Below are positions 1 through 56,712 of a stretch of 56,712 bases of DNA, one piece after another (positions within the stretch are counted from its first letter, which is position 1; each line of letters begins with the position of its first letter). The position numbers were made by a program, and so were the translations under genes. The stretch is from NCBI GenBank assembly GCA_903926465.1, contig CAIYJE010000191.1, forward strand, positions 1-56,712. The letters run 5' to 3'. Source of the DNA: an uncultured Planctomycetales bacterium. GTDB lineage: Bacteria > Planctomycetota > Planctomycetia > Isosphaerales > Isosphaeraceae. The notes under the pieces are model-generated. The model was not told the DNA's origin and did no database searches. It worked only from the letters and a program-made list of their open reading frames with translations.

Positions 1-70
1 GATCGATCAGATGACGCCGAAGGATGGCAACCTTCTCAGCTGCCGTGTAATTTTTGCGGGGCTTTCGCAT
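1..70 (-). CDS. Transposase OrfA-like protein, N-terminal fragment
   Basis: Only 23 residues are visible before the window ends. The lysine- and arginine-rich start followed by YTAAEKVAILRRH matches the beginning of IS3-family OrfA DNA-binding proteins, whose helix-turn-helix recognises the element ends. A good Shine-Dalgarno (AGGAG) supports the ATG at 70. Nothing can be said about whether the complete gene is intact. Confidence 0.55.
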   Translation of the reverse strand, partial: MRKPRKNYTAAEKVAILRRHLID

Positions 71-121
71 GGGGCAAACTCCTGCCGAGTTGTACTATAA
101 CTCGGGGGTAGGGTTTGTCCA
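1..121 (-). mobile_element. End of an IS3-like insertion sequence, cut by the window edge
   Basis: The minus strand carries the first 23 codons of a transposase (start ATG at 68-70, reading MRKPRKNYTAAEKVAILRRH), preceded by AGGAG at a 9-nt spacing. This start resembles the helix-turn-helix OrfA of IS3/IS911-type elements that I recall from planctomycetes. The likely outer end is near position 121, where the minus strand starts TGGACAAACCCTACCCCC, a plausible TG-type terminus. The remainder lies outside the window. It sits directly beside an IS66 remnant, which suggests one element inserted into another. The exact boundary and the family are inferred. Confidence 0.6.
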
Positions 122-147
122 TTTTCGTCTGAAGCAAAACAATCGCT

Positions 148-744
148 TCACCAAGCGGCGAGCGTGTTGATGATCTGTGCCAGAGTCGTACCCAACAGGT
201 AGTGCAACCAAGCCGAAAGAACCACAACGCGCAGGCCGATCGATGAACCGGGCAAGGCGTCCGGCACGCTCGGCTCGACTGTGGTTTTGCAATGCGCACA
301 CCAGTACCGTGGGATCGTGTATTCCGTGACCACGGGATTGATATTCTCGGGAATGTCCTCGATGACTCTTGTCCGTGAACCCCGACAAAGCTTCACGGGG
401 CGATGGCATTAAGGACAGGCAGAGACTCTGTTTTGTAGACGTCGATCCGTGTCGGTGCTGGGCGCCTTTGGCCGGGATGTCCCAGCTTGGCCCCTTTGGG
501 TTTCGCCCGGCCTTTCGCAGGCGGCTTCACGTAAGGGGGTGTCTGGCCCGAGGGGGCTGAAGGGTCGATCCCAGCGGGCAAGCCGGCTTGTCACTCGGAC
601 TGTTGCTTGGACAAGCCCAACAACGAGAAAACGACCGCTTCTTGGCCTTGCTGAAAGATCAGCATGGCTTGCTCAGCGGTCATCTGTGGACCAAGAATGT
701 CCAGCAGAGAAGTCAGATCATGGGTGTCCGTACCCAGTGGTGCC
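148..744 (-). pseudogene. IS66-family transposase remnant, frameshifted and truncated
   Basis: Three consecutive minus-strand segments in different frames match the order of an IS66 TnpC transposase. About 744-589 reads MAPLGTDTHDLTSLLDILG and continues with EQAMLIFQQGQEAVVFSLL, the typical N-terminus, ending at a TGA. About 581-393 has the proline/lysine-rich linker (PYVKPPAKGRAKPKGAKLGH). About 396-148 carries the zinc-finger part with the CAHC pair (YWCAHCKTTVEPSVP) and the start of the catalytic region (LLGTTLAQIINTL). At least two frameshifts separate the segments, and the DDE catalytic core is missing, so it cannot be functional. The homologous stretch ends close to the adjoining IS3-like end. 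Confidence 0.75.
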
Positions 745-865
745 ATGAAAAGAGTTGAATGCCACGGCCGGTAAAATGCAAGGGTCTACTGAATTCGGCT
801 GAATAGATACGTTTTTTTGGTTTTTTCCTGCGGATCGCTTAAGAAAAATGCACGCAAGGATCCGT

Positions 866-895
866 ATCGGGAACAGCCTCGCGGCTGCTCCCGAT
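866..895. repeat. Hairpin, 13-bp arms
   Basis: ATCGGGAACAGCC (866-878) pairs with GGCTGCTCCCGAT (883-895) with a single mismatch around a TCGC loop. There is no T-run on either side, so it is not a standard terminator. It sits just before a larger inverted repeat. Confidence 0.6.
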
Positions 896-900
896 CTCTC

Positions 901-1002
901 ATACCGATTCCAGCCAGAAATAGCGCGCCCTTGGCTCCAGACAGTCGAACCAAAGATTACATGCCAGTCCGCTAACGCGTTATTTCTGGCTGGAATCCGT
1001 AT
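901..1002. repeat. 27-bp inverted repeat flanking 48 bp
   Basis: Positions 901-927 (ATACCGATTCCAGCCAGAAA...) and the reverse complement of 976-1002 agree at 25 of 27 bases by direct comparison. The arms enclose 48 bp. Such long arms are typical of ends of small non-autonomous elements or of a strong cruciform or RNA hairpin. No open frame lies between the arms. Confidence 0.7.
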
Positions 1003-1197
1003 CATTATCGTGCAACGGCGGTTCCGATTCTTGGCAATGGCCTGGACCCGTGGCTCCAAGCTCAGTTCGCAGCACTCTCGGCCATTGTGGCGAGTTTACC
1101 GTCTCACTAATTTCTTTTAGCGCCGCCACCACCTGCATCTGCAACCAGACGTTTGGGTGGTTCGGGCGGTGAAACCCGGCTGTCCGGGTCCCACCCA

Positions 1198-2421
1198 TCA
1201 ACGGGCTGGAACCAGCACAGGCGCGGGAGCCTCTGCCACCGATGCGTCTGGCCGATGAGAAAGCAACTCGCCAAGTTGAAACCCGTGATAGGGCTGACTC
1301 GACGCAGGCTCACCGGCAACTGAAGCATTGGCCACCCAGAATGCGCCCGTGGCGGGCTCGAACAGCACGCTGTGCAGGTTCGACTTCATGGCCACCGGAC
1401 GATCCATCAGGCGGCGGGCCGAGTCGGCGTCAAACGATCCGTGCCCCGCTCGCACCCGCTTCACCAGCTCGGTGTAACGATCTCCGGCCGAGAGCAACAC
1501 GCAGTTTGGCACCGCTTCCGGCAGCTTCGGATGAACCTCACCTAGGCCCACCGTGTTGAAGGTGTTCCAAGACGCCTCCATCCCCACAGCCTGCCCGGCC
1601 TTGCCATCGGTTATCACATAATAATATTCACACGTTCTCGGTTGATCCCGAAACACGGCAACCGCCTCGTCCAGGCTATGCGCCTCTTGCAGCGCCCAGC
1701 GCATCAAGACCGCCATTGGCACGCCAGCCCAGTGGCCCAGCCCCCTGCCCCCCATCTCACCCACAGACACAGACTCCGCGTTCATCCCGGTCACGCTGCC
1801 AATGAAACCGGCATACGTCACATTCACAAATGGGATCTTTCCCGCCGGTTCCGCAACAACCAGGGTCGCAAAATCCTGTAGCCGCCAGTCCACGCCATAG
1901 TCCAGAATTCGCCCGTGGTAAAGCGTTCCGCCCTTCGTTGCCGAACCCACCAGGGCAAAACCGGAACAATGGAACAACTCGGGGATGAAGTTGGCCGCCT
2001 GGATCTCCTCGAAGCTCAGGCCACACCCGTCGGCCACTCCTTGCAGTTCCTCGGTGTACCAGTCGGGGACAAATTTCTTCTGGATTGCCGCGATCGAACG
2101 GATCATCGACTTCGCGTCTGGCTTTAGCCCCAGCGCCTTCATGGGACCCTTGCCTAGTTCCTGGCCCAGCGATTGATCAAATTCCTTCGCCTTCACATCA
2201 AACAGGAACCGGACCAACTCCCGAATCTCATCACGGAGCAAGACTCCGTGCTGGTACCCCATCTCACGCGGGGTCCCCTTCACGTGCAATACCCGGTAGC
2301 CATCCACCAATTCCAGGTAACCATCACCACAACGGGCCACGGTCTTCGTTTCGGCACCGGCCGAGAGATTCGCCAGCGCCATCACCAGCCAAGCAACCAG
2401 CAAACTGGATCGCCACCGCAT
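1198..2421 (-). CDS. C45 family autoproteolytic acyltransferase/hydrolase, exported
   Basis: A 407-residue protein of the C45/acyl-coenzyme A:6-APA acyltransferase-like family of Ntn hydrolases. Residues 1-23 look like a signal peptide (hydrophobic LLVAWLVMALANLSAGA). The motif FHCSGFALVGS places the predicted nucleophile, released by autocleavage, at Cys152, and GTPREMGYQHG near residue 50 is the usual N-terminal signature of the family. The start is the ATG at 2419-2421, preceded by GGAGG at about 8 nt. The reading frame continues far upstream, but that part overlaps a different gene. Family members cleave or transfer amide-linked acyl groups; the substrate here is unknown. The gene lies 59 bp downstream of a broken DUF486 gene. 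Confidence 0.85.
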   Translation of the reverse strand: MRWRSSLLVAWLVMALANLSAGAETKTVARCGDGYLELVDGYRVLHVKGTPREMGYQHGVLLRDEIRELVRFLFDVKAKEFDQSLGQELGKGPMKALGLKPDAKSMIRSIAAIQKKFVPDWYTEELQGVADGCGLSFEEIQAANFIPELFHCSGFALVGSATKGGTLYHGRILDYGVDWRLQDFATLVVAEPAGKIPFVNVTYAGFIGSVTGMNAESVSVGEMGGRGLGHWAGVPMAVLMRWALQEAHSLDEAVAVFRDQPRTCEYYYVITDGKAGQAVGMEASWNTFNTVGLGEVHPKLPEAVPNCVLLSAGDRYTELVKRVRAGHGSFDADSARRLMDRPVAMKSNLHSVLFEPATGAFWVANASVAGEPASSQPYHGFQLGELLSHRPDASVAEAPAPVLVPAR

Positions 2422-2480
2422 CGGCCGCCCTCCTTTGACTCGCATCCACTCGAACCGCAGCTCGATCGTTTTCAGACCAG

Positions 2481-2825
2481 CTAGCCACGATCCGCGAAAG
2501 CCAGGTTCACCGCCCCGACAATGAGCCCCAGCGCCATCAGGGTATTCCATCTCGGCACTTCGCGGAAGACGACGAAGGCGTAGACCAGAAACACAACCAG
2601 GGTGATGCACTTCTGGGCCACCTTCAACTGCGTCAGACTGAACACCCGAGACCCAATCCGGTTGGCCGGCACCTGCAAGCAGTATTCCGCCAGCGCAATC
2701 ATCCAGCTCACCAAAATCGCCGCCCACAGCGCCAGCGATTCCTGCTTCAAGTGGCCATATCAGGCCAACGTCATGAAGATGTTGGAACAGGTCAAAAGCA
2801 AGACGAACGGAACGGCTGGAGACAT
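2481..2825 (-). pseudogene. DUF486 (DMT-like) membrane protein with an in-frame TGA
   Basis: The complete DUF486 reading frame can be followed from ATG 2825 (MSPAVPFVLLLTCSNIFMTLA) through AAILVSWMIALAEYCLQVPA to a C-terminal hydrophobic segment ending at a TAG at 2481-2483. The total of 114 sense-equivalent positions matches the family's usual length of about 110-120. The only break is a TGA at 2760-2762, exactly where the family has the tryptophan of FAWYGHLK; the residues after it read YGHLKQESLALW. TGG to TGA is a single change. Either the gene is a very young pseudogene, the base is a sequencing error, or the codon is read through. The predicted product would be a small four-helix inner-membrane protein of unknown transport role. 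Confidence 0.75.
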
Positions 2826-2971
2826 GAACCAACCCGCCGGGGAAAGGCTGCCCTGGGATTGATGAAACACATGGATGCGACGGGGCGATAACGGCCCAAG
2901 CCCGAACACGCCAGGAAGGTCCCTCAGCGAACCGGGGACCTATCCTTGGCTAGTCCAGGGAGACGGCCGGC

Positions 2972-4540
2972 TCACTCCCACTCGATGGTGCCGGGCGGCT
3001 TGCTGGTAATGTCATAAACGACCCGGTTAACCCCCTTCACCGTATTGATGATCCGGGTCGAGGACCTGGCCAAAAGGTCATGCGGCAGGTGAGACCAGTC
3101 AGCCGTCATGAAGTTGTCGGTGTCCACCGCACGAAGCGCAACCACACTCTCGTAGGTCCGGAAATCGCCCATCACCCCCACCGACTTCACCGGCAGCAGC
3201 ACGGCAAACGCCTGGGCGGTGGTTCGATCAAAACCGCCGGCTCGTAGTTCTTCCAGAAAGATGGTGTCGGCCGGCCGGAGTACGTCGAGCCGCTCTTTGG
3301 TGACTTCTCCCAGGCAGCGCACGGCCAGGCCAGGGCCCGGGAACGGATGCCGCCAGACCAGTTCGGCAGGCAGGTTTAGTTCTTCACCCAGGCGGCGAAC
3401 TTCATCTTTGAACAGGTCACGTAGCGGCTCGATGAGCTTGAAGCCCAGCTTCTCTGGCAACCCGCCCACGTTGTGGTGCATCTTGATGGTGGCCGCGGGG
3501 GCGTCTGGAGAACCGCCGCTCTCGATCACGTCTGGGTAAAGTGTCCCTTGCGCCAGGAAGTGGGCATTGGGAATGGACTTGGCGGCCTCTTGGAATACCT
3601 CGATGAAGGTCCCCCCAATTCGCCGGCGCTTTTCCTCGGGATCGGTCACCCCTTTGAGGGCGGCAAGGAACTGGTCAGAGGCATCAATCAACCGAAAATC
3701 AGCCTCGGAGTGAAGCCGAAACGCCTCGGTCACATAATCACGCTCGCCCTGCCGCAGCAGGCCGTTGTCAATGAAAATGCAAACCAACCTGGGCCCAAGC
3801 GCGCGGGCCAGCAAGGCAGCAGTTACCGACGAATCGACACCGCCAGAGACGCCACAAATCACCCGCTCGTCTGGGCCCACCTGACGGCGAACATCTTCGA
3901 TTGCGCGATCGAGAAACGCCCCGATGGTCCAGGAACCGGGACTGCCGCAAATCCGGTCCAGGAAGTTCCCCAGAATGGTCGAACCCTGCGGTGTGTGCGA
4001 AACCTCTGGATGAAACTGGAGCCCGAAAACCGGACGCGTGCGGTGCTTCACGGCCGCCACGGGGCATGTAGAGGTGGCCGCCAGCGGAATAAACGTGCCC
4101 CCGTCAGACTTCACCTGGTCGCCATGGCTCATCCAGACGGTGGTGTGGTCTGGGACACCATGAAAGAGCGGCTCACTGGAATCCAGGATCTGGCATTCGG
4201 AACGGCCGAACTCTCGCGACGGGCACGGCTCCACCTTGCCGCCAAGGGCATCGCAAACCAGTTGCATGCCGTAGCAAATGCCCAGAATTGGGATTCCCAG
4301 GTCAAATAACCGTGGATCGCACTTCGGAGCGCCGGCCTCGTAAACGCTGGACGGCCCGCCAGAGAAGATCAAACCCAGGGGGTTGAGTTCCCGGACCCGT
4401 TCAGCAGAAAGGTCATGCTTCACGATGAGCGCCAGCGCGTGCCGTTCCCGGATGCGCCGGGCGATCAGTTGCACGTACTGTGAGCCGAAGTCAAAAACCA
4501 GGATCGGACGGACGGGCGGACCAGCAGGATGTTCGGGCAC
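2972..4540 (-). CDS. guaA: GMP synthase (glutamine-hydrolysing)
   Basis: A 522-residue cytosolic enzyme that aminates XMP to GMP with glutamine and ATP, the last step of guanine nucleotide synthesis. The class I amidotransferase domain comes first ([17 protein letters not shown]; nucleophile Cys in GICYGMQ near residue 89; HPEVSHT). It is followed by the ATP pyrophosphatase domain with the P-loop SGGVDSS near residue 232 and the C-terminal dimerisation domain ending in [13 protein letters not shown]. All parts are present. I chose the GTG at 4538-4540 because it gives the normal N-terminus. A TTG at 4613-4615 would extend the protein by 25 residues with no family resemblance and would lie almost at the presumed transcription start. 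Confidence 0.93.
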
Positions 4541-4626
4541 GGCGGTCGTCCAGAAAACGAGCAACGGCCCGGTGCGGAAGGAACCGCCTCGGACCGCCTT
4601 GTGAAATGGCCGCAAAACAGACCATG

Positions 4627-4632
4627 ATTATA
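4627..4632 (-). promoter_or_regulatory. Likely -10 box of guaA
   Basis: The minus strand reads GGTATAATC here, a perfect TATAAT hexamer, about 85 nt upstream of the chosen guaA start. The -35 region is weak (TCGCAT at 17 bp). The position fits transcription beginning near 4620. Confidence 0.45.
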
Positions 4633-4676
4633 CCGAACCTTGCCCCGGCATGCGACCACCCAGACCAACCACACCC

Positions 4677-5318
4677 CTACGAGGCACGTTCCGAGATGGT
4701 CTCCCAGGCCGGCACCGCAATCTCCTTGCCGCTAACCGCATGAAAAAACTGGGCGGCCATCTGTTTCAGGTCGAGCACGGCAAAGGTGCGCGACGATTTT
4801 ACAGTCCCCACGCACATTAACGACCCAGGATTGACTACCAAACCGAGTTCGTTGCGGTACCACATTGGGTCATGGGTGTGCCCCACCACCAGCACATCGG
4901 TTTCCAGTTCTTCCAGAATCCGCGTCAGCCGATCGGGCCCGAACCGGGACCGGACCATGTACTCAAGATCGCTACCGGGCGTGCCGTGAACCATGGTCAG
5001 AAACCGTCCGCCCATGGGGAGCAGGCGGAGCGGCGAGATTTTTTTCAGCTTCTCGATCGTCTCTGCGCTCGATTTGACGCCGCCCATGGCGTCTTCTGCG
5101 CCTGAACCCCGTTCCACGGCCCAGCGATCGTGGTTCCCACGTACGGAAACGACCGATTTCTCGGTCAGAAATCCGACCGTCCGGTCTGGATCGGGGCCGC
5201 GACCAACCATGTCGCCGGCGCAGAGCACTTTCTCAACCCTCAGAGTTTCCAGGTGCGCCCAGACGCGCTGGAGAGAGAGAAAGTCTGCATGAATGTCTGA
5301 AATCAAACCGATTCGCAC
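4677..5318 (-). CDS. Metallophosphoesterase, YfcE/MJ0936-like
   Basis: A 213-residue calcineurin-like phosphoesterase. All metal-binding motifs are visible: DIH near residue 8, GD(MVG) near 35, GNHD near 60 and GHTH near 145, followed by NPGS. These ligands hold two metal ions used for phosphodiester or phosphomonoester hydrolysis. Family members act on small phosphodiesters or as housekeeping phosphatases, and the physiological substrate cannot be told from sequence. It is probably cytosolic, with no signal peptide. The stop lies 136 bp upstream of the guaA start on the same strand. Confidence 0.85.
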   Translation of the reverse strand: MRIGLISDIHADFLSLQRVWAHLETLRVEKVLCAGDMVGRGPDPDRTVGFLTEKSVVSVRGNHDRWAVERGSGAEDAMGGVKSSAETIEKLKKISPLRLLPMGGRFLTMVHGTPGSDLEYMVRSRFGPDRLTRILEELETDVLVVGHTHDPMWYRNELGLVVNPGSLMCVGTVKSSRTFAVLDLKQMAAQFFHAVSGKEIAVPAWETISERAS

Positions 5319-5484
5319 GAGTTTTCACCCAGAAAATCACGAACCACGGCGCCTAGAAGCGAGAACCTCAAAGACGCCGGGCTCACCCATCTGACTGGCT
5401 GGCACAGGTACCAGTAGTTTAGCTCACAACGGAACAGGTGCTGGGCCTGTTGAAAAATTCCAGCCCAGCGCAAACGAGGCCGGC

Positions 5485-6327
5485 TTACCCGCCGGCCGGC
5501 CGAGAGAGCTGGATCGACCGCTGAGTGGCGGCTTCCACGGCATCCATGAGTGCAGCCCGCAGCCCGCCCCGCTCCAAGGCATGGAGCCCGGCGATGGTGG
5601 TACCCCCCGGGCTGGTCACCTGGTCTTTGAGCAGACCTGGGTGGGAACCGGTTTCCAGAACCATCCGGGCCGCCCCCACCAGGGTTTGTGCGGCCAAGGC
5701 CGTGGCGGTGGCTCGCGGCAACCCCATCCGAACTCCCCCGTCGGAAAGGGCCTCAATCATCAAATACACGAACGCAGGCCCACTTCCAGAAAGCCCGGTC
5801 ACGGCATCCAGCATCGGTTCCGGCACTCGCACCGACATCCCAACCGATTCCAGACAGCGGCGCACCAACCGCTCATCCGCCTCGGTGGCGGTATCATCCA
5901 GACAATAGGCCGATGCCCCCGCACCAATCAACGCCGGTGTATTCGGCATGACCCGGATCAACCGACAGCCTGGCCCCAGCCCAGCACGCAGAGTGGCAAG
6001 CGTCACGCCGGCCGCAATCGAAACCACCAGATGGCCGGTGCCAACCAAAAGACGCAACTCCTCCAAAACCCCGGGCATCGATTGCGGCTTTACCGCCAGC
6101 ACCAGCGCATCACTTCGCCGAACAACCTCGGCGTTGGAATCGCACGCAACGACCCCTGTGTTTTTGTGGAACGCCGCCCGGGCAGACTCGTAAGCGTCGC
6201 TGGCCGCCAGATCCTCAACCCGCGCCGCTTGAGCACCCAGCATCCCCCGCACCAGGGCCGTTGCCATTTGCCCAGAGCCAATAAACCCCCAGCGACCGCC
6301 CGCCCCACCGCCTGCTGTCGATTCCAC
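5485..6327 (-). CDS. proC: Pyrroline-5-carboxylate reductase
   Basis: A 280-residue enzyme reducing 1-pyrroline-5-carboxylate to L-proline with NAD(P)H, the last step of proline synthesis. It begins with the Rossmann motif RWGFIGSGQMATALVRGML and contains the family signatures VMPNTPALIGAGASAY, TGLSGSGPAFVYL and TSPGGTTIAGLHALE. I placed the start at the GTG 6325-6327, about 11 nt after AAGGA. The open frame runs further upstream, but that part lacks family resemblance and overlaps the rpmF promoter region. Divergent from rpmF. The same window carries an ornithine cyclodeaminase-type gene, a second possible route to proline. Confidence 0.9.
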   Translation of the reverse strand: MESTAGGGAGGRWGFIGSGQMATALVRGMLGAQAARVEDLAASDAYESARAAFHKNTGVVACDSNAEVVRRSDALVLAVKPQSMPGVLEELRLLVGTGHLVVSIAAGVTLATLRAGLGPGCRLIRVMPNTPALIGAGASAYCLDDTATEADERLVRRCLESVGMSVRVPEPMLDAVTGLSGSGPAFVYLMIEALSDGGVRMGLPRATATALAAQTLVGAARMVLETGSHPGLLKDQVTSPGGTTIAGLHALERGGLRAALMDAVEAATQRSIQLSRPAGG

Positions 6328-6428
6328 ACGATGTCGATCCTTGACGGATCGCCCCCTGATTCGCCCCTGAAACTGGCCACTCTGGACCAAGTGTACCGCC
6401 TTCTCAACAATCAGGATCAGGATCAACC

Positions 6429-6458
6429 TTGAAATTGTCGAGGTCACGTCACTATGAT
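6429..6458 (+). promoter_or_regulatory. Sigma-70-type promoter of rpmF-rpmB
   Basis: TTGAAA (6429-6434), an 18-bp spacer and TATGAT (6453-6458) form a good housekeeping promoter. The expected transcription start near 6465 gives a leader of about 60 nt before rpmF. Confidence 0.6.
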
Positions 6459-6481
6459 ATGAACTTTTCCAGTTAGCACAC

Positions 6482-6497
6482 GGTTCCGAAAGGAACC
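6482..6497 (+). promoter_or_regulatory. GAAA-tetraloop hairpin in the rpmF leader
   Basis: GGTTCC-GAAA-GGAACC forms a perfect 6-bp stem capped by a GNRA loop inside the predicted rpmF leader, about 27 nt before the start codon. It could stabilise the mRNA or bind a ribosomal protein. No function is shown by the sequence alone. Confidence 0.45.
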
Positions 6498-6524
6498 CCA
6501 GCGGATCTCGCGGGAGAATGAGTC

Positions 6525-6725
6525 GTGGCAGTTCCCAAACGACGGAAGTCCCCATCTCGACAAGGAATGCGGCGGAGCCACGACGCGTTGACGGCCCCGG
6601 CTCTCAATGTCTGCCCCCAATGCAAAAAGACCGTGCCACCCCACAAGGTGTGCGAACTGGTTGAAGAGTGTGGCAACGTTCAGCGCAGCAAGACCCACAA
6701 CCCGCTGGCCGCTGAAAAAGACTGA
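6525..6725 (+). CDS. rpmF: 50S ribosomal protein L32
   Basis: A 66-residue basic protein of the large ribosomal subunit. The N-terminus MAVPKRRKSPSRQGMRRSHD is the classic L32 start, and Cys30, Cys33 and Cys43 (CPQC...C), with His40 or Cys49 nearby, form the zinc ribbon of the zinc-binding L32 type. The start codon is GTG, preceded by GGGAG. Unlike many bacteria, no yceD (DUF177) gene precedes it here, and rpmB follows on the same strand. Confidence 0.95.
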   Translation: MAVPKRRKSPSRQGMRRSHDALTAPALNVCPQCKKTVPPHKVCELVEECGNVQRSKTHNPLAAEKD

Positions 6726-6844
6726 CAACCAGTGAGTTGACCGGTAGTGCGAGCCTCAATGCGTGTTCCGTCCGGTAGGACTGATCGCTCAGAGGCTCTC
6801 CAAAACACAGGCATTCAGCAGACCGACAATCAGGAGCCATGGCC

Positions 6845-7165
6845 ATGGGCCGTCAGTGCGAAGTGAGCGGTAAGAAGACCTCTTTTGGTAATCAGATTAC
6901 CACCCGCGGTAAGGCAAAGTACCTTGGTGGTGTTGGTATCAAAACCACCGGTATCAGCCGCCGTACCTTTCAGCCAAACCTGCAGTCGATCCACATCTGG
7001 CTGCCCAACGGCAAAACCTGCCGGCTGCGCGTAGCCACCTCGGTGATTCGCTCTGGCAAAATTACCCTTGAAGTTGACGGTAAGGTTCAAACCTTCCCGC
7101 TGGTCAAGGCCTCCAAGGGCAGCGCCAAGGCCCGCGCAGAACTCAAATCGCTTTACCCGATCTGA
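6845..7165 (+). CDS. rpmB: 50S ribosomal protein L28
   Basis: A 106-residue L28 homologue, starting MGRQCEVSGKKTSFGNQITT and containing the TTGISRRTFQPNLQ and LRVATSVIRSG family blocks. It is longer than many bacterial L28 proteins (about 60-80 residues) because of a C-terminal extension. An earlier in-frame ATG at 6839 is only 2 nt from the AGGAG at 6832-6836, whereas the ATG at 6845 is 8 nt away, so 6845 is the better start. Probably cotranscribed with rpmF (119-bp gap) and ended by the strong terminator at 7204-7239. Confidence 0.93.
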   Translation: MGRQCEVSGKKTSFGNQITTRGKAKYLGGVGIKTTGISRRTFQPNLQSIHIWLPNGKTCRLRVATSVIRSGKITLEVDGKVQTFPLVKASKGSAKARAELKSLYPI

Positions 7166-7203
7166 GTTTCCGACAGTGGTTCGATCAGAACCTGATCTAC
7201 CCA

Positions 7204-7239
7204 GCCGATCCAGGGAATTTTTCCCTGGATCGGCTTTTT
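7204..7239 (+). terminator. Rho-independent terminator after rpmB
   Basis: A perfect 14-bp stem (GCCGATCCAGGGAA / TTCCCTGGATCGGC) with a TTT loop, followed by five T residues. Confidence 0.9.
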
Positions 7240-7370
7240 GATTTCCCAGATGCTTCAAAACGGAACCAACTCGCCGTCCCTCAGGCTCACGTTCCAGGTT
7301 TTGAAATCACCCCGCCCAAAGACAAAAAAAGTCCGGCTCTACCCGTCCCTCTCCGTGATCCGGAATCGTC

Positions 7371-8246
7371 ATGGTGCTCTCCGAATATCGATCGCTGGTG
7401 GCGTTCGACCTTGAGACCACCGGCCTGCGTGCCGAGACGCATCGGATTGTTGAGGTTGGAGCGGTTCGGTTTGACCAGACCGGCCACGAAGTGAGTATTT
7501 TCCAGAGCCTGGTCAACCCCGGTTGCCCAGTTCCGGAACCTGCGCGGGCCATCCACGGCCTGGGCGATGAGGAACTCCGCCTCGCCCCCTCGGCGTGCCA
7601 AGTTCTGGCTTCGTTCCTGGAATGGCTCGGCCCCCCTCAGCACGTGCTCTTGATGGCCCACAATGCCTGCTTCGACGCCGGCTTTCTGGCCTGGGAACTG
7701 GCCCGTGCGGGCCTGGCTGAGCCCGGCCATCAGGTCATCGACACGCTGCCGCTGGCTCGCCGATATTTACCCAAGGTGCCAAACCATCGCCTGGGAACTC
7801 TGGCGGAACAGTTCGGTTTTGATTGCCAGCAAACCCATCGCGCGGTGGCCGACAGCCGGCGTGTGATGCAACTCTGGCTTTACCTCACACAAAAGTGCGT
7901 GGCTGAAAATACGGAAGCCCGGCTGGAGGAAAACCTGGTCCGGCTCCGGCTGCCATCACCCGGCAGTTCGTTTGAACCTGGCTTGCCCGTTGGCTGCGAG
8001 TGGGTGCAGACGGCCATTGAGGGCGGAGCCATGGTGCGCTTGATTTATGAAGGAGGATCCAAGGGGGACGAACCCCGAGAAATCACTCCTATCAAGTGGA
8101 CCCGCCGCGGCGGAATTGTTTACCTGACCGCCCTCTGCCACCTGGACGGAATTGAAAAAGAGTTCCGGCTTGAGCGGATCCGCGGAGCCAAACTGATTGC
8201 AGCCGCCAGTGTTCAGGACACGGGGTACACTCAAGACGTGAGATGA
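7371..8246 (+). CDS. DnaQ-like 3'-5' exonuclease fused to a WYL-like domain
   Basis: A 291-residue protein. Residues 1 to about 180 are a DEDDh exonuclease of the DnaQ/PolC-epsilon type: DLETTG (Exo I), HNACFDAGFL (Exo II) and HRAVADSRR (Exo III), with all four acidic residues and the histidine present. Residues from about 213 to 285 have the pattern of a WYL domain (AIEGGAMVRLIYEGG, then EITPIKWTRRGGIVYLTALC and EFRLERIRGAKL), a nucleic-acid- or ligand-sensing fold best known in defence regulators. The exonuclease call is firm; the WYL call rests on pattern only. It stands alone after the rpmB terminator and could be a repair nuclease controlled by ligand binding. Confidence 0.82.
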   Translation: MVLSEYRSLVAFDLETTGLRAETHRIVEVGAVRFDQTGHEVSIFQSLVNPGCPVPEPARAIHGLGDEELRLAPSACQVLASFLEWLGPPQHVLLMAHNACFDAGFLAWELARAGLAEPGHQVIDTLPLARRYLPKVPNHRLGTLAEQFGFDCQQTHRAVADSRRVMQLWLYLTQKCVAENTEARLEENLVRLRLPSPGSSFEPGLPVGCEWVQTAIEGGAMVRLIYEGGSKGDEPREITPIKWTRRGGIVYLTALCHLDGIEKEFRLERIRGAKLIAAASVQDTGYTQDVR

Positions 8247-8403
8247 ATAGAATCATGTTGCGGGTGGATTTTTGACTTTTTTTAGACGTTGGCCATCGCC
8301 CATCGGCTAATGCCTTGCCGTCGCAGGGCGAATGACGATAGATTTAACTGCTTATCTCGGCCCGACCCACCTGGGCCGATTCCGAACACGGGAGTCTTTG
8401 GGA

Positions 8404-8976
8404 ATGTCATCTGCGATCGCTGTACTTCTGATTAGCCTGGGTGCCTTCGTGCGTTTCTTGCCGCACCCCCACAACGCGGTCGCCATCGGGGCACTGGCAA
8501 TTTATGCCGGAGCACGCCTGCCAAAGTCCTGGGCACTCGTGGTTCCGATTGCCGCACTCTTCATTTCCGATGCCGCCAAGGTCTATGGCACAGCGTACGC
8601 AGACACCCTGTTTGCACCCGCGAGCCTGCTCCGGTATGCCATCGTAGGCGGAATTGCTCTGGCCAGCGCTTATGGCCCACGCAAAGTCTCGGTCATGGGC
8701 CGTGGTTTGCAGGGAGCCGGTGCGGCTCTGATCTTCTTCCTCGCCTCAAATTTCCTGGTCTGGGCGTTCCCTTACGGACTTCCTGGCGAGCCCGGCGTTT
8801 ATCCGCACACCGTCGCCGGCCTGTTTGAGTGCTACACGATGGGCCTTCCGTTCTTCCGAAATTCGCTGGTCGCGGAAGTGATGGGTGTTGGGGTTCTGTT
8901 CCTGGTCGACGAACTCGCCCACGCTCTGGCAGTTCGCAAGACCCGGTTCTCCGACAACAACTCCCTCGCCTCCTGA
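8404..8976 (+). CDS. DUF6580-like integral membrane protein
   Basis: A 190-residue, very hydrophobic protein with about five membrane segments, starting MSSAIAVLLISLGAFVRFLPHPHN. The N-terminal RFLPHPHNAVAIGALAIYAGA and the later LASNFLVWAF and GVYPHTVAGLFECYTMGLPFF resemble the DUF6580 family, which is distantly similar to substrate-binding (S) components of ECF transporters. An in-frame ATG at 8332 would add 24 residues without family resemblance. A vitamin or cofactor uptake role is conceivable but not shown. Its stop lies 32 bp before mfnB. Confidence 0.65.
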   Translation: MSSAIAVLLISLGAFVRFLPHPHNAVAIGALAIYAGARLPKSWALVVPIAALFISDAAKVYGTAYADTLFAPASLLRYAIVGGIALASAYGPRKVSVMGRGLQGAGAALIFFLASNFLVWAFPYGLPGEPGVYPHTVAGLFECYTMGLPFFRNSLVAEVMGVGVLFLVDELAHALAVRKTRFSDNNSLAS

Positions 8977-9008
8977 ATCTGACCTCTCTACTTGACCAGG
9001 ATCTCGCC

Positions 9009-9707
9009 GTGGCCGGCTTGCTTGTAAGTGTTCGTTCGGTGCATGAGGCGCTGGCGGCTTACCAAGCCGGCGCCCAGGTAATTGATGTCAAAGAGCCGGC
9101 ACGGGGCCCGCTGGGCCGGGCCGACAACCTCGTGGTTCGGGCCGTGCGAGATTCCTTGCCAGACGCTGTTCCAGTCAGCCTGGCACTTGGTGAACTGAAA
9201 GAGGCGGACATTACCCCCCCTCCGCCCAATTCCCTCTGGCCTGGCATCCATTGGAGAAAGATTGGGTTCTCAGGCCTTGGGCAGGAACCCCACTGGGCAA
9301 CACGGTGGACTGGCTTGCGAGCCGCATGGAACACAGAGCCGCGCTGGATTGGTGTGATTTACGCGGACTGGCAAGCGGCCGAAAGCCCTCATCCCGATGA
9401 AATCGTAGACGCTGCGATTGCAGCGGGCTGTGCGGGTTTGCTGGTAGATACCTGGACCAAGGGCCAGCCCTCTCCGCTGGTGAAAGATCCCGCCGGGTGG
9501 TTGGGTCGGCTCAATCGAGCCCGTCAGGCGGGCCTGCTGATTGTTCTAGCCGGCAGCCTCGATGAACGGGCATTTCAGGAACTCGCCTTCCTTCAGCCCA
9601 ACTTCTTTGCCGTGCGTGGGGCGGCGTGCCGGTTGGGTGAGCGGGGCTCAGATATTGATCCCGAGCGTGTGCGATCACTGGCTGCGGCAGCCTCGGGCCT
9701 CCAATGA
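9009..9707 (+). CDS. mfnB: (5-formylfuran-3-yl)methyl phosphate synthase (DUF556)
   Basis: A 232-residue TIM-barrel enzyme. Family members condense two glyceraldehyde-3-phosphate molecules to 4-(hydroxymethyl)-2-furancarboxaldehyde phosphate, the furan precursor of methanofuran. The N-terminus GLLVSVRSVHEALAAYQAGA, followed by IDVKEPARGPLG, is the family hallmark, with the catalytic-type Lys in VKEP; LVDTWTKGQPSPL carries a second conserved Lys. Length fits the archaeal proteins (about 235). The start is a GTG at 9009, 6 nt after AGGAT. Planctomycetes use tetrahydromethanopterin/methanofuran-like cofactors for C1 transfer, which explains the gene. No other C1 genes are in the window. Confidence 0.88.
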   Translation: MAGLLVSVRSVHEALAAYQAGAQVIDVKEPARGPLGRADNLVVRAVRDSLPDAVPVSLALGELKEADITPPPPNSLWPGIHWRKIGFSGLGQEPHWATRWTGLRAAWNTEPRWIGVIYADWQAAESPHPDEIVDAAIAAGCAGLLVDTWTKGQPSPLVKDPAGWLGRLNRARQAGLLIVLAGSLDERAFQELAFLQPNFFAVRGAACRLGERGSDIDPERVRSLAAAASGLQ

Positions 9708-9735
9708 CCTCGGCCCACTCGACGCTTCGAACCGC

Positions 9736-11235
9736 TCAGTCCAGCGGATTTTTCTCAGACTTCTGATCAACGGCGGCTCGCATCTCCTTATCGATGCGGC
9801 GGTGCTGGCTCGTAATCAATGTGTTGAGCAAAAACGGTAGCCCCAGCGCAGGAATGAGTGCGGCAATCTGGGCGTAGGATCGCCCCTCCTCGGACGGCAT
9901 CGCCGAGATGGCAGCCAAGCCAGTCCATGGAGAAATACCCGCAAGAATCGGGGGAAGCATGGGATAACTACTTCCCAGGCCTGTGGCCTCAACAATCCCC
10001 CACAAGATTCCAGGAACGACCCAGAGCAAGAAAATGGACATCGCCATCAGGGAACCAGCTCGGCCGGGCGACCGGAGCCGGAAATACTGAAACCCCAGTC
10101 CAAACACCGCGACGGTCAAAACGGCAATAGGTACGCTCAGAGTTGAGGCCCCCAGCCCCCCAACTCCTGAGATCGTATTCCTCAGAAATGCCCGGCCCAC
10201 AGTACCCGCGATCAGGATGACGGTGCAGATCAGACCCAGAATCACCCGTCCCAGGGCCAGATCATCCCAGAACGGTAGATGCCGCCGTCCTTGCCGGCCT
10301 GCTCGACGCACCCCACGGCCGTACTCACCGGCCCGAGGCGAAATCGAAAGTGAACCGATCAAACCCGCCAGCACCAGAAGGTAGACGAACGGGATGAATG
10401 TATCACGATACCCCCAGAAGTAACCCAGAAGTGAGACGGCGGCCGTGGTCACAAAGCCGAGCGATTCCAACTTTGAGAGGGCCGGTATCCGTTCCGACCG
10501 GAACTTTCGGACCGAGGCAATGAGCGCGAAAAATGTGAGCGGTACCGTGAAAAGGGCCAGTCCGAGCGCCCAGGGAACCTCAAAGCCAAAATATTGGATG
10601 TCCCAGGCCTCGTAAGCAGGATCCATGCCTCTGAAGCCACGTGAAAGGAATGGAATAACCAGTCCGAACAGGTACAGGCCCGCAATTACCACCACCACCT
10701 GAATCCCGGTCCAGGACTTGCTGGCTTTGGCAGACGTGAGTGCGCTGAGCATGCCCACGGCTTGCAGCAACCAGCTCAGAAGTAGCACCGCAATGAGACC
10801 CTGGAACCAGTCAACCAGGGGAACATTCTTCATGGGCTGAACCCAGGCCGCCATCACCAGCAGCGTGACCGGCAGCGTGAGCAAGAACAGCACGTATTCC
10901 CGGATCGGAGCACCCAGAAAAAAACCGAGTGTGACCGACCGAGGTTCCTCCGGGCTGATCCGGTGAAAATCGAGGATTCCAGACTCGCGGGCCGATCCCA
11001 CCGAGGAGACCACCTGATTGGTGCCCATCAGCCCCAGGAGAACCCCCTGCACGATCCAGTTCGAGTATCCGAGCCACTCACTGGGAAACGTGCCGGCCGC
11101 AATATCCCAGAACACCGCCATGCCGGTAACCGCCCCCAGCACCACGATCGACTGCACCAACATAGGCCTTCGTAACCGAGTCCGGATATGTTTGATCAGC
11201 AGCGGATTATCAAGCCAGGCCAGTAAATTCCGCAT
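9736..11235 (-). CDS. ABC transporter permease, multi-spanning
   Basis: A 499-residue membrane protein with roughly ten to twelve hydrophobic segments, starting MRNLLAWLDNPLLIKHIRTRLRRP. It belongs with ABC-2-like permeases of planctomycetes rather than a well-named family. The ATG at 11235 shares its A with the TGA of the upstream ATPase gene (TGATG), so the two are translationally coupled and almost certainly form one transporter. The substrate is unknown. The C-terminus ends with a charged tail (HRRIDKEMRAAVDQKSEKN). It converges on mfnB with only 28 bp between the genes. Confidence 0.8.
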   Translation of the reverse strand: MRNLLAWLDNPLLIKHIRTRLRRPMLVQSIVVLGAVTGMAVFWDIAAGTFPSEWLGYSNWIVQGVLLGLMGTNQVVSSVGSARESGILDFHRISPEEPRSVTLGFFLGAPIREYVLFLLTLPVTLLVMAAWVQPMKNVPLVDWFQGLIAVLLLSWLLQAVGMLSALTSAKASKSWTGIQVVVVIAGLYLFGLVIPFLSRGFRGMDPAYEAWDIQYFGFEVPWALGLALFTVPLTFFALIASVRKFRSERIPALSKLESLGFVTTAAVSLLGYFWGYRDTFIPFVYLLVLAGLIGSLSISPRAGEYGRGVRRAGRQGRRHLPFWDDLALGRVILGLICTVILIAGTVGRAFLRNTISGVGGLGASTLSVPIAVLTVAVFGLGFQYFRLRSPGRAGSLMAMSIFLLWVVPGILWGIVEATGLGSSYPMLPPILAGISPWTGLAAISAMPSEEGRSYAQIAALIPALGLPFLLNTLITSQHRRIDKEMRAAVDQKSEKNPLD

Positions 11236-12161
11236 CAAGAAAGCTCCCGCGCACCAATCTTGAGGAACAGTTCTTCCAGCCCCTCTTGCATCGGAGCAAA
11301 TGAACGGACCCGGATTCCAGCGCCAACCAGTCTGGCCAGAAGATCGGCCGCATCGTCCTGGGTGCCGTCAAACCGGGCCTTGACCCGACCCTCACTCAGG
11401 CGCACTTCCTGAATCAAGGGTTCCTGCTCCAGCCGTTTCATCAGGTCGTCATCGGACCCCACCACCTGAATGGCCAGCGTTAGCCCACCCATCACCCGCT
11501 GTCGCAAAGCATCAATACTGCCAGACGCCACCAGTCGCCCCCGCTCCATCACGGCCACCGACGTGCAAAACTCGGTCATTTCCGACAAGATGTGCGACGA
11601 CACCAGTACCGACTTCCCGCTGGCCGAAAGCCCCCGGATCACGTTCTTGAGGTCGATCCGACCCTGTGGATCTACCCCACTGGCCGGTTCGTCCAGGATG
11701 AGCACCTGAGGATCAGGCAACAGCGTCTTCGCCAGCATCAATCGCTGACGCATGCCACGAGAAAGGGTGGCAATTGGCGCCTCTCGCTTGCCAGTCAGAC
11801 CAACCTGGTCCAGACGCTCGGCAATCACTTCCGGCCGTCGCTCGCGCGTCAAACCGTAGCTGGCTGCGAACAAATCCAGAAACTCCCAGCACAGCAGGTC
11901 GTCGTACATCGGTGGCGCATCAGGCATGAAGCCAACCGACCGACACGCCTGGCGCGGGTGCTCACGCATATCGACCCCGGCCATCTCAATCTCGCCATAG
12001 GTCGGTTCAAGCAGGCCCGTCAGTGCCCGCATCGTACTCGTTTTGCCCGCGCCGTTGGGGCCAATCAGGCCACACACTTCACCAGGCTGTACCTCAAACG
12101 ACACGTCGCTCACCGCGCACACGTTGTCGTAATCAATCCGCAAATCTCGCACCCGGATCAT
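11235..12161 (-). CDS. ABC transporter ATP-binding protein
   Basis: A 308-residue ATPase with Walker A GPNGAGKTS (about residue 35), the signature LSRGMRQRLMLAKTL, Walker B VLILDEPASGVDP and the switch histidine in SSHILSEM. The sequence is of the CcmA/NodI/drug-exporter type, with a C-terminal domain of about 80 residues after the ATPase core. It energises the permease whose start overlaps its stop. The upstream AGGT and ATG at 12161 give a normal start. Export of a lipid, peptide or drug would be typical; nothing here identifies the cargo. Confidence 0.9.
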   Translation of the reverse strand: MIRVRDLRIDYDNVCAVSDVSFEVQPGEVCGLIGPNGAGKTSTMRALTGLLEPTYGEIEMAGVDMREHPRQACRSVGFMPDAPPMYDDLLCWEFLDLFAASYGLTRERRPEVIAERLDQVGLTGKREAPIATLSRGMRQRLMLAKTLLPDPQVLILDEPASGVDPQGRIDLKNVIRGLSASGKSVLVSSHILSEMTEFCTSVAVMERGRLVASGSIDALRQRVMGGLTLAIQVVGSDDDLMKRLEQEPLIQEVRLSEGRVKARFDGTQDDAADLLARLVGAGIRVRSFAPMQEGLEELFLKIGARELS

Positions 12162-12394
12162 GGCTGACCTGCTTTGTTCACCAGGAGAGTCGTGGTTTGG
12201 ATTCGCTCCTTGAACGGCAACGTCAGACTCAGAGTATCATGAATTGTCCCGGAACTCTGCCAGATACCCGGCGGGTTTTCATGAAAGCGTCTTGGACAAA
12301 ATGGATTATGTTCTGCGGCCAGATCCTCATGCTCCGCCTGCTCGGTTCGATCCTGGTTGATGGAATTCAGGCTCAAAAACACCATTAGCGGCGT

Positions 12395-12820
12395 TTGGAA
12401 ACCTCCTACGGTGGGCCCGCCGGGGTAGAGATGGTTCAGAATCCGGATCAGGTCGAAGTGTATCGCCTGGCATCTATGACCCGCGCCAAGAGTTCGGAAT
12501 ACTGGGACAATCTGAAGGCGCATCAGACTTTCAATGGGCCGGTCACGCTCTCAAATTGCGAGCGGGAGAAGGTTTCTCTCGTGCTGAGTACCGAGGCAAA
12601 TCTAGAATACGACATGCTCCCAGGATGTTGGCCCAGTTACGAGATCCGATTTCGGTTCATGAAAAACCGGGACCACCTCGTTGCGGGGCCCGTTCTTGAG
12701 TCATCGGATCTTGCATTGCAAATCCTTTGTGCCTTCGCGGCCAATTTGGGTTCTTTCAAAGACTTTATGTTAATCTCGGAGAATGAAAGGGCGGTTCCTC
12801 TTGGCGGAGGAGGGTTGTGA
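12395..12820 (+). CDS. Conserved hypothetical, probably exported; N-terminus interrupted by a stop
   Basis: A 141-residue open frame starting at a TTG with no good ribosome site, containing YGGPAGVEMVQNPDQVEVYRL and DMLPGCWPSYEIRFRF. I recall similar hypotheticals in planctomycetes but no function. Directly upstream, in the same frame, ATG 12281 starts MKASWTKWIMFCGQILMLRL, a plausible signal peptide, which ends at a TAG at 12386-12388. Two codons later this frame begins. So the gene may really span 12281-12820 with one in-frame amber codon, or be a recent pseudogene. Its stop overlaps the next start (TGATG), suggesting an operon with the DUF5678-like and protease genes. Confidence 0.5.
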   Translation: METSYGGPAGVEMVQNPDQVEVYRLASMTRAKSSEYWDNLKAHQTFNGPVTLSNCEREKVSLVLSTEANLEYDMLPGCWPSYEIRFRFMKNRDHLVAGPVLESSDLALQILCAFAANLGSFKDFMLISENERAVPLGGGGL

Positions 12821-13065
12821 TGTCAAGCGATTCTAAGGCAGTAGCTGCTGCGGCAAGACCGATTTTTGAACAGATTAAACCAAACCTGCTCCCTGGTTAT
12901 GAGAATTATTTTGTCTCGATAGAACCGGAGTCGCGGGATTTTTTTCTCGGCACAACACTTACGGAAGCCATCGAACGGGCACGGCTCAGGTATCCACACC
13001 GATTGGTTCATACGTTCCGATTAGGACATGCGGCGACGATTCATTTCGGCATGCAAACGCGATGA
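12820..13065 (+). CDS. DUF5678-like small protein
   Basis: An 81-residue protein whose centre (LLPGYENYFVSIEPESRDFFLGTTLTEAIERARLRYP) follows the DUF5678 pattern: a tryptophan/tyrosine-plus-valine start, a short charged turn and an amphipathic helix, then a final strand (HTFRLGH). Such proteins are commonly encoded directly before retropepsin-like proteases, as here, where its TGA overlaps the next ATG (ATGA). GGAGG lies upstream of ATG 12820. A role as partner or antitoxin-like regulator of the protease is a guess from gene order. Confidence 0.6.
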   Translation: MSSDSKAVAAAARPIFEQIKPNLLPGYENYFVSIEPESRDFFLGTTLTEAIERARLRYPHRLVHTFRLGHAATIHFGMQTR

Positions 13066-13445
13066 AGGGCCGCGTTGATGAGTCGGGACGTGCGATTATC
13101 GAAGTGACGATTGCCGCCAGTACCGATGGCCCCTGCCACGTAATCGAGACCTGGATTGATACGGGGTTTACCGGGGACTTGGTAGTACCACGAAACATCG
13201 TGGATCGACTCGCGTTGCGACAAACCGGAACGATCGATGGGATTCTGGCGGACGGGACCCAAGTCTTACTTGAAACATATCACTGCGAGATTCAATGGTT
13301 CGGAAAATGTCGAAGCCTTGAAGTGATCGCAAATGATGGCGAGATGCCTCTGCTTGGTATCGGAATGCTGTTGGCGAAAGAACTTCGGATTGATTACACC
13401 AACCTGACTTTGTCTTTAACGCCTTCGCCTCGGAATGAGACCTGA
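13062..13445 (+). CDS. Clan AA (retropepsin-like) aspartic protease
   Basis: A 127-residue protein with the single catalytic motif WIDTGFTGDLVVPR (Asp33-Thr34-Gly35) and the C-terminal hydrophobic-Gly block LLGIGML, the two landmarks of bacterial retropepsin-like proteases. Such enzymes act as homodimers because each chain has one Asp. There is no signal peptide, so it should act in the cytoplasm. The start overlaps the stop of the preceding DUF5678-like gene by 4 bp. The substrate is unknown. Confidence 0.8.
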   Translation: MKGRVDESGRAIIEVTIAASTDGPCHVIETWIDTGFTGDLVVPRNIVDRLALRQTGTIDGILADGTQVLLETYHCEIQWFGKCRSLEVIANDGEMPLLGIGMLLAKELRIDYTNLTLSLTPSPRNET

Positions 13446-13515
13446 TTGAACAGACGCACAGTCACCCCACCTCCGTTCGCAGTTCCGTTTGATGGGGCGA
13501 TTGAGTGGGCCCTGT

Positions 13516-13836
13516 TTACCAAGGACGGACCACGCCAGTGGCGGAAAGCCCCGAGTCGTCCGGGGCTTCCAGCTTGAATCGCAGGCCAGGTTCCACGGGT
13601 ACCGGTAGGTCGAGCCCAAGTTGCAGACAGGTGCATTTACGCTCGTCAAACGTGCCCAGCGGAAACCGCTTCAAGACCCGGGCAGAAACCAGCGCCGTTC
13701 GCACGGTCACTCGCCAGGTTGAACCCAGGGTACAGCGATCCAGAAACGCCTCAACTTGCTGGTCATCATCAACCGCAACCAAGGCGTTAATCCGATCGAC
13801 TTCACGCGCATCCAGCGTAGGTCGGGTGGCCGGCAT
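13516..13836 (-). CDS. Hypothetical protein, possible small beta-barrel
   Basis: A 106-residue protein with a strong ribosome site (GAGGAG, 6 nt before ATG 13836). The N-terminal half is helical and charged (ATRPTLDAREVDRINALVAV). The C-terminal half has a beta-rich PVEPGLRFKLEAPDDSGLSATGVVRPW that faintly recalls the end of an elongation-factor-Tu-type barrel. I do not recognise a family. It lies between the aspartic protease (convergent) and a 402-residue hypothetical on the same strand. Confidence 0.55.
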   Translation of the reverse strand: MPATRPTLDAREVDRINALVAVDDDQQVEAFLDRCTLGSTWRVTVRTALVSARVLKRFPLGTFDERKCTCLQLGLDLPVPVEPGLRFKLEAPDDSGLSATGVVRPW

Positions 13837-13899
13837 GGACGACTCCTCGCATCAAACCAGGACCGGATCCAGGGAATAAACAAGGATTCTGCGATGGGA

Positions 13900-15108
13900 T
13901 CAGGAAGCCGGGCGCTGCAAAAGCGCAGCGGCAAAGGTCACCAGGTCGCCCCGGGCACGGGCTTCCGTTTCAAGCCGATCTAGCTTGCCGGCCCGCGCAC
14001 ACAGCGTTGCCAGGCCTGGGCAAGCCAGCATCGCGTCGGGGATGCCGGGCAGCTGCACGGCAGCAACCTCGATGGCGTCATCCACCCGGTTCAACCGAAG
14101 CAACAACCGGATCAAAACCTGTGCGGGGACGATCTCCGGCTGACCCTCAAGATCAGGCTGCGGCAACTTGGCACGGAAATGGGCGATTCCCGCCTCAACT
14201 TCGCGCCCCAGCAGTGCCTTCAGGTATGCCGCATGATCCTCGTAAACCTGGTCAAACGGTGGGGCATCGTCATACCGCAGTCGGGGCGAAAGTCTTCGGC
14301 CATACTCGCACAGCTCAAGCGCCTTGGTGAGGTCGTCGCGATCGGTCAGCAACGGGCTCATCCGCACCACCGAGGCCAGGTGCGAGACATCAATATGGTA
14401 GGCCTCTTCCGCGAACAATTCCTCACGCCCAGAAATTAGCGCGGGTATGGGCAGCCCTGGGGCCAGCTTGGTGTGCCCGAGCCGACCCAGTTCGCTCCGC
14501 AAATTTTCGGTCAGGTGGGTATGCAGAGTCCGCACCAACTGGGCGGCACACGCAGCGCGCACCTCCTCACTGGCGGGCAAGCTCTCAAACGAGGAGATGG
14601 CCGAACAGGTACCGTAATGTTGCAGCACCAGCTCAAAACCACGCCTGGGATTGGCTCCGCCGTGCAGCGCCACTTCAATGAGTGAGCCAATCGCGGGATC
14701 ACCTGCCTCTGGATGGAAGGCATCCAGGGCCGTTGCAACTGGCCCTGGCTCGCTGATCGCCCGAAAGTACGGCCAAGCGTTTGCAATTTCGCCCTGATCC
14801 AGCAGCAACTGCCCCACCTTGCGGAGCGCACCTACGTAGCGTTCTTCGTACTGGGTGCGCTGGGGCTCTGGAAGTAAGGCCAGACTTCCGCTTTCGAGTA
14901 GCGGCAAGCCAAGTTCATGACGGGCCTTCAATAACAGGGCGTCGAGCAGCGGCCGATACTTGCGCTCGGTCTCCAGCCGGTCAATCACGGCGTCTAGAAC
15001 GCCCGCTGGGCCGTTCTCACGCATCGTGGCTTCCAACGCCTCGAACACGGGAGCGTTGAAGGGCGCACCTGTAACTCCAGATTCCGCAGCGGCAGTCGAC
15101 GGTTCCAT
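13900..15108 (-). CDS. Conserved hypothetical, helical repeat (TPR-like) protein
   Basis: A 402-residue cytosolic protein made almost entirely of predicted helices (AGVLDAVIDRLETERKYRPL, LRKVGQLLLDQGEIANAWPYF, LLLRLNRVDDAIEVAAVQ, LATLCARAGKLDRLETEARA). The paired-helix periodicity resembles tetratricopeptide or similar solenoid repeats used for protein binding. I know no function. No signal peptide or membrane segment is visible. Start ATG 15108 has a GGGGAT upstream. It is divergent from hemE. Confidence 0.7.
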   Translation of the reverse strand: MEPSTAAAESGVTGAPFNAPVFEALEATMRENGPAGVLDAVIDRLETERKYRPLLDALLLKARHELGLPLLESGSLALLPEPQRTQYEERYVGALRKVGQLLLDQGEIANAWPYFRAISEPGPVATALDAFHPEAGDPAIGSLIEVALHGGANPRRGFELVLQHYGTCSAISSFESLPASEEVRAACAAQLVRTLHTHLTENLRSELGRLGHTKLAPGLPIPALISGREELFAEEAYHIDVSHLASVVRMSPLLTDRDDLTKALELCEYGRRLSPRLRYDDAPPFDQVYEDHAAYLKALLGREVEAGIAHFRAKLPQPDLEGQPEIVPAQVLIRLLLRLNRVDDAIEVAAVQLPGIPDAMLACPGLATLCARAGKLDRLETEARARGDLVTFAAALLQRPAS

Positions 15109-15459
15109 AACAATCCCCAGCAGAACCAGTTTTCAAGAAGGCCCAGTTCCAGAGCACGCAAATGCCGACCTGGGACCCTCACTCAGCAGGCGTTCAATCA
15201 GTCTTGAATGATTGTACGCAACTTCCCCCACCGGAAAACCATGGCACTGCCATTTGCTGGCTCTGCCGATCGATTTCGGCCACCAAATCTGCTCAGACTA
15301 GGCCCAGGAAGTTTCCAGTGGCTAAGATGCATGCTGCTAGCCCCAAACTTTTCAGCAAATCCGGCGCAGGTTCAAACCCGAACTGGCCCCGCTGCCGTTC
15401 GGCATCCGACCTGATTTGCTCCTGTTTCTCAATCCACAGCGCGACGAGACTTCCTGCGA
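15109..15459. other. Intergenic region between divergent genes
   Basis: No gene is recognisable in these 351 bp. It should hold the promoters for the 13900-15108 gene (minus) and hemE (plus). On the minus strand a TACAAT sequence at about 15213-15218 could be a -10 box, but no good -35 accompanies it. A short imperfect dyad (CAATCA...TGATTG, about 15196-15215) overlaps it. Confidence 0.3.
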
Positions 15460-16548
15460 ATGCCACCGACCTCCTCTTCCACCCCGTCTTCGTCGCCCGT
15501 GCCGGCCGGCACAGACCCTCGCCTCTGGAACAGCCCCTTCATGCGGGCCTGCCGGCGCGAGCCCAACGCGGTCACGCCCATCTGGCTGATGCGCCAGGCC
15601 GGCCGCTACATGATTGAGTATCGCGAACTCCGTGCCAGGGTTGGCTTTCTGGAGCTGTGCAAGACTCCGGAACTGGCCACCGAAGTTACGGTGTTCGCCG
15701 CCGAAAAGCTGGGAGTCGATGCCGCGATCCTGTTTTCCGACATCCTGCTCATTCTTGAGCCGCTCGGCTTCAACCTGGAATTCTCGAAGGGGGAAGGACC
15801 GGTGATTCATAACCCGATCCGGACCACGGCCGATGTCGACCGGCTGCGCCCCTTCACCGATTGTGCCCCGCTAGACTTCGTACCGGCCGCGGTCCGCCAG
15901 ATCCGGTCGGCCCTGGCCCCCAACCTCCCGTTGATCGGATTTGCAGGGGCCCCGTTCACCCTGGCCTGTTATGCCATTGAGGGGGGAGGCTCACGCCACT
16001 ACGACCGCGCCAAAGCCTTCATGTACAGCGACCCTGGGGCATGGAACGCCCTGATGAGCCGTCTGGTCGATGCCACGGCCGTCTACCTCAATGCCCAGGT
16101 GGACGCCGGCTGCCAGGTGCTCCAGCTCTTTGATAGCTGGGTTGGTACCCTGGCCCCCAGAGATTACCGCCGGTTTGTCTTTCCGCATATGAAACGGCTG
16201 TTCAGCCTGTTGCCTGAAACCACCCCCACCATTCACTTTGGAACCGATACCGGCTCACTTCTGGAGCTTCAGCGAGATGCCGGTGGGCAGGTCATTGGCC
16301 TGGACTGGCGCATGGAGCTGGGCCCAACCTGGGACCGACTCGGCCCCAACGTGGCCATTCAGGGGAACCTGGATCCGGTGGTGCTGCTGAGTAACCGAAC
16401 CGAGATCGAAAGCCAGGCCCGGATCATTCTGGAATCTGCTCAGGGCCGACCGGGGCACATCTTCAACTTGGGGCATGGAATTCTGCCAAGCACCCCGGTT
16501 GATCATGCCCTGGCGCTCATCGATTTTGTTCACAACTGGTCGCACTGA
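15460..16548 (+). CDS. hemE: Uroporphyrinogen decarboxylase
   Basis: A 362-residue TIM-barrel enzyme that removes four acetate carboxyls from uroporphyrinogen III to give coproporphyrinogen III in haem synthesis. The signature PIWLMRQAGRYMIEYR near residue 50, FSDILLILEPLGF, GFAGAPFTLACYAIEGG and the C-terminal FNLGHGILPSTP are all present. A serine/proline-rich stretch of about 25 residues precedes the family start. The ATG at 15460 is the only sensible start. hemG follows 177 bp downstream on the same strand. Confidence 0.95.
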   Translation: MPPTSSSTPSSSPVPAGTDPRLWNSPFMRACRREPNAVTPIWLMRQAGRYMIEYRELRARVGFLELCKTPELATEVTVFAAEKLGVDAAILFSDILLILEPLGFNLEFSKGEGPVIHNPIRTTADVDRLRPFTDCAPLDFVPAAVRQIRSALAPNLPLIGFAGAPFTLACYAIEGGGSRHYDRAKAFMYSDPGAWNALMSRLVDATAVYLNAQVDAGCQVLQLFDSWVGTLAPRDYRRFVFPHMKRLFSLLPETTPTIHFGTDTGSLLELQRDAGGQVIGLDWRMELGPTWDRLGPNVAIQGNLDPVVLLSNRTEIESQARIILESAQGRPGHIFNLGHGILPSTPVDHALALIDFVHNWSH

Positions 16549-16604
16549 TTGTTCCGGATCCAATCCCGGTCTTCGGCCGTAAGTCTTGAGAACCAGACAT
16601 TTTG

Positions 16605-16633
16605 TTTGCGTTGCCCCCTGCGCCGGATAAAAT
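16605..16633 (+). promoter_or_regulatory. Possible promoter of hemG
   Basis: TTTGCG (16605-16610), a 17-bp spacer and TAAAAT (16628-16633) lie about 95 nt before the hemG start. The -10 is good and the -35 is weak. Confidence 0.35.
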
Positions 16634-16725
16634 ACCTCTGCGTTCACCTTTCGTTGGCAAGTCCCTTTTTTCTAACTCAAAGCCTGTGGTGGATTCACCA
16701 CAGCCGCTTGAGGTGATACCGGTTG

Positions 16726-18195
16726 ATGGAACGGGTTGTGGGTTCAGATCGGGTGGTCGTGATTGGCGCTGGACTCAGCGGACTGGCGGCCGCTCACCGG
16801 CTGGTCAGCCCTGCCGCCCGTTTGTCGGCGCGTCGGCCTTTGGATTTAATGGTGCTGGAAGCCCGCGATCGGACGGGTGGAGCTATCTGGACCAACCGCC
16901 GAGACGGTTTCACGCTTGAAGGGGGAGCCGATTCCTTCATCACCAATAAGCCTGCCGCCCTGGACCTGTGTCGCGAACTGGGCCTGGCCGGGCACCTGAT
17001 CGAGACCGATGCGTCTCGTCGCCGTTCCTTCGTGATCCGTGACGGGCGGCTGCTACCCGTGCCAGAGGGGTTCGTGATGATGGCCCCCTCCAAGCTCTGG
17101 CCGGTTTTGGCCAGCCCCCTGCTCTCCCTCCGTGGAAAAATGCGATTCCTCATGGAGCGGTTCGTTCCGCGTAGGGATGAATCGACCGAAGAAAGCCTGG
17201 CGGCCTTCGTCAGACGCCGGTTTGGCCGGGAAGTGCTTGAGCGGCTGGTTCAACCACTGGTGGGTGGAATCTACACCGCCGATCCCAATGAACTGAGCAT
17301 TGATGCCACCCTGTCTCAATTCCCTGAGATGGAACGGCAGCACGGTAGCCTGATCAAGGCCGCCATCCGTAACGCACGCCTTACCCGCCAGAAGAACGAC
17401 CGCACAGACTCCGGTGCCCGCTACGGCCTGTTCCTGTCGCTTGACGAGGGAATGGACCTGCTGCCAAAAACGCTGGAAGCCAGCCTCCCCGCAGGAAGCC
17501 TTCGTACCAACACGCCCGTACGGCGGCTTTTGAAATCTGAACACACCAATGACTGGCGAGTTGAGTTGCTGGACGGCACCACCATCCAGGCTTCCGCGGT
17601 CATTCTGGCGGCCGAGGCCCATGCCTCGGCCCGGCTTATTGACCCCTGCGACCAAGAGCTGGCCAGGCTCCTGCGCACCATTCCCTACGCCTCCTCGCTC
17701 GTGGTGAATGTGGCCTACAAGCGGAACGCCATCAAGCATCCGCTCAACGGTTTCGGTGTGGTGGTGCCGGCCATCGAAGAGCGGCCAATCCTGGCCGTTT
17801 CGTTCACCAGTGTGAAGTTCCCGGGCCGCGCACCGGCCGATTCCGTGCTGCTCCGCGTGTTCCTGGGCGGCGCACTTCAGCCCGAGATGTTTGAACTGGA
17901 TGACGAAACCATCTCCTCCGTCGTCGAACAAGAACTTGGTGAATTGCTTGGTGCCAGGGGTGCCCCCTTATTCATGGATATCAGCCGGCACTCCCGGTCG
18001 ATGCCGCAATACATTCTTGGACATCGGGCCCGGGTGGCTTCCATCCGCGACCAGGTCAAACTTCACCCCGGCCTGTTTCTGACTGGAAACGCCTTTGATG
18101 GCGTGGGGATTCCCGACTGCATCCGGGGCGCTCAAGAAAAAGCCGACGCCGTATCGGCATTCCTCTCAGCAAACCCCGGTATGGCAGCGGCCTGA
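16726..18195 (+). CDS. hemG: Protoporphyrinogen/coproporphyrinogen oxidase (HemY type)
   Basis: A 489-residue FAD-dependent oxidase that aromatises the porphyrinogen ring in late haem synthesis. The N-terminal dinucleotide motif VVVIGAGLSGLAAAHRL, then LEARDRTGGAIWTNRRDGFTLEGGADSF, and the C-terminal LFLTGNAFDGVGIPDCI with a second FAD contact are typical. PLVGGIYTADPNELS is also a family block. Whether it uses protoporphyrinogen or coproporphyrinogen cannot be decided from sequence. The start is ATG 16726, behind AGGTGA. It follows hemE, so the two form a small haem cluster; hemH is not in the window. Confidence 0.9.
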   Translation: MERVVGSDRVVVIGAGLSGLAAAHRLVSPAARLSARRPLDLMVLEARDRTGGAIWTNRRDGFTLEGGADSFITNKPAALDLCRELGLAGHLIETDASRRRSFVIRDGRLLPVPEGFVMMAPSKLWPVLASPLLSLRGKMRFLMERFVPRRDESTEESLAAFVRRRFGREVLERLVQPLVGGIYTADPNELSIDATLSQFPEMERQHGSLIKAAIRNARLTRQKNDRTDSGARYGLFLSLDEGMDLLPKTLEASLPAGSLRTNTPVRRLLKSEHTNDWRVELLDGTTIQASAVILAAEAHASARLIDPCDQELARLLRTIPYASSLVVNVAYKRNAIKHPLNGFGVVVPAIEERPILAVSFTSVKFPGRAPADSVLLRVFLGGALQPEMFELDDETISSVVEQELGELLGARGAPLFMDISRHSRSMPQYILGHRARVASIRDQVKLHPGLFLTGNAFDGVGIPDCIRGAQEKADAVSAFLSANPGMAAA

Positions 18196-18230
18196 GCACG
18201 ATTCCGTAAGTCTGAATTCGGCACGGCCGG

Positions 18231-18259
18231 TTGACGGCCAAGCCGGGGCCCCCTAAGTT
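18231..18259 (+). promoter_or_regulatory. Possible promoter of acs
   Basis: TTGACG (18231-18236), a 17-bp spacer and TAAGTT (18254-18259) upstream of acs. The implied leader is about 105 nt. Confidence 0.45.
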
Positions 18260-18369
18260 AGCAGATCATTCAAAACGCGAAGGCTGACAGGCATCGCTTT
18301 GCTGCGCTGACTTTCTGGCTCGCGGCTTCCTACCTGCCCCCCAAACACCCCGCTCCCGGAGAGCTCTCC

Positions 18370-20334
18370 ATGGCCCTCGAACCCGACGGCGGATCGATTC
18401 ATAGCGTCCTGGTTGAAAACCGAGTCTTTCCGCCCACGGAAGAGTTCGCCAAGCACGCCCACATTGGCAGCCTGGCAGAGTACGAGACCCTCTGGAACAA
18501 GGCCAAAGACGACCCAGAGGGGTTCTGGGGCGAAATTGCCAAGGGAGTGGATTGGTTCTCACCCTGGAGTAAGGTCCTGGACTGGCAAGCTCCGCACGCC
18601 AAATGGTTTGTAGATGCCACAACCAACGTGGCTCACAACTGTGTGGACCGCCATTGCCAAGGCCCGCGCCGGAACAAGGCTGCCATCGTTTGGGAAGGCG
18701 AGCCTGGCGAGCAGCGGGTGCTTCGCTACGACGACCTTCAGCGCGAGGTGAGCAAGTTCGCCAACGTCCTGAAAGGGCTGGGAGTCAAGAAGGGGGACGT
18801 GGTTGCCATCTACCTGCCGATGGTACCCGAGGCCGCCATTGCCATGCTGGCTTGTGCCCGCATTGGTGCCCCGCACACCGTCATTTTTGGAGGCTTTAGC
18901 GCAGAGGCCCTGGCCGGCCGGATCCAAGATTGCCAGGCCAAGGTGCTGGTAACCTCCGACGGTGGCTTCCGCCGCGGCAAAGTGGTGGCCCTCAAAGAAA
19001 ACGCCGATGGCGCAGTGGCGCTTTGCCCCACCATCAAAGAGGTTGTGGTCCTTCGCAGAACGGGCCATGAGATCTCAATGACCGCCGGTCGGGACCACTG
19101 GTGGCATGAGTTGATGGTCAACGCCAAGGCCGACTGTCCAGCCGAACCGCTGGATAGCGAGCACCCGCTTTTCATCCTGTACACCTCTGGATCAACCGGG
19201 AAGCCCAAGGGAATTTTGCACACAACCGGTGGCTACCTGGTGGGCACCATGCAAACCACCAAATGGGTCTTCGACCTCAAGGAAGAAGACACGTACTTCT
19301 GCACCGCCGATGTGGGCTGGATCACCGGACACAGCTATCTCGTGTACGGTCCCCTGGCACTTGGGGCCACGGTGGTGATGTACGAAGGGGCCCCCAACTG
19401 GCCAGACGAAGGTCGGTTCTGGAAGATCATCGAAGAGCAGCGGGTCTCGGTCTTCTACACCGCCCCAACCGCCATCCGGGCCTTCATGAAGTGGGGCGAG
19501 CAGTTCCCCCGCCGTCACGACCTTTCCAGCCTGCGCGTGCTGGGCACCGTGGGTGAGCCTATCAACCCAGAAGCCTGGATCTGGTACCAGAGGGTGATCG
19601 GGGGCGGACGCTGCCCGGTGGTCGACACCTGGTGGCAAACCGAGACCGGGGCCATCATGATCGCCCCCCTGCCAGGAGCCACACCCACGCGACCAGGCTC
19701 GGCCACTCGCCCGTTGCCCGGCGTTGTGCCTGCCATCGTCACCAAGGATGGAAAGCCGGTCCCTCAGGGCTCTGGCGGCTTCCTGGTTGTCACGCAGCCG
19801 TGGCCTAGCATGCTCCGTACCCTTTACGGAGATGACGAACGCTACCGTGCGACCTACTGGAGCGAGGTTCCCAACGTCTACTTCACCGGCGATGGTGCCC
19901 GCCAAGACGCAGACGGCAATTACTGGATCATGGGCCGGGTCGATGACGTGCTGAACGTGTCTGGCCACCGGCTCTCGACCATGGAAATCGAGTCGGCCCT
20001 GGTCAGCCACCCGGCCGTGGCCGAAGCTGCCGTGGTCGGCCGGCCAGACGACCTCAAGGGACAGGCGATCTCCGCGTTCGTCACCCTGGAGACTGGCCAG
20101 AATCCGAGCGAGGAGCTCAAGAAGCAGCTCCGCGAACATGTGGTCAAAGAGATCGGCGCTCTGGCCCGTCCAGACGACCTGCGGTTCAGCGAAAGCCTGC
20201 CCAAAACCCGCTCCGGCAAAATCATGCGCCGGCTGTTGCGTGACATCGCCGCCGGCCGCGAGAGCACCGGTGATACCTCAACCCTGGAAGATCTCAGCGT
20301 GCTGGCTCGCCTCCGAGAAGATGACGAAGTCTGA
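18370..20334 (+). CDS. acs: Acetyl-CoA synthetase (AMP-forming)
   Basis: A 654-residue enzyme converting acetate, ATP and CoA to acetyl-CoA through acetyl-AMP. The P-loop-like motif [11 protein letters not shown], the [16 protein letters not shown] block, the acetate-pocket WWQTETG and the C-terminal [13 protein letters not shown] are present; the Lys of RSGK is the residue whose acetylation switches the enzyme off in other bacteria. Length matches the family (about 650). It forms a single-gene unit, with a promoter at 18231-18259 and a terminator at 20395-20430. Confidence 0.95.
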
Positions 20335-20394
20335 TGCAAGGGCGGGGTCGAACCTGAGCTTGCACCCGACCGTTTGCTGATGGTTACTTCCCTG

Positions 20395-20430
20395 GCCCCG
20401 ATCACTCTCACAGGTGCTCGGGGCTTTTTT
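20395..20430 (+). terminator. Rho-independent terminator after acs
   Basis: A stem GCCCCGA (20395-20401) / TCGGGGC (20418-20424) with a 16-nt loop, followed by six T residues. Confidence 0.8.
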
Positions 20431-20488
20431 GGAGTCCGGCCGAACCTGCGGGCCCACGTCGCTCGCCAGCCCGTCTCAAGGAGATGAA

Positions 20489-21754
20489 ATGCACCAAGGA
20501 TTTGCTCCCGGACCGCACAACCGTTCGCGTCGGCAGTTCCTCGGCACCGCTGCGATGGCTCCCGTACTTGCCACGCTTCGAGGCAGTGCCTGGGCACCGC
20601 CAAACGCAGATCCTGCCCACCCAGCTCGATTCGTCTTCACGTCTCAGGGCAAAACGGCCATCGTCAATGCCGACGGGACCGGCCTTCGCTACTTTGAGTT
20701 CGATAAACCTGGCCAGGCGACCTGGCAAGTGGGAGCAAAGTTCCCAGACCAACGCCGACTGATCTTTTTAAGCATGGAACCGCGGCGAGATGGGCCCGGC
20801 CGCCCGTTTGAGGAATATTACACCCAGACCCCAACCCACCTGTGGATCCACGATCTGGAATCTGGTGCGCTCGAAGAAATCTGTCAAAAAAAACGCCTGG
20901 CTCCGTTTGAGACTCCGGCCCTGCTGGTGGGTGAAGACCGCATCTTGGTGCAGGTGGTCCGCGCCAAGGTTGGCCAGATTTACAGCATGAAACTGGATGG
21001 CTCAGACGCTCGCGAATTCACCCGCGCAGGCGAGGGACTTCCTTATGGCCTCAGCCTTTCTCCAGACGGAAAGCGCGTGGCGTACCACCTTGCAAGCCCA
21101 CAGGGATACCAGGTCTGGACCAGTGACACCCTGGGTGCCAATCGCGTGCAACTGGCAGGCAAACCAGGTCACCTCTACTTCGGGACAAGCTGGTCACCGG
21201 ATGGCCAGTGGGTGCTGTACATGGACTGCCTCCCTGGGCAGGACCCCGGCCATGACTGGGCCGACGTCTGCATTGGCAAAGCGGACGGCACAGAGCACAA
21301 GGTCCTGACAACCGACCAGCCCATGTGGTTTGCAGCCACCTATGGCAACCCCAAAAACCGGGGCGGCGGTTCGAACGTACCCGCCTGGACGCGCGACGGT
21401 TCTATCCTGTTTCCACGCCGCTTGCCAGGTTCCCGAGTCGCCTGGCAGTACCAGGCCGACCGGCCCGATGTTGATCACTTCAACCGGGAGTTTCAGCCCG
21501 AACAGGCGCGCGGAGGGACCGAGATTTGCTTGATCAACCCCTCCACCGGCAATATCCGCGCGCTCACCACAAACGATCCACCGGTCTGGGACTTCCGGGC
21601 CAGCCAGTCTTCGGACGGCAAACACGTGGTCTTTTGTCGCGCAATCACCGGAGAACCGCCGGCGATCTGGGTCATGGATACCGACGGGGACAATCTCAAA
21701 CTCATCACGTGCGGATTGGATGACCGAGGGGCAGACCACCCAGCCTGGCTCTAA
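20489..21754 (+). CDS. Tat-exported beta-propeller protein (PD40/TolB-like)
   Basis: A 421-residue protein. The N-terminus HNRSRRQFLGTAAMAPVLA is a twin-arginine signal, so it is exported folded. The mature part has repeated beta-propeller units of the PD40/TolB kind: YGLSLSPDGKRVAYHLASPQ, GTSWSPDGQWVLYM, DFRASQSSDGKHVVFCRA, VMDTDGDNLKLI. Such propellers occur in oligogalacturonide lyase-like and TolB-like proteins; no catalytic metal site is evident, so the function stays open. A strong AAGGAG precedes the ATG at 20489. A longer frame upstream (from 20414) overlaps the acs terminator and is not used. Confidence 0.75.
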   Translation: MHQGFAPGPHNRSRRQFLGTAAMAPVLATLRGSAWAPPNADPAHPARFVFTSQGKTAIVNADGTGLRYFEFDKPGQATWQVGAKFPDQRRLIFLSMEPRRDGPGRPFEEYYTQTPTHLWIHDLESGALEEICQKKRLAPFETPALLVGEDRILVQVVRAKVGQIYSMKLDGSDAREFTRAGEGLPYGLSLSPDGKRVAYHLASPQGYQVWTSDTLGANRVQLAGKPGHLYFGTSWSPDGQWVLYMDCLPGQDPGHDWADVCIGKADGTEHKVLTTDQPMWFAATYGNPKNRGGGSNVPAWTRDGSILFPRRLPGSRVAWQYQADRPDVDHFNREFQPEQARGGTEICLINPSTGNIRALTTNDPPVWDFRASQSSDGKHVVFCRAITGEPPAIWVMDTDGDNLKLITCGLDDRGADHPAWL

Positions 21755-21823
21755 AGCCTCAGAGGTTGCACTCAAACATTCGTTGCCGCGTCGATCTGCC
21801 ACGTCAGGATTCAGGAATACGGC

Positions 21824-23032
21824 ATGAAACTCAAAGCAACCTGGCCCTTGGCTATCGCCCTGGCCACGGCATGGTCAGGCACGATGGCTCAAGACGTTGG
21901 TCTTGTCAGCCAGGGCGACCAGGTGGTTGAGATTGTCCATCAGCGCTTCTATAACGCCGCTCAGGCGGCAGCCTGGGCCGAAACGCACGCACACTACGCC
22001 CGGAACATGGAAGACCGGGCCGCGTTTGTTCAGAAGAGCCGGAAAATCTTGGCCGAACTGAACGCCTCTCACACGGGCTATTACACGCCAGAGGATGTGG
22101 AGTTTTATGCCCTCCGCGCGATCTTTCAGGACGCGCTGAATATCAAGGATCAGGACGTTCCAATTGAGTCGATTGGTGTGGATAGCCGTCCCGATGGTTT
22201 CGTTCGACGCATCTTCCTGGGCGGTCCAGCCAGTCAGACCGATCTCCAGCGCGGGGATCGGATCTTGCTCTGCGACGATCGCCCATTCCATCCGGTTCAG
22301 TCGCTGAAGGGGAAGGACGGCCTCAACCTTAGGCTGACGGTACAAAAAACGCCGGATGGCCCGCTCCGTATCATCGAGGTGCGCCCACGGCGAATCGACC
22401 CCCGACAGGAATGGCTAACACACCAGAACGCAGGAACTCAGATCATGGCCACCCCGGCAGGCCACCATGCGCTCTATGTTCCCTACTATTGCGGCGCGGG
22501 TGAAAAGTTCACCGAGGCACTTGAGGCAACGATCCAGGAACGTCAGGGCTCGGCCGACCTGATGATCCTGGACGCCCGGGGCGGTTGGGGCGGCAGTCCG
22601 CCCGACCTTATCGCCCGGTTCGACCAATCGGTGCCCACGCTGGAGCTCAAGCTGCGCGGGGGCGAATCCAAAATCCAGACCGCCTGGCGGAAGCCGTTGA
22701 TTGTGCTGACCGATGGGGGTACCCGCAGTGGCAAGGAGGTCTTTGCCGCGGCCGTCAAAGCCAGCCAGCGTGGAAAACTGGTTGGCCAGCCAACCGCAGG
22801 CGCGGTCTTGGCGGGCTCGCCCTTCCTGCTCAACGATGGAGCCCTCCTTTTGCTGGCGGTGGGTGACATTCTGGTGGACGGCCAGCGGATCGAAGGAGTT
22901 GGCGTATTGCCCAATCTCTTGGTGCCCGATCCTCTCCCTTTCTCCCAGGGCCTTGATGCAATTTTCAACGCAGCGCTCGGAGAGACTGATGCGATCCTGA
23001 AAGCAGGGTCTGGTGGAATTCCGCAGCCCTGA
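21824..23032 (+). CDS. S41 family peptidase-like protein with PDZ domain, exported
   Basis: A 402-residue protein with a Sec signal peptide (about residues 1-22, ending MAQD). A PDZ-like segment (VRRIFLGGPASQTDLQRGDRILLCD) is followed by a C-terminal-processing-protease-type domain: LMILDARGGWGGSP, then TDGGTRSGKEVFAAAVK with predicted nucleophile Ser302. The lysine that serves as general base 25 residues later in Tsp/CtpA (FGKG) is an alanine here (PTAGA), so it is either an S41 member with another catalytic arrangement or an inactive homologue. It is 69 bp downstream of the Tat propeller gene and probably acts outside the cytoplasm too. Confidence 0.8.
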   Translation: MKLKATWPLAIALATAWSGTMAQDVGLVSQGDQVVEIVHQRFYNAAQAAAWAETHAHYARNMEDRAAFVQKSRKILAELNASHTGYYTPEDVEFYALRAIFQDALNIKDQDVPIESIGVDSRPDGFVRRIFLGGPASQTDLQRGDRILLCDDRPFHPVQSLKGKDGLNLRLTVQKTPDGPLRIIEVRPRRIDPRQEWLTHQNAGTQIMATPAGHHALYVPYYCGAGEKFTEALEATIQERQGSADLMILDARGGWGGSPPDLIARFDQSVPTLELKLRGGESKIQTAWRKPLIVLTDGGTRSGKEVFAAAVKASQRGKLVGQPTAGAVLAGSPFLLNDGALLLLAVGDILVDGQRIEGVGVLPNLLVPDPLPFSQGLDAIFNAALGETDAILKAGSGGIPQP

Positions 23033-23436
23033 ACCCTACCCGGTCTTCCGGAACACTCCGATTTTTGTACGGTTCTGACGACCGTTTGCGTCTCTACTTG
23101 ATATCAGACATTCATTTTATTGGCTTTACGGATATGCGTTGTTTTGTTGCACATTCCTCCAAAGGAGAATCGCTTGGTAAGACTGAGCCAGGGCTTCCGA
23201 TGAGAGAGTCGACCAATTCCATACAGCCGCGTATTGGATTCAATTCAAATTATTTTACGAAAATTGAAGATCTTGAATCGCGGATTGCGGGATTAAGGTA
23301 ATGGACGATAGAGAAAATCCCAGCAAGAAAATTGACGTCCTAGGTTTTTCTAAAGATATACTCATTACCACAGGCGAAGTTGCCTTTTGTTTGATGCTTC
23401 ATGAAGCCCGTGGCCAAGATCGAGCGAGGTTGCCCG
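23033..23436. other. AT-richer stretch with two tiny overlapping ORFs
   Basis: These 404 bp have clearly lower GC than their surroundings. Two small plus-strand open frames overlap by one base (TAATG at 23299-23303) and are listed separately with low confidence. No promoter consensus or terminator stands out. The PP2C gene starts at the right end. Confidence 0.4.
23134..23301 (+). CDS. Possible small protein, unknown
   Basis: A 55-residue open frame, ending with SNYFTKIEDLESRIAGLR, a short amphipathic helix. No ribosome site precedes ATG 23134. The AAAGGAG at 23160-23166 lies inside the frame, so an internal start such as ATG 23200 is possible. It is supported mainly by the one-base overlap of its TAA with the next ATG. 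Confidence 0.25.
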   Translation: MRCFVAHSSKGESLGKTEPGLPMRESTNSIQPRIGFNSNYFTKIEDLESRIAGLR

Positions 23437-23474
23437 ATGACCCATACATCCGATGCCATTTCGGACGACGATGA
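23301..23474 (+). CDS. Possible small protein overlapping the PP2C start
   Basis: A 57-residue open frame starting MDDRENPSKKIDVLGFSKDI, with its ATG overlapping the stop of the preceding small frame. It runs 38 bp into the PP2C gene in another frame. No family is recognised. It may only serve translational coupling, or be chance. Confidence 0.25.
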   Translation: MDDRENPSKKIDVLGFSKDILITTGEVAFCLMLHEARGQDRARLPDDPYIRCHFGRR

Positions 23475-24435
23475 GACGGCCGAACATTTTGGCCTCGATG
23501 CATTGATTACCGAATTTTATCAACGCGTTCCTCACGAGCATGTTGAAGCCGAATTTGGGGCGCTTACCAATGTTGGTCGGGTTCGAAAGAACAACGAAGA
23601 TCAATTCCTCGTCATGAAACGGTTCGGGACCCGAGAGGTCCTGATGTCCAGCCTTCCGTCCGAAAGCTTGCCGGCTTCACTCGACCACGCCTACGCCTTT
23701 TCCGTTGCCGATGGCATTGGTGGCAGAGACTCCGGCGAACTGGCAAGCTTTCTTGCACTCCGCACAAGCTGGCTACTTTCAAGCCAGGAATTGAGCTGGT
23801 CGGTGCGGGTGGACGAAGGGCAAATCGACCATCTCAAACGGAAGGCCGATCTGTTCTTCCAGTTGATTCATGAAGTCATCCGCCTTGCCTCCATAGCAGA
23901 CTCTCGCCATACCGGCATGGGGACCACCCTCACGCTCGGTTACTCCAGTGGGTCAGACCTCTACATCCTTCACGCCGGAGATAGCCGCGCTTACTTGGTT
24001 CGCAATGGCCAGATCAAGCGTTTGACCAGGGATCACACCATGGCCGAATTGCTCATGGAATCGGGGCTGGCCGCGCCTGACTCAGATCTGGTCAGCAGGA
24101 CCAGATCCGTGCTCGTGAATTGCCTGGGTGGCGAAGACTTTGGCGTGGATGTCGATTTTCACCATCAACGCCTGCTCAACGGAGACCGGATCTTGCTTTG
24201 TAGCGATGGGCTCTCCGACATGATCAGCGACGAGCGGATTCTTGAGATTCTGACCGCTCAAGACCGTCCCGATCCCGCCTGTCACGCCCTGGTGAACGCC
24301 GCCCTGGAACAGGGCGGCCGAGACAATATCACGGTGGTCCTGGCCCAATACCAGATCTCACACCCCCCAGCCGCTCCCGACGGATCGGGCCTGGATGGCC
24401 AGTTCCCAGCCTCGCCAACCTCCACCCAATCGTGA
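23437..24435 (+). CDS. PP2C-type protein serine/threonine phosphatase
   Basis: A 332-residue cytosolic PP2C/Stp-like phosphatase with every metal-binding motif: NNEDQF, VADGIGGRDSGELAS, GDSRAYLVRNGQIKRLTRDHT, LCSDGLSDMI and GGRDNITVVLAQY. It dephosphorylates Ser/Thr proteins, usually opposing Hanks-type kinases, one of which is encoded at 49.5 kb in this window. The ATG at 23437 follows GCGAGG at 7 nt; an earlier ATG at 23401 has no ribosome site. A proline-rich tail of about 25 residues follows the catalytic domain. Confidence 0.88.
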   Translation: MTHTSDAISDDDETAEHFGLDALITEFYQRVPHEHVEAEFGALTNVGRVRKNNEDQFLVMKRFGTREVLMSSLPSESLPASLDHAYAFSVADGIGGRDSGELASFLALRTSWLLSSQELSWSVRVDEGQIDHLKRKADLFFQLIHEVIRLASIADSRHTGMGTTLTLGYSSGSDLYILHAGDSRAYLVRNGQIKRLTRDHTMAELLMESGLAAPDSDLVSRTRSVLVNCLGGEDFGVDVDFHHQRLLNGDRILLCSDGLSDMISDERILEILTAQDRPDPACHALVNAALEQGGRDNITVVLAQYQISHPPAAPDGSGLDGQFPASPTSTQS

Positions 24436-24633
24436 CTCTCATCCTGCAACCGGTCTCGCGGATGGACCCCACAACGGGAAGACCCGCAAGTCTGTAACGA
24501 TTATGCCGACAGAAGCAGATACGCCCTTCGGAGCGTGTAAACCCAATCTCCCGGTTCGTCGATAATTGCAATGTCGTCTCGGGCGGAGCCCCGGGCAAGT
24601 CACCTTGGACGATGTCGCGGGCAGGAGGCACGC

Positions 24634-25668
24634 ATGGATGCGATCTGGAACAAAACGGCGGTTCGTTGTGCAGTCTTTGTTCTGTTGGCGGCTCTGGGGG
24701 CCCAGGCTGGGGAACCTGGTGAAAACTGGGCGCAACAACTCTTTACCGAACGCAGCCATGACTTTGGGCCGGTACCAAGAGGTGGCGTGGTACGCCACAA
24801 CTTCGTTCTGGTCAATCGTTCACAACAGCCTCTGACCATTCTGGATGTACGAGCCTCGTGTGGCTGCACCACCGGTCGGGCATCCGCCACGCAAATTGCT
24901 CCAGGCGCTTCGGCCGTGGTCGAAGCTCAGATGGACACCCGCAACTTTGTGGGCATCAAGGCCACCACCTTGACCGTAACCCTGGTCACGGCCCAGGGGA
25001 CCCAGGGTGAAGCTCGGCTGGCTGTACGCTCGAACATTTTGAGCGATATCGTGATGAACCCCGGTGCCGCCAATTTTGGAGTTCTCTCCAAGGGCCAGGG
25101 CGGGCAGCAAGTCATCAGTATTGAACGCCTGGGCGCTCCCCAGTGGAAAATCACGAAGATGTCGGCCAGCCCCCGACTCGGTCAGTTCATCACGGCCAGC
25201 CTGCAAGAAAATGGACGGTCGGCCGAGGGCGTGAATTACCTTCTGACGCTCCAGATTCGGCCCGAGGCTCCCGCCGGTTCCATTCGTGAAGAGGTTCGCC
25301 TGTCCACAAACGACCCAGAAACCCCGGTGGTTCCAGTCCTGGTCACCGCCGAGATCCGGGGTGGCCTGACGGCCTCTCCCGCGCTGCTTACCTTGGGCCA
25401 GGCCAAGGCGACTGGCCCAGCCGTTCAGGGCCGATTCCTGATCCGGGGCAGTCGACCATTCACCATCACGTCGATTGAAGGATCGGGAGACGGATTCACG
25501 GCCACGGCGGCCGATTCCACCAGTAAGGCCCAGCATGTGGTCACGGTGGCATTTCAGGCCGGGCAGGCACCCGCCCAGGGAAACCTCAAGCGAACGTTCA
25601 AGCTGGTAACCGACCTGCCTGATGAGGCGCCTCTTGAAATCCACGCCGCCGTCCAGTCGGCCCCCTGA
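24634..25668 (+). CDS. DUF1573 domain protein, exported
   Basis: A 344-residue protein with a signal peptide (about 1-23, ending GAQAG) and a DUF1573 domain: HDFGPVPRGGVVRHNFVLVNRS then LDVRASCGCTTGRA. The two neighbouring cysteines of CGC are characteristic. The remaining two thirds read as immunoglobulin-like beta domains (REEVRLSTNDPETPVVPVLVTAE). DUF1573 proteins are abundant in planctomycetes and are thought to be periplasmic or surface beta-sandwich proteins of unknown role. AGGAGG sits 6 nt before ATG 24634. A weak terminator follows. Confidence 0.82.
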   Translation: MDAIWNKTAVRCAVFVLLAALGAQAGEPGENWAQQLFTERSHDFGPVPRGGVVRHNFVLVNRSQQPLTILDVRASCGCTTGRASATQIAPGASAVVEAQMDTRNFVGIKATTLTVTLVTAQGTQGEARLAVRSNILSDIVMNPGAANFGVLSKGQGGQQVISIERLGAPQWKITKMSASPRLGQFITASLQENGRSAEGVNYLLTLQIRPEAPAGSIREEVRLSTNDPETPVVPVLVTAEIRGGLTASPALLTLGQAKATGPAVQGRFLIRGSRPFTITSIEGSGDGFTATAADSTSKAQHVVTVAFQAGQAPAQGNLKRTFKLVTDLPDEAPLEIHAAVQSAP

Positions 25669-25714
25669 AATGGGTCAGACTGGGCCACTCCTCCTATTGC
25701 TGACGTAGAATGAG

Positions 25715-25739
25715 AAAGGGGATCCGTTGGATCCCTTTT
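25715..25739 (+). terminator. Probable terminator after the DUF1573 gene
   Basis: AAAGGGGATCC pairs with GGATCCCTTT around GTT with one bulged G and ends in TTTT. The T-run is partly inside the stem, so strength is uncertain. Confidence 0.5.
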
Positions 25740-25765
25740 CCCATTGCCGGCGAACGGAGTTCACC

Positions 25766-27052
25766 ATGAGCCACCAGCCGCGCCAGGATTCGCTTCGTGC
25801 CACCTTGCCGCCCCAACCAGGCGAGCCCGCTTGGGCGGAAGAAGTTGTTGAGGTCCGTGGACATATCATCGACTCGCTGTTGCTCCCGAAAATTTTGGAT
25901 CGGGTGCTTCAGATGGGCGGTCGATTTGAGATTCGCAAGTGTGAGATTGGAACGGGGCGCAAAGATCCCAGCCACGCGGTGCTGGCCGTCCGAGCGGAGT
26001 CGGCGGAAAAACTCAGCCAGATCATTGCCGACCTGCTCCCGCATGGCGCAGTTCCGGTCGACGTTGGAAATGTAACCACCGAGCCGGCTGATCTTCCCGG
26101 CTGCTTCCCGGATCGCTTTTATTGCACCACCAACCAGCACACGCAGGTTCGTATCAACGGGCGCTGGGTTGACGTGGCCGACCAGGAGATGGACTGCGGG
26201 ATCACGGTCGATCCGGTCGCACAAACTGCCCGCTGCATTCCCATGACCGAGGTCACGGCACGGCAGCCGATCGTGGTGGGATATGCGGGCGTTCGAGTTA
26301 TCCCGGTAGAGCGGCCGCGCGGCGAGACCGCGTTCAGCTTTATGGGGTCGGCGGTATCCAGCGAAAAGCCCAGAGCCGCGAGCTTGGCCGCGGTTGCCAA
26401 CGCAATCCGGGCCACCAGGGCCGCCGGCAAAAAGGTTTTGCTGGTGGGCGGCCCCGCCATTGTCCACACCGGTTCCGGCGAGCAAGTTTCCCGCCTCATC
26501 CGAGAAGGTTGGGTCCAGGTGTTGTTTGCAGGCAACGCCCTGGCAACGCATGACATTGAGCAGGCCCTTTTCGGCACCAGCCTTGGGGTCTCGCTGGTGA
26601 AGGGGGAACCGATCGAGCATGGCCACGAAAACCACCTCCGGGCCATCAATACCATCCGAAGGCTGGGAAGTATCCGGGCGGCCGTGGAAGCCGGCGTGCT
26701 GACCTCTGGCATCATGTACGAGGCGGTCCAGGCCCAGATCTCGGTGGTCCTCGCAGGCTCAATACGCGACGACGGCCCGCTACCGGACGTGATCACCGAC
26801 ACCCTTGCGGCACAAACGGCCATGCGTCTGGCCATTCATGCGGGCGTTGGCTTTGCGCTCTGCGTGGGAACCGCGCTACACTCAATTGCCACCGGCAACC
26901 TGCTTCCCGCGAATGTCAAGCTGGTGTGCGTGGACATCAATCCCGCCACCGTCACCAAACTGGCCGACCGGGGCAGTTTCCAGACGGTTGGCCTGGTCAC
27001 AGATGTGGAACCGTTCCTCCGCAACCTGGCTTCCAACCTCTGCGAACACTGA
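25766..27052 (+). CDS. Ornithine cyclodeaminase-type enzyme, TIGR00300 (LOR/SDH region) family
   Basis: A 428-residue protein of the TIGR00300 family. The N-terminal LOR/SDH-type region (VVEVRGHIIDSLLLPKILD...GGRFEIRKCEIG) is followed by a Rossmann-type domain (KKVLLVGGPAIVHTGSG, HENHLRAINTIRRLGSI, SIRDDGPLPDVITDT). The same domain forms the C-terminal half of cyanobacterial AgrE, where it converts ornithine to proline and ammonia, and archaeal members do the same. The call is made stronger by the next gene, an arginine dihydrolase-like protein. ATG 25766 is chosen with CGGAG upstream; the frame runs 13 codons further without resemblance. Confidence 0.8.
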   Translation: MSHQPRQDSLRATLPPQPGEPAWAEEVVEVRGHIIDSLLLPKILDRVLQMGGRFEIRKCEIGTGRKDPSHAVLAVRAESAEKLSQIIADLLPHGAVPVDVGNVTTEPADLPGCFPDRFYCTTNQHTQVRINGRWVDVADQEMDCGITVDPVAQTARCIPMTEVTARQPIVVGYAGVRVIPVERPRGETAFSFMGSAVSSEKPRAASLAAVANAIRATRAAGKKVLLVGGPAIVHTGSGEQVSRLIREGWVQVLFAGNALATHDIEQALFGTSLGVSLVKGEPIEHGHENHLRAINTIRRLGSIRAAVEAGVLTSGIMYEAVQAQISVVLAGSIRDDGPLPDVITDTLAAQTAMRLAIHAGVGFALCVGTALHSIATGNLLPANVKLVCVDINPATVTKLADRGSFQTVGLVTDVEPFLRNLASNLCEH

Positions 27053-27180
27053 GAATGTGACTGATAGCGGTTCACGATTGGGTTGCGCATGGGGGCCCGC
27101 TACCCTCGTCTGCCTCGCGCGGTTGGTGGGATCTGCACCCCAATCCTGAATCACTGTCGACCAGAAAAAAGGGAACCGCC

Positions 27181-28068
27181 ATGTCGGCACCACCCCGAGT
27201 CCTGATGTGCCCGCCGGACTATTACGGAATTGAGTACGAGATCAATCCCTGGATGAATCTTCAGGCCGGGACGGAGCCGGCCGTGGCCCGGCAGCAATGG
27301 CAAGGGCTTCGCCAAGCCCTGACCAACCTGGGCGTGATCATTGAGACCATTAACCCCGTACCTGGCCTGCCAGACCTGGTTTTTACCGCCAACGCCGGCC
27401 TGGTTTACCAGAACCTCATCCTGCTCTCTCGGTTCCGGTTCGGAGTCAGGCGCAAGGAAGAGCCCTACAATTTGAAGTGGTTCCAGGCCCACGGATTTGA
27501 GGTCGAACTGCTCCCAGAAGGATTGTTTTTTGAGGGGGCCGGAGACTCCCTGTTCTGTGGCGAAACCCTGTTCGCCGGCTATCGGTTCCGGTCCGATGCC
27601 CGCAGCCATTTGTGGATTGGAGATCGGCTGGGAGTGCGAACCCTGCCGCTCGAACTGGTCGATCCGAGGTTTTACCACCTCGATACCTGCTTCTGCCCCC
27701 TGAACGAAACCACCGCAATTTACTATCCTGGTGCTTTCGATGATTACGGGCGGACCGTCCTGCAGGATCAGATTCCTGAACTCATCCAGGTTTCAGCCGA
27801 GGAAGCGGTCAGCTTCAGTTGCAATGCGGTTGTGGTTGGTCGCGTGATCATACTGAACGAGGGAGCGCCAAAACTGGCTCGAACTCTCCAGGACCGGGGT
27901 TATGACACTTGCCCATTACCCTTGACTGAGTTCATCAAAGCTGGAGGGAGCGCCAAGTGCCTGACCCTCAGGCTTGATGGCGAAGAGGCCGCCACCTGGC
28001 GTACCAGTACCACCACCCTCACATCCCAACTAAACCGTGGCCGCGTTCAGGAAAGCTCAAATCCATGA
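27181..28068 (+). CDS. Arginine dihydrolase-like guanidino-group hydrolase
   Basis: A 295-residue member of the amidinotransferase/dimethylarginine hydrolase superfamily. Landmarks are FTANAG near residue 69 (substrate carboxylate and guanidino contacts), HLDTCF with catalytic His near 166, and the nucleophilic Cys260 in GGSAKCLTLRL. It resembles the arginine dihydrolase domain (ArgZ) that releases ornithine, CO2 and two ammonia from arginine; hydrolysis of dimethylarginine or citrulline formation is the alternative. Placement 128 bp after the ornithine cyclodeaminase-type gene makes an arginine-to-proline route attractive. Its stop overlaps sixA by 4 bp. Confidence 0.8.
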   Translation: MSAPPRVLMCPPDYYGIEYEINPWMNLQAGTEPAVARQQWQGLRQALTNLGVIIETINPVPGLPDLVFTANAGLVYQNLILLSRFRFGVRRKEEPYNLKWFQAHGFEVELLPEGLFFEGAGDSLFCGETLFAGYRFRSDARSHLWIGDRLGVRTLPLELVDPRFYHLDTCFCPLNETTAIYYPGAFDDYGRTVLQDQIPELIQVSAEEAVSFSCNAVVVGRVIILNEGAPKLARTLQDRGYDTCPLPLTEFIKAGGSAKCLTLRLDGEEAATWRTSTTTLTSQLNRGRVQESSNP

Positions 28069-28559
28069 AAACTGTGTACCTCGTTCGCCATGGAATCGCC
28101 CTGCCGAGTGCGCCCCCGGAACAGTCCGATGGCGACCGACCGCTGACCGATAAAGGTCGCAAACGAATGCATCAGGTGGCGCAAGGACTGAGCAGCCTGG
28201 ACATCAATGTAGAACGGATCGTCTCCAGTCCCCTGCCTCGCGCCAGTCAGACGGCTGAGATTCTGGCCGACGAACTCGATTTCAGCAAACCCCTGGAATT
28301 CGCCGACGTCTTGAGCGTGGAACGCACGGCCCTTGATATCGCGCAATGGCTCTCGTCTCAGCCGGAATCTTCGCTCATGCTCGTTGGCCATAACCCGAAC
28401 CTGAGTGACCTGGTAGGCCTGCTCACGCTGGGCGAACCACGCGCGGTGGTCAGCCTGCGCCGGGGTGGGGTAGCCGCCCTGACCCAGGCCGGATCGGGGG
28501 CCGGATACACGCTAGACTGGGTGGCACGCCCACGCTTGCTCAAACGAATTTCCAGGTAA
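28065..28559 (+). CDS. sixA: Phosphohistidine phosphatase SixA-like
   Basis: A 164-residue histidine-phosphatase (RHG) protein: YLVRHGIA at the N-terminus holds catalytic His9, PLPRASQTAEIL the middle arginine, and VGHNPNLSDLVGLL the second histidine. SixA enzymes remove phosphate from histidine residues of signalling proteins. The ATG overlaps the stop of the arginine dihydrolase-like gene (ATGA), so expression is probably linked. It converges with ppk, a common neighbour in other bacteria. Confidence 0.87.
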   Translation: MKTVYLVRHGIALPSAPPEQSDGDRPLTDKGRKRMHQVAQGLSSLDINVERIVSSPLPRASQTAEILADELDFSKPLEFADVLSVERTALDIAQWLSSQPESSLMLVGHNPNLSDLVGLLTLGEPRAVVSLRRGGVAALTQAGSGAGYTLDWVARPRLLKRISR

Positions 28560-28612
28560 ACGTGACCGTACTCATCAAACCCGCTTTGACAGGCGGCTGC
28601 TGACCCACGATT

Positions 28613-28648
28613 CCGCGAACCCAGGCCCAATATGGCCAGGGTTCGCGG
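28613..28648. terminator. Hairpin between the convergent sixA and ppk genes
   Basis: CCGCGAACCC (28613-28622) pairs perfectly with GGGTTCGCGG (28639-28648), with inner GGCC/GGCC pairing. There is no T-run on either side, so it may block read-through without being a classical terminator. Confidence 0.5.
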
Positions 28649-28674
28649 TGCTCGATGGAAACCGATCGTGGACC

Positions 28675-30909
28675 TCAGCTTGGATACGGCCGCCCGAAGA
28701 TGAGCGACTGTGCGTTACCGGTTACGGCCGGACGTAGGGCATCGTCGCCGGCCGAAATATCCTTGGCCATGTTCAGGAACTCAATCTGGGCACGAACCGT
28801 GGGCCCACCAGACTTCTCAGGCTTGGCAAGTTTGTAAGATCCGTCGGCTTGCATGTACCTGGCTTTGACATTGTCAGACAGGTAAACACCCAGAATGCCG
28901 TCGATCATGCGAGCCTTGAGCCGTGGGTCTTCAACCGGGAACATCAGTTCCACTCGGCGCCGGAAGTTCCGGGGCATCCAGTCGGCCGAGGTCAGGTACA
29001 CCTCGGGCTTGTCATCGTTCTGGAAGTAGGCAATGCGTGAATGCTCCAGGAACTTATCCACCAGGGAGATGACCCGGATATTCTCGGACACGCCAGGAAC
29101 GCCAGGCCGCAGGCAGCAGATGCCACGCACAATCAGGTCAATCCGTACCCCCGCCTGCGCCGCCGCATACAGGGCGTAGATGGTCTGGGGATCGACCAGC
29201 GAATTCATCTTGGCGATGATCCGGGCCGGCCGCCCTTCCTCGGCGTTCTTCCGCTCACGATCAATTAACTGAACCACGCGATCTGCCAGGAATTGAGGCG
29301 CAACGATCAGGCGTTTCCAGTCATAATGCTGAGAATAGCCGGTCAGCAAATTGAACAGCGCGCTGGCGTCTTCTCCAAACTCAGGCCGACATGTGAAGAA
29401 GCTGAGGTCGGTATAAACCTTGGCCGTGGCATGATTATAGTTTCCGGTGCCCACATGCAGGTAACGGCGGATGCCATCAATCTCCCGGCGCACCACCAGA
29501 GCCGCCTTGCAGTGGGTTTTCAGACCGACCAGACCATAAACCACATGAACGCCGGCCTTCTGCAAGGCCCGAGCCTTGACGATGTTGTTTTCCTCATCCT
29601 GACGCGCCTGCAATTCCACCAGCGCCGTCACCTGTTTACCGTTTTCGGCGGCGCGGGCCAGCGCGGCGATAATCGGATTGTTCTCGGCCGTGCGATAGAG
29701 GGTCTGCTTGATCGCCAGGACCTGAGAATCATCGGCCGCTTCCTCGATCAGACGGGTGACCGCCTCGAACGATTCGTACGGGTGATGCACCAGCACATCC
29801 TGATCCCGAATGGCGGCAAAGATGCTGCCAGACTCGGCCAGCCTGATGGGCAATTGCGGCTCAAAGGGAGGCTCCTTGAGATCGCGGAACCCTTCAATTT
29901 TGCAGAGCCCAAGCAAAGATGTCAGGTCCACCGGTCCGGCCACCTTGTAAACGTCTCGATCATCCAGATCGAGTGCTTGCTGGAGCAAGCCAATGAAGCC
30001 GTCGTCGGCCGAATCCGCAATCTCTAGCCGAACCGTTTCGCCCCACTTGCGCTGACGCAAGTTCTCTTGCACCGTGGAGAGCAGGCTGGTTTTGACCTCA
30101 CTCTCCTGAATGGAAAGGTCACTGTTCCGGGTCACGCGGAACGCCGCGCGGGCGGCCATCCGGAATCCACCGAACAGGGAGCCAAGCCTGGGGCCAATCA
30201 CATCACGCAGCAGAATGAATTCATGCTTGCCTCGCCCAGAATCGGGCAAGACAACCACGCGGTTCAGAATTCCAGGAACCTGGAGCACCGCATACAGGTG
30301 CCTGGGCGATTCCAGGCCATCGGCCTCCAGCCGCAGGATGATATTCAGGCTCTTGTTATGGATATGCGGAAACGGGTGGGCCGGGTCAATGGCCAGCGGG
30401 GTCAGAACCGGGTAGATCTGGCTGTGAAAATACTCATCCAGAAATGCGTTCTGCTCATCACTCAGTTGCTCGGGATCGCACATCCGGATCCCATGCACTT
30501 CAAGCGCAGGTCGGATATCGTTGTGCCAGGTATCATACTGCTTGGCCACAAAGCCATGGACCCAGCGTGAGATCTCAACCAGTTGAGCAAGCGGGCCCAT
30601 TCCGTCCGGAGGAATATCCTGGGGCTCAAGATCGTCATAAAGCTGAGCCTGGAGCCCGGCCACCCGGACCTCAAAAAACTCATCGAGATTTGAGGCGGAA
30701 ATGGACAGAAAGCGGAGCCGTTCCAGCAAGGGCACGGTGTGGTCACGTGCTTCCTCAAGCACCCGCTCGTTGAACGACAACCAGGACAGTTCGCGGTTGA
30801 CGTAAAGCGCCGGATCATGCAGGTCTCGCCCGGTCCGACCTTCCTTGGCCTGTGCCCGTGAATGGCTAGAGACTCGATCCCCTTCCTTGCCCGCCGTTGT
30901 CTTGCTCAT
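28675..30909 (-). CDS. ppk: Polyphosphate kinase 1
   Basis: A 744-residue enzyme polymerising the gamma-phosphate of ATP into polyphosphate. Domains occur in order: N-terminal helical domain (YVNRELSWLSFNERVLEEA), head domain, and two phospholipase-D-like C-terminal domains. LKTHCKAALVVRR carries the phospho-accepting histidine and RRYLHVGTGNYNHATAKVYTDLSFFT the adjacent conserved block. Length is slightly above the usual about 690-720 because of an N-terminal extension of about 35 residues. ATG 30909 overlaps the stop of nfo (ATGA). Confidence 0.95.
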   Translation of the reverse strand: MSKTTAGKEGDRVSSHSRAQAKEGRTGRDLHDPALYVNRELSWLSFNERVLEEARDHTVPLLERLRFLSISASNLDEFFEVRVAGLQAQLYDDLEPQDIPPDGMGPLAQLVEISRWVHGFVAKQYDTWHNDIRPALEVHGIRMCDPEQLSDEQNAFLDEYFHSQIYPVLTPLAIDPAHPFPHIHNKSLNIILRLEADGLESPRHLYAVLQVPGILNRVVVLPDSGRGKHEFILLRDVIGPRLGSLFGGFRMAARAAFRVTRNSDLSIQESEVKTSLLSTVQENLRQRKWGETVRLEIADSADDGFIGLLQQALDLDDRDVYKVAGPVDLTSLLGLCKIEGFRDLKEPPFEPQLPIRLAESGSIFAAIRDQDVLVHHPYESFEAVTRLIEEAADDSQVLAIKQTLYRTAENNPIIAALARAAENGKQVTALVELQARQDEENNIVKARALQKAGVHVVYGLVGLKTHCKAALVVRREIDGIRRYLHVGTGNYNHATAKVYTDLSFFTCRPEFGEDASALFNLLTGYSQHYDWKRLIVAPQFLADRVVQLIDRERKNAEEGRPARIIAKMNSLVDPQTIYALYAAAQAGVRIDLIVRGICCLRPGVPGVSENIRVISLVDKFLEHSRIAYFQNDDKPEVYLTSADWMPRNFRRRVELMFPVEDPRLKARMIDGILGVYLSDNVKARYMQADGSYKLAKPEKSGGPTVRAQIEFLNMAKDISAGDDALRPAVTGNAQSLIFGRPYPS

Positions 30910-31817
30910 TCTTGGTGATCCTTTACCACCCGCCGTTTCGCTGGTTTGGCTGCGGATGCGGGAACGCTGAGTTGTCTGAGGATCCGCAAATTGATGCTGT
31001 CCAGATCCTCGTCCCCATCGGTTCCTTTGGGGGTTTCAAGAATCATAGGCAGATGTGCGAACCTCGGATCATTCAGTACCAGACGGAACGGCTCAAGGCC
31101 CATCAAACCACGTCCTAGCCCGGCATGACGGTCGACCCGGCTGCCGCAAGGCTTCAGGCTGTCGTTGAGATGCCACACACGTACCCGCCCCACCCCGATT
31201 GTCCGTTCCAGGTCCGCAATCAGTTCAGCATACCGCTCAACCGTGGAAATGGGGTAGCCCGCCGCAAAGAGATGACACGTATCCAGGCAAACTCCCAGCC
31301 GCTCTGGCGCGGCCACTCGCTCAATAATCCCCTGCAAATGCTCCAGTTTGTGCCCCAAACAACTCCCCTGCCCGGCCGTAGACTCCAGGTCGATGATCAC
31401 GGCTTCATGACCGGCCGTTCTGCGGTGAACCTCATCCAGGCCGGCGGCAATCCGGTCCATTCCCGCCTCTTCGCCGCTCCCCACGTGCGCCCCCGGGTGG
31501 GCCACAACGTCATGAATGCCCAGCAAATAAGCACGCTCAACCTCCACCACCATCGCCTCAATCGACTTGTTCCAAAGTTCATCGTCGGGACTGGCCAGGT
31601 TAATCAGATACGAGTTGTGGGCCACGGGATGGCTCACCCCGGTCCGTGCCAGCGCATCCTGAAACGCCCCAATGTCCCCATCGGCCAGCGGCTTGGCTCG
31701 CCACTGATTATTGGACTTGGTGAAAAGCTGAACCGTCTCAAAACCATACCGGTGGGCCGCCTCAACGGCATGAAAGTACCCACCGGCAATGGACATATGC
31801 GCACCGAACGTTGGCAT
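30906..31817 (-). CDS. nfo: Endonuclease IV (AP endonuclease)
   Basis: A 303-residue TIM-barrel nuclease cleaving DNA 5' to abasic sites. The zinc ligands are visible: HNSYLINL, HPGAHVGSG, DLESTAGQG, DTCHLFAAGY, HLNDSLKPCGSRVDRHAGLG and ILETPKG. ATG 31817 starts MPTFGAHMSIAGGYFHAV, the standard N-terminus, and has AGGAAC upstream; the longer frame has no resemblance. A basic C-terminal tail (AKPAKRRVVKDHQE) may aid DNA binding. It overlaps ppk by 4 bp, so both may be expressed from one mRNA. Confidence 0.95.
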   Translation of the reverse strand: MPTFGAHMSIAGGYFHAVEAAHRYGFETVQLFTKSNNQWRAKPLADGDIGAFQDALARTGVSHPVAHNSYLINLASPDDELWNKSIEAMVVEVERAYLLGIHDVVAHPGAHVGSGEEAGMDRIAAGLDEVHRRTAGHEAVIIDLESTAGQGSCLGHKLEHLQGIIERVAAPERLGVCLDTCHLFAAGYPISTVERYAELIADLERTIGVGRVRVWHLNDSLKPCGSRVDRHAGLGRGLMGLEPFRLVLNDPRFAHLPMILETPKGTDGDEDLDSINLRILRQLSVPASAAKPAKRRVVKDHQE

Positions 31818-31981
31818 GGTACGTTCCTGGAACCAATCTGGCAGGCAATCAGGCCTCATATCTTGCCATCGACCGCAACTATCACCTAGAGTTAAATGTT
31901 GGTCGACTCACTCCTTTTGCATCGGTCGTCTCATCTGAGTGCAGGGTTTGTGCCCGGCCCGCACTCTCCTGGAAAATCCTG

Positions 31982-32458
31982 ATGACGCCCTCGCTCGCCT
32001 GGGCTGGACTGTTGCCAATCTGTGCGATTGCCGCCTGGCTCGTCTTACGGCAGCCAATCCGGTCGGTCTTTGAGTCTCGCGATATCGGATTTGCCCGGGA
32101 ACAATTCCGTCGCCAGCGTGAATACCTGGAAGCGCGGTTCCTGTCTGCCCTGGCGCGCCAAGATCCCCTGGAACGGCTCCGCTGGGAAGATGCCGCCTGG
32201 GAAGACGAGATCACCTGGGCCCGAGATCGCCAGAGCCGCAGGTTACTGGCCCTGCTGGGTGTCCACTTTGATCCCGAGCCCTATCCCAACGTACCCGAAG
32301 CAGAATCGGAAGCCATCCGGCACGCCACGGCCCTCTTCGTCTTCCGAGATGGCCAATGGTGCACGGATGGCGAGTACTTCAATGCCGTACAGCCCATCGA
32401 GGCCGTGCTGCGACACCGGCAACTTGAGCCAATCATCGTTCCTCAGCAACGGATCTGA
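31982..32458 (+). CDS. Membrane-anchored hypothetical protein
   Basis: A 158-residue protein with a single N-terminal membrane segment (LAWAGLLPICAIAAWLVL) and a charged, largely helical cytoplasmic part (EQFRRQREYLEARFLSALAR, then QDPLERLRWEDAAWEDEITWARDRQSRR). The C-terminus FRDGQWCTDGEYFNAVQPIEAVLRH looks conserved. I recognise no family. The ATG at 31982 is chosen because the frame upstream overlaps nfo. It converges with the RraA-like gene, 21 bp away. Confidence 0.65.
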   Translation: MTPSLAWAGLLPICAIAAWLVLRQPIRSVFESRDIGFAREQFRRQREYLEARFLSALARQDPLERLRWEDAAWEDEITWARDRQSRRLLALLGVHFDPEPYPNVPEAESEAIRHATALFVFRDGQWCTDGEYFNAVQPIEAVLRHRQLEPIIVPQQRI

Positions 32459-32479
32459 ATTGGCTCACCGGCCTCATTT

Positions 32480-33184
32480 TTATTCCCGAATTTTTGGCTG
32501 AAACTCTTTGCGGAGTTTGAGGTACCCCTCCAGGGTGAACTGATCACCCCGGCAAATATCAAGCAGGGGGCGTTCGGCGGCTTCCACGGTGCGGCAGGCT
32601 TCTGCCAGCCGGTCACTGATCTCGTGCGGGATCAGGCAAACACCATGCTTGTCGGCGTGGATCAGGTCGCCCGAATGAATGGTCACGCCCGCCAGCGAAA
32701 CCGGCTTCCCAAAGTCGACCAGGCGAATATAGGCATGGCTGACGCACGGATTGAGCCCGAACAGGTGGAACCCGAGCCCGCGAACTTCATCCAGATCTCG
32801 TGGGCAACCATCGGTGATGTGGCCCACGCATCCGAGTTTCTGGTGGATGGTGGCGTTTACCTCGCCAAACTGGGCCCCCAAACCAGGCTGATGGTCCAGA
32901 TCTTGCCCAACGGCCACTTTGGGACCTGGCTGCTCGGCCACGTAGCGGAGATAGGCGGCGGTCAGGTCTGGCCCGTGATCGTCGCTGGGCTCGGCACGAG
33001 TCTGACTGGTCACGGCATACCCAACCATCACTCCGAGCTCTGGCAAAAGCGCGCGAACCCGATGAGGCAAGAATCCTACGTGCCGCGGTCGAACGTCAAA
33101 CAGCTCAATCGCGTTGGCAATGGTGGGCGTATTGAACCGTTTCAGTTCGTCAATCTGGGCAGTCGAGAGCAGCGACCCAGCCAT
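32480..33184 (-). CDS. RraA family protein (aldolase/RNase E regulator-like fold)
   Basis: A 234-residue protein of the RraA/demethylmenaquinone methyltransferase-like family. TPTIANAIELFDVR at the N-terminus and GVTIHSGDLIHADKHGVCLIP near the C-terminus are the family landmarks. Members include hydroxy-oxoglutarate aldolases and inhibitors of RNase E. The usual GGxxRD loop reads GCPRDLDEV here (TDGCPRD), which would keep the arginine and aspartate of an aldolase-type active site, so an enzyme is more likely than a pure regulator. Confidence 0.8.
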   Translation of the reverse strand: MAGSLLSTAQIDELKRFNTPTIANAIELFDVRPRHVGFLPHRVRALLPELGVMVGYAVTSQTRAEPSDDHGPDLTAAYLRYVAEQPGPKVAVGQDLDHQPGLGAQFGEVNATIHQKLGCVGHITDGCPRDLDEVRGLGFHLFGLNPCVSHAYIRLVDFGKPVSLAGVTIHSGDLIHADKHGVCLIPHEISDRLAEACRTVEAAERPLLDICRGDQFTLEGYLKLRKEFQPKIRE

Positions 33185-33470
33185 TGGGAATTTCCTCCGT
33201 TAACGTTCCGGGCTTGCGATTGAATTCACCAATCGCGGGGATCGCAATCTACCCCACCTCCAGGTCCGGCTCCAGAGAATGGCGGATCTGGAAGCCAACC
33301 AGGTCGACATGCGTTCCCAGGACAGACCTCCTTCCGAACTGGGATCTGGCCATAACAGCCATTCATGACGTATGCTGCCCTGAGTGAAAAATTATTGATC
33401 ATGGAGTCTGCTCAAGACCACAATCTGGTCCTGACCCCATGGTAAATCGTCTTGGTGGGAGCCCTCTTCC
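33185..33470. other. Intergenic region upstream of the STAS pair
   Basis: These 286 bp between divergent genes have no convincing coding sequence. A GGGAG Shine-Dalgarno (about 33456) marks the downstream gene start. No clear -35/-10 pair could be assigned. Confidence 0.3.
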
Positions 33471-33830
33471 ATGTCGCAAGCCTCTGGGTCTCGTTTGAGG
33501 ATTGAAGTTTTCGAAGACGCAACCGTGGCTTCTTTTGTCGATGAACGGATTGTCGATGAACTGGTCATTGCGGAGGTTGGAGACCAGCTGAACAAGCTTG
33601 TGGATCGCGACGGTCACACGGAACTCTTGCTCAACTTTTCGAACGTCAAGTTCATGGCGAGCCAGGTAATTGCCAAGCTCTTCACGCTGAACAAAAAGAT
33701 CAAGCTGGCCAAGGGAAACCTCAAATTCTGTTGTATTGATCCGGAAATCCGGGTCGTCTTCAAAATCACAGGCCTGGAACGGATGGTCGAGATTTTCGAC
33801 GACGAACAAGATGCCCTCGACTCTTTCTGA
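33471..33830 (+). CDS. STAS domain protein (anti-sigma factor antagonist-like), copy 1
   Basis: A 119-residue single STAS domain. DERIVDELVIAEVGDQLNKLV and LLLNFSNVKFMASQVIAKLFTLNKKI follow the SpoIIAA/RsbV pattern; Ser64 (FMAS) sits where the phosphorylated serine of anti-anti-sigma factors lies. Such proteins bind anti-sigma kinases when unphosphorylated. It is immediately followed by a second gene of the same length and pattern, separated by 52 bp. Confidence 0.85.
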   Translation: MSQASGSRLRIEVFEDATVASFVDERIVDELVIAEVGDQLNKLVDRDGHTELLLNFSNVKFMASQVIAKLFTLNKKIKLAKGNLKFCCIDPEIRVVFKITGLERMVEIFDDEQDALDSF

Positions 33831-33882
33831 CCGGTCGCCGCTTTGGAAGCTCGACTCACGAACTTCGCGGGTGGAGATACCG

Positions 33883-34242
33883 ATGCCAGATACGTTCGCC
33901 CCGTTGCTCCAGGTTTCCGAGAGCGGGGATGTTACGGTTGTGACAGTGAGCGACCGTAGAATTGTCGGTGAAGAGGAAATCCGAGAGTTCGGCAGAGAAC
34001 TCTTTGCCCTGGTAGAGCAGGACCAGCGGTCGCGGCTGGTCCTCAACCTTCAAAATGTTGACTATCTACCGAGTGGGGCCCTGGCTCAGCTTTTCAAGCT
34101 GAAAAAGAAGCTTTGCCATGCCCACGGCAACCTGAAACTCTGCAATATTCGCCCAGGACTGCTTGAGGTTTTCTCAATCACACGGCTTCACACCATTTTT
34201 GACTTTTACCCGGATACCGCCTCGGCCATTGCCTCGTTCTGA
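33883..34242 (+). CDS. STAS domain protein, copy 2
   Basis: A 119-residue STAS protein, a diverged tandem copy of the preceding gene: DRRIVGEEEIREFGRELF corresponds to DERIVDELVIAEVGDQLN, and YLPSGALAQLFKLKKKL to FMASQVIAKLFTLNKKI, with Ser64 at the identical position, and both proteins end in SF. GGAG precedes ATG 33883. The two copies may form a heterodimer or take turns binding a partner kinase that is not encoded in the immediate neighbourhood. Confidence 0.85.
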   Translation: MPDTFAPLLQVSESGDVTVVTVSDRRIVGEEEIREFGRELFALVEQDQRSRLVLNLQNVDYLPSGALAQLFKLKKKLCHAHGNLKLCNIRPGLLEVFSITRLHTIFDFYPDTASAIASF

Positions 34243-34330
34243 GGCAATTCCGGCCAATTGCATTCAACTGACCCAGGTCTTTTGAACTCCCGTCCCCGCC
34301 CCTACTCTTCTTGATTTGCCGCCACGTCCC

Positions 34331-37003
34331 ATGGCCGATCCCTCCCCATCCGTCCTGACCCCGATGATGCAGCAGTATCGCGAGCTCAAGGCCCGCGATC
34401 CAGATGCCCTGCTCCTGTTTCGGATGGGAGACTTTTACGAACTGTTTGGCGATGATGCCGAACGTGCCAGCGCCTTGCTCGGGCTCACGCTAACAACCCG
34501 AGACCGGGACAAAGCCGACGCCATGCCCATGGCCGGCTTTCCCTACCACCAGCTAGAGCCCTATCTGGCCCGCATCGTTTCATCTGGGCAACGTGCGGCC
34601 GTTTGCGAGCAGATTGAGGACCCCAAGGCCACCAAGGGGATTGTCAAACGGGACATTGTTCGGGTTGTCACTCCCGGCACCCTGACCGACGAGGCCCTGC
34701 TCGACCCCCTCTCCGCCAACTATCTGGCCGCGGTAACCGAACAACGCGGAAAACTTGGGCTGGCCTGGGTTGAACTGTCTACCGGCCGCTTCGAACTCTG
34801 TGAAGCGTCTCGAACCGAACTGATCGACGACATGACCCGGCTGGAACCGGCCGAGATTCTGGTCTCTGAGACCACGCTCGATGCCCCCTGGCTGCGTACC
34901 CTTCGGGGCCTGACCCGAGCCACAATCACCACACGGCCCTCCTGGGACTTTGTGACCGATCAGGCCCGCTCGGCCATCCTCAACCAGTTCGGAATTGCCA
35001 CCCTTTCCGGTTTTGGAATCGAAGACGATTCGGTGGAAGTTTCGGCCGCCGGTGCGCTTCTGGCTTACCTGCGAGAAACGCAACGAACCTCGCTCGGGCA
35101 CCTGGTTCGCCTATCCCCCTACCGACGTGGCCGCACCCTGGCGCTGGATGCCATGACCAGACGCAGCCTGGAACTGACCAGGACTCTGCGAGACTCAAAG
35201 CGAGAAGGCTCGCTGCTGGCCGCCATCGACCAGACCGCCACGCCCATGGGTGCCAGGCTGCTGACCGAATGGCTGGGTGCCCCGCTCACCGACCTCGACC
35301 AGATCCGCCAGCGCCAGACAATCGTCTCGGAATTTGTTCAGGAAGCCGCCCTGCGTCATGAACTCCGAGGCCTGCTTACCAAAGCCGCAGACCTGGAGCG
35401 GCTGGCGGCCAGGGCCGGAACCGGCCGCGCCAACCCCCGAGACCTGGGCGCTCTGGCCCGTACCCTCGGCTTATTACCTCGCCTCAAAGCGCTCATCTCC
35501 GCCCGCCAGAGCCCCGGGCTCACCGAACTTGAGGCAGGACTGGAACTTTGCCCAGAAATTCGCCAGGCAATCTCCGAAGCCCTGGTTGATGAACCTCCGC
35601 TGGCGCTCAAGGACGGCGGCCTGATTCGAGACGGATACCACCCCAGGCTCGACGAACTTCGCGAACTGGCCAAAGGCGGAAAAAACTGGATCGCCAGGTT
35701 CCAGGCCGAGCTGGTTCGCAGGACCGGAATCAACGGCTTGAAGATTGGTTTCAACAAGGTCTTCGGCTATTACGTGGAAATCACCCACGCACAAGGCTCT
35801 GGACGAGCTTTGCCTGCCGATTTCGTGCGAAAACAGACCGTCAAGAACGCAGAACGATACATCACGCCGGAATTGCAAGAATACGAAGAGAAGGTGCTCA
35901 GGGCCGAGGAACAAGCGCGTGCTCTGGAGTATGAACTGTTCACCACCCTCAGAGATCGGGTGGCCGCCGAAGCCCCCCGGCTGGCTCAGGCGGGCAATAT
36001 CTTGTCCCAGCTTGATGTGCTGGCCGCACTTGCCGAACTGGCGGCCAGACGCGGCTATTGCCGGCCCGAGATCGTGTCCGATCCCGTGCTGGAGATCGAG
36101 GCGGGCCGCCATCCTGTACTCGATACCATTCTTCCGCAGGGCGAGTTCGTTCCCAATGACCTCCAGCTCAGCCCCGATGCAGGTCTGGTGCTGCTGATCA
36201 CCGGCCCGAACATGGCCGGAAAGAGCACGTTTATCCGCCAGGTGGCGCTGATCACGCTGATGGCCCAGATCGGCTCATTTGTCCCTGCAAGACGGGCCCG
36301 CGTCGGCGTGGCCGACCGCCTGTTCGCACGCGTGGGCGCCACCGATGAACTCGGCCGTGGACTTTCCACCTTCATGGTTGAGATGAGCGAAACTGCGAAT
36401 ATCCTTCACAACGCCACCAACCGCAGCCTGGTCATTCTCGACGAAATTGGGCGTGGCACCAGCACTTTTGACGGTGTGAGCCTGGCCTGGGCTATCACCG
36501 AGCAGCTTCACGATGTCACCGGCTGCCGGACACTGTTCGCCACCCACTACCACGAGCTGGTCGACCTGGAAAAAACCAAACCCCACCTGCGCAATGCGAA
36601 CGTGGCGGTGAGAGAGCAGGATGGCGAGATTGTGTTCCTCCACCGGATCATTCCGGGGGGAGCCGACCAGAGCTATGGAATTCATGTGGCGAAGCTGGCG
36701 GGCGTACCCACACCGGTCCTCGATCGCGCGACCGAGATTCTGGCGTTTCTGGAAACCCAGCACGTTTCCGATGTGAACCAGCCAGAGCGGCAATCCCACA
36801 CCGAGACCGGGGCAGACACTAGCGCCGCCCAGGCAACCACGGGCCCGGTCAGACGCGTTAAGACCGGAAAGGCGCTTCAGGGAAGCCTGTTCGCCTCCCT
36901 GCCAGAGCCGCTTCTGGATGAGTTGAGACAAACCGACCTGGCCGCCCTGAGCCCCGAGGCAACCGCCCAGCTTCTCAAGCGGCTGAAGGATCTGGCCGGC
37001 TAA
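34331..37003 (+). CDS. mutS: DNA mismatch repair protein MutS
   Basis: An 890-residue mismatch-recognition ATPase. The N-terminal mismatch-contact motif GDFYELF (Phe-Tyr-Glu near residues 34-36) is intact. Connector, core, lever and clamp domains follow, and the ATPase has Walker A GPNMAGKSTF near residue 626 with DEIGRGTSTFDG and the ATHYHEL block. A variable proline-poor linker (about 810-845) and a C-terminal helical tail end the protein. ATG 34331 is chosen; a TTG five codons upstream is unlikely. Full length suggests the MutS1 mismatch-repair form. Confidence 0.96.
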   Translation: MADPSPSVLTPMMQQYRELKARDPDALLLFRMGDFYELFGDDAERASALLGLTLTTRDRDKADAMPMAGFPYHQLEPYLARIVSSGQRAAVCEQIEDPKATKGIVKRDIVRVVTPGTLTDEALLDPLSANYLAAVTEQRGKLGLAWVELSTGRFELCEASRTELIDDMTRLEPAEILVSETTLDAPWLRTLRGLTRATITTRPSWDFVTDQARSAILNQFGIATLSGFGIEDDSVEVSAAGALLAYLRETQRTSLGHLVRLSPYRRGRTLALDAMTRRSLELTRTLRDSKREGSLLAAIDQTATPMGARLLTEWLGAPLTDLDQIRQRQTIVSEFVQEAALRHELRGLLTKAADLERLAARAGTGRANPRDLGALARTLGLLPRLKALISARQSPGLTELEAGLELCPEIRQAISEALVDEPPLALKDGGLIRDGYHPRLDELRELAKGGKNWIARFQAELVRRTGINGLKIGFNKVFGYYVEITHAQGSGRALPADFVRKQTVKNAERYITPELQEYEEKVLRAEEQARALEYELFTTLRDRVAAEAPRLAQAGNILSQLDVLAALAELAARRGYCRPEIVSDPVLEIEAGRHPVLDTILPQGEFVPNDLQLSPDAGLVLLITGPNMAGKSTFIRQVALITLMAQIGSFVPARRARVGVADRLFARVGATDELGRGLSTFMVEMSETANILHNATNRSLVILDEIGRGTSTFDGVSLAWAITEQLHDVTGCRTLFATHYHELVDLEKTKPHLRNANVAVREQDGEIVFLHRIIPGGADQSYGIHVAKLAGVPTPVLDRATEILAFLETQHVSDVNQPERQSHTETGADTSAAQATTGPVRRVKTGKALQGSLFASLPEPLLDELRQTDLAALSPEATAQLLKRLKDLAG

Positions 37004-37127
37004 TCGCTCCTACCCAGGCCAGCGCTCGCAACCGGCCGGTTCAATTCCTTAGCGGGGTTCGCCAACTCAGCCCGCCGAAGCCGACGCAACCGGCCCGGGG
37101 ACCGGCCGTGTCATCCAAGCCAATCGG

Positions 37128-37298
37128 TTAGCTCTTCTTCTTATCGGCAACAGGCTTCTTCTCAGCCTTGGGCGTAGGTTCAGCCTTGCTGGGGCTCTTC
37201 TCGACCACTTTCTCCTCGACTCCGTGCTCGATCTCTTTCTTACCAAAGATCGACTCATGGTTTGGGAAGCCATACTTGCGAATAATTGGGCCACTCAT
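37128..37298 (-). CDS. Small conserved planctomycete-type protein (MSGPIIRKYGFPN family)
   Basis: A 56-residue protein too short for routine ORF listing. It starts MSGPIIRKYGFPNHESIFGK and ends in a very lysine-rich tail (AEKKPVADKKKS). AGGAG lies 9 nt before ATG 37298. I recall short proteins with the same start in several planctomycetes, but no known function. The basic C-terminus suggests nucleic-acid or ribosome contact, which is inference. It is convergent with mutS. Confidence 0.7.
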   Translation of the reverse strand: MSGPIIRKYGFPNHESIFGKKEIEHGVEEKVVEKSPSKAEPTPKAEKKPVADKKKS

Positions 37299-37436
37299 CG
37301 TGCTCAACTCCTGGTAAAAGCAGGTCCGATCAAAACCACAGGTGGCCTGATCTCAATCCTCATTTTAACCAACACGCCCGAAATTCAACACCGAGAACGT
37401 CGGCCGGTCCGTATTCTGAACGCGACTCGTTTCCGA

Positions 37437-37464
37437 GTTCCGTGAACCTCTTGGCTCACGGAAC
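37437..37464. repeat. 9-bp-arm hairpin
   Basis: GTTCCGTGA (37437-37445) and TCACGGAAC (37456-37464) are exact inverse complements around a 10-nt loop. No T-run follows on either strand. Confidence 0.55.
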
Positions 37465-37543
37465 GGCTTCACTCATGCGTTTTGACGTTTGGCTGACAGG
37501 GCATTGTCGGCGGAAAACCGCTGCCACCGGATCCAGGTAACCG

Positions 37544-37559
37544 GAATCCTTCGGGATTC
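37544..37559. repeat. UUCG-capped hairpin
   Basis: GAATCC-TTCG-GGATTC is a perfect 6-bp stem with the extra-stable UUCG tetraloop (on the plus strand). This is the kind of stem found in structured RNAs. Confidence 0.5.
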
Positions 37560-37739
37560 GACACTCGCCCTTGAGCACATCAGCACAATATCGACATATT
37601 CACCTATACCGCTTTTCATGAAATATCCGCAGAATCCCGCAACGTCGCCTGACTCTCTGAGTCGAGTCTTCAGGCCCACCAAAGCAAAAAAACACCCAGG
37701 CGATCATCCGGGACGCTTTTTCATTTGGCCACAGTTTGT

Positions 37740-37784
37740 AAAGCCGGAACAGGCTCCCAACCTGTGGAGCCTATCCCGGCTTTT
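37740..37784 (-). terminator. Terminator-like hairpin downstream of the carbonic anhydrase gene
   Basis: AAAGCCGG...AGGCTCC pairs with GGAGCCT...CCGGCTTTT over about 15 base pairs with two small interruptions. A-rich and T-rich flanks lie on both strands, so it could act in both directions. It lies 72 bp downstream of the minus-strand carbonic anhydrase stop. Confidence 0.65.
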
Positions 37785-37855
37785 GCAATCATCGTTTGGT
37801 CTTGATCTTCACAGAGGCCACCACAACGGCCAAGCCCGTGGTATCCACGCGTGGC

Positions 37856-38587
37856 TCAGACGATCCGCTTCGATTTGGGTTTTGCCTTGGGTTTCGCCGG
37901 CTTGGGAAGACTGCTGGCCACCTCGGCATGATCATGCTCATGGTGATGATCTTCGTACTCTACCTCTTCGGTCGAGTCATCAAATTCGTCCAGCCAGACC
38001 ACTCCTCCACGCAGGTCCATCATGTAACAACGCACTTCAACATTCCACAGATGCTTGAGCGAGTCTGGGTCTGGGTGTTCCCCGTGCGATCGGGAGATAA
38101 TATCCCGGAATGGCTTGGAAATCGGATCTTCATCGGGAGGAAAGGGATCTTGCCGCCGCTCCAGGCAATACTTGTCAATCTCGGCCTTCAACAAGAACGC
38201 CTGCTGGGTATGGTCCTTATGCTCTTCTTCCAGGTGATAGCAATTATGGCCTTCAACCTCATCATAATGAACGTAAGACTTGTGAAAGAACTCTTCGTAG
38301 GCCCCACAATCTCGATGCTCAACAATATAAACATACTTAATTTGATGAAGACCGACAGCCAGCACCAGATGATCAAAAAACGCCTTGCGCCACGAGGGCA
38401 TGACCATGGCCCCAGCCGCTGCGCCAGCAAGAATGAACTGATCGTACCTGTTTTCCAGGTTCTCAAAGTTCATGAACGCAACAAGGTTGTCCAGCAACCG
38501 CAAATCCATGCAACTTAAGAGCAGAACATTTTTTCGAGGCGAAGTATGACCGGCAATCGTCTTATAATTGGTTTCATGAAACTGCAT
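37856..38587 (-). CDS. Beta-type carbonic anhydrase
   Basis: A 243-residue protein with the complete zinc site of beta-carbonic anhydrases: Cys26-X-Asp28-X-Arg30 (LLSCMDLRLLD) and His91-X2-Cys94 (VYIVEHRDCGAYEEF). It interconverts CO2 and bicarbonate. The rest of the sequence differs from well-known beta enzymes and contains a long insertion rich in His/Glu. The C-terminus has an acidic-histidine stretch (YEDHHHEHDHAEV) followed by a Pro/Lys tail (KPAKPKAKPKSKRIV), unusual for the family and possibly a metal-holding or targeting element. Presumably cytosolic. Confidence 0.8.
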   Translation of the reverse strand: MQFHETNYKTIAGHTSPRKNVLLLSCMDLRLLDNLVAFMNFENLENRYDQFILAGAAAGAMVMPSWRKAFFDHLVLAVGLHQIKYVYIVEHRDCGAYEEFFHKSYVHYDEVEGHNCYHLEEEHKDHTQQAFLLKAEIDKYCLERRQDPFPPDEDPISKPFRDIISRSHGEHPDPDSLKHLWNVEVRCYMMDLRGGVVWLDEFDDSTEEVEYEDHHHEHDHAEVASSLPKPAKPKAKPKSKRIV

Positions 38588-38949
38588 GAACTTGGTTCCT
38601 GAAAGCGAGGGGACGAAGCTACGTTGAATTCAAAGGGCGGGATTGGGGCAGAGCGGTGCCTCGAATCCACCACTCGGATTCCTGAATCGGCAATGCACGG
38701 GACTCAGGAATAGACCCTGTATTCTTTGGGGCGCTGATTCGCGGAAAAGAAAAAAACGCTTCAAACGCGGAGCGAGTTCCTGCTCGCTGAGTTGTCGGTT
38801 CCGAGTTTGGACCCGTGGCCAGCCCCTGAGCTTGCCGCCGGACGAAATCGCCAAATTTCACCGAGATTCGCCAGTCCAGGGAGCCTTGCACGCATACGGA
38901 GCGTTCCGAAAAACCGGGGCGTACCAGACGCCCCGGTTCTCAGGTTGCT
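38588..38949. other. Intergenic region
   Basis: These 362 bp have no supported gene. They hold the terminator of the downstream isomerase gene (38909-38938) and a hairpin ATTCCTGA (38678-38685) / TCAGGAAT (38704-38711). The promoter of the carbonic anhydrase gene should lie at the left end, but no good consensus was found. Confidence 0.35.
38909..38938 (-). terminator. Rho-independent terminator of the TIM-barrel isomerase gene
   Basis: On the minus strand AACCGGGGCG and CGCCCCGGTT form a perfect 10-bp stem around TCTGGTA, followed by a run of T residues (GGTTTTTCGG). Confidence 0.85.
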
Positions 38950-39960
38950 TTACTTTTTGCTCGCTTCGGAGAACGCCGAATCAAAAAGGCTGGCAGGGGC
39001 AGCGAACCCCATGGTCTTCTTGGTGAATGCGGCAGCCTCGGCTGCGCCATATTCACGCTCCATGCTGGGATCCTCCCACTCGATTGAGAGTGGACCCTGG
39101 TAACCGGTGGCGTTCAGGGCACGAGCGATCGCGTCAAAATCAACCTGACCACGGCCTGGCGAGCGGAAATCCCAACCGCGGCGTGGGTCGCCAAAGTTGA
39201 GGTGCGAGCCCAGAATTCCTGAACGCCCATTCAGGGTGCGTGCAGCATCCTTCACGTGGACATGGTAAATCCGGTCAGGGAAGTACCGGATGAACTCGAC
39301 CGGATCGACCATTTGCCAAAGAAGGTGGCTGGGGTCAAAGTTGAAACCGAACTCCTTGCGGTGGTCCATCGCCTTGAGTGCGGTCTCTGCGCTATAGATG
39401 TCGAACGCAATTTCCGTAGGGTGGACCTCAAGGGCGAACTTAACCCCTTCTTTCTGGAAGACGTCAAGAATGGGGTTCCAGCGGTCGGCCAGATCCTGGA
39501 AGCCTGCGGCAATCATGGCGTCTGACACGGGTGGAAACGAGTACAGCAGGTGCCAGATGGAGCTGCCCGTGAACCCGTTGACCACCTTCACGCCCATCTT
39601 GGCGGCGGCCCGGGCGGTGTCCATCATCTCCTGAGCCGCTCGTTTACGGACCCCTTCCGGGTTCCCGTCGCCCCAGACGTGGTCTGGCAGAATGATTTTG
39701 TGCCGTTCGTCGATCAGATCACAAACCGCCTGGCCAGCCAGGTGGTTGGAAATAGCCCAGCACTTCAGCCCATACTTGGCAAGCAGGGCATGCCGGCCTT
39801 CGCAGTAACCTGGCTCATGGAGGGCCTTCTGAACGTTGAAATGATCGCCCCAGCAGGGTAACTCGATTCCGTCATAGCCCCAGGAACTGGCCTTCTGGCA
39901 GAGGGTTTCGAGCGTCATATCGGCCCACTGGCCGGTGAAGAGGGTAACCGGGCGTGCCAC
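38950..39960 (-). CDS. Sugar phosphate isomerase/epimerase (TIM barrel, AP endonuclease 2 family)
   Basis: A 336-residue xylose-isomerase-like TIM barrel. Metal-ligand candidates are spread as usual: Glu in [12 protein letters not shown], Glu in [13 protein letters not shown], Asp/His in [19 protein letters not shown], and Glu in [13 protein letters not shown]. Planctomycetes have many of these; substrates vary (myo-inositol-type or sugar acids), so none is assigned. A GTG at 39958-39960, 7 nt after AGGAG, is preferred to the in-frame TTG two codons upstream. There is no signal peptide. Confidence 0.85.
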
Positions 39961-40169
39961 GCGCAAACTCCTTGAAAACGGATGTTGGAGCCATCAAGGG
40001 CCATGAGGGCCGAACCTGCAACCAGATCAGCACACAGGATACTAACCAGGTTGCGGCCACTCAATCTTACACGGCGCGAACATAAGCCGGTATCGTAGTG
40101 AAGTCAACGGCTTGACGACCAGGCCCGCATACCAGCACCATCCGACGAATTTACCAGGAGTCCCGCCCT

Positions 40170-40838
40170 ATGGCCCTGTCGCCCTACCACGCGGTCGTGT
40201 TTGATTTCGATGGCGTGATCGCCGACACGGCAAACATCCACGTCGCAGCCTGGGAGCGAACCTTTGCCGTGATGGGCTGGAAGGTGCCCACCGAGGTTTG
40301 CGCCCGGGCCGGCAGCGAGGACGACCGCACCTTTCTTGATGATGTTTTTTCGAGCCAAGGAATTGAAGGGGGAGACCGCGAAGGCTGGGTACGCAAGAAG
40401 CAAGACCTCACACGGACCATGCTCAACTTTGCACCCCGCATCTATCCAGGAGTGGCGGCGCTTTTGCGTGAACTACACTCACGCTCCATCCCCGTGGGAA
40501 TCGTCACAGGAACCTGGCAAGAGAACGTGGCAACCACCCTGGAGTCCGGCGGCTTGGCCCCCTATGTGAAAACCTGCGTGACCAAGGAAGTGGTGACCAG
40601 CCCGAAGCCAGACCCTGAAGGCTACCTGCTCGCCTGCAAGCGACTGAAGGTTGAACCGGCTCATGCCCTGGCCGTGGAAGATTCACTCAACGGCGTTGAG
40701 GCGGCGACCAAGGCGGGAATGAAGGTGCTGGCCCTGGGACATCGCCAACCCCAGGGAGACTGGACCCTGGGTGCACCGTTTGTGAGCGACCTCAGAGACC
40801 CCAAGGCAATCTTGCAACACCTCGGCCTGACAGTCTGA
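40170..40838 (+). CDS. HAD-superfamily phosphatase/phosphoglucomutase-like
   Basis: A 222-residue HAD hydrolase of the beta-phosphoglucomutase/CbbY subgroup. FDFDGVIADT holds the nucleophile Asp, VGIVTGTWQ motif II, SPKPDPEGYLLA motif III lysine, and VEDSLNGVEAA motif IV. A cap domain lies between residues about 20 and 90. It may dephosphorylate a sugar phosphate or interconvert hexose phosphates. ATG 40170 follows AGGAG. sthA follows 88 bp downstream. Confidence 0.87.
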   Translation: MALSPYHAVVFDFDGVIADTANIHVAAWERTFAVMGWKVPTEVCARAGSEDDRTFLDDVFSSQGIEGGDREGWVRKKQDLTRTMLNFAPRIYPGVAALLRELHSRSIPVGIVTGTWQENVATTLESGGLAPYVKTCVTKEVVTSPKPDPEGYLLACKRLKVEPAHALAVEDSLNGVEAATKAGMKVLALGHRQPQGDWTLGAPFVSDLRDPKAILQHLGLTV

Positions 40839-40926
40839 ACATTCTCGACGCTATAAGCCTGTGACAGCCGCACGGTAAAATTCTATTCCTGACCATCAGC
40901 CACCCACGCCCAATACGGAATCCGCC

Positions 40927-42384
40927 ATGGCTCATGAAGAATCTTTCGACCTGGTCGTGATTGGTTCCGGACCAGCCGGCGAAAGCGGCGCTGTGGCCGC
41001 CGCAGCCCTGGGCAAGCGAGTGCTGATGGTTGAGAAAAGCCCAAACCTGGGTGGTAGCTCGGCCAATACCGGTACCCTGCCCAGCAAGACCCTGCGTGAA
41101 ACGGCTCTCGCTTTCTCCGGGCTCAAATCTCGCAACCTGTACGGCGTGGACCTCTCGCTCAAACGAGAAGCCACCATCTCCGAGCTGATGTACCACGAGA
41201 AACGTGTCAAAACCAGCGAACGCGAGCGCATCCGGCGCAATCTGGCGGAAAACGGCATCGAACTGATTCGTGGGACCGCACGTTTCCTCGATCCACACCG
41301 GGTAGCCGTAACTCCGCACCATGAGGTCGGGTTCCCCATCCCCCAAGAACTCCTCATTCGCGCCCAGGTCATTCTGATCGCCAGCGGATCCTCGCCAGTC
41401 CAGCCTCCTGAATTCCCATTTCCCGATCATCGGGTGCATGATTCGGACGAGATCCTTCAGCTTGAGTGCATGCCACGCACCCTGCTTGTGGTGGGTGCGG
41501 GGGTCATTGGAAGCGAGTACGCCTGCACGTTCGCAGCCTTGGGTTCCAAGGTCACCATCATCGACGGTCGAACCGAACTTTTACCCTTCCTGGACGCCGA
41601 TGTTTCCGAAGCGCTTGAACAAGCCATGCGTGAGCACCTGGGAATCCTATTTCGCTGGGGCGAAACGGTGACAACCTGCACCCCCTCAACCGACCCTGGC
41701 GGACCGGTGTTAGTGACCACCAATAAGGGGAAACAGCTTGAATTCGAGGGGGTTCTGGTGGCCGCCGGCCGGTTCAGCAATACTGCGGATCTGAACCTGG
41801 AGGCCGCCGGGCTTAGCCCCGGTTCACGCGGAAAGCTGGAGGTCAATGCCCGTTACCAGACCAGCGTTCCCCATATTTACGCCGCCGGAGACGTGATTGG
41901 CTCACCGGGCCTGGCCGCCACCAGCAAGGAACAAGCCCGAGTGGCCATGTGCTGCGCCTTTGATTCCGGGATCAAGTGCGAGATCGCCCCACTGTTGCCC
42001 ACCGGCATCTACACCATCCCCGAGGTCAGCATGGTGGGGGCTGCCGAGGATGAGTTGAAAGCCAAAGGCATCGACTACGTCGTGGGCCGGGCCCAGTATG
42101 CCAAGAACGCGCGCGGAGAGATTATTGGCGATCAGTTTGGGTTCCTGAAGCTGATCTTCCGCCGCGATAACCGAAAACTGATCGGCGTCCATGTGGTCGG
42201 AGAGATTGCATCCGAGGTCGTTCATATCGGGCTCATGGCCATGCTCGTGGATGCAGATATTGAGATCTTCAACCGGGCCTGCTTCAACTATCCCACTCTG
42301 GGCGACCTTTACAAGGACGCCTGCTATGACGCTTTGAACAAATTTGAACAACCCGCATCGCAGAACACGATCACCCCTGCCTGA
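40927..42384 (+). CDS. sthA: Si-specific NAD(P)+ transhydrogenase
   Basis: A 485-residue flavoprotein that moves hydride between NADPH and NAD+, balancing reducing power. The FAD motif VVIGSGPAGESGAVAAAALG, the second dinucleotide motif LVVGAGVIGSEYA and the C-terminal pyridine-nucleotide oxidoreductase dimer region are present. The redox disulphide CxxxxC of dihydrolipoamide dehydrogenases is absent (LGGSSANTGTLPSKT), as expected for SthA. Soluble and cytosolic. Confidence 0.9.
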   Translation: MAHEESFDLVVIGSGPAGESGAVAAAALGKRVLMVEKSPNLGGSSANTGTLPSKTLRETALAFSGLKSRNLYGVDLSLKREATISELMYHEKRVKTSERERIRRNLAENGIELIRGTARFLDPHRVAVTPHHEVGFPIPQELLIRAQVILIASGSSPVQPPEFPFPDHRVHDSDEILQLECMPRTLLVVGAGVIGSEYACTFAALGSKVTIIDGRTELLPFLDADVSEALEQAMREHLGILFRWGETVTTCTPSTDPGGPVLVTTNKGKQLEFEGVLVAAGRFSNTADLNLEAAGLSPGSRGKLEVNARYQTSVPHIYAAGDVIGSPGLAATSKEQARVAMCCAFDSGIKCEIAPLLPTGIYTIPEVSMVGAAEDELKAKGIDYVVGRAQYAKNARGEIIGDQFGFLKLIFRRDNRKLIGVHVVGEIASEVVHIGLMAMLVDADIEIFNRACFNYPTLGDLYKDACYDALNKFEQPASQNTITPA

Positions 42385-42567
42385 TTCCACCGCTCAGCCG
42401 GCCGGGGCCAGGCTCTGCTCACACACGCGTGAACCATGGCCCAGATTGCCGTGTCTGCTCCTCAGATACGCTCGTTCTTCTGGGCTCCAGGTGGCACACT
42501 TGCCCTGAACGTAAAATAACCTAGCCTTTCCTACGGTGATCCCTGAAACGCCAGGAGCAAGACGATC

Positions 42568-42951
42568 ATGCCTCGACGATTTACACGCGGCCCCCATGGG
42601 CATGACCACCGCTCGGGCGATCCTACCAGAGCGGGTGGTCATGCCCAGGTCGACCGCAAAACCGCCCAGCTCTGCCATCAGGTGCTGGAAACACTGGAAC
42701 AGGTGCTGGCCGAGCAAGAAGACGAGGTTCTGCAAGGCTTACACGTGCTTGAGGTTGAGGCCGCGCCCGACGATTCCCACCTGCTGATCACGGTGGCGCC
42801 TGGGCCGGGCACTCCCGCCAGCAATGGCGCAGAAATCTTGGGCCGCCTGGCCGAGGCTACCCCAGACCTGCGTATCGAAGTAGCCTCTTCGATCACACGT
42901 CGGCGCGCACCCAGCTTCAGCTTCAAGCTAGGCGCCCTACCCGCAATTTAG
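42568..42951 (+). CDS. rbfA: RbfA-like ribosome-binding factor
   Basis: A 127-residue protein. The middle follows RbfA: KTAQLCHQVLETLEQVLAEQ, LQGLHVLEVEAAPDDSHLLITV, and SSITRRRAPSFSFKL at the end. RbfA is a KH-type factor for 30S maturation. A Gly/His/Arg-rich N-terminal stretch of about 28 residues (GPHGHDHRSGDPTRAGGH) is unusual. The similarity is by pattern only and the family is diverse. No other ribosome-maturation gene is nearby. Confidence 0.6.
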   Translation: MPRRFTRGPHGHDHRSGDPTRAGGHAQVDRKTAQLCHQVLETLEQVLAEQEDEVLQGLHVLEVEAAPDDSHLLITVAPGPGTPASNGAEILGRLAEATPDLRIEVASSITRRRAPSFSFKLGALPAI

Positions 42952-43029
42952 TACCCGCTCCAAAACCGAGGCTGGCTCCAAGTCCACAAGGAGCCTGCCC
43001 CAGGTTCAAAACACGGGCACGAGCCGCGA

Positions 43030-43503
43030 CTAACCACACGGCCGTGCCGCCAGGAACAGGCCAACCCACCCCACCATGAACGCAATGCCTCCCAGCACAG
43101 GAATCATCCCCAGGGCAGGAATTCCGGTCAGAGCCAGGGCGTATAGGCCGCCCGAAAAGATCAAGGTCCCCACCAAGAATCCCACACCGGCAACCCGTTC
43201 CGCCACGCCGCTGCGCCCCGTCTGAAGCATGAGCAGTCCTAGCCCGAACAGGGCCAGGCAATGCCAGAAGTGGTACTTCACGCCAGTGTCAAAAACCTCA
43301 AGACGCCGGCTGGCCAGCACCCTCCGCACAGGCTCAGGCTCAGCCTCCGCTGCTCCACCGGCTTTCTCCTGCGCAGCCGCAATCGCCTCGGCTGCAAGTT
43401 CGGCCTTGAGCGAAGTCCTGAGTCCGTGGGCCCCAAACGCCCCGGCCGCCACGGCCAGGAACCCCAGCACCGTCGCAACTCTGATCCAAAAAAATGCCGT
43501 CAT
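43030..43503 (-). CDS. DUF423 membrane protein
   Basis: A 157-residue protein with four membrane segments, starting FFWIRVATVLGFLAVAAGAFGAHGLR, a DUF423 landmark. YHFWHCLALFGLG and FSGGLYALALTGIPALGMIPVLGGIAFMVGW complete the pattern. A central insertion of about 20 charged residues (EKAGGAAEAEPEPVRR) is longer than usual. The role is unknown. It lies 36 bp downstream of folC on the same strand. Confidence 0.88.
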   Translation of the reverse strand: MTAFFWIRVATVLGFLAVAAGAFGAHGLRTSLKAELAAEAIAAAQEKAGGAAEAEPEPVRRVLASRRLEVFDTGVKYHFWHCLALFGLGLLMLQTGRSGVAERVAGVGFLVGTLIFSGGLYALALTGIPALGMIPVLGGIAFMVGWVGLFLAARPCG

Positions 43504-43539
43504 GGTTGTGTTCCTTTGAGTTCGCCTGTGCTGGAATTC

Positions 43540-44916
43540 TCAGGCTTGGGCACGCGAGTTCCCCAGAACCGCAGCCCGTGCCTCAGCCGCCAGAAAGAGT
43601 GATCCTGTCACGCAGATCAGACCAGACTCGGGCGTCAATAATCTCGCAAGTTCTAACGCAGCGGCAGGATCGGCCGCCACCATCACCGGCTTTCCAAACT
43701 CTTCCGCCACACACATGGCAACTTCATCCTCAGGCACGGCCCGAGGATTGTCTTGATACCGGGTCACAATCACCTTCTCAAAATGCGGCAGCAAAACACG
43801 GAGCTGCCCCGCCAGATCCTTGTCACGTGTTGTCCCAAACACCAGAGTTTTTGGCCCTGCCGGCAGATGGTGGTTCAGGGTTTGCACCAGTGCTTCCGCC
43901 GAGTCCACATTGTGTGCGCCATCAATGATGATCCAGGGCCGCGCGGAAACCAGTTCCACCCGGGCTGGAAAACTGAGGCCCGTCCAGCCCCGCACCACGG
44001 CCGATTCTTCGATCGGCGTCTGACCGGCCTCTGCCCACGCATCCAGGGTTGCCAGCGCAACGGCAGCATTCAACGCCTGGTGCCGCCCCAGAAACGGAAC
44101 CTCCAAAGGCCCCCAGTGCTTGCGCCAGGTTTCCAACTGGACCCAGCCCGGCGTTGGCTCAGTCAGGGGCAGGCGTGGTGCCTGGTATTCCTCACGAAAA
44201 TCCGTATCAATCCATCTGGTCTCACACCGCCTGGCGGCAGCCACCCTGGCAATTGCCAGCCTGGCCTCTGGCGAGCGAACCCCAACCACGGCTCGACCGT
44301 TGCGCTTGAGAATTCCAGCCTTTTCCGTGGCAATGGCGTCCAGAGTCGTCCCAAGAATCTTCGTATGATCATAGGATATGGACGTGAGAACCGACACCGT
44401 GGGTCGAACTACGTTTGTGGAATCGAGCCGGCCGCCCAGCCCAACCTCCAGCACCACGGCCTTGGCCCCAATTTCGGCAAAATGCAACAGGGCCAGCGCC
44501 GTGGTGATTTCAAAGAATGTCAATGGACGGCCGCTCAGGTGCGGATCTTGGGCATCCACGTGGGCTACCACGGGCCGGATCCTCTGGACCAGGTCAACAA
44601 GAATTTCGGGAGCGATGGGCACCCCATCAACCTTGAACCGCTCCTCCAGATGATGCAGGTGGGGCGAGGTGAACAGCCCGGTCCGAAGTCCGCCGGCCGA
44701 CAGGGCAGCCGCAACCAGCACCGAGGTCGAACCTTTCCCTTTGGTGCCGGCCACGTGGATCAGCGACAGTCCATCCTGGGGTTCGCCCAGTTTCCTGAGC
44801 AACCGCCTGGTCCGACCAATGGCCAGTTCTCCAGGCAAGCGTGGCATCCCGGCCCGCTCGTAATCGAGCCGGCTATAGAGATAGTCCAGAGTTTCAAGAT
44901 ACGCTTCATCACGCAT
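43540..44916 (-). CDS. folC: Folylpolyglutamate synthase/dihydrofolate synthase
   Basis: A 458-residue Mur-ligase-type enzyme that adds glutamate to folates. The P-loop VAGTKGKGSTSVLVAAAL, the folate motif LFTSPHLHHLEERF, LEVGLGGRLDSTNVV and IIIDGAHNVDSAEALV are present. It may carry dihydrofolate synthase activity as well. Given that planctomycetes also use tetrahydromethanopterin, polyglutamylation of another pterin is conceivable but unproven. ATG 44916 is the only reasonable start. The large C45 gene ends upstream with a 28-bp gap. Confidence 0.92.
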   Translation of the reverse strand: MRDEAYLETLDYLYSRLDYERAGMPRLPGELAIGRTRRLLRKLGEPQDGLSLIHVAGTKGKGSTSVLVAAALSAGGLRTGLFTSPHLHHLEERFKVDGVPIAPEILVDLVQRIRPVVAHVDAQDPHLSGRPLTFFEITTALALLHFAEIGAKAVVLEVGLGGRLDSTNVVRPTVSVLTSISYDHTKILGTTLDAIATEKAGILKRNGRAVVGVRSPEARLAIARVAAARRCETRWIDTDFREEYQAPRLPLTEPTPGWVQLETWRKHWGPLEVPFLGRHQALNAAVALATLDAWAEAGQTPIEESAVVRGWTGLSFPARVELVSARPWIIIDGAHNVDSAEALVQTLNHHLPAGPKTLVFGTTRDKDLAGQLRVLLPHFEKVIVTRYQDNPRAVPEDEVAMCVAEEFGKPVMVAADPAAALELARLLTPESGLICVTGSLFLAAEARAAVLGNSRAQA

Positions 44917-44944
44917 GGTGGCGCCAGATCAAGGGCGTGGAGGG

Positions 44945-47569
44945 TTATTCGGGTTTCGAAGGCAGGCCCGCATCCGCAGCGGCACCCTCTTCAAGCGGAA
45001 TCGCGTAACCGACCGCAGGCCCCCGTCGCGGCATGACAACCAGCTCAGGACGGGCCTCTCGGGGAAGAGCCTCAACAAGGTACCAGGTTGCAGCCGAACT
45101 GTTTCCCGCGAAAATCACGGCCGAGAAGGCCGGGTCCGTTGGGTGCGGCCCTGCGGCAATGACCCCAGCTGCGGTGTCGGCTTCAGACTTGCCTTCCAGC
45201 CCAAATGAGGCCGGACCAAACGTCACCGGCCAGGTCCGGTTCACAAGCTGGGATTTCTGGTACATCGTTTCAATCTGGGCACTCACATGATTCGTTGCAG
45301 GCCTGCCAACTAGCAAGAGATGCCTGGCAGGCAGGCCCGAGGCCATCACCTCGGTGTCGGCCAGAATAGGCACGGTGATGTTCGACCAGCGTGTCCGGAT
45401 CGCGTGTTGCAACCGCTGGGCCGCCTCCCGCTGGGCATCGGCCTCGGCCTTGGTTCCGTAAATAATCACGGCCGATTCAGGATTGTGCTCAAAGGAAAGT
45501 ACCGACCAGAAACGACCCGCCACCAGCCGATCTGTCACTTCCGAAGGCAAGTTGGCGAGCGCATCTGGACCCAACCAGGCGTTCCATTGAGCCCGGGTGG
45601 GACCGTCTTCAATAGCCGTAGAGCGTTCGATCAAATCGGCGACGTCGGCCGGCTTGCCCGCATGAGCCCGTCCATACTCATCCATGAGCCGGAGGTAGGC
45701 TTCATCCCCGAGTTGGTTCCGCAAGGTTTCCAGGACAAACACTCCCTTGCCCAGGGCAATGTCATACCAGGCGTCGTCCCGAAGTTCAGGAACGATCTGA
45801 GAGAGCGGGAGATCTCGGCCCAGGCGGGCCCGAGCCGCCAGATACTGGGACAGGTAGCCGAATAGCGCCACGTCGGGGTCCTGGGTGGGCTCTTCGCTCC
45901 GATCCAAGGTCACCAGCCGCTCGTGCGCGGCAAACGCCGCGGCCAGCCAGAGATCCTGATTGGTGCCTGGCAAAAGGGTGCCATGCCAGCTCGGCCGATG
46001 ACGCGGATGCCCCTCATCTTCCTCCTGCTCTTCCGCCGAACCCAGAACCTGGCCATCGGGAAAATCTTCAGGGCTCAGACGGATCGTCTCCGCTCTCGAA
46101 TTGGCTTCCGTGGTCAGCCTGGATTCCTTTTGCACCGAGAGGTGGGTCCAATCATGCGGGATCAGGGCCCGAATTTCCGGGTAGAGGGCCCGCTCGGCGT
46201 CGGTCGGTCGCCATGATTCACTCCGCGGTGGACCAAACCGGGCAACAGCAGACAGTTCCCCCATCAGGTCGGCCGTAGTGATCTTGACATCCAGAGAACG
46301 GGCCGCGGCCAGCGGCGGCGTGGTGAACGCATCTTGGGCAGCCGCCAGGTCAATTCGTCCCCGATACCGATCAAACCAGGCCAGCCACGCGCGATCACGA
46401 TCATCAGGATGAAACATCACGTTCACCGGCGTACCAAGCACACTGGGCACCGTTTCCAGCCGAACCTTCAGGTCTTTGGCGTTATTGCAACCCCAGTAAA
46501 AGCCCTCGGTGCCACCAAACCACTCTTGCTTGCTAGACCGCCAGAGCTTTTGGTCCTTCGTACCAAGCTCAAACATGGCGATTTCGTTGGTATTCGTATC
46601 CGCCATCAGCCATTCATTGGTGTACAGGCCGTTGTTACCGGCCGACAAAGCGGCCACGATGTCGTCGATGGAACTCCCATATTGCAGGGCGCGGCGCACC
46701 CGGACAGACAGCGGTCGGCTTTCGGGCTCGAAGCGGGTCTGGTCGATCGTGGTTTCCACCACGGCCAGCCCACGGTCATTCATGTAAAAATCGGTACCAC
46801 TCATGATCGCGCCTGGATACCCTTGAAAGATGACCCGATGGCCATCTTCAGGCTGGATATCAATCCAGACGTTCAGGAACCGTGAGTGGAACAAGTTCCA
46901 CATGGTGATATGGCCAATCACCACTTTGCCATCGGCCGTGGCTGGGCCTGTTGCCACAAAAGCGCTGCAGTGCTCTTCACGCGGAATCGGTGCCCGGTTG
47001 ATGGGCTCCTGAAACTGTTTTCCTTCCAGGCCGATCGGTGTGGAATCCAGCGCCTCGTCCAGAAAACTGGTCTCGATCTCGGTGTTGATCGCCACGATGT
47101 CCAGCAGATCGATCTTGCGATCTCCCACCCGGGCGCCGGCAGCCGCGGCCCCGTCGGCAATTCCCTTCATCTCTTCCAGAAACTCAGGCTCAAACCTGCG
47201 CAAGAACAGGGCGCTGGAAATCAGACGCACACTCTTCCAACCGGTGTCTGGATCTTTGGGGGCGTGGTAACGTCCCAGCACCCGAATGTATTCGGCAATC
47301 TCACGCGCCAGCAATTGGCCATGCTGGACCCCACGCTCGTAAGGCTTCCCCTCCAGGTGCAACACCAGCCAGCCAGACTGCGGGCGCAGGCTCCCCTTCT
47401 CGTAGGTCCGGACCGATGCGGTTTCCAGAGCGGGAGTTACGATGGCCGTTCCAACTCGGTCGCCAGATTGAACTGGTGCAGCCTGAGCCTTTGGAACAAA
47501 GCCCAGCAGGCAGAGTGCGACCAGCATCAAACTGGCAAATTCCCAAGCATGGGGTGGACCTGGCCTCAT
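44945..47569 (-). CDS. C45 autoproteolytic hydrolase fused to an M1-peptidase-like tail
   Basis: An 874-residue chimera. Residues 1-30 form a signal peptide (SLMLVALCLLGFVPKAQAA). Residues about 65 to 470 match the C45 hydrolase family, with predicted self-cleavage nucleophile Cys201 in EEHCSAFVATGPATADGKVV. From about 610 the sequence resembles the C-terminal helical part of M1 aminopeptidases (ALGKGVFVLETLRNQLGDEAYLRLM, HAGKPADVADLIE), but I see no HExxH zinc motif. A beta-alpha domain and a final segment (FAGNSSAATWYLVEALPRE) follow. ATG 47569 gives a clean signal peptide; an ATG at 47617 would add one hydrophobic segment. The gene is upstream of folC and divergent from a small membrane gene. 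The substrate is unknown. Confidence 0.75.
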   Translation of the reverse strand: MRPGPPHAWEFASLMLVALCLLGFVPKAQAAPVQSGDRVGTAIVTPALETASVRTYEKGSLRPQSGWLVLHLEGKPYERGVQHGQLLAREIAEYIRVLGRYHAPKDPDTGWKSVRLISSALFLRRFEPEFLEEMKGIADGAAAAGARVGDRKIDLLDIVAINTEIETSFLDEALDSTPIGLEGKQFQEPINRAPIPREEHCSAFVATGPATADGKVVIGHITMWNLFHSRFLNVWIDIQPEDGHRVIFQGYPGAIMSGTDFYMNDRGLAVVETTIDQTRFEPESRPLSVRVRRALQYGSSIDDIVAALSAGNNGLYTNEWLMADTNTNEIAMFELGTKDQKLWRSSKQEWFGGTEGFYWGCNNAKDLKVRLETVPSVLGTPVNVMFHPDDRDRAWLAWFDRYRGRIDLAAAQDAFTTPPLAAARSLDVKITTADLMGELSAVARFGPPRSESWRPTDAERALYPEIRALIPHDWTHLSVQKESRLTTEANSRAETIRLSPEDFPDGQVLGSAEEQEEDEGHPRHRPSWHGTLLPGTNQDLWLAAAFAAHERLVTLDRSEEPTQDPDVALFGYLSQYLAARARLGRDLPLSQIVPELRDDAWYDIALGKGVFVLETLRNQLGDEAYLRLMDEYGRAHAGKPADVADLIERSTAIEDGPTRAQWNAWLGPDALANLPSEVTDRLVAGRFWSVLSFEHNPESAVIIYGTKAEADAQREAAQRLQHAIRTRWSNITVPILADTEVMASGLPARHLLLVGRPATNHVSAQIETMYQKSQLVNRTWPVTFGPASFGLEGKSEADTAAGVIAAGPHPTDPAFSAVIFAGNSSAATWYLVEALPREARPELVVMPRRGPAVGYAIPLEEGAAADAGLPSKPE

Positions 47570-47841
47570 CGAACGGAGTCTCACAAGCAAGGAGAGATAG
47601 ATCAGAATCAGCCCCATGATTGTAGAGAGAACCCAGGCCAACTCGTAGGGCAACTGATTGAATTTACGATCTCCCCGGGGCAGCCTGACTCCCTGTTGAG
47701 CGCCCCGTAGACACTGGCCCCCGAGAGCGTATGATCGTTCTATCTGTTTTTCAAAGAACGGGTTAGCACCTCGGCCTAACCTACCCATCTTCAATTCAGG
47801 CTGTTTCCAAACCAGCCGACCCAAAACGCTCAGGTCCGCTC

Positions 47842-48216
47842 ATGGATATGTACTATTACGCGATGAAAATCTTCCTGTTCGCATCGCTGGTCAGTTCGTT
47901 CGTCAAGTTTGAACCGCTGCAAAAATTCGGCCTGTTCCTGAGCCTGCTCTACACCACCCTGATCGCATTTCTCAGCTACGTGTTCTTGATCAGCCCCGCA
48001 CCCCCAGCTTCCCTTACGCTCTGGCAAGTCTGGCTGGCAACCAATTTCGTGCTGGTTTGGGCCTACTTCGCACTGCTGGCAAAGTTCGATCAAAGCATCC
48101 TTTTCTGGGTGATCCTCCTCGCCGGGATCCCTCTGATTTTCAACGAACTTAATGTACCCGTTGGATTGGGGCCTATTTTAAACGTGTTCTGCCAGTCAGT
48201 TGCGTTCAGTAAGTAG
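47842..48216 (+). CDS. Small integral membrane protein, unknown
   Basis: A 124-residue protein with about four hydrophobic segments (IFLFASLVSSF, GLFLSLLYTTLIAFLSYVFLI, WLATNFVLVWAYFALLAKF, ILFWVILLAGIPLIF). No family is recognised. AGGT lies upstream of ATG 47842. It is first in a run of three plus-strand genes ending in a Ser/Thr kinase, so a sensor or adaptor role in the same membrane pathway is possible. Confidence 0.7.
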   Translation: MDMYYYAMKIFLFASLVSSFVKFEPLQKFGLFLSLLYTTLIAFLSYVFLISPAPPASLTLWQVWLATNFVLVWAYFALLAKFDQSILFWVILLAGIPLIFNELNVPVGLGPILNVFCQSVAFSK

Positions 48217-48299
48217 TGGCCAACCATGATCCAGGTTCAGCGTCAAGCGAATCCAGACACTCAACAAACTTGCTCAAGTGCAACGGAGCCACCGGATCG

Positions 48300-49463
48300 A
48301 TGAATTTCAGTTTTAACTGTCCCAGTTGTGACGCAAAATTCGAGGCCCCAGAATCACTGGCCGGGAAGCGGGCCCGATGCAAACGGTGCCAGGCCGAAAT
48401 CACGATTCCCAGCAGATCCACACCCAACCGCACGACCCAGGCTGGCCAGGTCATCGCGCCCGAAAAAAGTGTGCTGGCAGTTCCGGTCCAAGCTCAAACA
48501 CCCCCCGGCCGAAACTGGATTGCCGCGGCAACGCAGGCCGGCCTCAAACCGGTCTCCACGGCAACCCAGCCGCCCCCAAGGGCAAATCTGTCTCCAGCAA
48601 AGGACGCCAGGTCTTCTCAACCAGACTGGGTTACTGCCGTTAATAGCCAGGTCGCCCTGAAGCCGCTCTCCATGGCGGCCATGCCTGCCATCAAGAAAGT
48701 TCTGCCCTCAGCGCTCGACGAAGACTCTTTCACTGGGCCCTACAAGGTTGCGACCGCCCCTGCACGACCTTACGTCCATGCGGAAGGTGGGTCTGTGGGC
48801 CGGCCCGCCGGCATTGTCAAGCAAGCGTACCGTGGCCAGATTGGTGGCATTCAGGGACTCGCGAGGTGGCTCAATGATAGCGCCTACCTGCTCTCGATTC
48901 CCTTCATCGCAGTGCTTTTCTTTGGAGTCCTGCTCCATAATCGCCCGCTCGCACTGCTGGGTGCCACCTTGGTCGTCTTGTTGAACCTGAGCCGACTGGT
49001 CACCGGTTTGACCAATCTGATCCTGATTCCGTTCAAAGACAGCCCGATCCAAGGCCTTCTGTTCCTCATTCCGCCGGTGGGCATCTTTTACTGCCTCAAG
49101 CAATGGAAACGGGTGAAGAAGCCCCTCAAAAGAATCGCCGAACCCGCGATCACCATTGCCGCCGTGGCACTTGCTTTCACGTTTGTACCCTGGTTACGCA
49201 CCGGCGCTACACGACCGAGCGGAGATCTGAAGTCACAGATTAGCTCCGGAATTCGTGCGTTTGAATCCGACGTCCAGAAAGAGATCGGCACCCTGCCGGC
49301 CGACCTCAAAAAACTGCCAGCAAACGCCAGCAAAGCTCTGCAAAAACAGGATAAGCCGGAAACCGCCCCCGCAAGCAAAGCCGTGCAACCCGGGCAAGGC
49401 CCACTGGATCAACTCCGCGGAGTGACCGATCAACTCAAAAACCTGCGTGAGATGGAACAGTAA
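48300..49463 (+). CDS. Zinc-ribbon protein with membrane segments
   Basis: A 387-residue protein. Residues 1-30 form a zinc ribbon with Cys7-X2-Cys10 and Cys27-X2-Cys30 (FNCPSCDAKFEAPESLAGKR), a common start in planctomycetes. A long Pro/Ala/Thr-rich disordered linker follows (about 45-190), then four to five membrane segments (AYLLSIPFIAVLFFGVLLH, ALLGATLVVLLNLSRLVTGL, IQGLLFLIPPVGIFYCL, ITIAAVALAFTFVPWL), and a charged C-terminal tail with a coiled-coil-like Lys/Leu pattern. A GTG at 48216 would add 28 unrelated residues. Function unknown. Confidence 0.72.
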   Translation: MNFSFNCPSCDAKFEAPESLAGKRARCKRCQAEITIPSRSTPNRTTQAGQVIAPEKSVLAVPVQAQTPPGRNWIAAATQAGLKPVSTATQPPPRANLSPAKDARSSQPDWVTAVNSQVALKPLSMAAMPAIKKVLPSALDEDSFTGPYKVATAPARPYVHAEGGSVGRPAGIVKQAYRGQIGGIQGLARWLNDSAYLLSIPFIAVLFFGVLLHNRPLALLGATLVVLLNLSRLVTGLTNLILIPFKDSPIQGLLFLIPPVGIFYCLKQWKRVKKPLKRIAEPAITIAAVALAFTFVPWLRTGATRPSGDLKSQISSGIRAFESDVQKEIGTLPADLKKLPANASKALQKQDKPETAPASKAVQPGQGPLDQLRGVTDQLKNLREMEQ

Positions 49464-49542
49464 TTCATGGGTTCACCCACCCATGCCAAAGACACGGATC
49501 AATAATTCACACCTGATGGCGAGATGATCGAAAGGCGAGGTC

Positions 49543-51246
49543 ATGGACAATTCAACTCACAAGCACTCGACCGATAATGACGGTCTGATCCTGCTCGAAC
49601 CAGACACCAATGAGTCGACCAACGCCCCAGGCGAATCCTCCACATACGCATCTTCCAATCGTGGCGATTCGCCCAGCATGGAGACCGAAAACGAGCAGTT
49701 GCTGCGCAGTCGTCTGCGCCTGATTGCCTGGATGTTCACCGTCGTCTTTGGCGTTCTTTTCCTCTGGAACCTGATTACGCGAGAAACCCACACCTGGATC
49801 CTCACCAGCGCCTTCAGCTTCCGAATCTTGCTGGCGCTGGGCCTGGCCTACTTGGTTTCCGACCGGTTCCACTGGTCGATCCGCCAGCTCCGAGTTTTCG
49901 AAGGACTTTTCTTTGGCATCAACATTCTTTGCCTTCTCTTCAATCAGTACCATTCCAATATGCAGTATATCGGCAATGGACAGGTTGAGAAGGTCATTGC
50001 CACCGAGCTGAGCGGTGTACTTCTCTGCAATTTCTATATGATGGTTTATGGCGCGCTCATTCCCAATGACCCTAAACGTACCGCGCGAGCCGTGATGTAC
50101 ATGGCCCTTGGTCCGCTGTTCGTTTTTGCAATCCTTCTGGCCGAGCCACTTGAACGGATGAGCGACCTGCACGGCATCAACCCACTGGCCATGGCTGGCA
50201 CCAGCACCATCTACCTGGGTCTTGGTATCTTTGTTTCGATTGCAACCGCCTTTGTACTCCACGGGCTTCGCAAGGAACTGCACCAGGCCAAGCAACTGGG
50301 GCAATACCAGCTTGGAGAACGCCTGGGAGATGGCGGAATGGGTGACGTTTTCATGGCCGAGCACCAGATGCTCAAACGCCCTTGCGCCCTGAAACTGATC
50401 AAGCCGGACATTGCCAACAATTCCGTGGCAATTGCCAGGTTCGAACGCGAAGTTCAGTCTGCGGCCATGCTGCAACACCCCAATACGATCGAGATCTTTG
50501 ACTACGGTCATTCGGCCGATGGCACGTTCTACTACGTCATGGAATACCTGCCTGGCATGAATTCCCATGACATCGTGGCCAAATATGGGCCAATGCCGCT
50601 GGGCCGAGTGATCTACCTGATGAAGCAGGTTTGTGGCGCCCTGGCAGAGGCCCACCGCTTGGGAATTGTGCACCGAGATCTCAAGCCGGCAAATATCCTG
50701 ATTGCCATCCTGGGCGGTGAGTGCGACGTGGCCAAGGTGCTCGACTTTGGACTCGCCAAGCTCACCACACCCGGGTCGACCACGCTGACCACGGAATACA
50801 GTGTCAGCGGCACCCCCTCGTACATGAGCCCCGAACAGGCCATGGCCGAGAACAATGTCGACGGCCGAACCGATCTCTACGCACTCGGGGCCATTCTCTA
50901 TTTCTGGCTCACCGGTCGCCCACCGTTCGTTGGCTCCAACCCCATGGAACTGATGATCGCCCACTCCCGAGACGCCGCTGCTGCACCTTCCAGCCACCGA
51001 TCGGACATTCCGGCCGATCTGGATGCGATTGTTCTCAAATGCCTGGCCAAACGCCCGGAAGAGCGATTCTCGGATGCTCGAGAACTGGCCAGAGCCCTGA
51101 ACGCTTGCAGCTGCGCAGGTACGTGGACGTCTCAGGATGCCGAGGACTGGTGGGCCGCCAAAGCCGCGGAACACGAAGGCGAACTGGAATCAGAATCCCC
51201 TTCAACCCATGCCACGGCGTCCGCCACGCACTCGTCAACCAAGTGA
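49543..51246 (+). CDS. Membrane-linked Ser/Thr protein kinase
   Basis: A 567-residue protein. A disordered start (residues 1-48) leads into about six to seven membrane segments (residues about 55-240). The kinase domain then occupies residues about 255-530: GERLGDGGMGDVF, catalytic-lysine CALKLIKPDI, HRDLKPANIL, DFGLAKL and GTPSYMSPEQA are intact. This is the reverse of the usual PknB layout, where the membrane helix follows the kinase. The membrane part may act as a sensor that controls the cytoplasmic kinase. It stands near a PP2C-type opponent (23.4 kb) only within the same window. Confidence 0.9.
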   Translation: MDNSTHKHSTDNDGLILLEPDTNESTNAPGESSTYASSNRGDSPSMETENEQLLRSRLRLIAWMFTVVFGVLFLWNLITRETHTWILTSAFSFRILLALGLAYLVSDRFHWSIRQLRVFEGLFFGINILCLLFNQYHSNMQYIGNGQVEKVIATELSGVLLCNFYMMVYGALIPNDPKRTARAVMYMALGPLFVFAILLAEPLERMSDLHGINPLAMAGTSTIYLGLGIFVSIATAFVLHGLRKELHQAKQLGQYQLGERLGDGGMGDVFMAEHQMLKRPCALKLIKPDIANNSVAIARFEREVQSAAMLQHPNTIEIFDYGHSADGTFYYVMEYLPGMNSHDIVAKYGPMPLGRVIYLMKQVCGALAEAHRLGIVHRDLKPANILIAILGGECDVAKVLDFGLAKLTTPGSTTLTTEYSVSGTPSYMSPEQAMAENNVDGRTDLYALGAILYFWLTGRPPFVGSNPMELMIAHSRDAAAAPSSHRSDIPADLDAIVLKCLAKRPEERFSDARELARALNACSCAGTWTSQDAEDWWAAKAAEHEGELESESPSTHATASATHSSTK

Positions 51247-51295
51247 ACAGGAACGGGTGGTCCTCTCCTCTGGAATTCGTCTGATCGAGTAAGCC

Positions 51296-51817
51296 ATGAC
51301 TGCAGATGAACTTCGTGCCTTGCAAGCCCCTTTGAAGGCGCTTTACCGAGAGCAACCGGCGGCCGCGCTCAAAACCCTGCACGCCACCGGAAAGGTTCAG
51401 GCCGGCACTTTGAGTTGCAACCTGACCACAGAGTTTGGCCAACTCTCGGCCGGACTCCATCCGGCCGCGGGTGGCGATGGCTCGTGGGCCTGCTCGGCCG
51501 ATCTGTTGCTGCAGTCTTTGGTGGCGTGCGCAGGGGTTACGTTGGCTGCGGTGGCCAAAGCGATGGGGCTTGAACTTCGCGATTCGGTGGTGACGGCGGA
51601 AGGTGACCTCGATTTTCGGGGCACCTTGGGCGTCAATAAAGAGGTGCCGGTTGGCTTTACCGAGATCCGTGTCCGGTTTGACCTGGATCTAGACGCGTCT
51701 GAAGAGCAAGTTCGCAAACTGATTGAGTTAACAGAACGCTACTGTGTGATTTACCGAACTCTGGCTCAGCCGCCAAAGCTGGCGACCTCGGTAAAACTCG
51801 CTTCGAAACTGGATTAG
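51296..51817 (+). CDS. OsmC/Ohr family protein
   Basis: A 173-residue protein of the OsmC fold. LQSLVACAGVTLAAVA carries the N-terminal redox cysteine and IELTERYCVIYRTL the C-terminal one, the two thiols that reduce organic hydroperoxides. GKVQAGTLSCNLTTEF precedes them. Cytosolic. Its start lies 49 bp after the kinase stop and lon follows 207 bp later, so a stress-response cluster is plausible but not proven. Confidence 0.85.
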   Translation: MTADELRALQAPLKALYREQPAAALKTLHATGKVQAGTLSCNLTTEFGQLSAGLHPAAGGDGSWACSADLLLQSLVACAGVTLAAVAKAMGLELRDSVVTAEGDLDFRGTLGVNKEVPVGFTEIRVRFDLDLDASEEQVRKLIELTERYCVIYRTLAQPPKLATSVKLASKLD

Positions 51818-52024
51818 CTCGACCGCTGCCCATACACTTGTCTACTCCGACAGTGGGCGGAAGACACGGGTGTCGGCCGTCCCTGGCCGATTTCGTGATG
51901 GTGTTCCACAATTGCTTGTAGAACCACAAAGCTAAGATCCCAGTCCGCTCCGTGAACTATGAAGTGTTGGGGAGTCGCTCATCAACGACCAGTCGTTCAG
52001 GAACCCAGACCAGGCGAGATTGCG

Positions 52025-54586
<2,562 letters not shown>

Positions 54587-54750
54587 GAGCTGAACACTTA
54601 CCGATAGCTATCTGAGACGGTAACTTCATCGACGATTCCAGCAGCCATGCGAAGGATAAGCCTCGGCCGCGTTTCCTTCGCAGCGATTGAGTGGGCACTC
54701 CTGAGATCCACCTAACCTATGCATCATATGATTCTTGTCGCAAATGAAAT
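54587..54750. other. Intergenic stretch, nothing recognised
   Basis: There is no gene, repeat or terminator that I can support in these 164 bp after lon. GC falls noticeably toward the right. Confidence 0.3.
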
Positions 54751-54972
54751 TCATTTGTCTGTAAACGGAACTGCGGACCTCATAGTTGCCTCCGCTTCCT
54801 GGAGAGATTCCATCGCCATACGAAACCGTTTTGCCTCAAATTGTCCGTTGATCTCACCAGTAATCGAACGCTCTAGCAACATTCTGTAGTTGCCAGAAAG
54901 TTCCGGATTAAATCGCTCTTCTAACTCATGCATTTCGTTAATGACGATTGACCAGACCGATTCCGTAGGCAT
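54751..54972 (-). CDS. Possible small hypothetical protein
   Basis: A 73-residue open frame, starting MPTESVWSIVINEMHELEER, largely helical (EAKRFRMAMESLQEAEATMRS). No strong ribosome site precedes ATG 54972, and the flanking DNA is AT-richer than the window average. It could be an acquired gene or a chance frame. The upstream 54973-55166 region holds a divergent promoter for the next gene. Confidence 0.4.
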   Translation of the reverse strand: MPTESVWSIVINEMHELEERFNPELSGNYRMLLERSITGEINGQFEAKRFRMAMESLQEAEATMRSAVPFTDK

Positions 54973-55123
54973 GGTCAACACTTATTCGAAGGACCTTTTT
55001 ACGAGTCATCGTCTTTAACATCCGTTCCCAGTAGTGTCCAAAAACACCATCGTTGAGCAAGAGCCTGAACGAAGTCGCTGAACGACGCCAAATAGGGGTC
55101 GGTCGATTACGGTATCGGGTTCG

Positions 55124-55163
55124 TTGAGCCGGGCAAAAATAAGACTATTCTCACAATGAGAAT
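55124..55163 (+). promoter_or_regulatory. Promoter with overlapping palindromic operator
   Basis: TTGAGC (55124-55129), a 16-bp spacer and TATTCT (55146-55151) form a promoter. A perfect palindrome ATTCTCA-CAA-TGAGAAT (55147-55163) covers the -10 box and the start site, ideal for a dimeric repressor. The coding start follows only 3 nt later, so transcripts would have a very short leader. Confidence 0.5.
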
Positions 55164-55166
55164 TGC

Positions 55167-55784
55167 ATGAAGAGGTTTATGCATGAAGCGCGGGCCCTGA
55201 GCCGTGGTCAAATGTCACATCCCATCCTCGACGTCGCCCGAGATGTGGATCGTTTTTTCATGGAAGCATCTCCGATTCACGAGACGATGCCGCGTTTGGC
55301 TAGCATCTTGAACCAGATGCATATCCCGTTTGCGATTGCCGGAGCGATGGCCGCCAACGCGCATGGACACAAGCGCATGACGGCGGACGTCGATATCCTG
55401 ATTCGAAGAGAGGATTTGCAGCGGTTCAAAGCGGAACACATCGGTCGAGGCTGGATCGACAAATTCGAGGGATCCAGAAATTTCAAGGATGCAACGACAT
55501 CGGTCAACGTCGACACGCTCATCGTCGGAGATTTCCCAGGCGACAGATTACCCAAGCCTGTTGCATTTCCAGCTCCAGAGACGGTCTCTGTCCCCGATGA
55601 TTTGGGGGTACCCATCATCAAGTTGGAGACGTTCTTGGAATTGAAGCTCGCCAGCGGCATGACGACACCACATCGCCCCAGAGACCTGGACGATGTCATT
55701 CAGCTCATTCAGATTAATCGGCTACCGTTGGACTTCTCGGAGCGATTAAATCGGTATGTTGCTGGGAAATACCGGGAAATGTAG
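55167..55784 (+). CDS. Nucleotidyltransferase-fold protein (MNT/AbiEii-like)
   Basis: A 205-residue protein. PFAIAGAMAANAHGHKRMTADVDILIRRED matches the Gly-x-x-Ala / Arg-x-Thr-x-Asp-x-Asp core of minimal nucleotidyltransferases; the DVD residues bind metal. VIKLETFLELKLASG-type text (IIKLETFLELK) and RPRDLDDVIQLI follow the same family pattern of AbiEii-like domains. No toxin-antitoxin partner is evident next to it. ATG 55167 is uncertain; ATG 55179 has AGAGG only 3 nt away. Confidence 0.65.
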   Translation: MKRFMHEARALSRGQMSHPILDVARDVDRFFMEASPIHETMPRLASILNQMHIPFAIAGAMAANAHGHKRMTADVDILIRREDLQRFKAEHIGRGWIDKFEGSRNFKDATTSVNVDTLIVGDFPGDRLPKPVAFPAPETVSVPDDLGVPIIKLETFLELKLASGMTTPHRPRDLDDVIQLIQINRLPLDFSERLNRYVAGKYREM

Positions 55785-55858
55785 CAAGCAGCCCAGGCAA
55801 ATGAGGATTTTTGAACGCCAGAACAGGCAATGACCAAGCTCAAACTTGGAATGATGCA

Positions 55859-56425
55859 TCAAGAGCTGAATATGTCGGAAAGCATCAGTCGGAATTGCGG
55901 CAGATGCGGATCGGAATCCAGCACCTGGGAACCGGAATAGAGGCTGGGAGCAGCATCGGCACGGAAAACGGTTATAGTCTCGAGACGCGGATTCACGATC
56001 CAGACGACCTGGACCCCACAGGCAAGGTAGAGCTCGATCTTCTCGTCGATCTCTTCCTGCGTATCGCTGGGCGAGAGAATCTCAACCGCCAGGATCGGTA
56101 CCCCTTCAAAATAAGGGCTGGACGGTTCATGAACGGCGAGTTCGGCGGAGATGTAAGCGATGTCAATGCCGACACCGGTCTCAGGATCGCGTTGAAGCCG
56201 AAAACCTGCTTCACCCGAAACAATCTGACCACGAGGGGCAAGCTGAGTTCTCACCCAAATGCCTAAATGAAGAACAAGATCGCTTTCGATTCGACTATGC
56301 AGACGATTACGTCGTGTCATATCGCGTTTCCGGATCTCACCACGGATCAGGTCTCGGTCGTTACCGCCTGGGAGAGCGTCCAGTTCTTCAAGGGTAAGTA
56401 ACTGAGGATGTGTGGCTGTGCTCAT
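55859..56425 (-). CDS. Uma2 family endonuclease (DUF820)
   Basis: A 188-residue PD-(D/E)xK nuclease of the Uma2 family. LTLEELDALPGGNDRDLIRGE at the N-terminus, PDIAYIS-type IDIAYIS, and ILAVEILSPSDTQEEIDEKIELYLACGVQVVWIVNP carry the catalytic Asp/Glu/Lys constellation. The family is abundant and mobile in planctomycetes and cyanobacteria; its role is unknown. ATG 56425 starts MSTATHPQLLTLEEL; the longer frame is not needed. Confidence 0.85.
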   Translation of the reverse strand: MSTATHPQLLTLEELDALPGGNDRDLIRGEIRKRDMTRRNRLHSRIESDLVLHLGIWVRTQLAPRGQIVSGEAGFRLQRDPETGVGIDIAYISAELAVHEPSSPYFEGVPILAVEILSPSDTQEEIDEKIELYLACGVQVVWIVNPRLETITVFRADAAPSLYSGSQVLDSDPHLPQFRLMLSDIFSS

Positions 56426-56571
56426 GATGTTGCCCGGATAACTGCTAAAGAATTCAGCTCTTGGATTGAGGTTAGACAAAGGTACCATGAATCACAAGCC
56501 AAAAATGGACGTTGTATCCACATGGATCCGGCTGTCCATTCAAGCGATTAACGACATTATCCCAGCGCAAC

Positions 56572-56611
56572 AAAAAACCGCTCCCACTGACTTGCATCAG
56601 AGGGAGCGGTT
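56572..56611 (-). terminator. Rho-independent terminator downstream of 5S rRNA
   Basis: AACCGCTCCC (minus strand 56611-56602) pairs perfectly with GGGAGCGGTT (56585-56576) with an inner CTGA/TCAG pairing, followed by a T-run. It directly follows the 5S gene on the minus strand. Confidence 0.9.
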
Positions 56612-56617
56612 CTTGAA

Positions 56618-56712
56618 GGATCCCGGCGATAACCGACTTTCGCGCCGAAGCACTATCATGGGCCGGGCGGGCTTAACGACTGTGTTCGGAATGGGAACAG
56701 GTGGGACCCCGC
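56618..56712 (-). rRNA. rrf: 5S ribosomal RNA, partial
   Basis: The minus strand contains the conserved GGTCCCACCTGTTCCC, ATTCCGAACACAG and TTAAGCCC blocks of bacterial 5S rRNA, followed by the helix ending CGGTTATCGCCGGGATCC. The 3' end lies near 56618, just before the terminator; the first about 20 nt run beyond the window edge. Upstream (to the right, outside the window) 23S rRNA is expected. Confidence 0.9.

Follow-up and report, generated by a model that had tools for sequence, protein, structure and literature searches.

An uncultured Planctomycetales bacterium encodes an exported-type protein of 874 amino acids in which an Ntn hydrolase is followed by the C-terminal half of an M1 metallopeptidase. 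The gene, read from the open reading frame list and its translation, occupies positions 44945-47569 on the minus strand of the window, i.e. the whole stretch of 56,712 nucleotides that was analyzed. Judged from its residues, the M1-derived lobe is catalytically dead by M1 standards. The chimera is a stable family in Planctomycetota and Acidobacteriota and, because relatives in two bacterial phyla have kept the combination, its tail is probably a dead peptidase with a new use in binding or holding. The chimeric architecture proposed in a preliminary description of this DNA is thus borne out, with structure prediction, profiles and motif counts in agreement, and our confidence in the anatomy and origin of the protein as described below is high. 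A literature search, with few subscription papers in its scope, found no paper on a fusion of an Ntn hydrolase with an M1 tail.

Anatomy of the fusion protein and its hydrolase domain

The protein divides into the following features, given from the N terminus to the C terminus.

47480..47569, minus strand: predicted export signal, residues 1-30 (hydrophobic stretch and AQA at residue 30, read from the translation)
46136..47449, minus strand: Ntn hydrolase domain (PLB-like/C45), residues 41-478 (PF04916 and NF040521 over cut-off; 2x1d and 3fgw matches of the model)
46967..46969, minus strand: codon of Cys201, the predicted nucleophile, with predicted self-cleavage between His200 and Cys201 (conservation and beta-chain alignment starts)
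45995..46135, minus strand: variable linker, residues 479-525 (identity, dN/dS and low pLDDT)
45554..45994, minus strand: M1-derived helical lobe without a metal site, residues 526-672 (LTA4H match, PF01433 and motif counts)
44990..45520, minus strand: C-terminal alpha/beta domain, residues 684-860 (BcsB and S-layer anchor fold matches; the domain also follows esterase-like and genuine M1 enzymes)

The hydrophobic leader, which ends at residue 30 with AQA, is consistent with the earlier proposal that the protein is exported. The frame is open to 47824, beyond the assigned start of the gene at 47569, so a start of the 874-residue protein upstream of the present call is possible. The linker (residues 479-525) has a median identity of 13% to relatives and a low pLDDT in both models described below.

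The assignment of the N-terminal part as a C45 hydrolase, made in the preliminary description, agrees with profile matches to NF040521 (NCBIfam C45_proenzyme; 121.2 bits, cut-off 85, E 5.5e-35, residues 73-352) and PF04916 (Pfam Phospholip_B; 62.6 bits against a cut-off of 27, E 3.7e-17, residues 130-327), and with the location of Cys201 in the motif HCSAF. A whole-protein model (residues 30-874, alignment of 20 sequences, mean pLDDT 81.4) has isopenicillin N acyltransferase (2x1d) as its best structural match (Z 34.2, rmsd 2.8, 322 aligned) and also matches PLBD2 (3fgw_A; Z 30.9, rmsd 3.1, 384 aligned), the predicted model thus having the Ntn fold. Despite the NF040521 score and the 2x1d match, the protein differs from the C45 type enzyme, which has 357 residues and no such tail; PF03417 (AAT), the Pfam family of the C45 type enzyme, has no match at E<=1 in the 874-residue protein. 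With PLBD1 and PLBD2 (MEROPS C95, PF04916) it shares the Ntn fold and the central Cys-Ser, here at 201-202, at the alpha/beta junction, whereas the solved PLBD chains have neither an M1 lobe nor an alpha/beta tail. A second C45/AAT protein of 544 residues is encoded in the window at 1198-2832, minus strand (NF040521 164 bits, PF03417 29 bits), with an N-terminal extension of ~184 residues.

Self-cleavage before Cys201 is likely, given where mature beta chains align on the model and how the putative catalytic residues are conserved. For the mature beta chains of PLBD1, NAAA, acid ceramidase, penicillin G acylase, PvdQ and others, the alignment starts at model residue 172 (Cys201), the one exception being 4pem_D, which starts at model residue 169. 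Among the 77 non-redundant tail-bearing sequences, in which the window is counted (identical copies accounted for 21 of 120 rows), Cys201 is Cys in 76, the remaining row having a gap, and His220 and Asn362 are each present in 77/77. Cys/Ser is reported to be common to all PLBLs (PMC8053727), and the supporting residues given for PLBD2 are His266, Trp269 and the oxyanion residues Asn432 and Arg463 (PMC9140057). By the residue numbers in the available part of the latter source, the conserved His follows the Cys at +17 in PLBD2, compared with +19 here; at position 223 the 77 sequences have Met (61), Trp (15) or Phe (1).

With respect to the substrate, the available parts of two sources treat that of PLB-like Ntn hydrolases as an open question, the trypanosome relative p67 included (PMC9140057, PMC8053727); PLBD substrates are described as unknown, with fatty-acid amides expected by the reviewers, and the human relatives of known activity, acid ceramidase and NAAA, cleave fatty-acid amides (PMC9140057). 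The suggestion, made with the initial annotation, that the protein acts on peptides or peptidoglycan-like polymers is unsupported, both in view of these relatives and because the residues of the tail do not permit an M1 mechanism.

The M1-derived lobe and the alpha/beta domain

A separate model of the tail (residues 478-874, alignment of 21 sequences, pLDDT 86.7, pTM 0.83) aligns over about residues 513-692 with LTA4 hydrolase (5ni2; Z 15.3, rmsd 3.1, 162 aligned) and also matches further M1 peptidases. Helical bundles may reach a Z score of 13 without kinship, and the M1 assignment rests on sequence as well. On the single protein PF01433 stays under its cut-off (E 0.024); at E<=0.1 it is found in 20 of the 21 tails, with a best value of 7.9e-6, and one relative (L116) is over the cut-off (29.5 bits compared with 27.7). 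Searching the PDB with a profile built from 20 relatives retrieves M1 peptidase structures at 3.5e-7 (6a8z) and 5.9e-7. The M1-like part comprises about residues 526-672. The resemblance to M1 had been put at the whole C-terminal 260 residues; it holds for this part, with its LTA4 hydrolase match, whereas about 684-860 are a separate domain, unrelated to M1, with a BcsB/S-layer-anchor fold.

What the tail retains of M1 aminopeptidases (PF01433; LTA4 hydrolase, aminopeptidase N) is the helical lobe of the catalytic domain; it lacks their N-terminal half, HExxH motif, third-ligand Glu and catalytic Tyr. In agreement with the preliminary description of a tail without a zinc motif, HExxH occurs in 0/77 non-redundant tails. 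The third zinc ligand of M1 enzymes is the Glu of WLNEGFA, a motif also present in L153-L156; at the equivalent position of the fusions (Ala544 here), Ala is found in 63, Thr in 6, Ser in 5 and Ile, Leu and Gly in 1 each, and Glu in 0/77. The position of the catalytic Tyr of YxKG (Leu606 here) is likewise Tyr in 0/77. Two residues that correspond to the WxG following HExxH are retained, i.e. W528 (76/77) and G530 (77/77), and counting back from this W528-x-G530 leads us to infer that the linker stands in place of the zinc helix. With all three catalytic elements gone in 77/77, an M1 mechanism is excluded for the tail, as far as its residues indicate. An active metal site in some member of the fusion family was considered and found in none (0/77).

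The C-terminal alpha/beta domain has a fold reported from proteins of the bacterial envelope and archaeal surface. In the tail model, residues 679-859 match BcsB (6yg8_A; Z 13.2, rmsd 3.6, 160 aligned) and, for residues 686-838, a further match is the S-layer protein of Methanococcus voltae, in its cell-wall anchor (9fsa; Z 12.7, rmsd 2.8, 127 aligned), though identities to the two are 9 and 19% and PF05124 (S_layer_C), whose fold the anchor resembles, is matched under its cut-off: at E<=0.1 it is detected in 5 of the 21 tails, with 0.0081 as the best value, and the tail of the window protein itself has no match at that threshold. Such likeness of fold reveals no function by itself. The domain was found in 83 of 294 phylum genomes. 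The best 30 loci comprise 22 proteins with GxSxG, 5 with HEILH, 2 fusions and 1 with neither motif, and a Pfam scan of 10 proteins from these loci gave 6 alpha/beta hydrolases, 2 M1 peptidases (1.7e-11 and 1.6e-11), 1 fusion and 1 unmatched protein. The domain, with its S_layer_C/BcsB-like fold and matches under the Pfam cut-offs, is common to the esterase-like enzymes and M1 peptidases among L117-L144; it is a candidate new domain family, and its occurrence behind unrelated hydrolases is the pattern expected of an accessory module.

The five proteins with HEILH (L123, L134, L139, L141 and L143) are planctomycete M1 peptidases of about 720 residues, in which HEILH and the N-terminal half are retained and an Ntn domain is absent. 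The order of lobe, beta-sandwich and alpha/beta domain in these peptidases is the same as in fusions L048, L058, L075, L078, L081, L083, L088 and L103. The place of the beta-sandwich is occupied by 98-145 residues in 11 of the 77 fusions and by 13-38 residues in the other 66. An hhalign comparison of the tail profile with the five peptidases gave a probability of 98.6 (E 5.9e-16) over 238 columns across the M1 lobe and the alpha/beta domain. An unrooted tree of 50 alpha/beta domains separates 22 fusions and the 5 M1 proteins from 23 others, nearly all esterase-like, with branch support of 100/98; in the best tree the fusions alone are not one clade, and a fusion clade is not rejected (p 0.398). 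A common origin of the tail and of the peptidases combining M1 and alpha/beta domains is thus supported by computation.

Distribution of the family and selection on the tail

The fusion family is infrequent in the phylum as a whole, with its occurrence centered on the class of the window. Matches were found in 3 of 392 genomes of an even phylum-wide sample (E<=1e-20), in 73 of 347 genomes of a class sample (E<=1e-30) and in 70 of 118 genomes of a close sample (E<=0.001), many of the last through short paralogue matches only. The named relatives among the best 80 of 143 include members of Isosphaeraceae, Gemmataceae and Planctomycetaceae and, at about 36-41% identity, of Acidobacteriota. An equal match for L007, from the family of the window, and L055 (Isosphaeraceae KatS3mg108) suggests that this family is Isosphaeraceae. 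The tail is present in 50 of the 73 matching class genomes; 17, all of genus g23, have the tail-less form only, 4 have only a distant tail-less paralogue and 2 have matches at contig edges or unclear ones. Whether C45 homologues always carry the tail, which would make it a normal family feature, had been raised at the outset: it is usual within the orthologous family, whereas in C45/PLB proteins at large it is not, the genus g23 forms and the paralogues being tail-less.

Tail-less orthologues are limited to genus g23 in the class sample, and one genome of that genus (G648, counted among the 50) has a tail-bearing and a tail-less copy together. In a first tree, 11 tail-less rows were nested inside tail-bearing ones; an AU test, from which sequences ending at or near contig ends and so classed as cut (L025/L104, L086 and L112) were left out, did not reject a single clade of tail-bearing rows (p 0.63; the tree with that clade is 3.99 log units better). 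We therefore make no claim of tail loss in g23; the pattern in this genus and the two forms in one genome fit either loss of the tail or an old paralogue. A distinct tail-less paralogue (L145-L152; about 430-534 residues, about 35-38% identical) occurs in genomes of the window family, with the motif after the nucleophile reading GHNNW in L145 and GHNSW in L146, and mostly GHITM in the fusions.

The tail is under purifying selection that is looser than that on the hydrolase. Over 20 non-independent pairs, kept after pairs with <72% identity, with dS >=1.5 or saturated in a domain were dropped, the median dN/dS was 0.038 for the hydrolase, 0.114 for the M1 lobe, 0.133 for the alpha/beta domain and 0.276 for the linker. 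Values far below 1 indicate that the tail is maintained and, since the family is stable and under purifying selection, the tail is probably functional. The slower evolution of the hydrolase fits an accessory part, and would equally fit a tail of minor importance. No conserved neighbor gene or operon partner that might point to a substrate was found, the commonest neighbor cluster occurring in 8 loci compared with 77 loci having the target family. At 49543-51246 on the plus strand, the window encodes a Ser/Thr protein kinase (PF00069) whose N-terminal region is non-kinase; its cluster lies close to the fusion or to tail-less relatives of it in 7 loci, the window among them, a recurrence that perhaps reflects no more than the abundance of kinases in these genomes.

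Proposed role of the tail and alternative explanations

The reading of the whole that we favor, with some reserve, is that of an exported Ntn amidase or acylase with a dead, M1-derived docking module. The enzyme would be of the PLB-like/C45 type with, presumably, an amide substrate; self-cleavage before Cys201 would yield two chains, alpha (~170 residues) and beta (~670 residues), the N-terminal cysteine of the latter being the nucleophile. An old gene fusion would have put the C-terminal half of an M1 metallopeptidase behind the hydrolase, with the joint at the zinc helix, such that the half with HExxH is missing; the two remaining M1 catalytic side chains, the third-ligand Glu and the proton-donor Tyr, would then have changed. 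The M1 lobe and the alpha/beta domain would together form a non-catalytic module that keeps the amidase close to its substrate or on the cell surface. Docking or anchoring seems the likeliest role of the tail, in view of the occurrence of the alpha/beta domain behind unrelated hydrolases and its fold, which is that of surface/envelope proteins, and by this analogy we propose it tentatively, as plausible and somewhat less secure than the reading as a whole. The tail-less forms in genus g23, from which it follows that folding of the enzyme does not depend on the tail, count against this reading. A partial parallel is Tma108, an M1-family protein discussed among pseudopeptidases, i.e. inactive metallopeptidase homologues, although the available part of that source tables it with HExxH-x18-E and describes a yeast ribosome-associated protein (PMC11266112).

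The tail might instead control the hydrolase as a built-in lid or scaffold, capping the nucleophile cleft, aiding self-cleavage or forming an oligomer interface. We consider this unlikely, albeit worth attention: Ntn enzymes are reported to be kept inactive by linkers and are often oligomeric (PMC9140057), the tail is covalently part of the predicted beta chain, and purifying selection acts on it; however, homologues in genus g23 have the enzyme without the tail, and the 47-residue linker, variable and modeled with low confidence, favors loosely tethered modules. That the tail is a functionless relic of the old fusion is very improbable, since the median dN/dS of 0.11-0.13 in both its domains is far below 1, it has been kept in two phyla and its model is of high confidence, even though its catalytic site is lost, the beta-sandwich segment is lost in 66/77 and one genus lives without it. 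Slighter still is the probability that the tail is an enzyme with a new active site, either metal-free or with other ligands; Gly530, Asp539 and Trp541 are among the positions invariant in 21/21 tail rows, which speaks for it, but with the three M1 elements gone no replacement cluster was identified. An annotation or assembly artefact joining two neighbor genes, for which we found no supporting point, has negligible probability and was ruled out by the one uninterrupted frame and by the recurrence of this joint in all 76 further non-redundant sequences with the tail, which come from many assemblies.

Returning to the docking module, a bolder version of this reading, which we regard as speculative and rather doubtful in its full extent, is that an entire family of secreted bacterial Ntn hydrolases captured the C-terminal half of a peptidase as a pseudopeptidase that presents or senses a surface partner bearing peptide or glycan, the living amidase thereby being guided by a dead protease, and that the alpha/beta domain, not yet in Pfam, serves planctomycete exoenzymes in general for docking.

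The likely type of donor, and intermediates that keep the beta-sandwich, can be read from genomes, making the capture of a peptidase traceable stepwise. The bacterial PLB-like members with and without the tail offer a direct route to testing the PLB-like substrate. Given its presence on many planctomycete hydrolases, the alpha/beta domain may provide a handle on how enzymes are retained at the cell surface.
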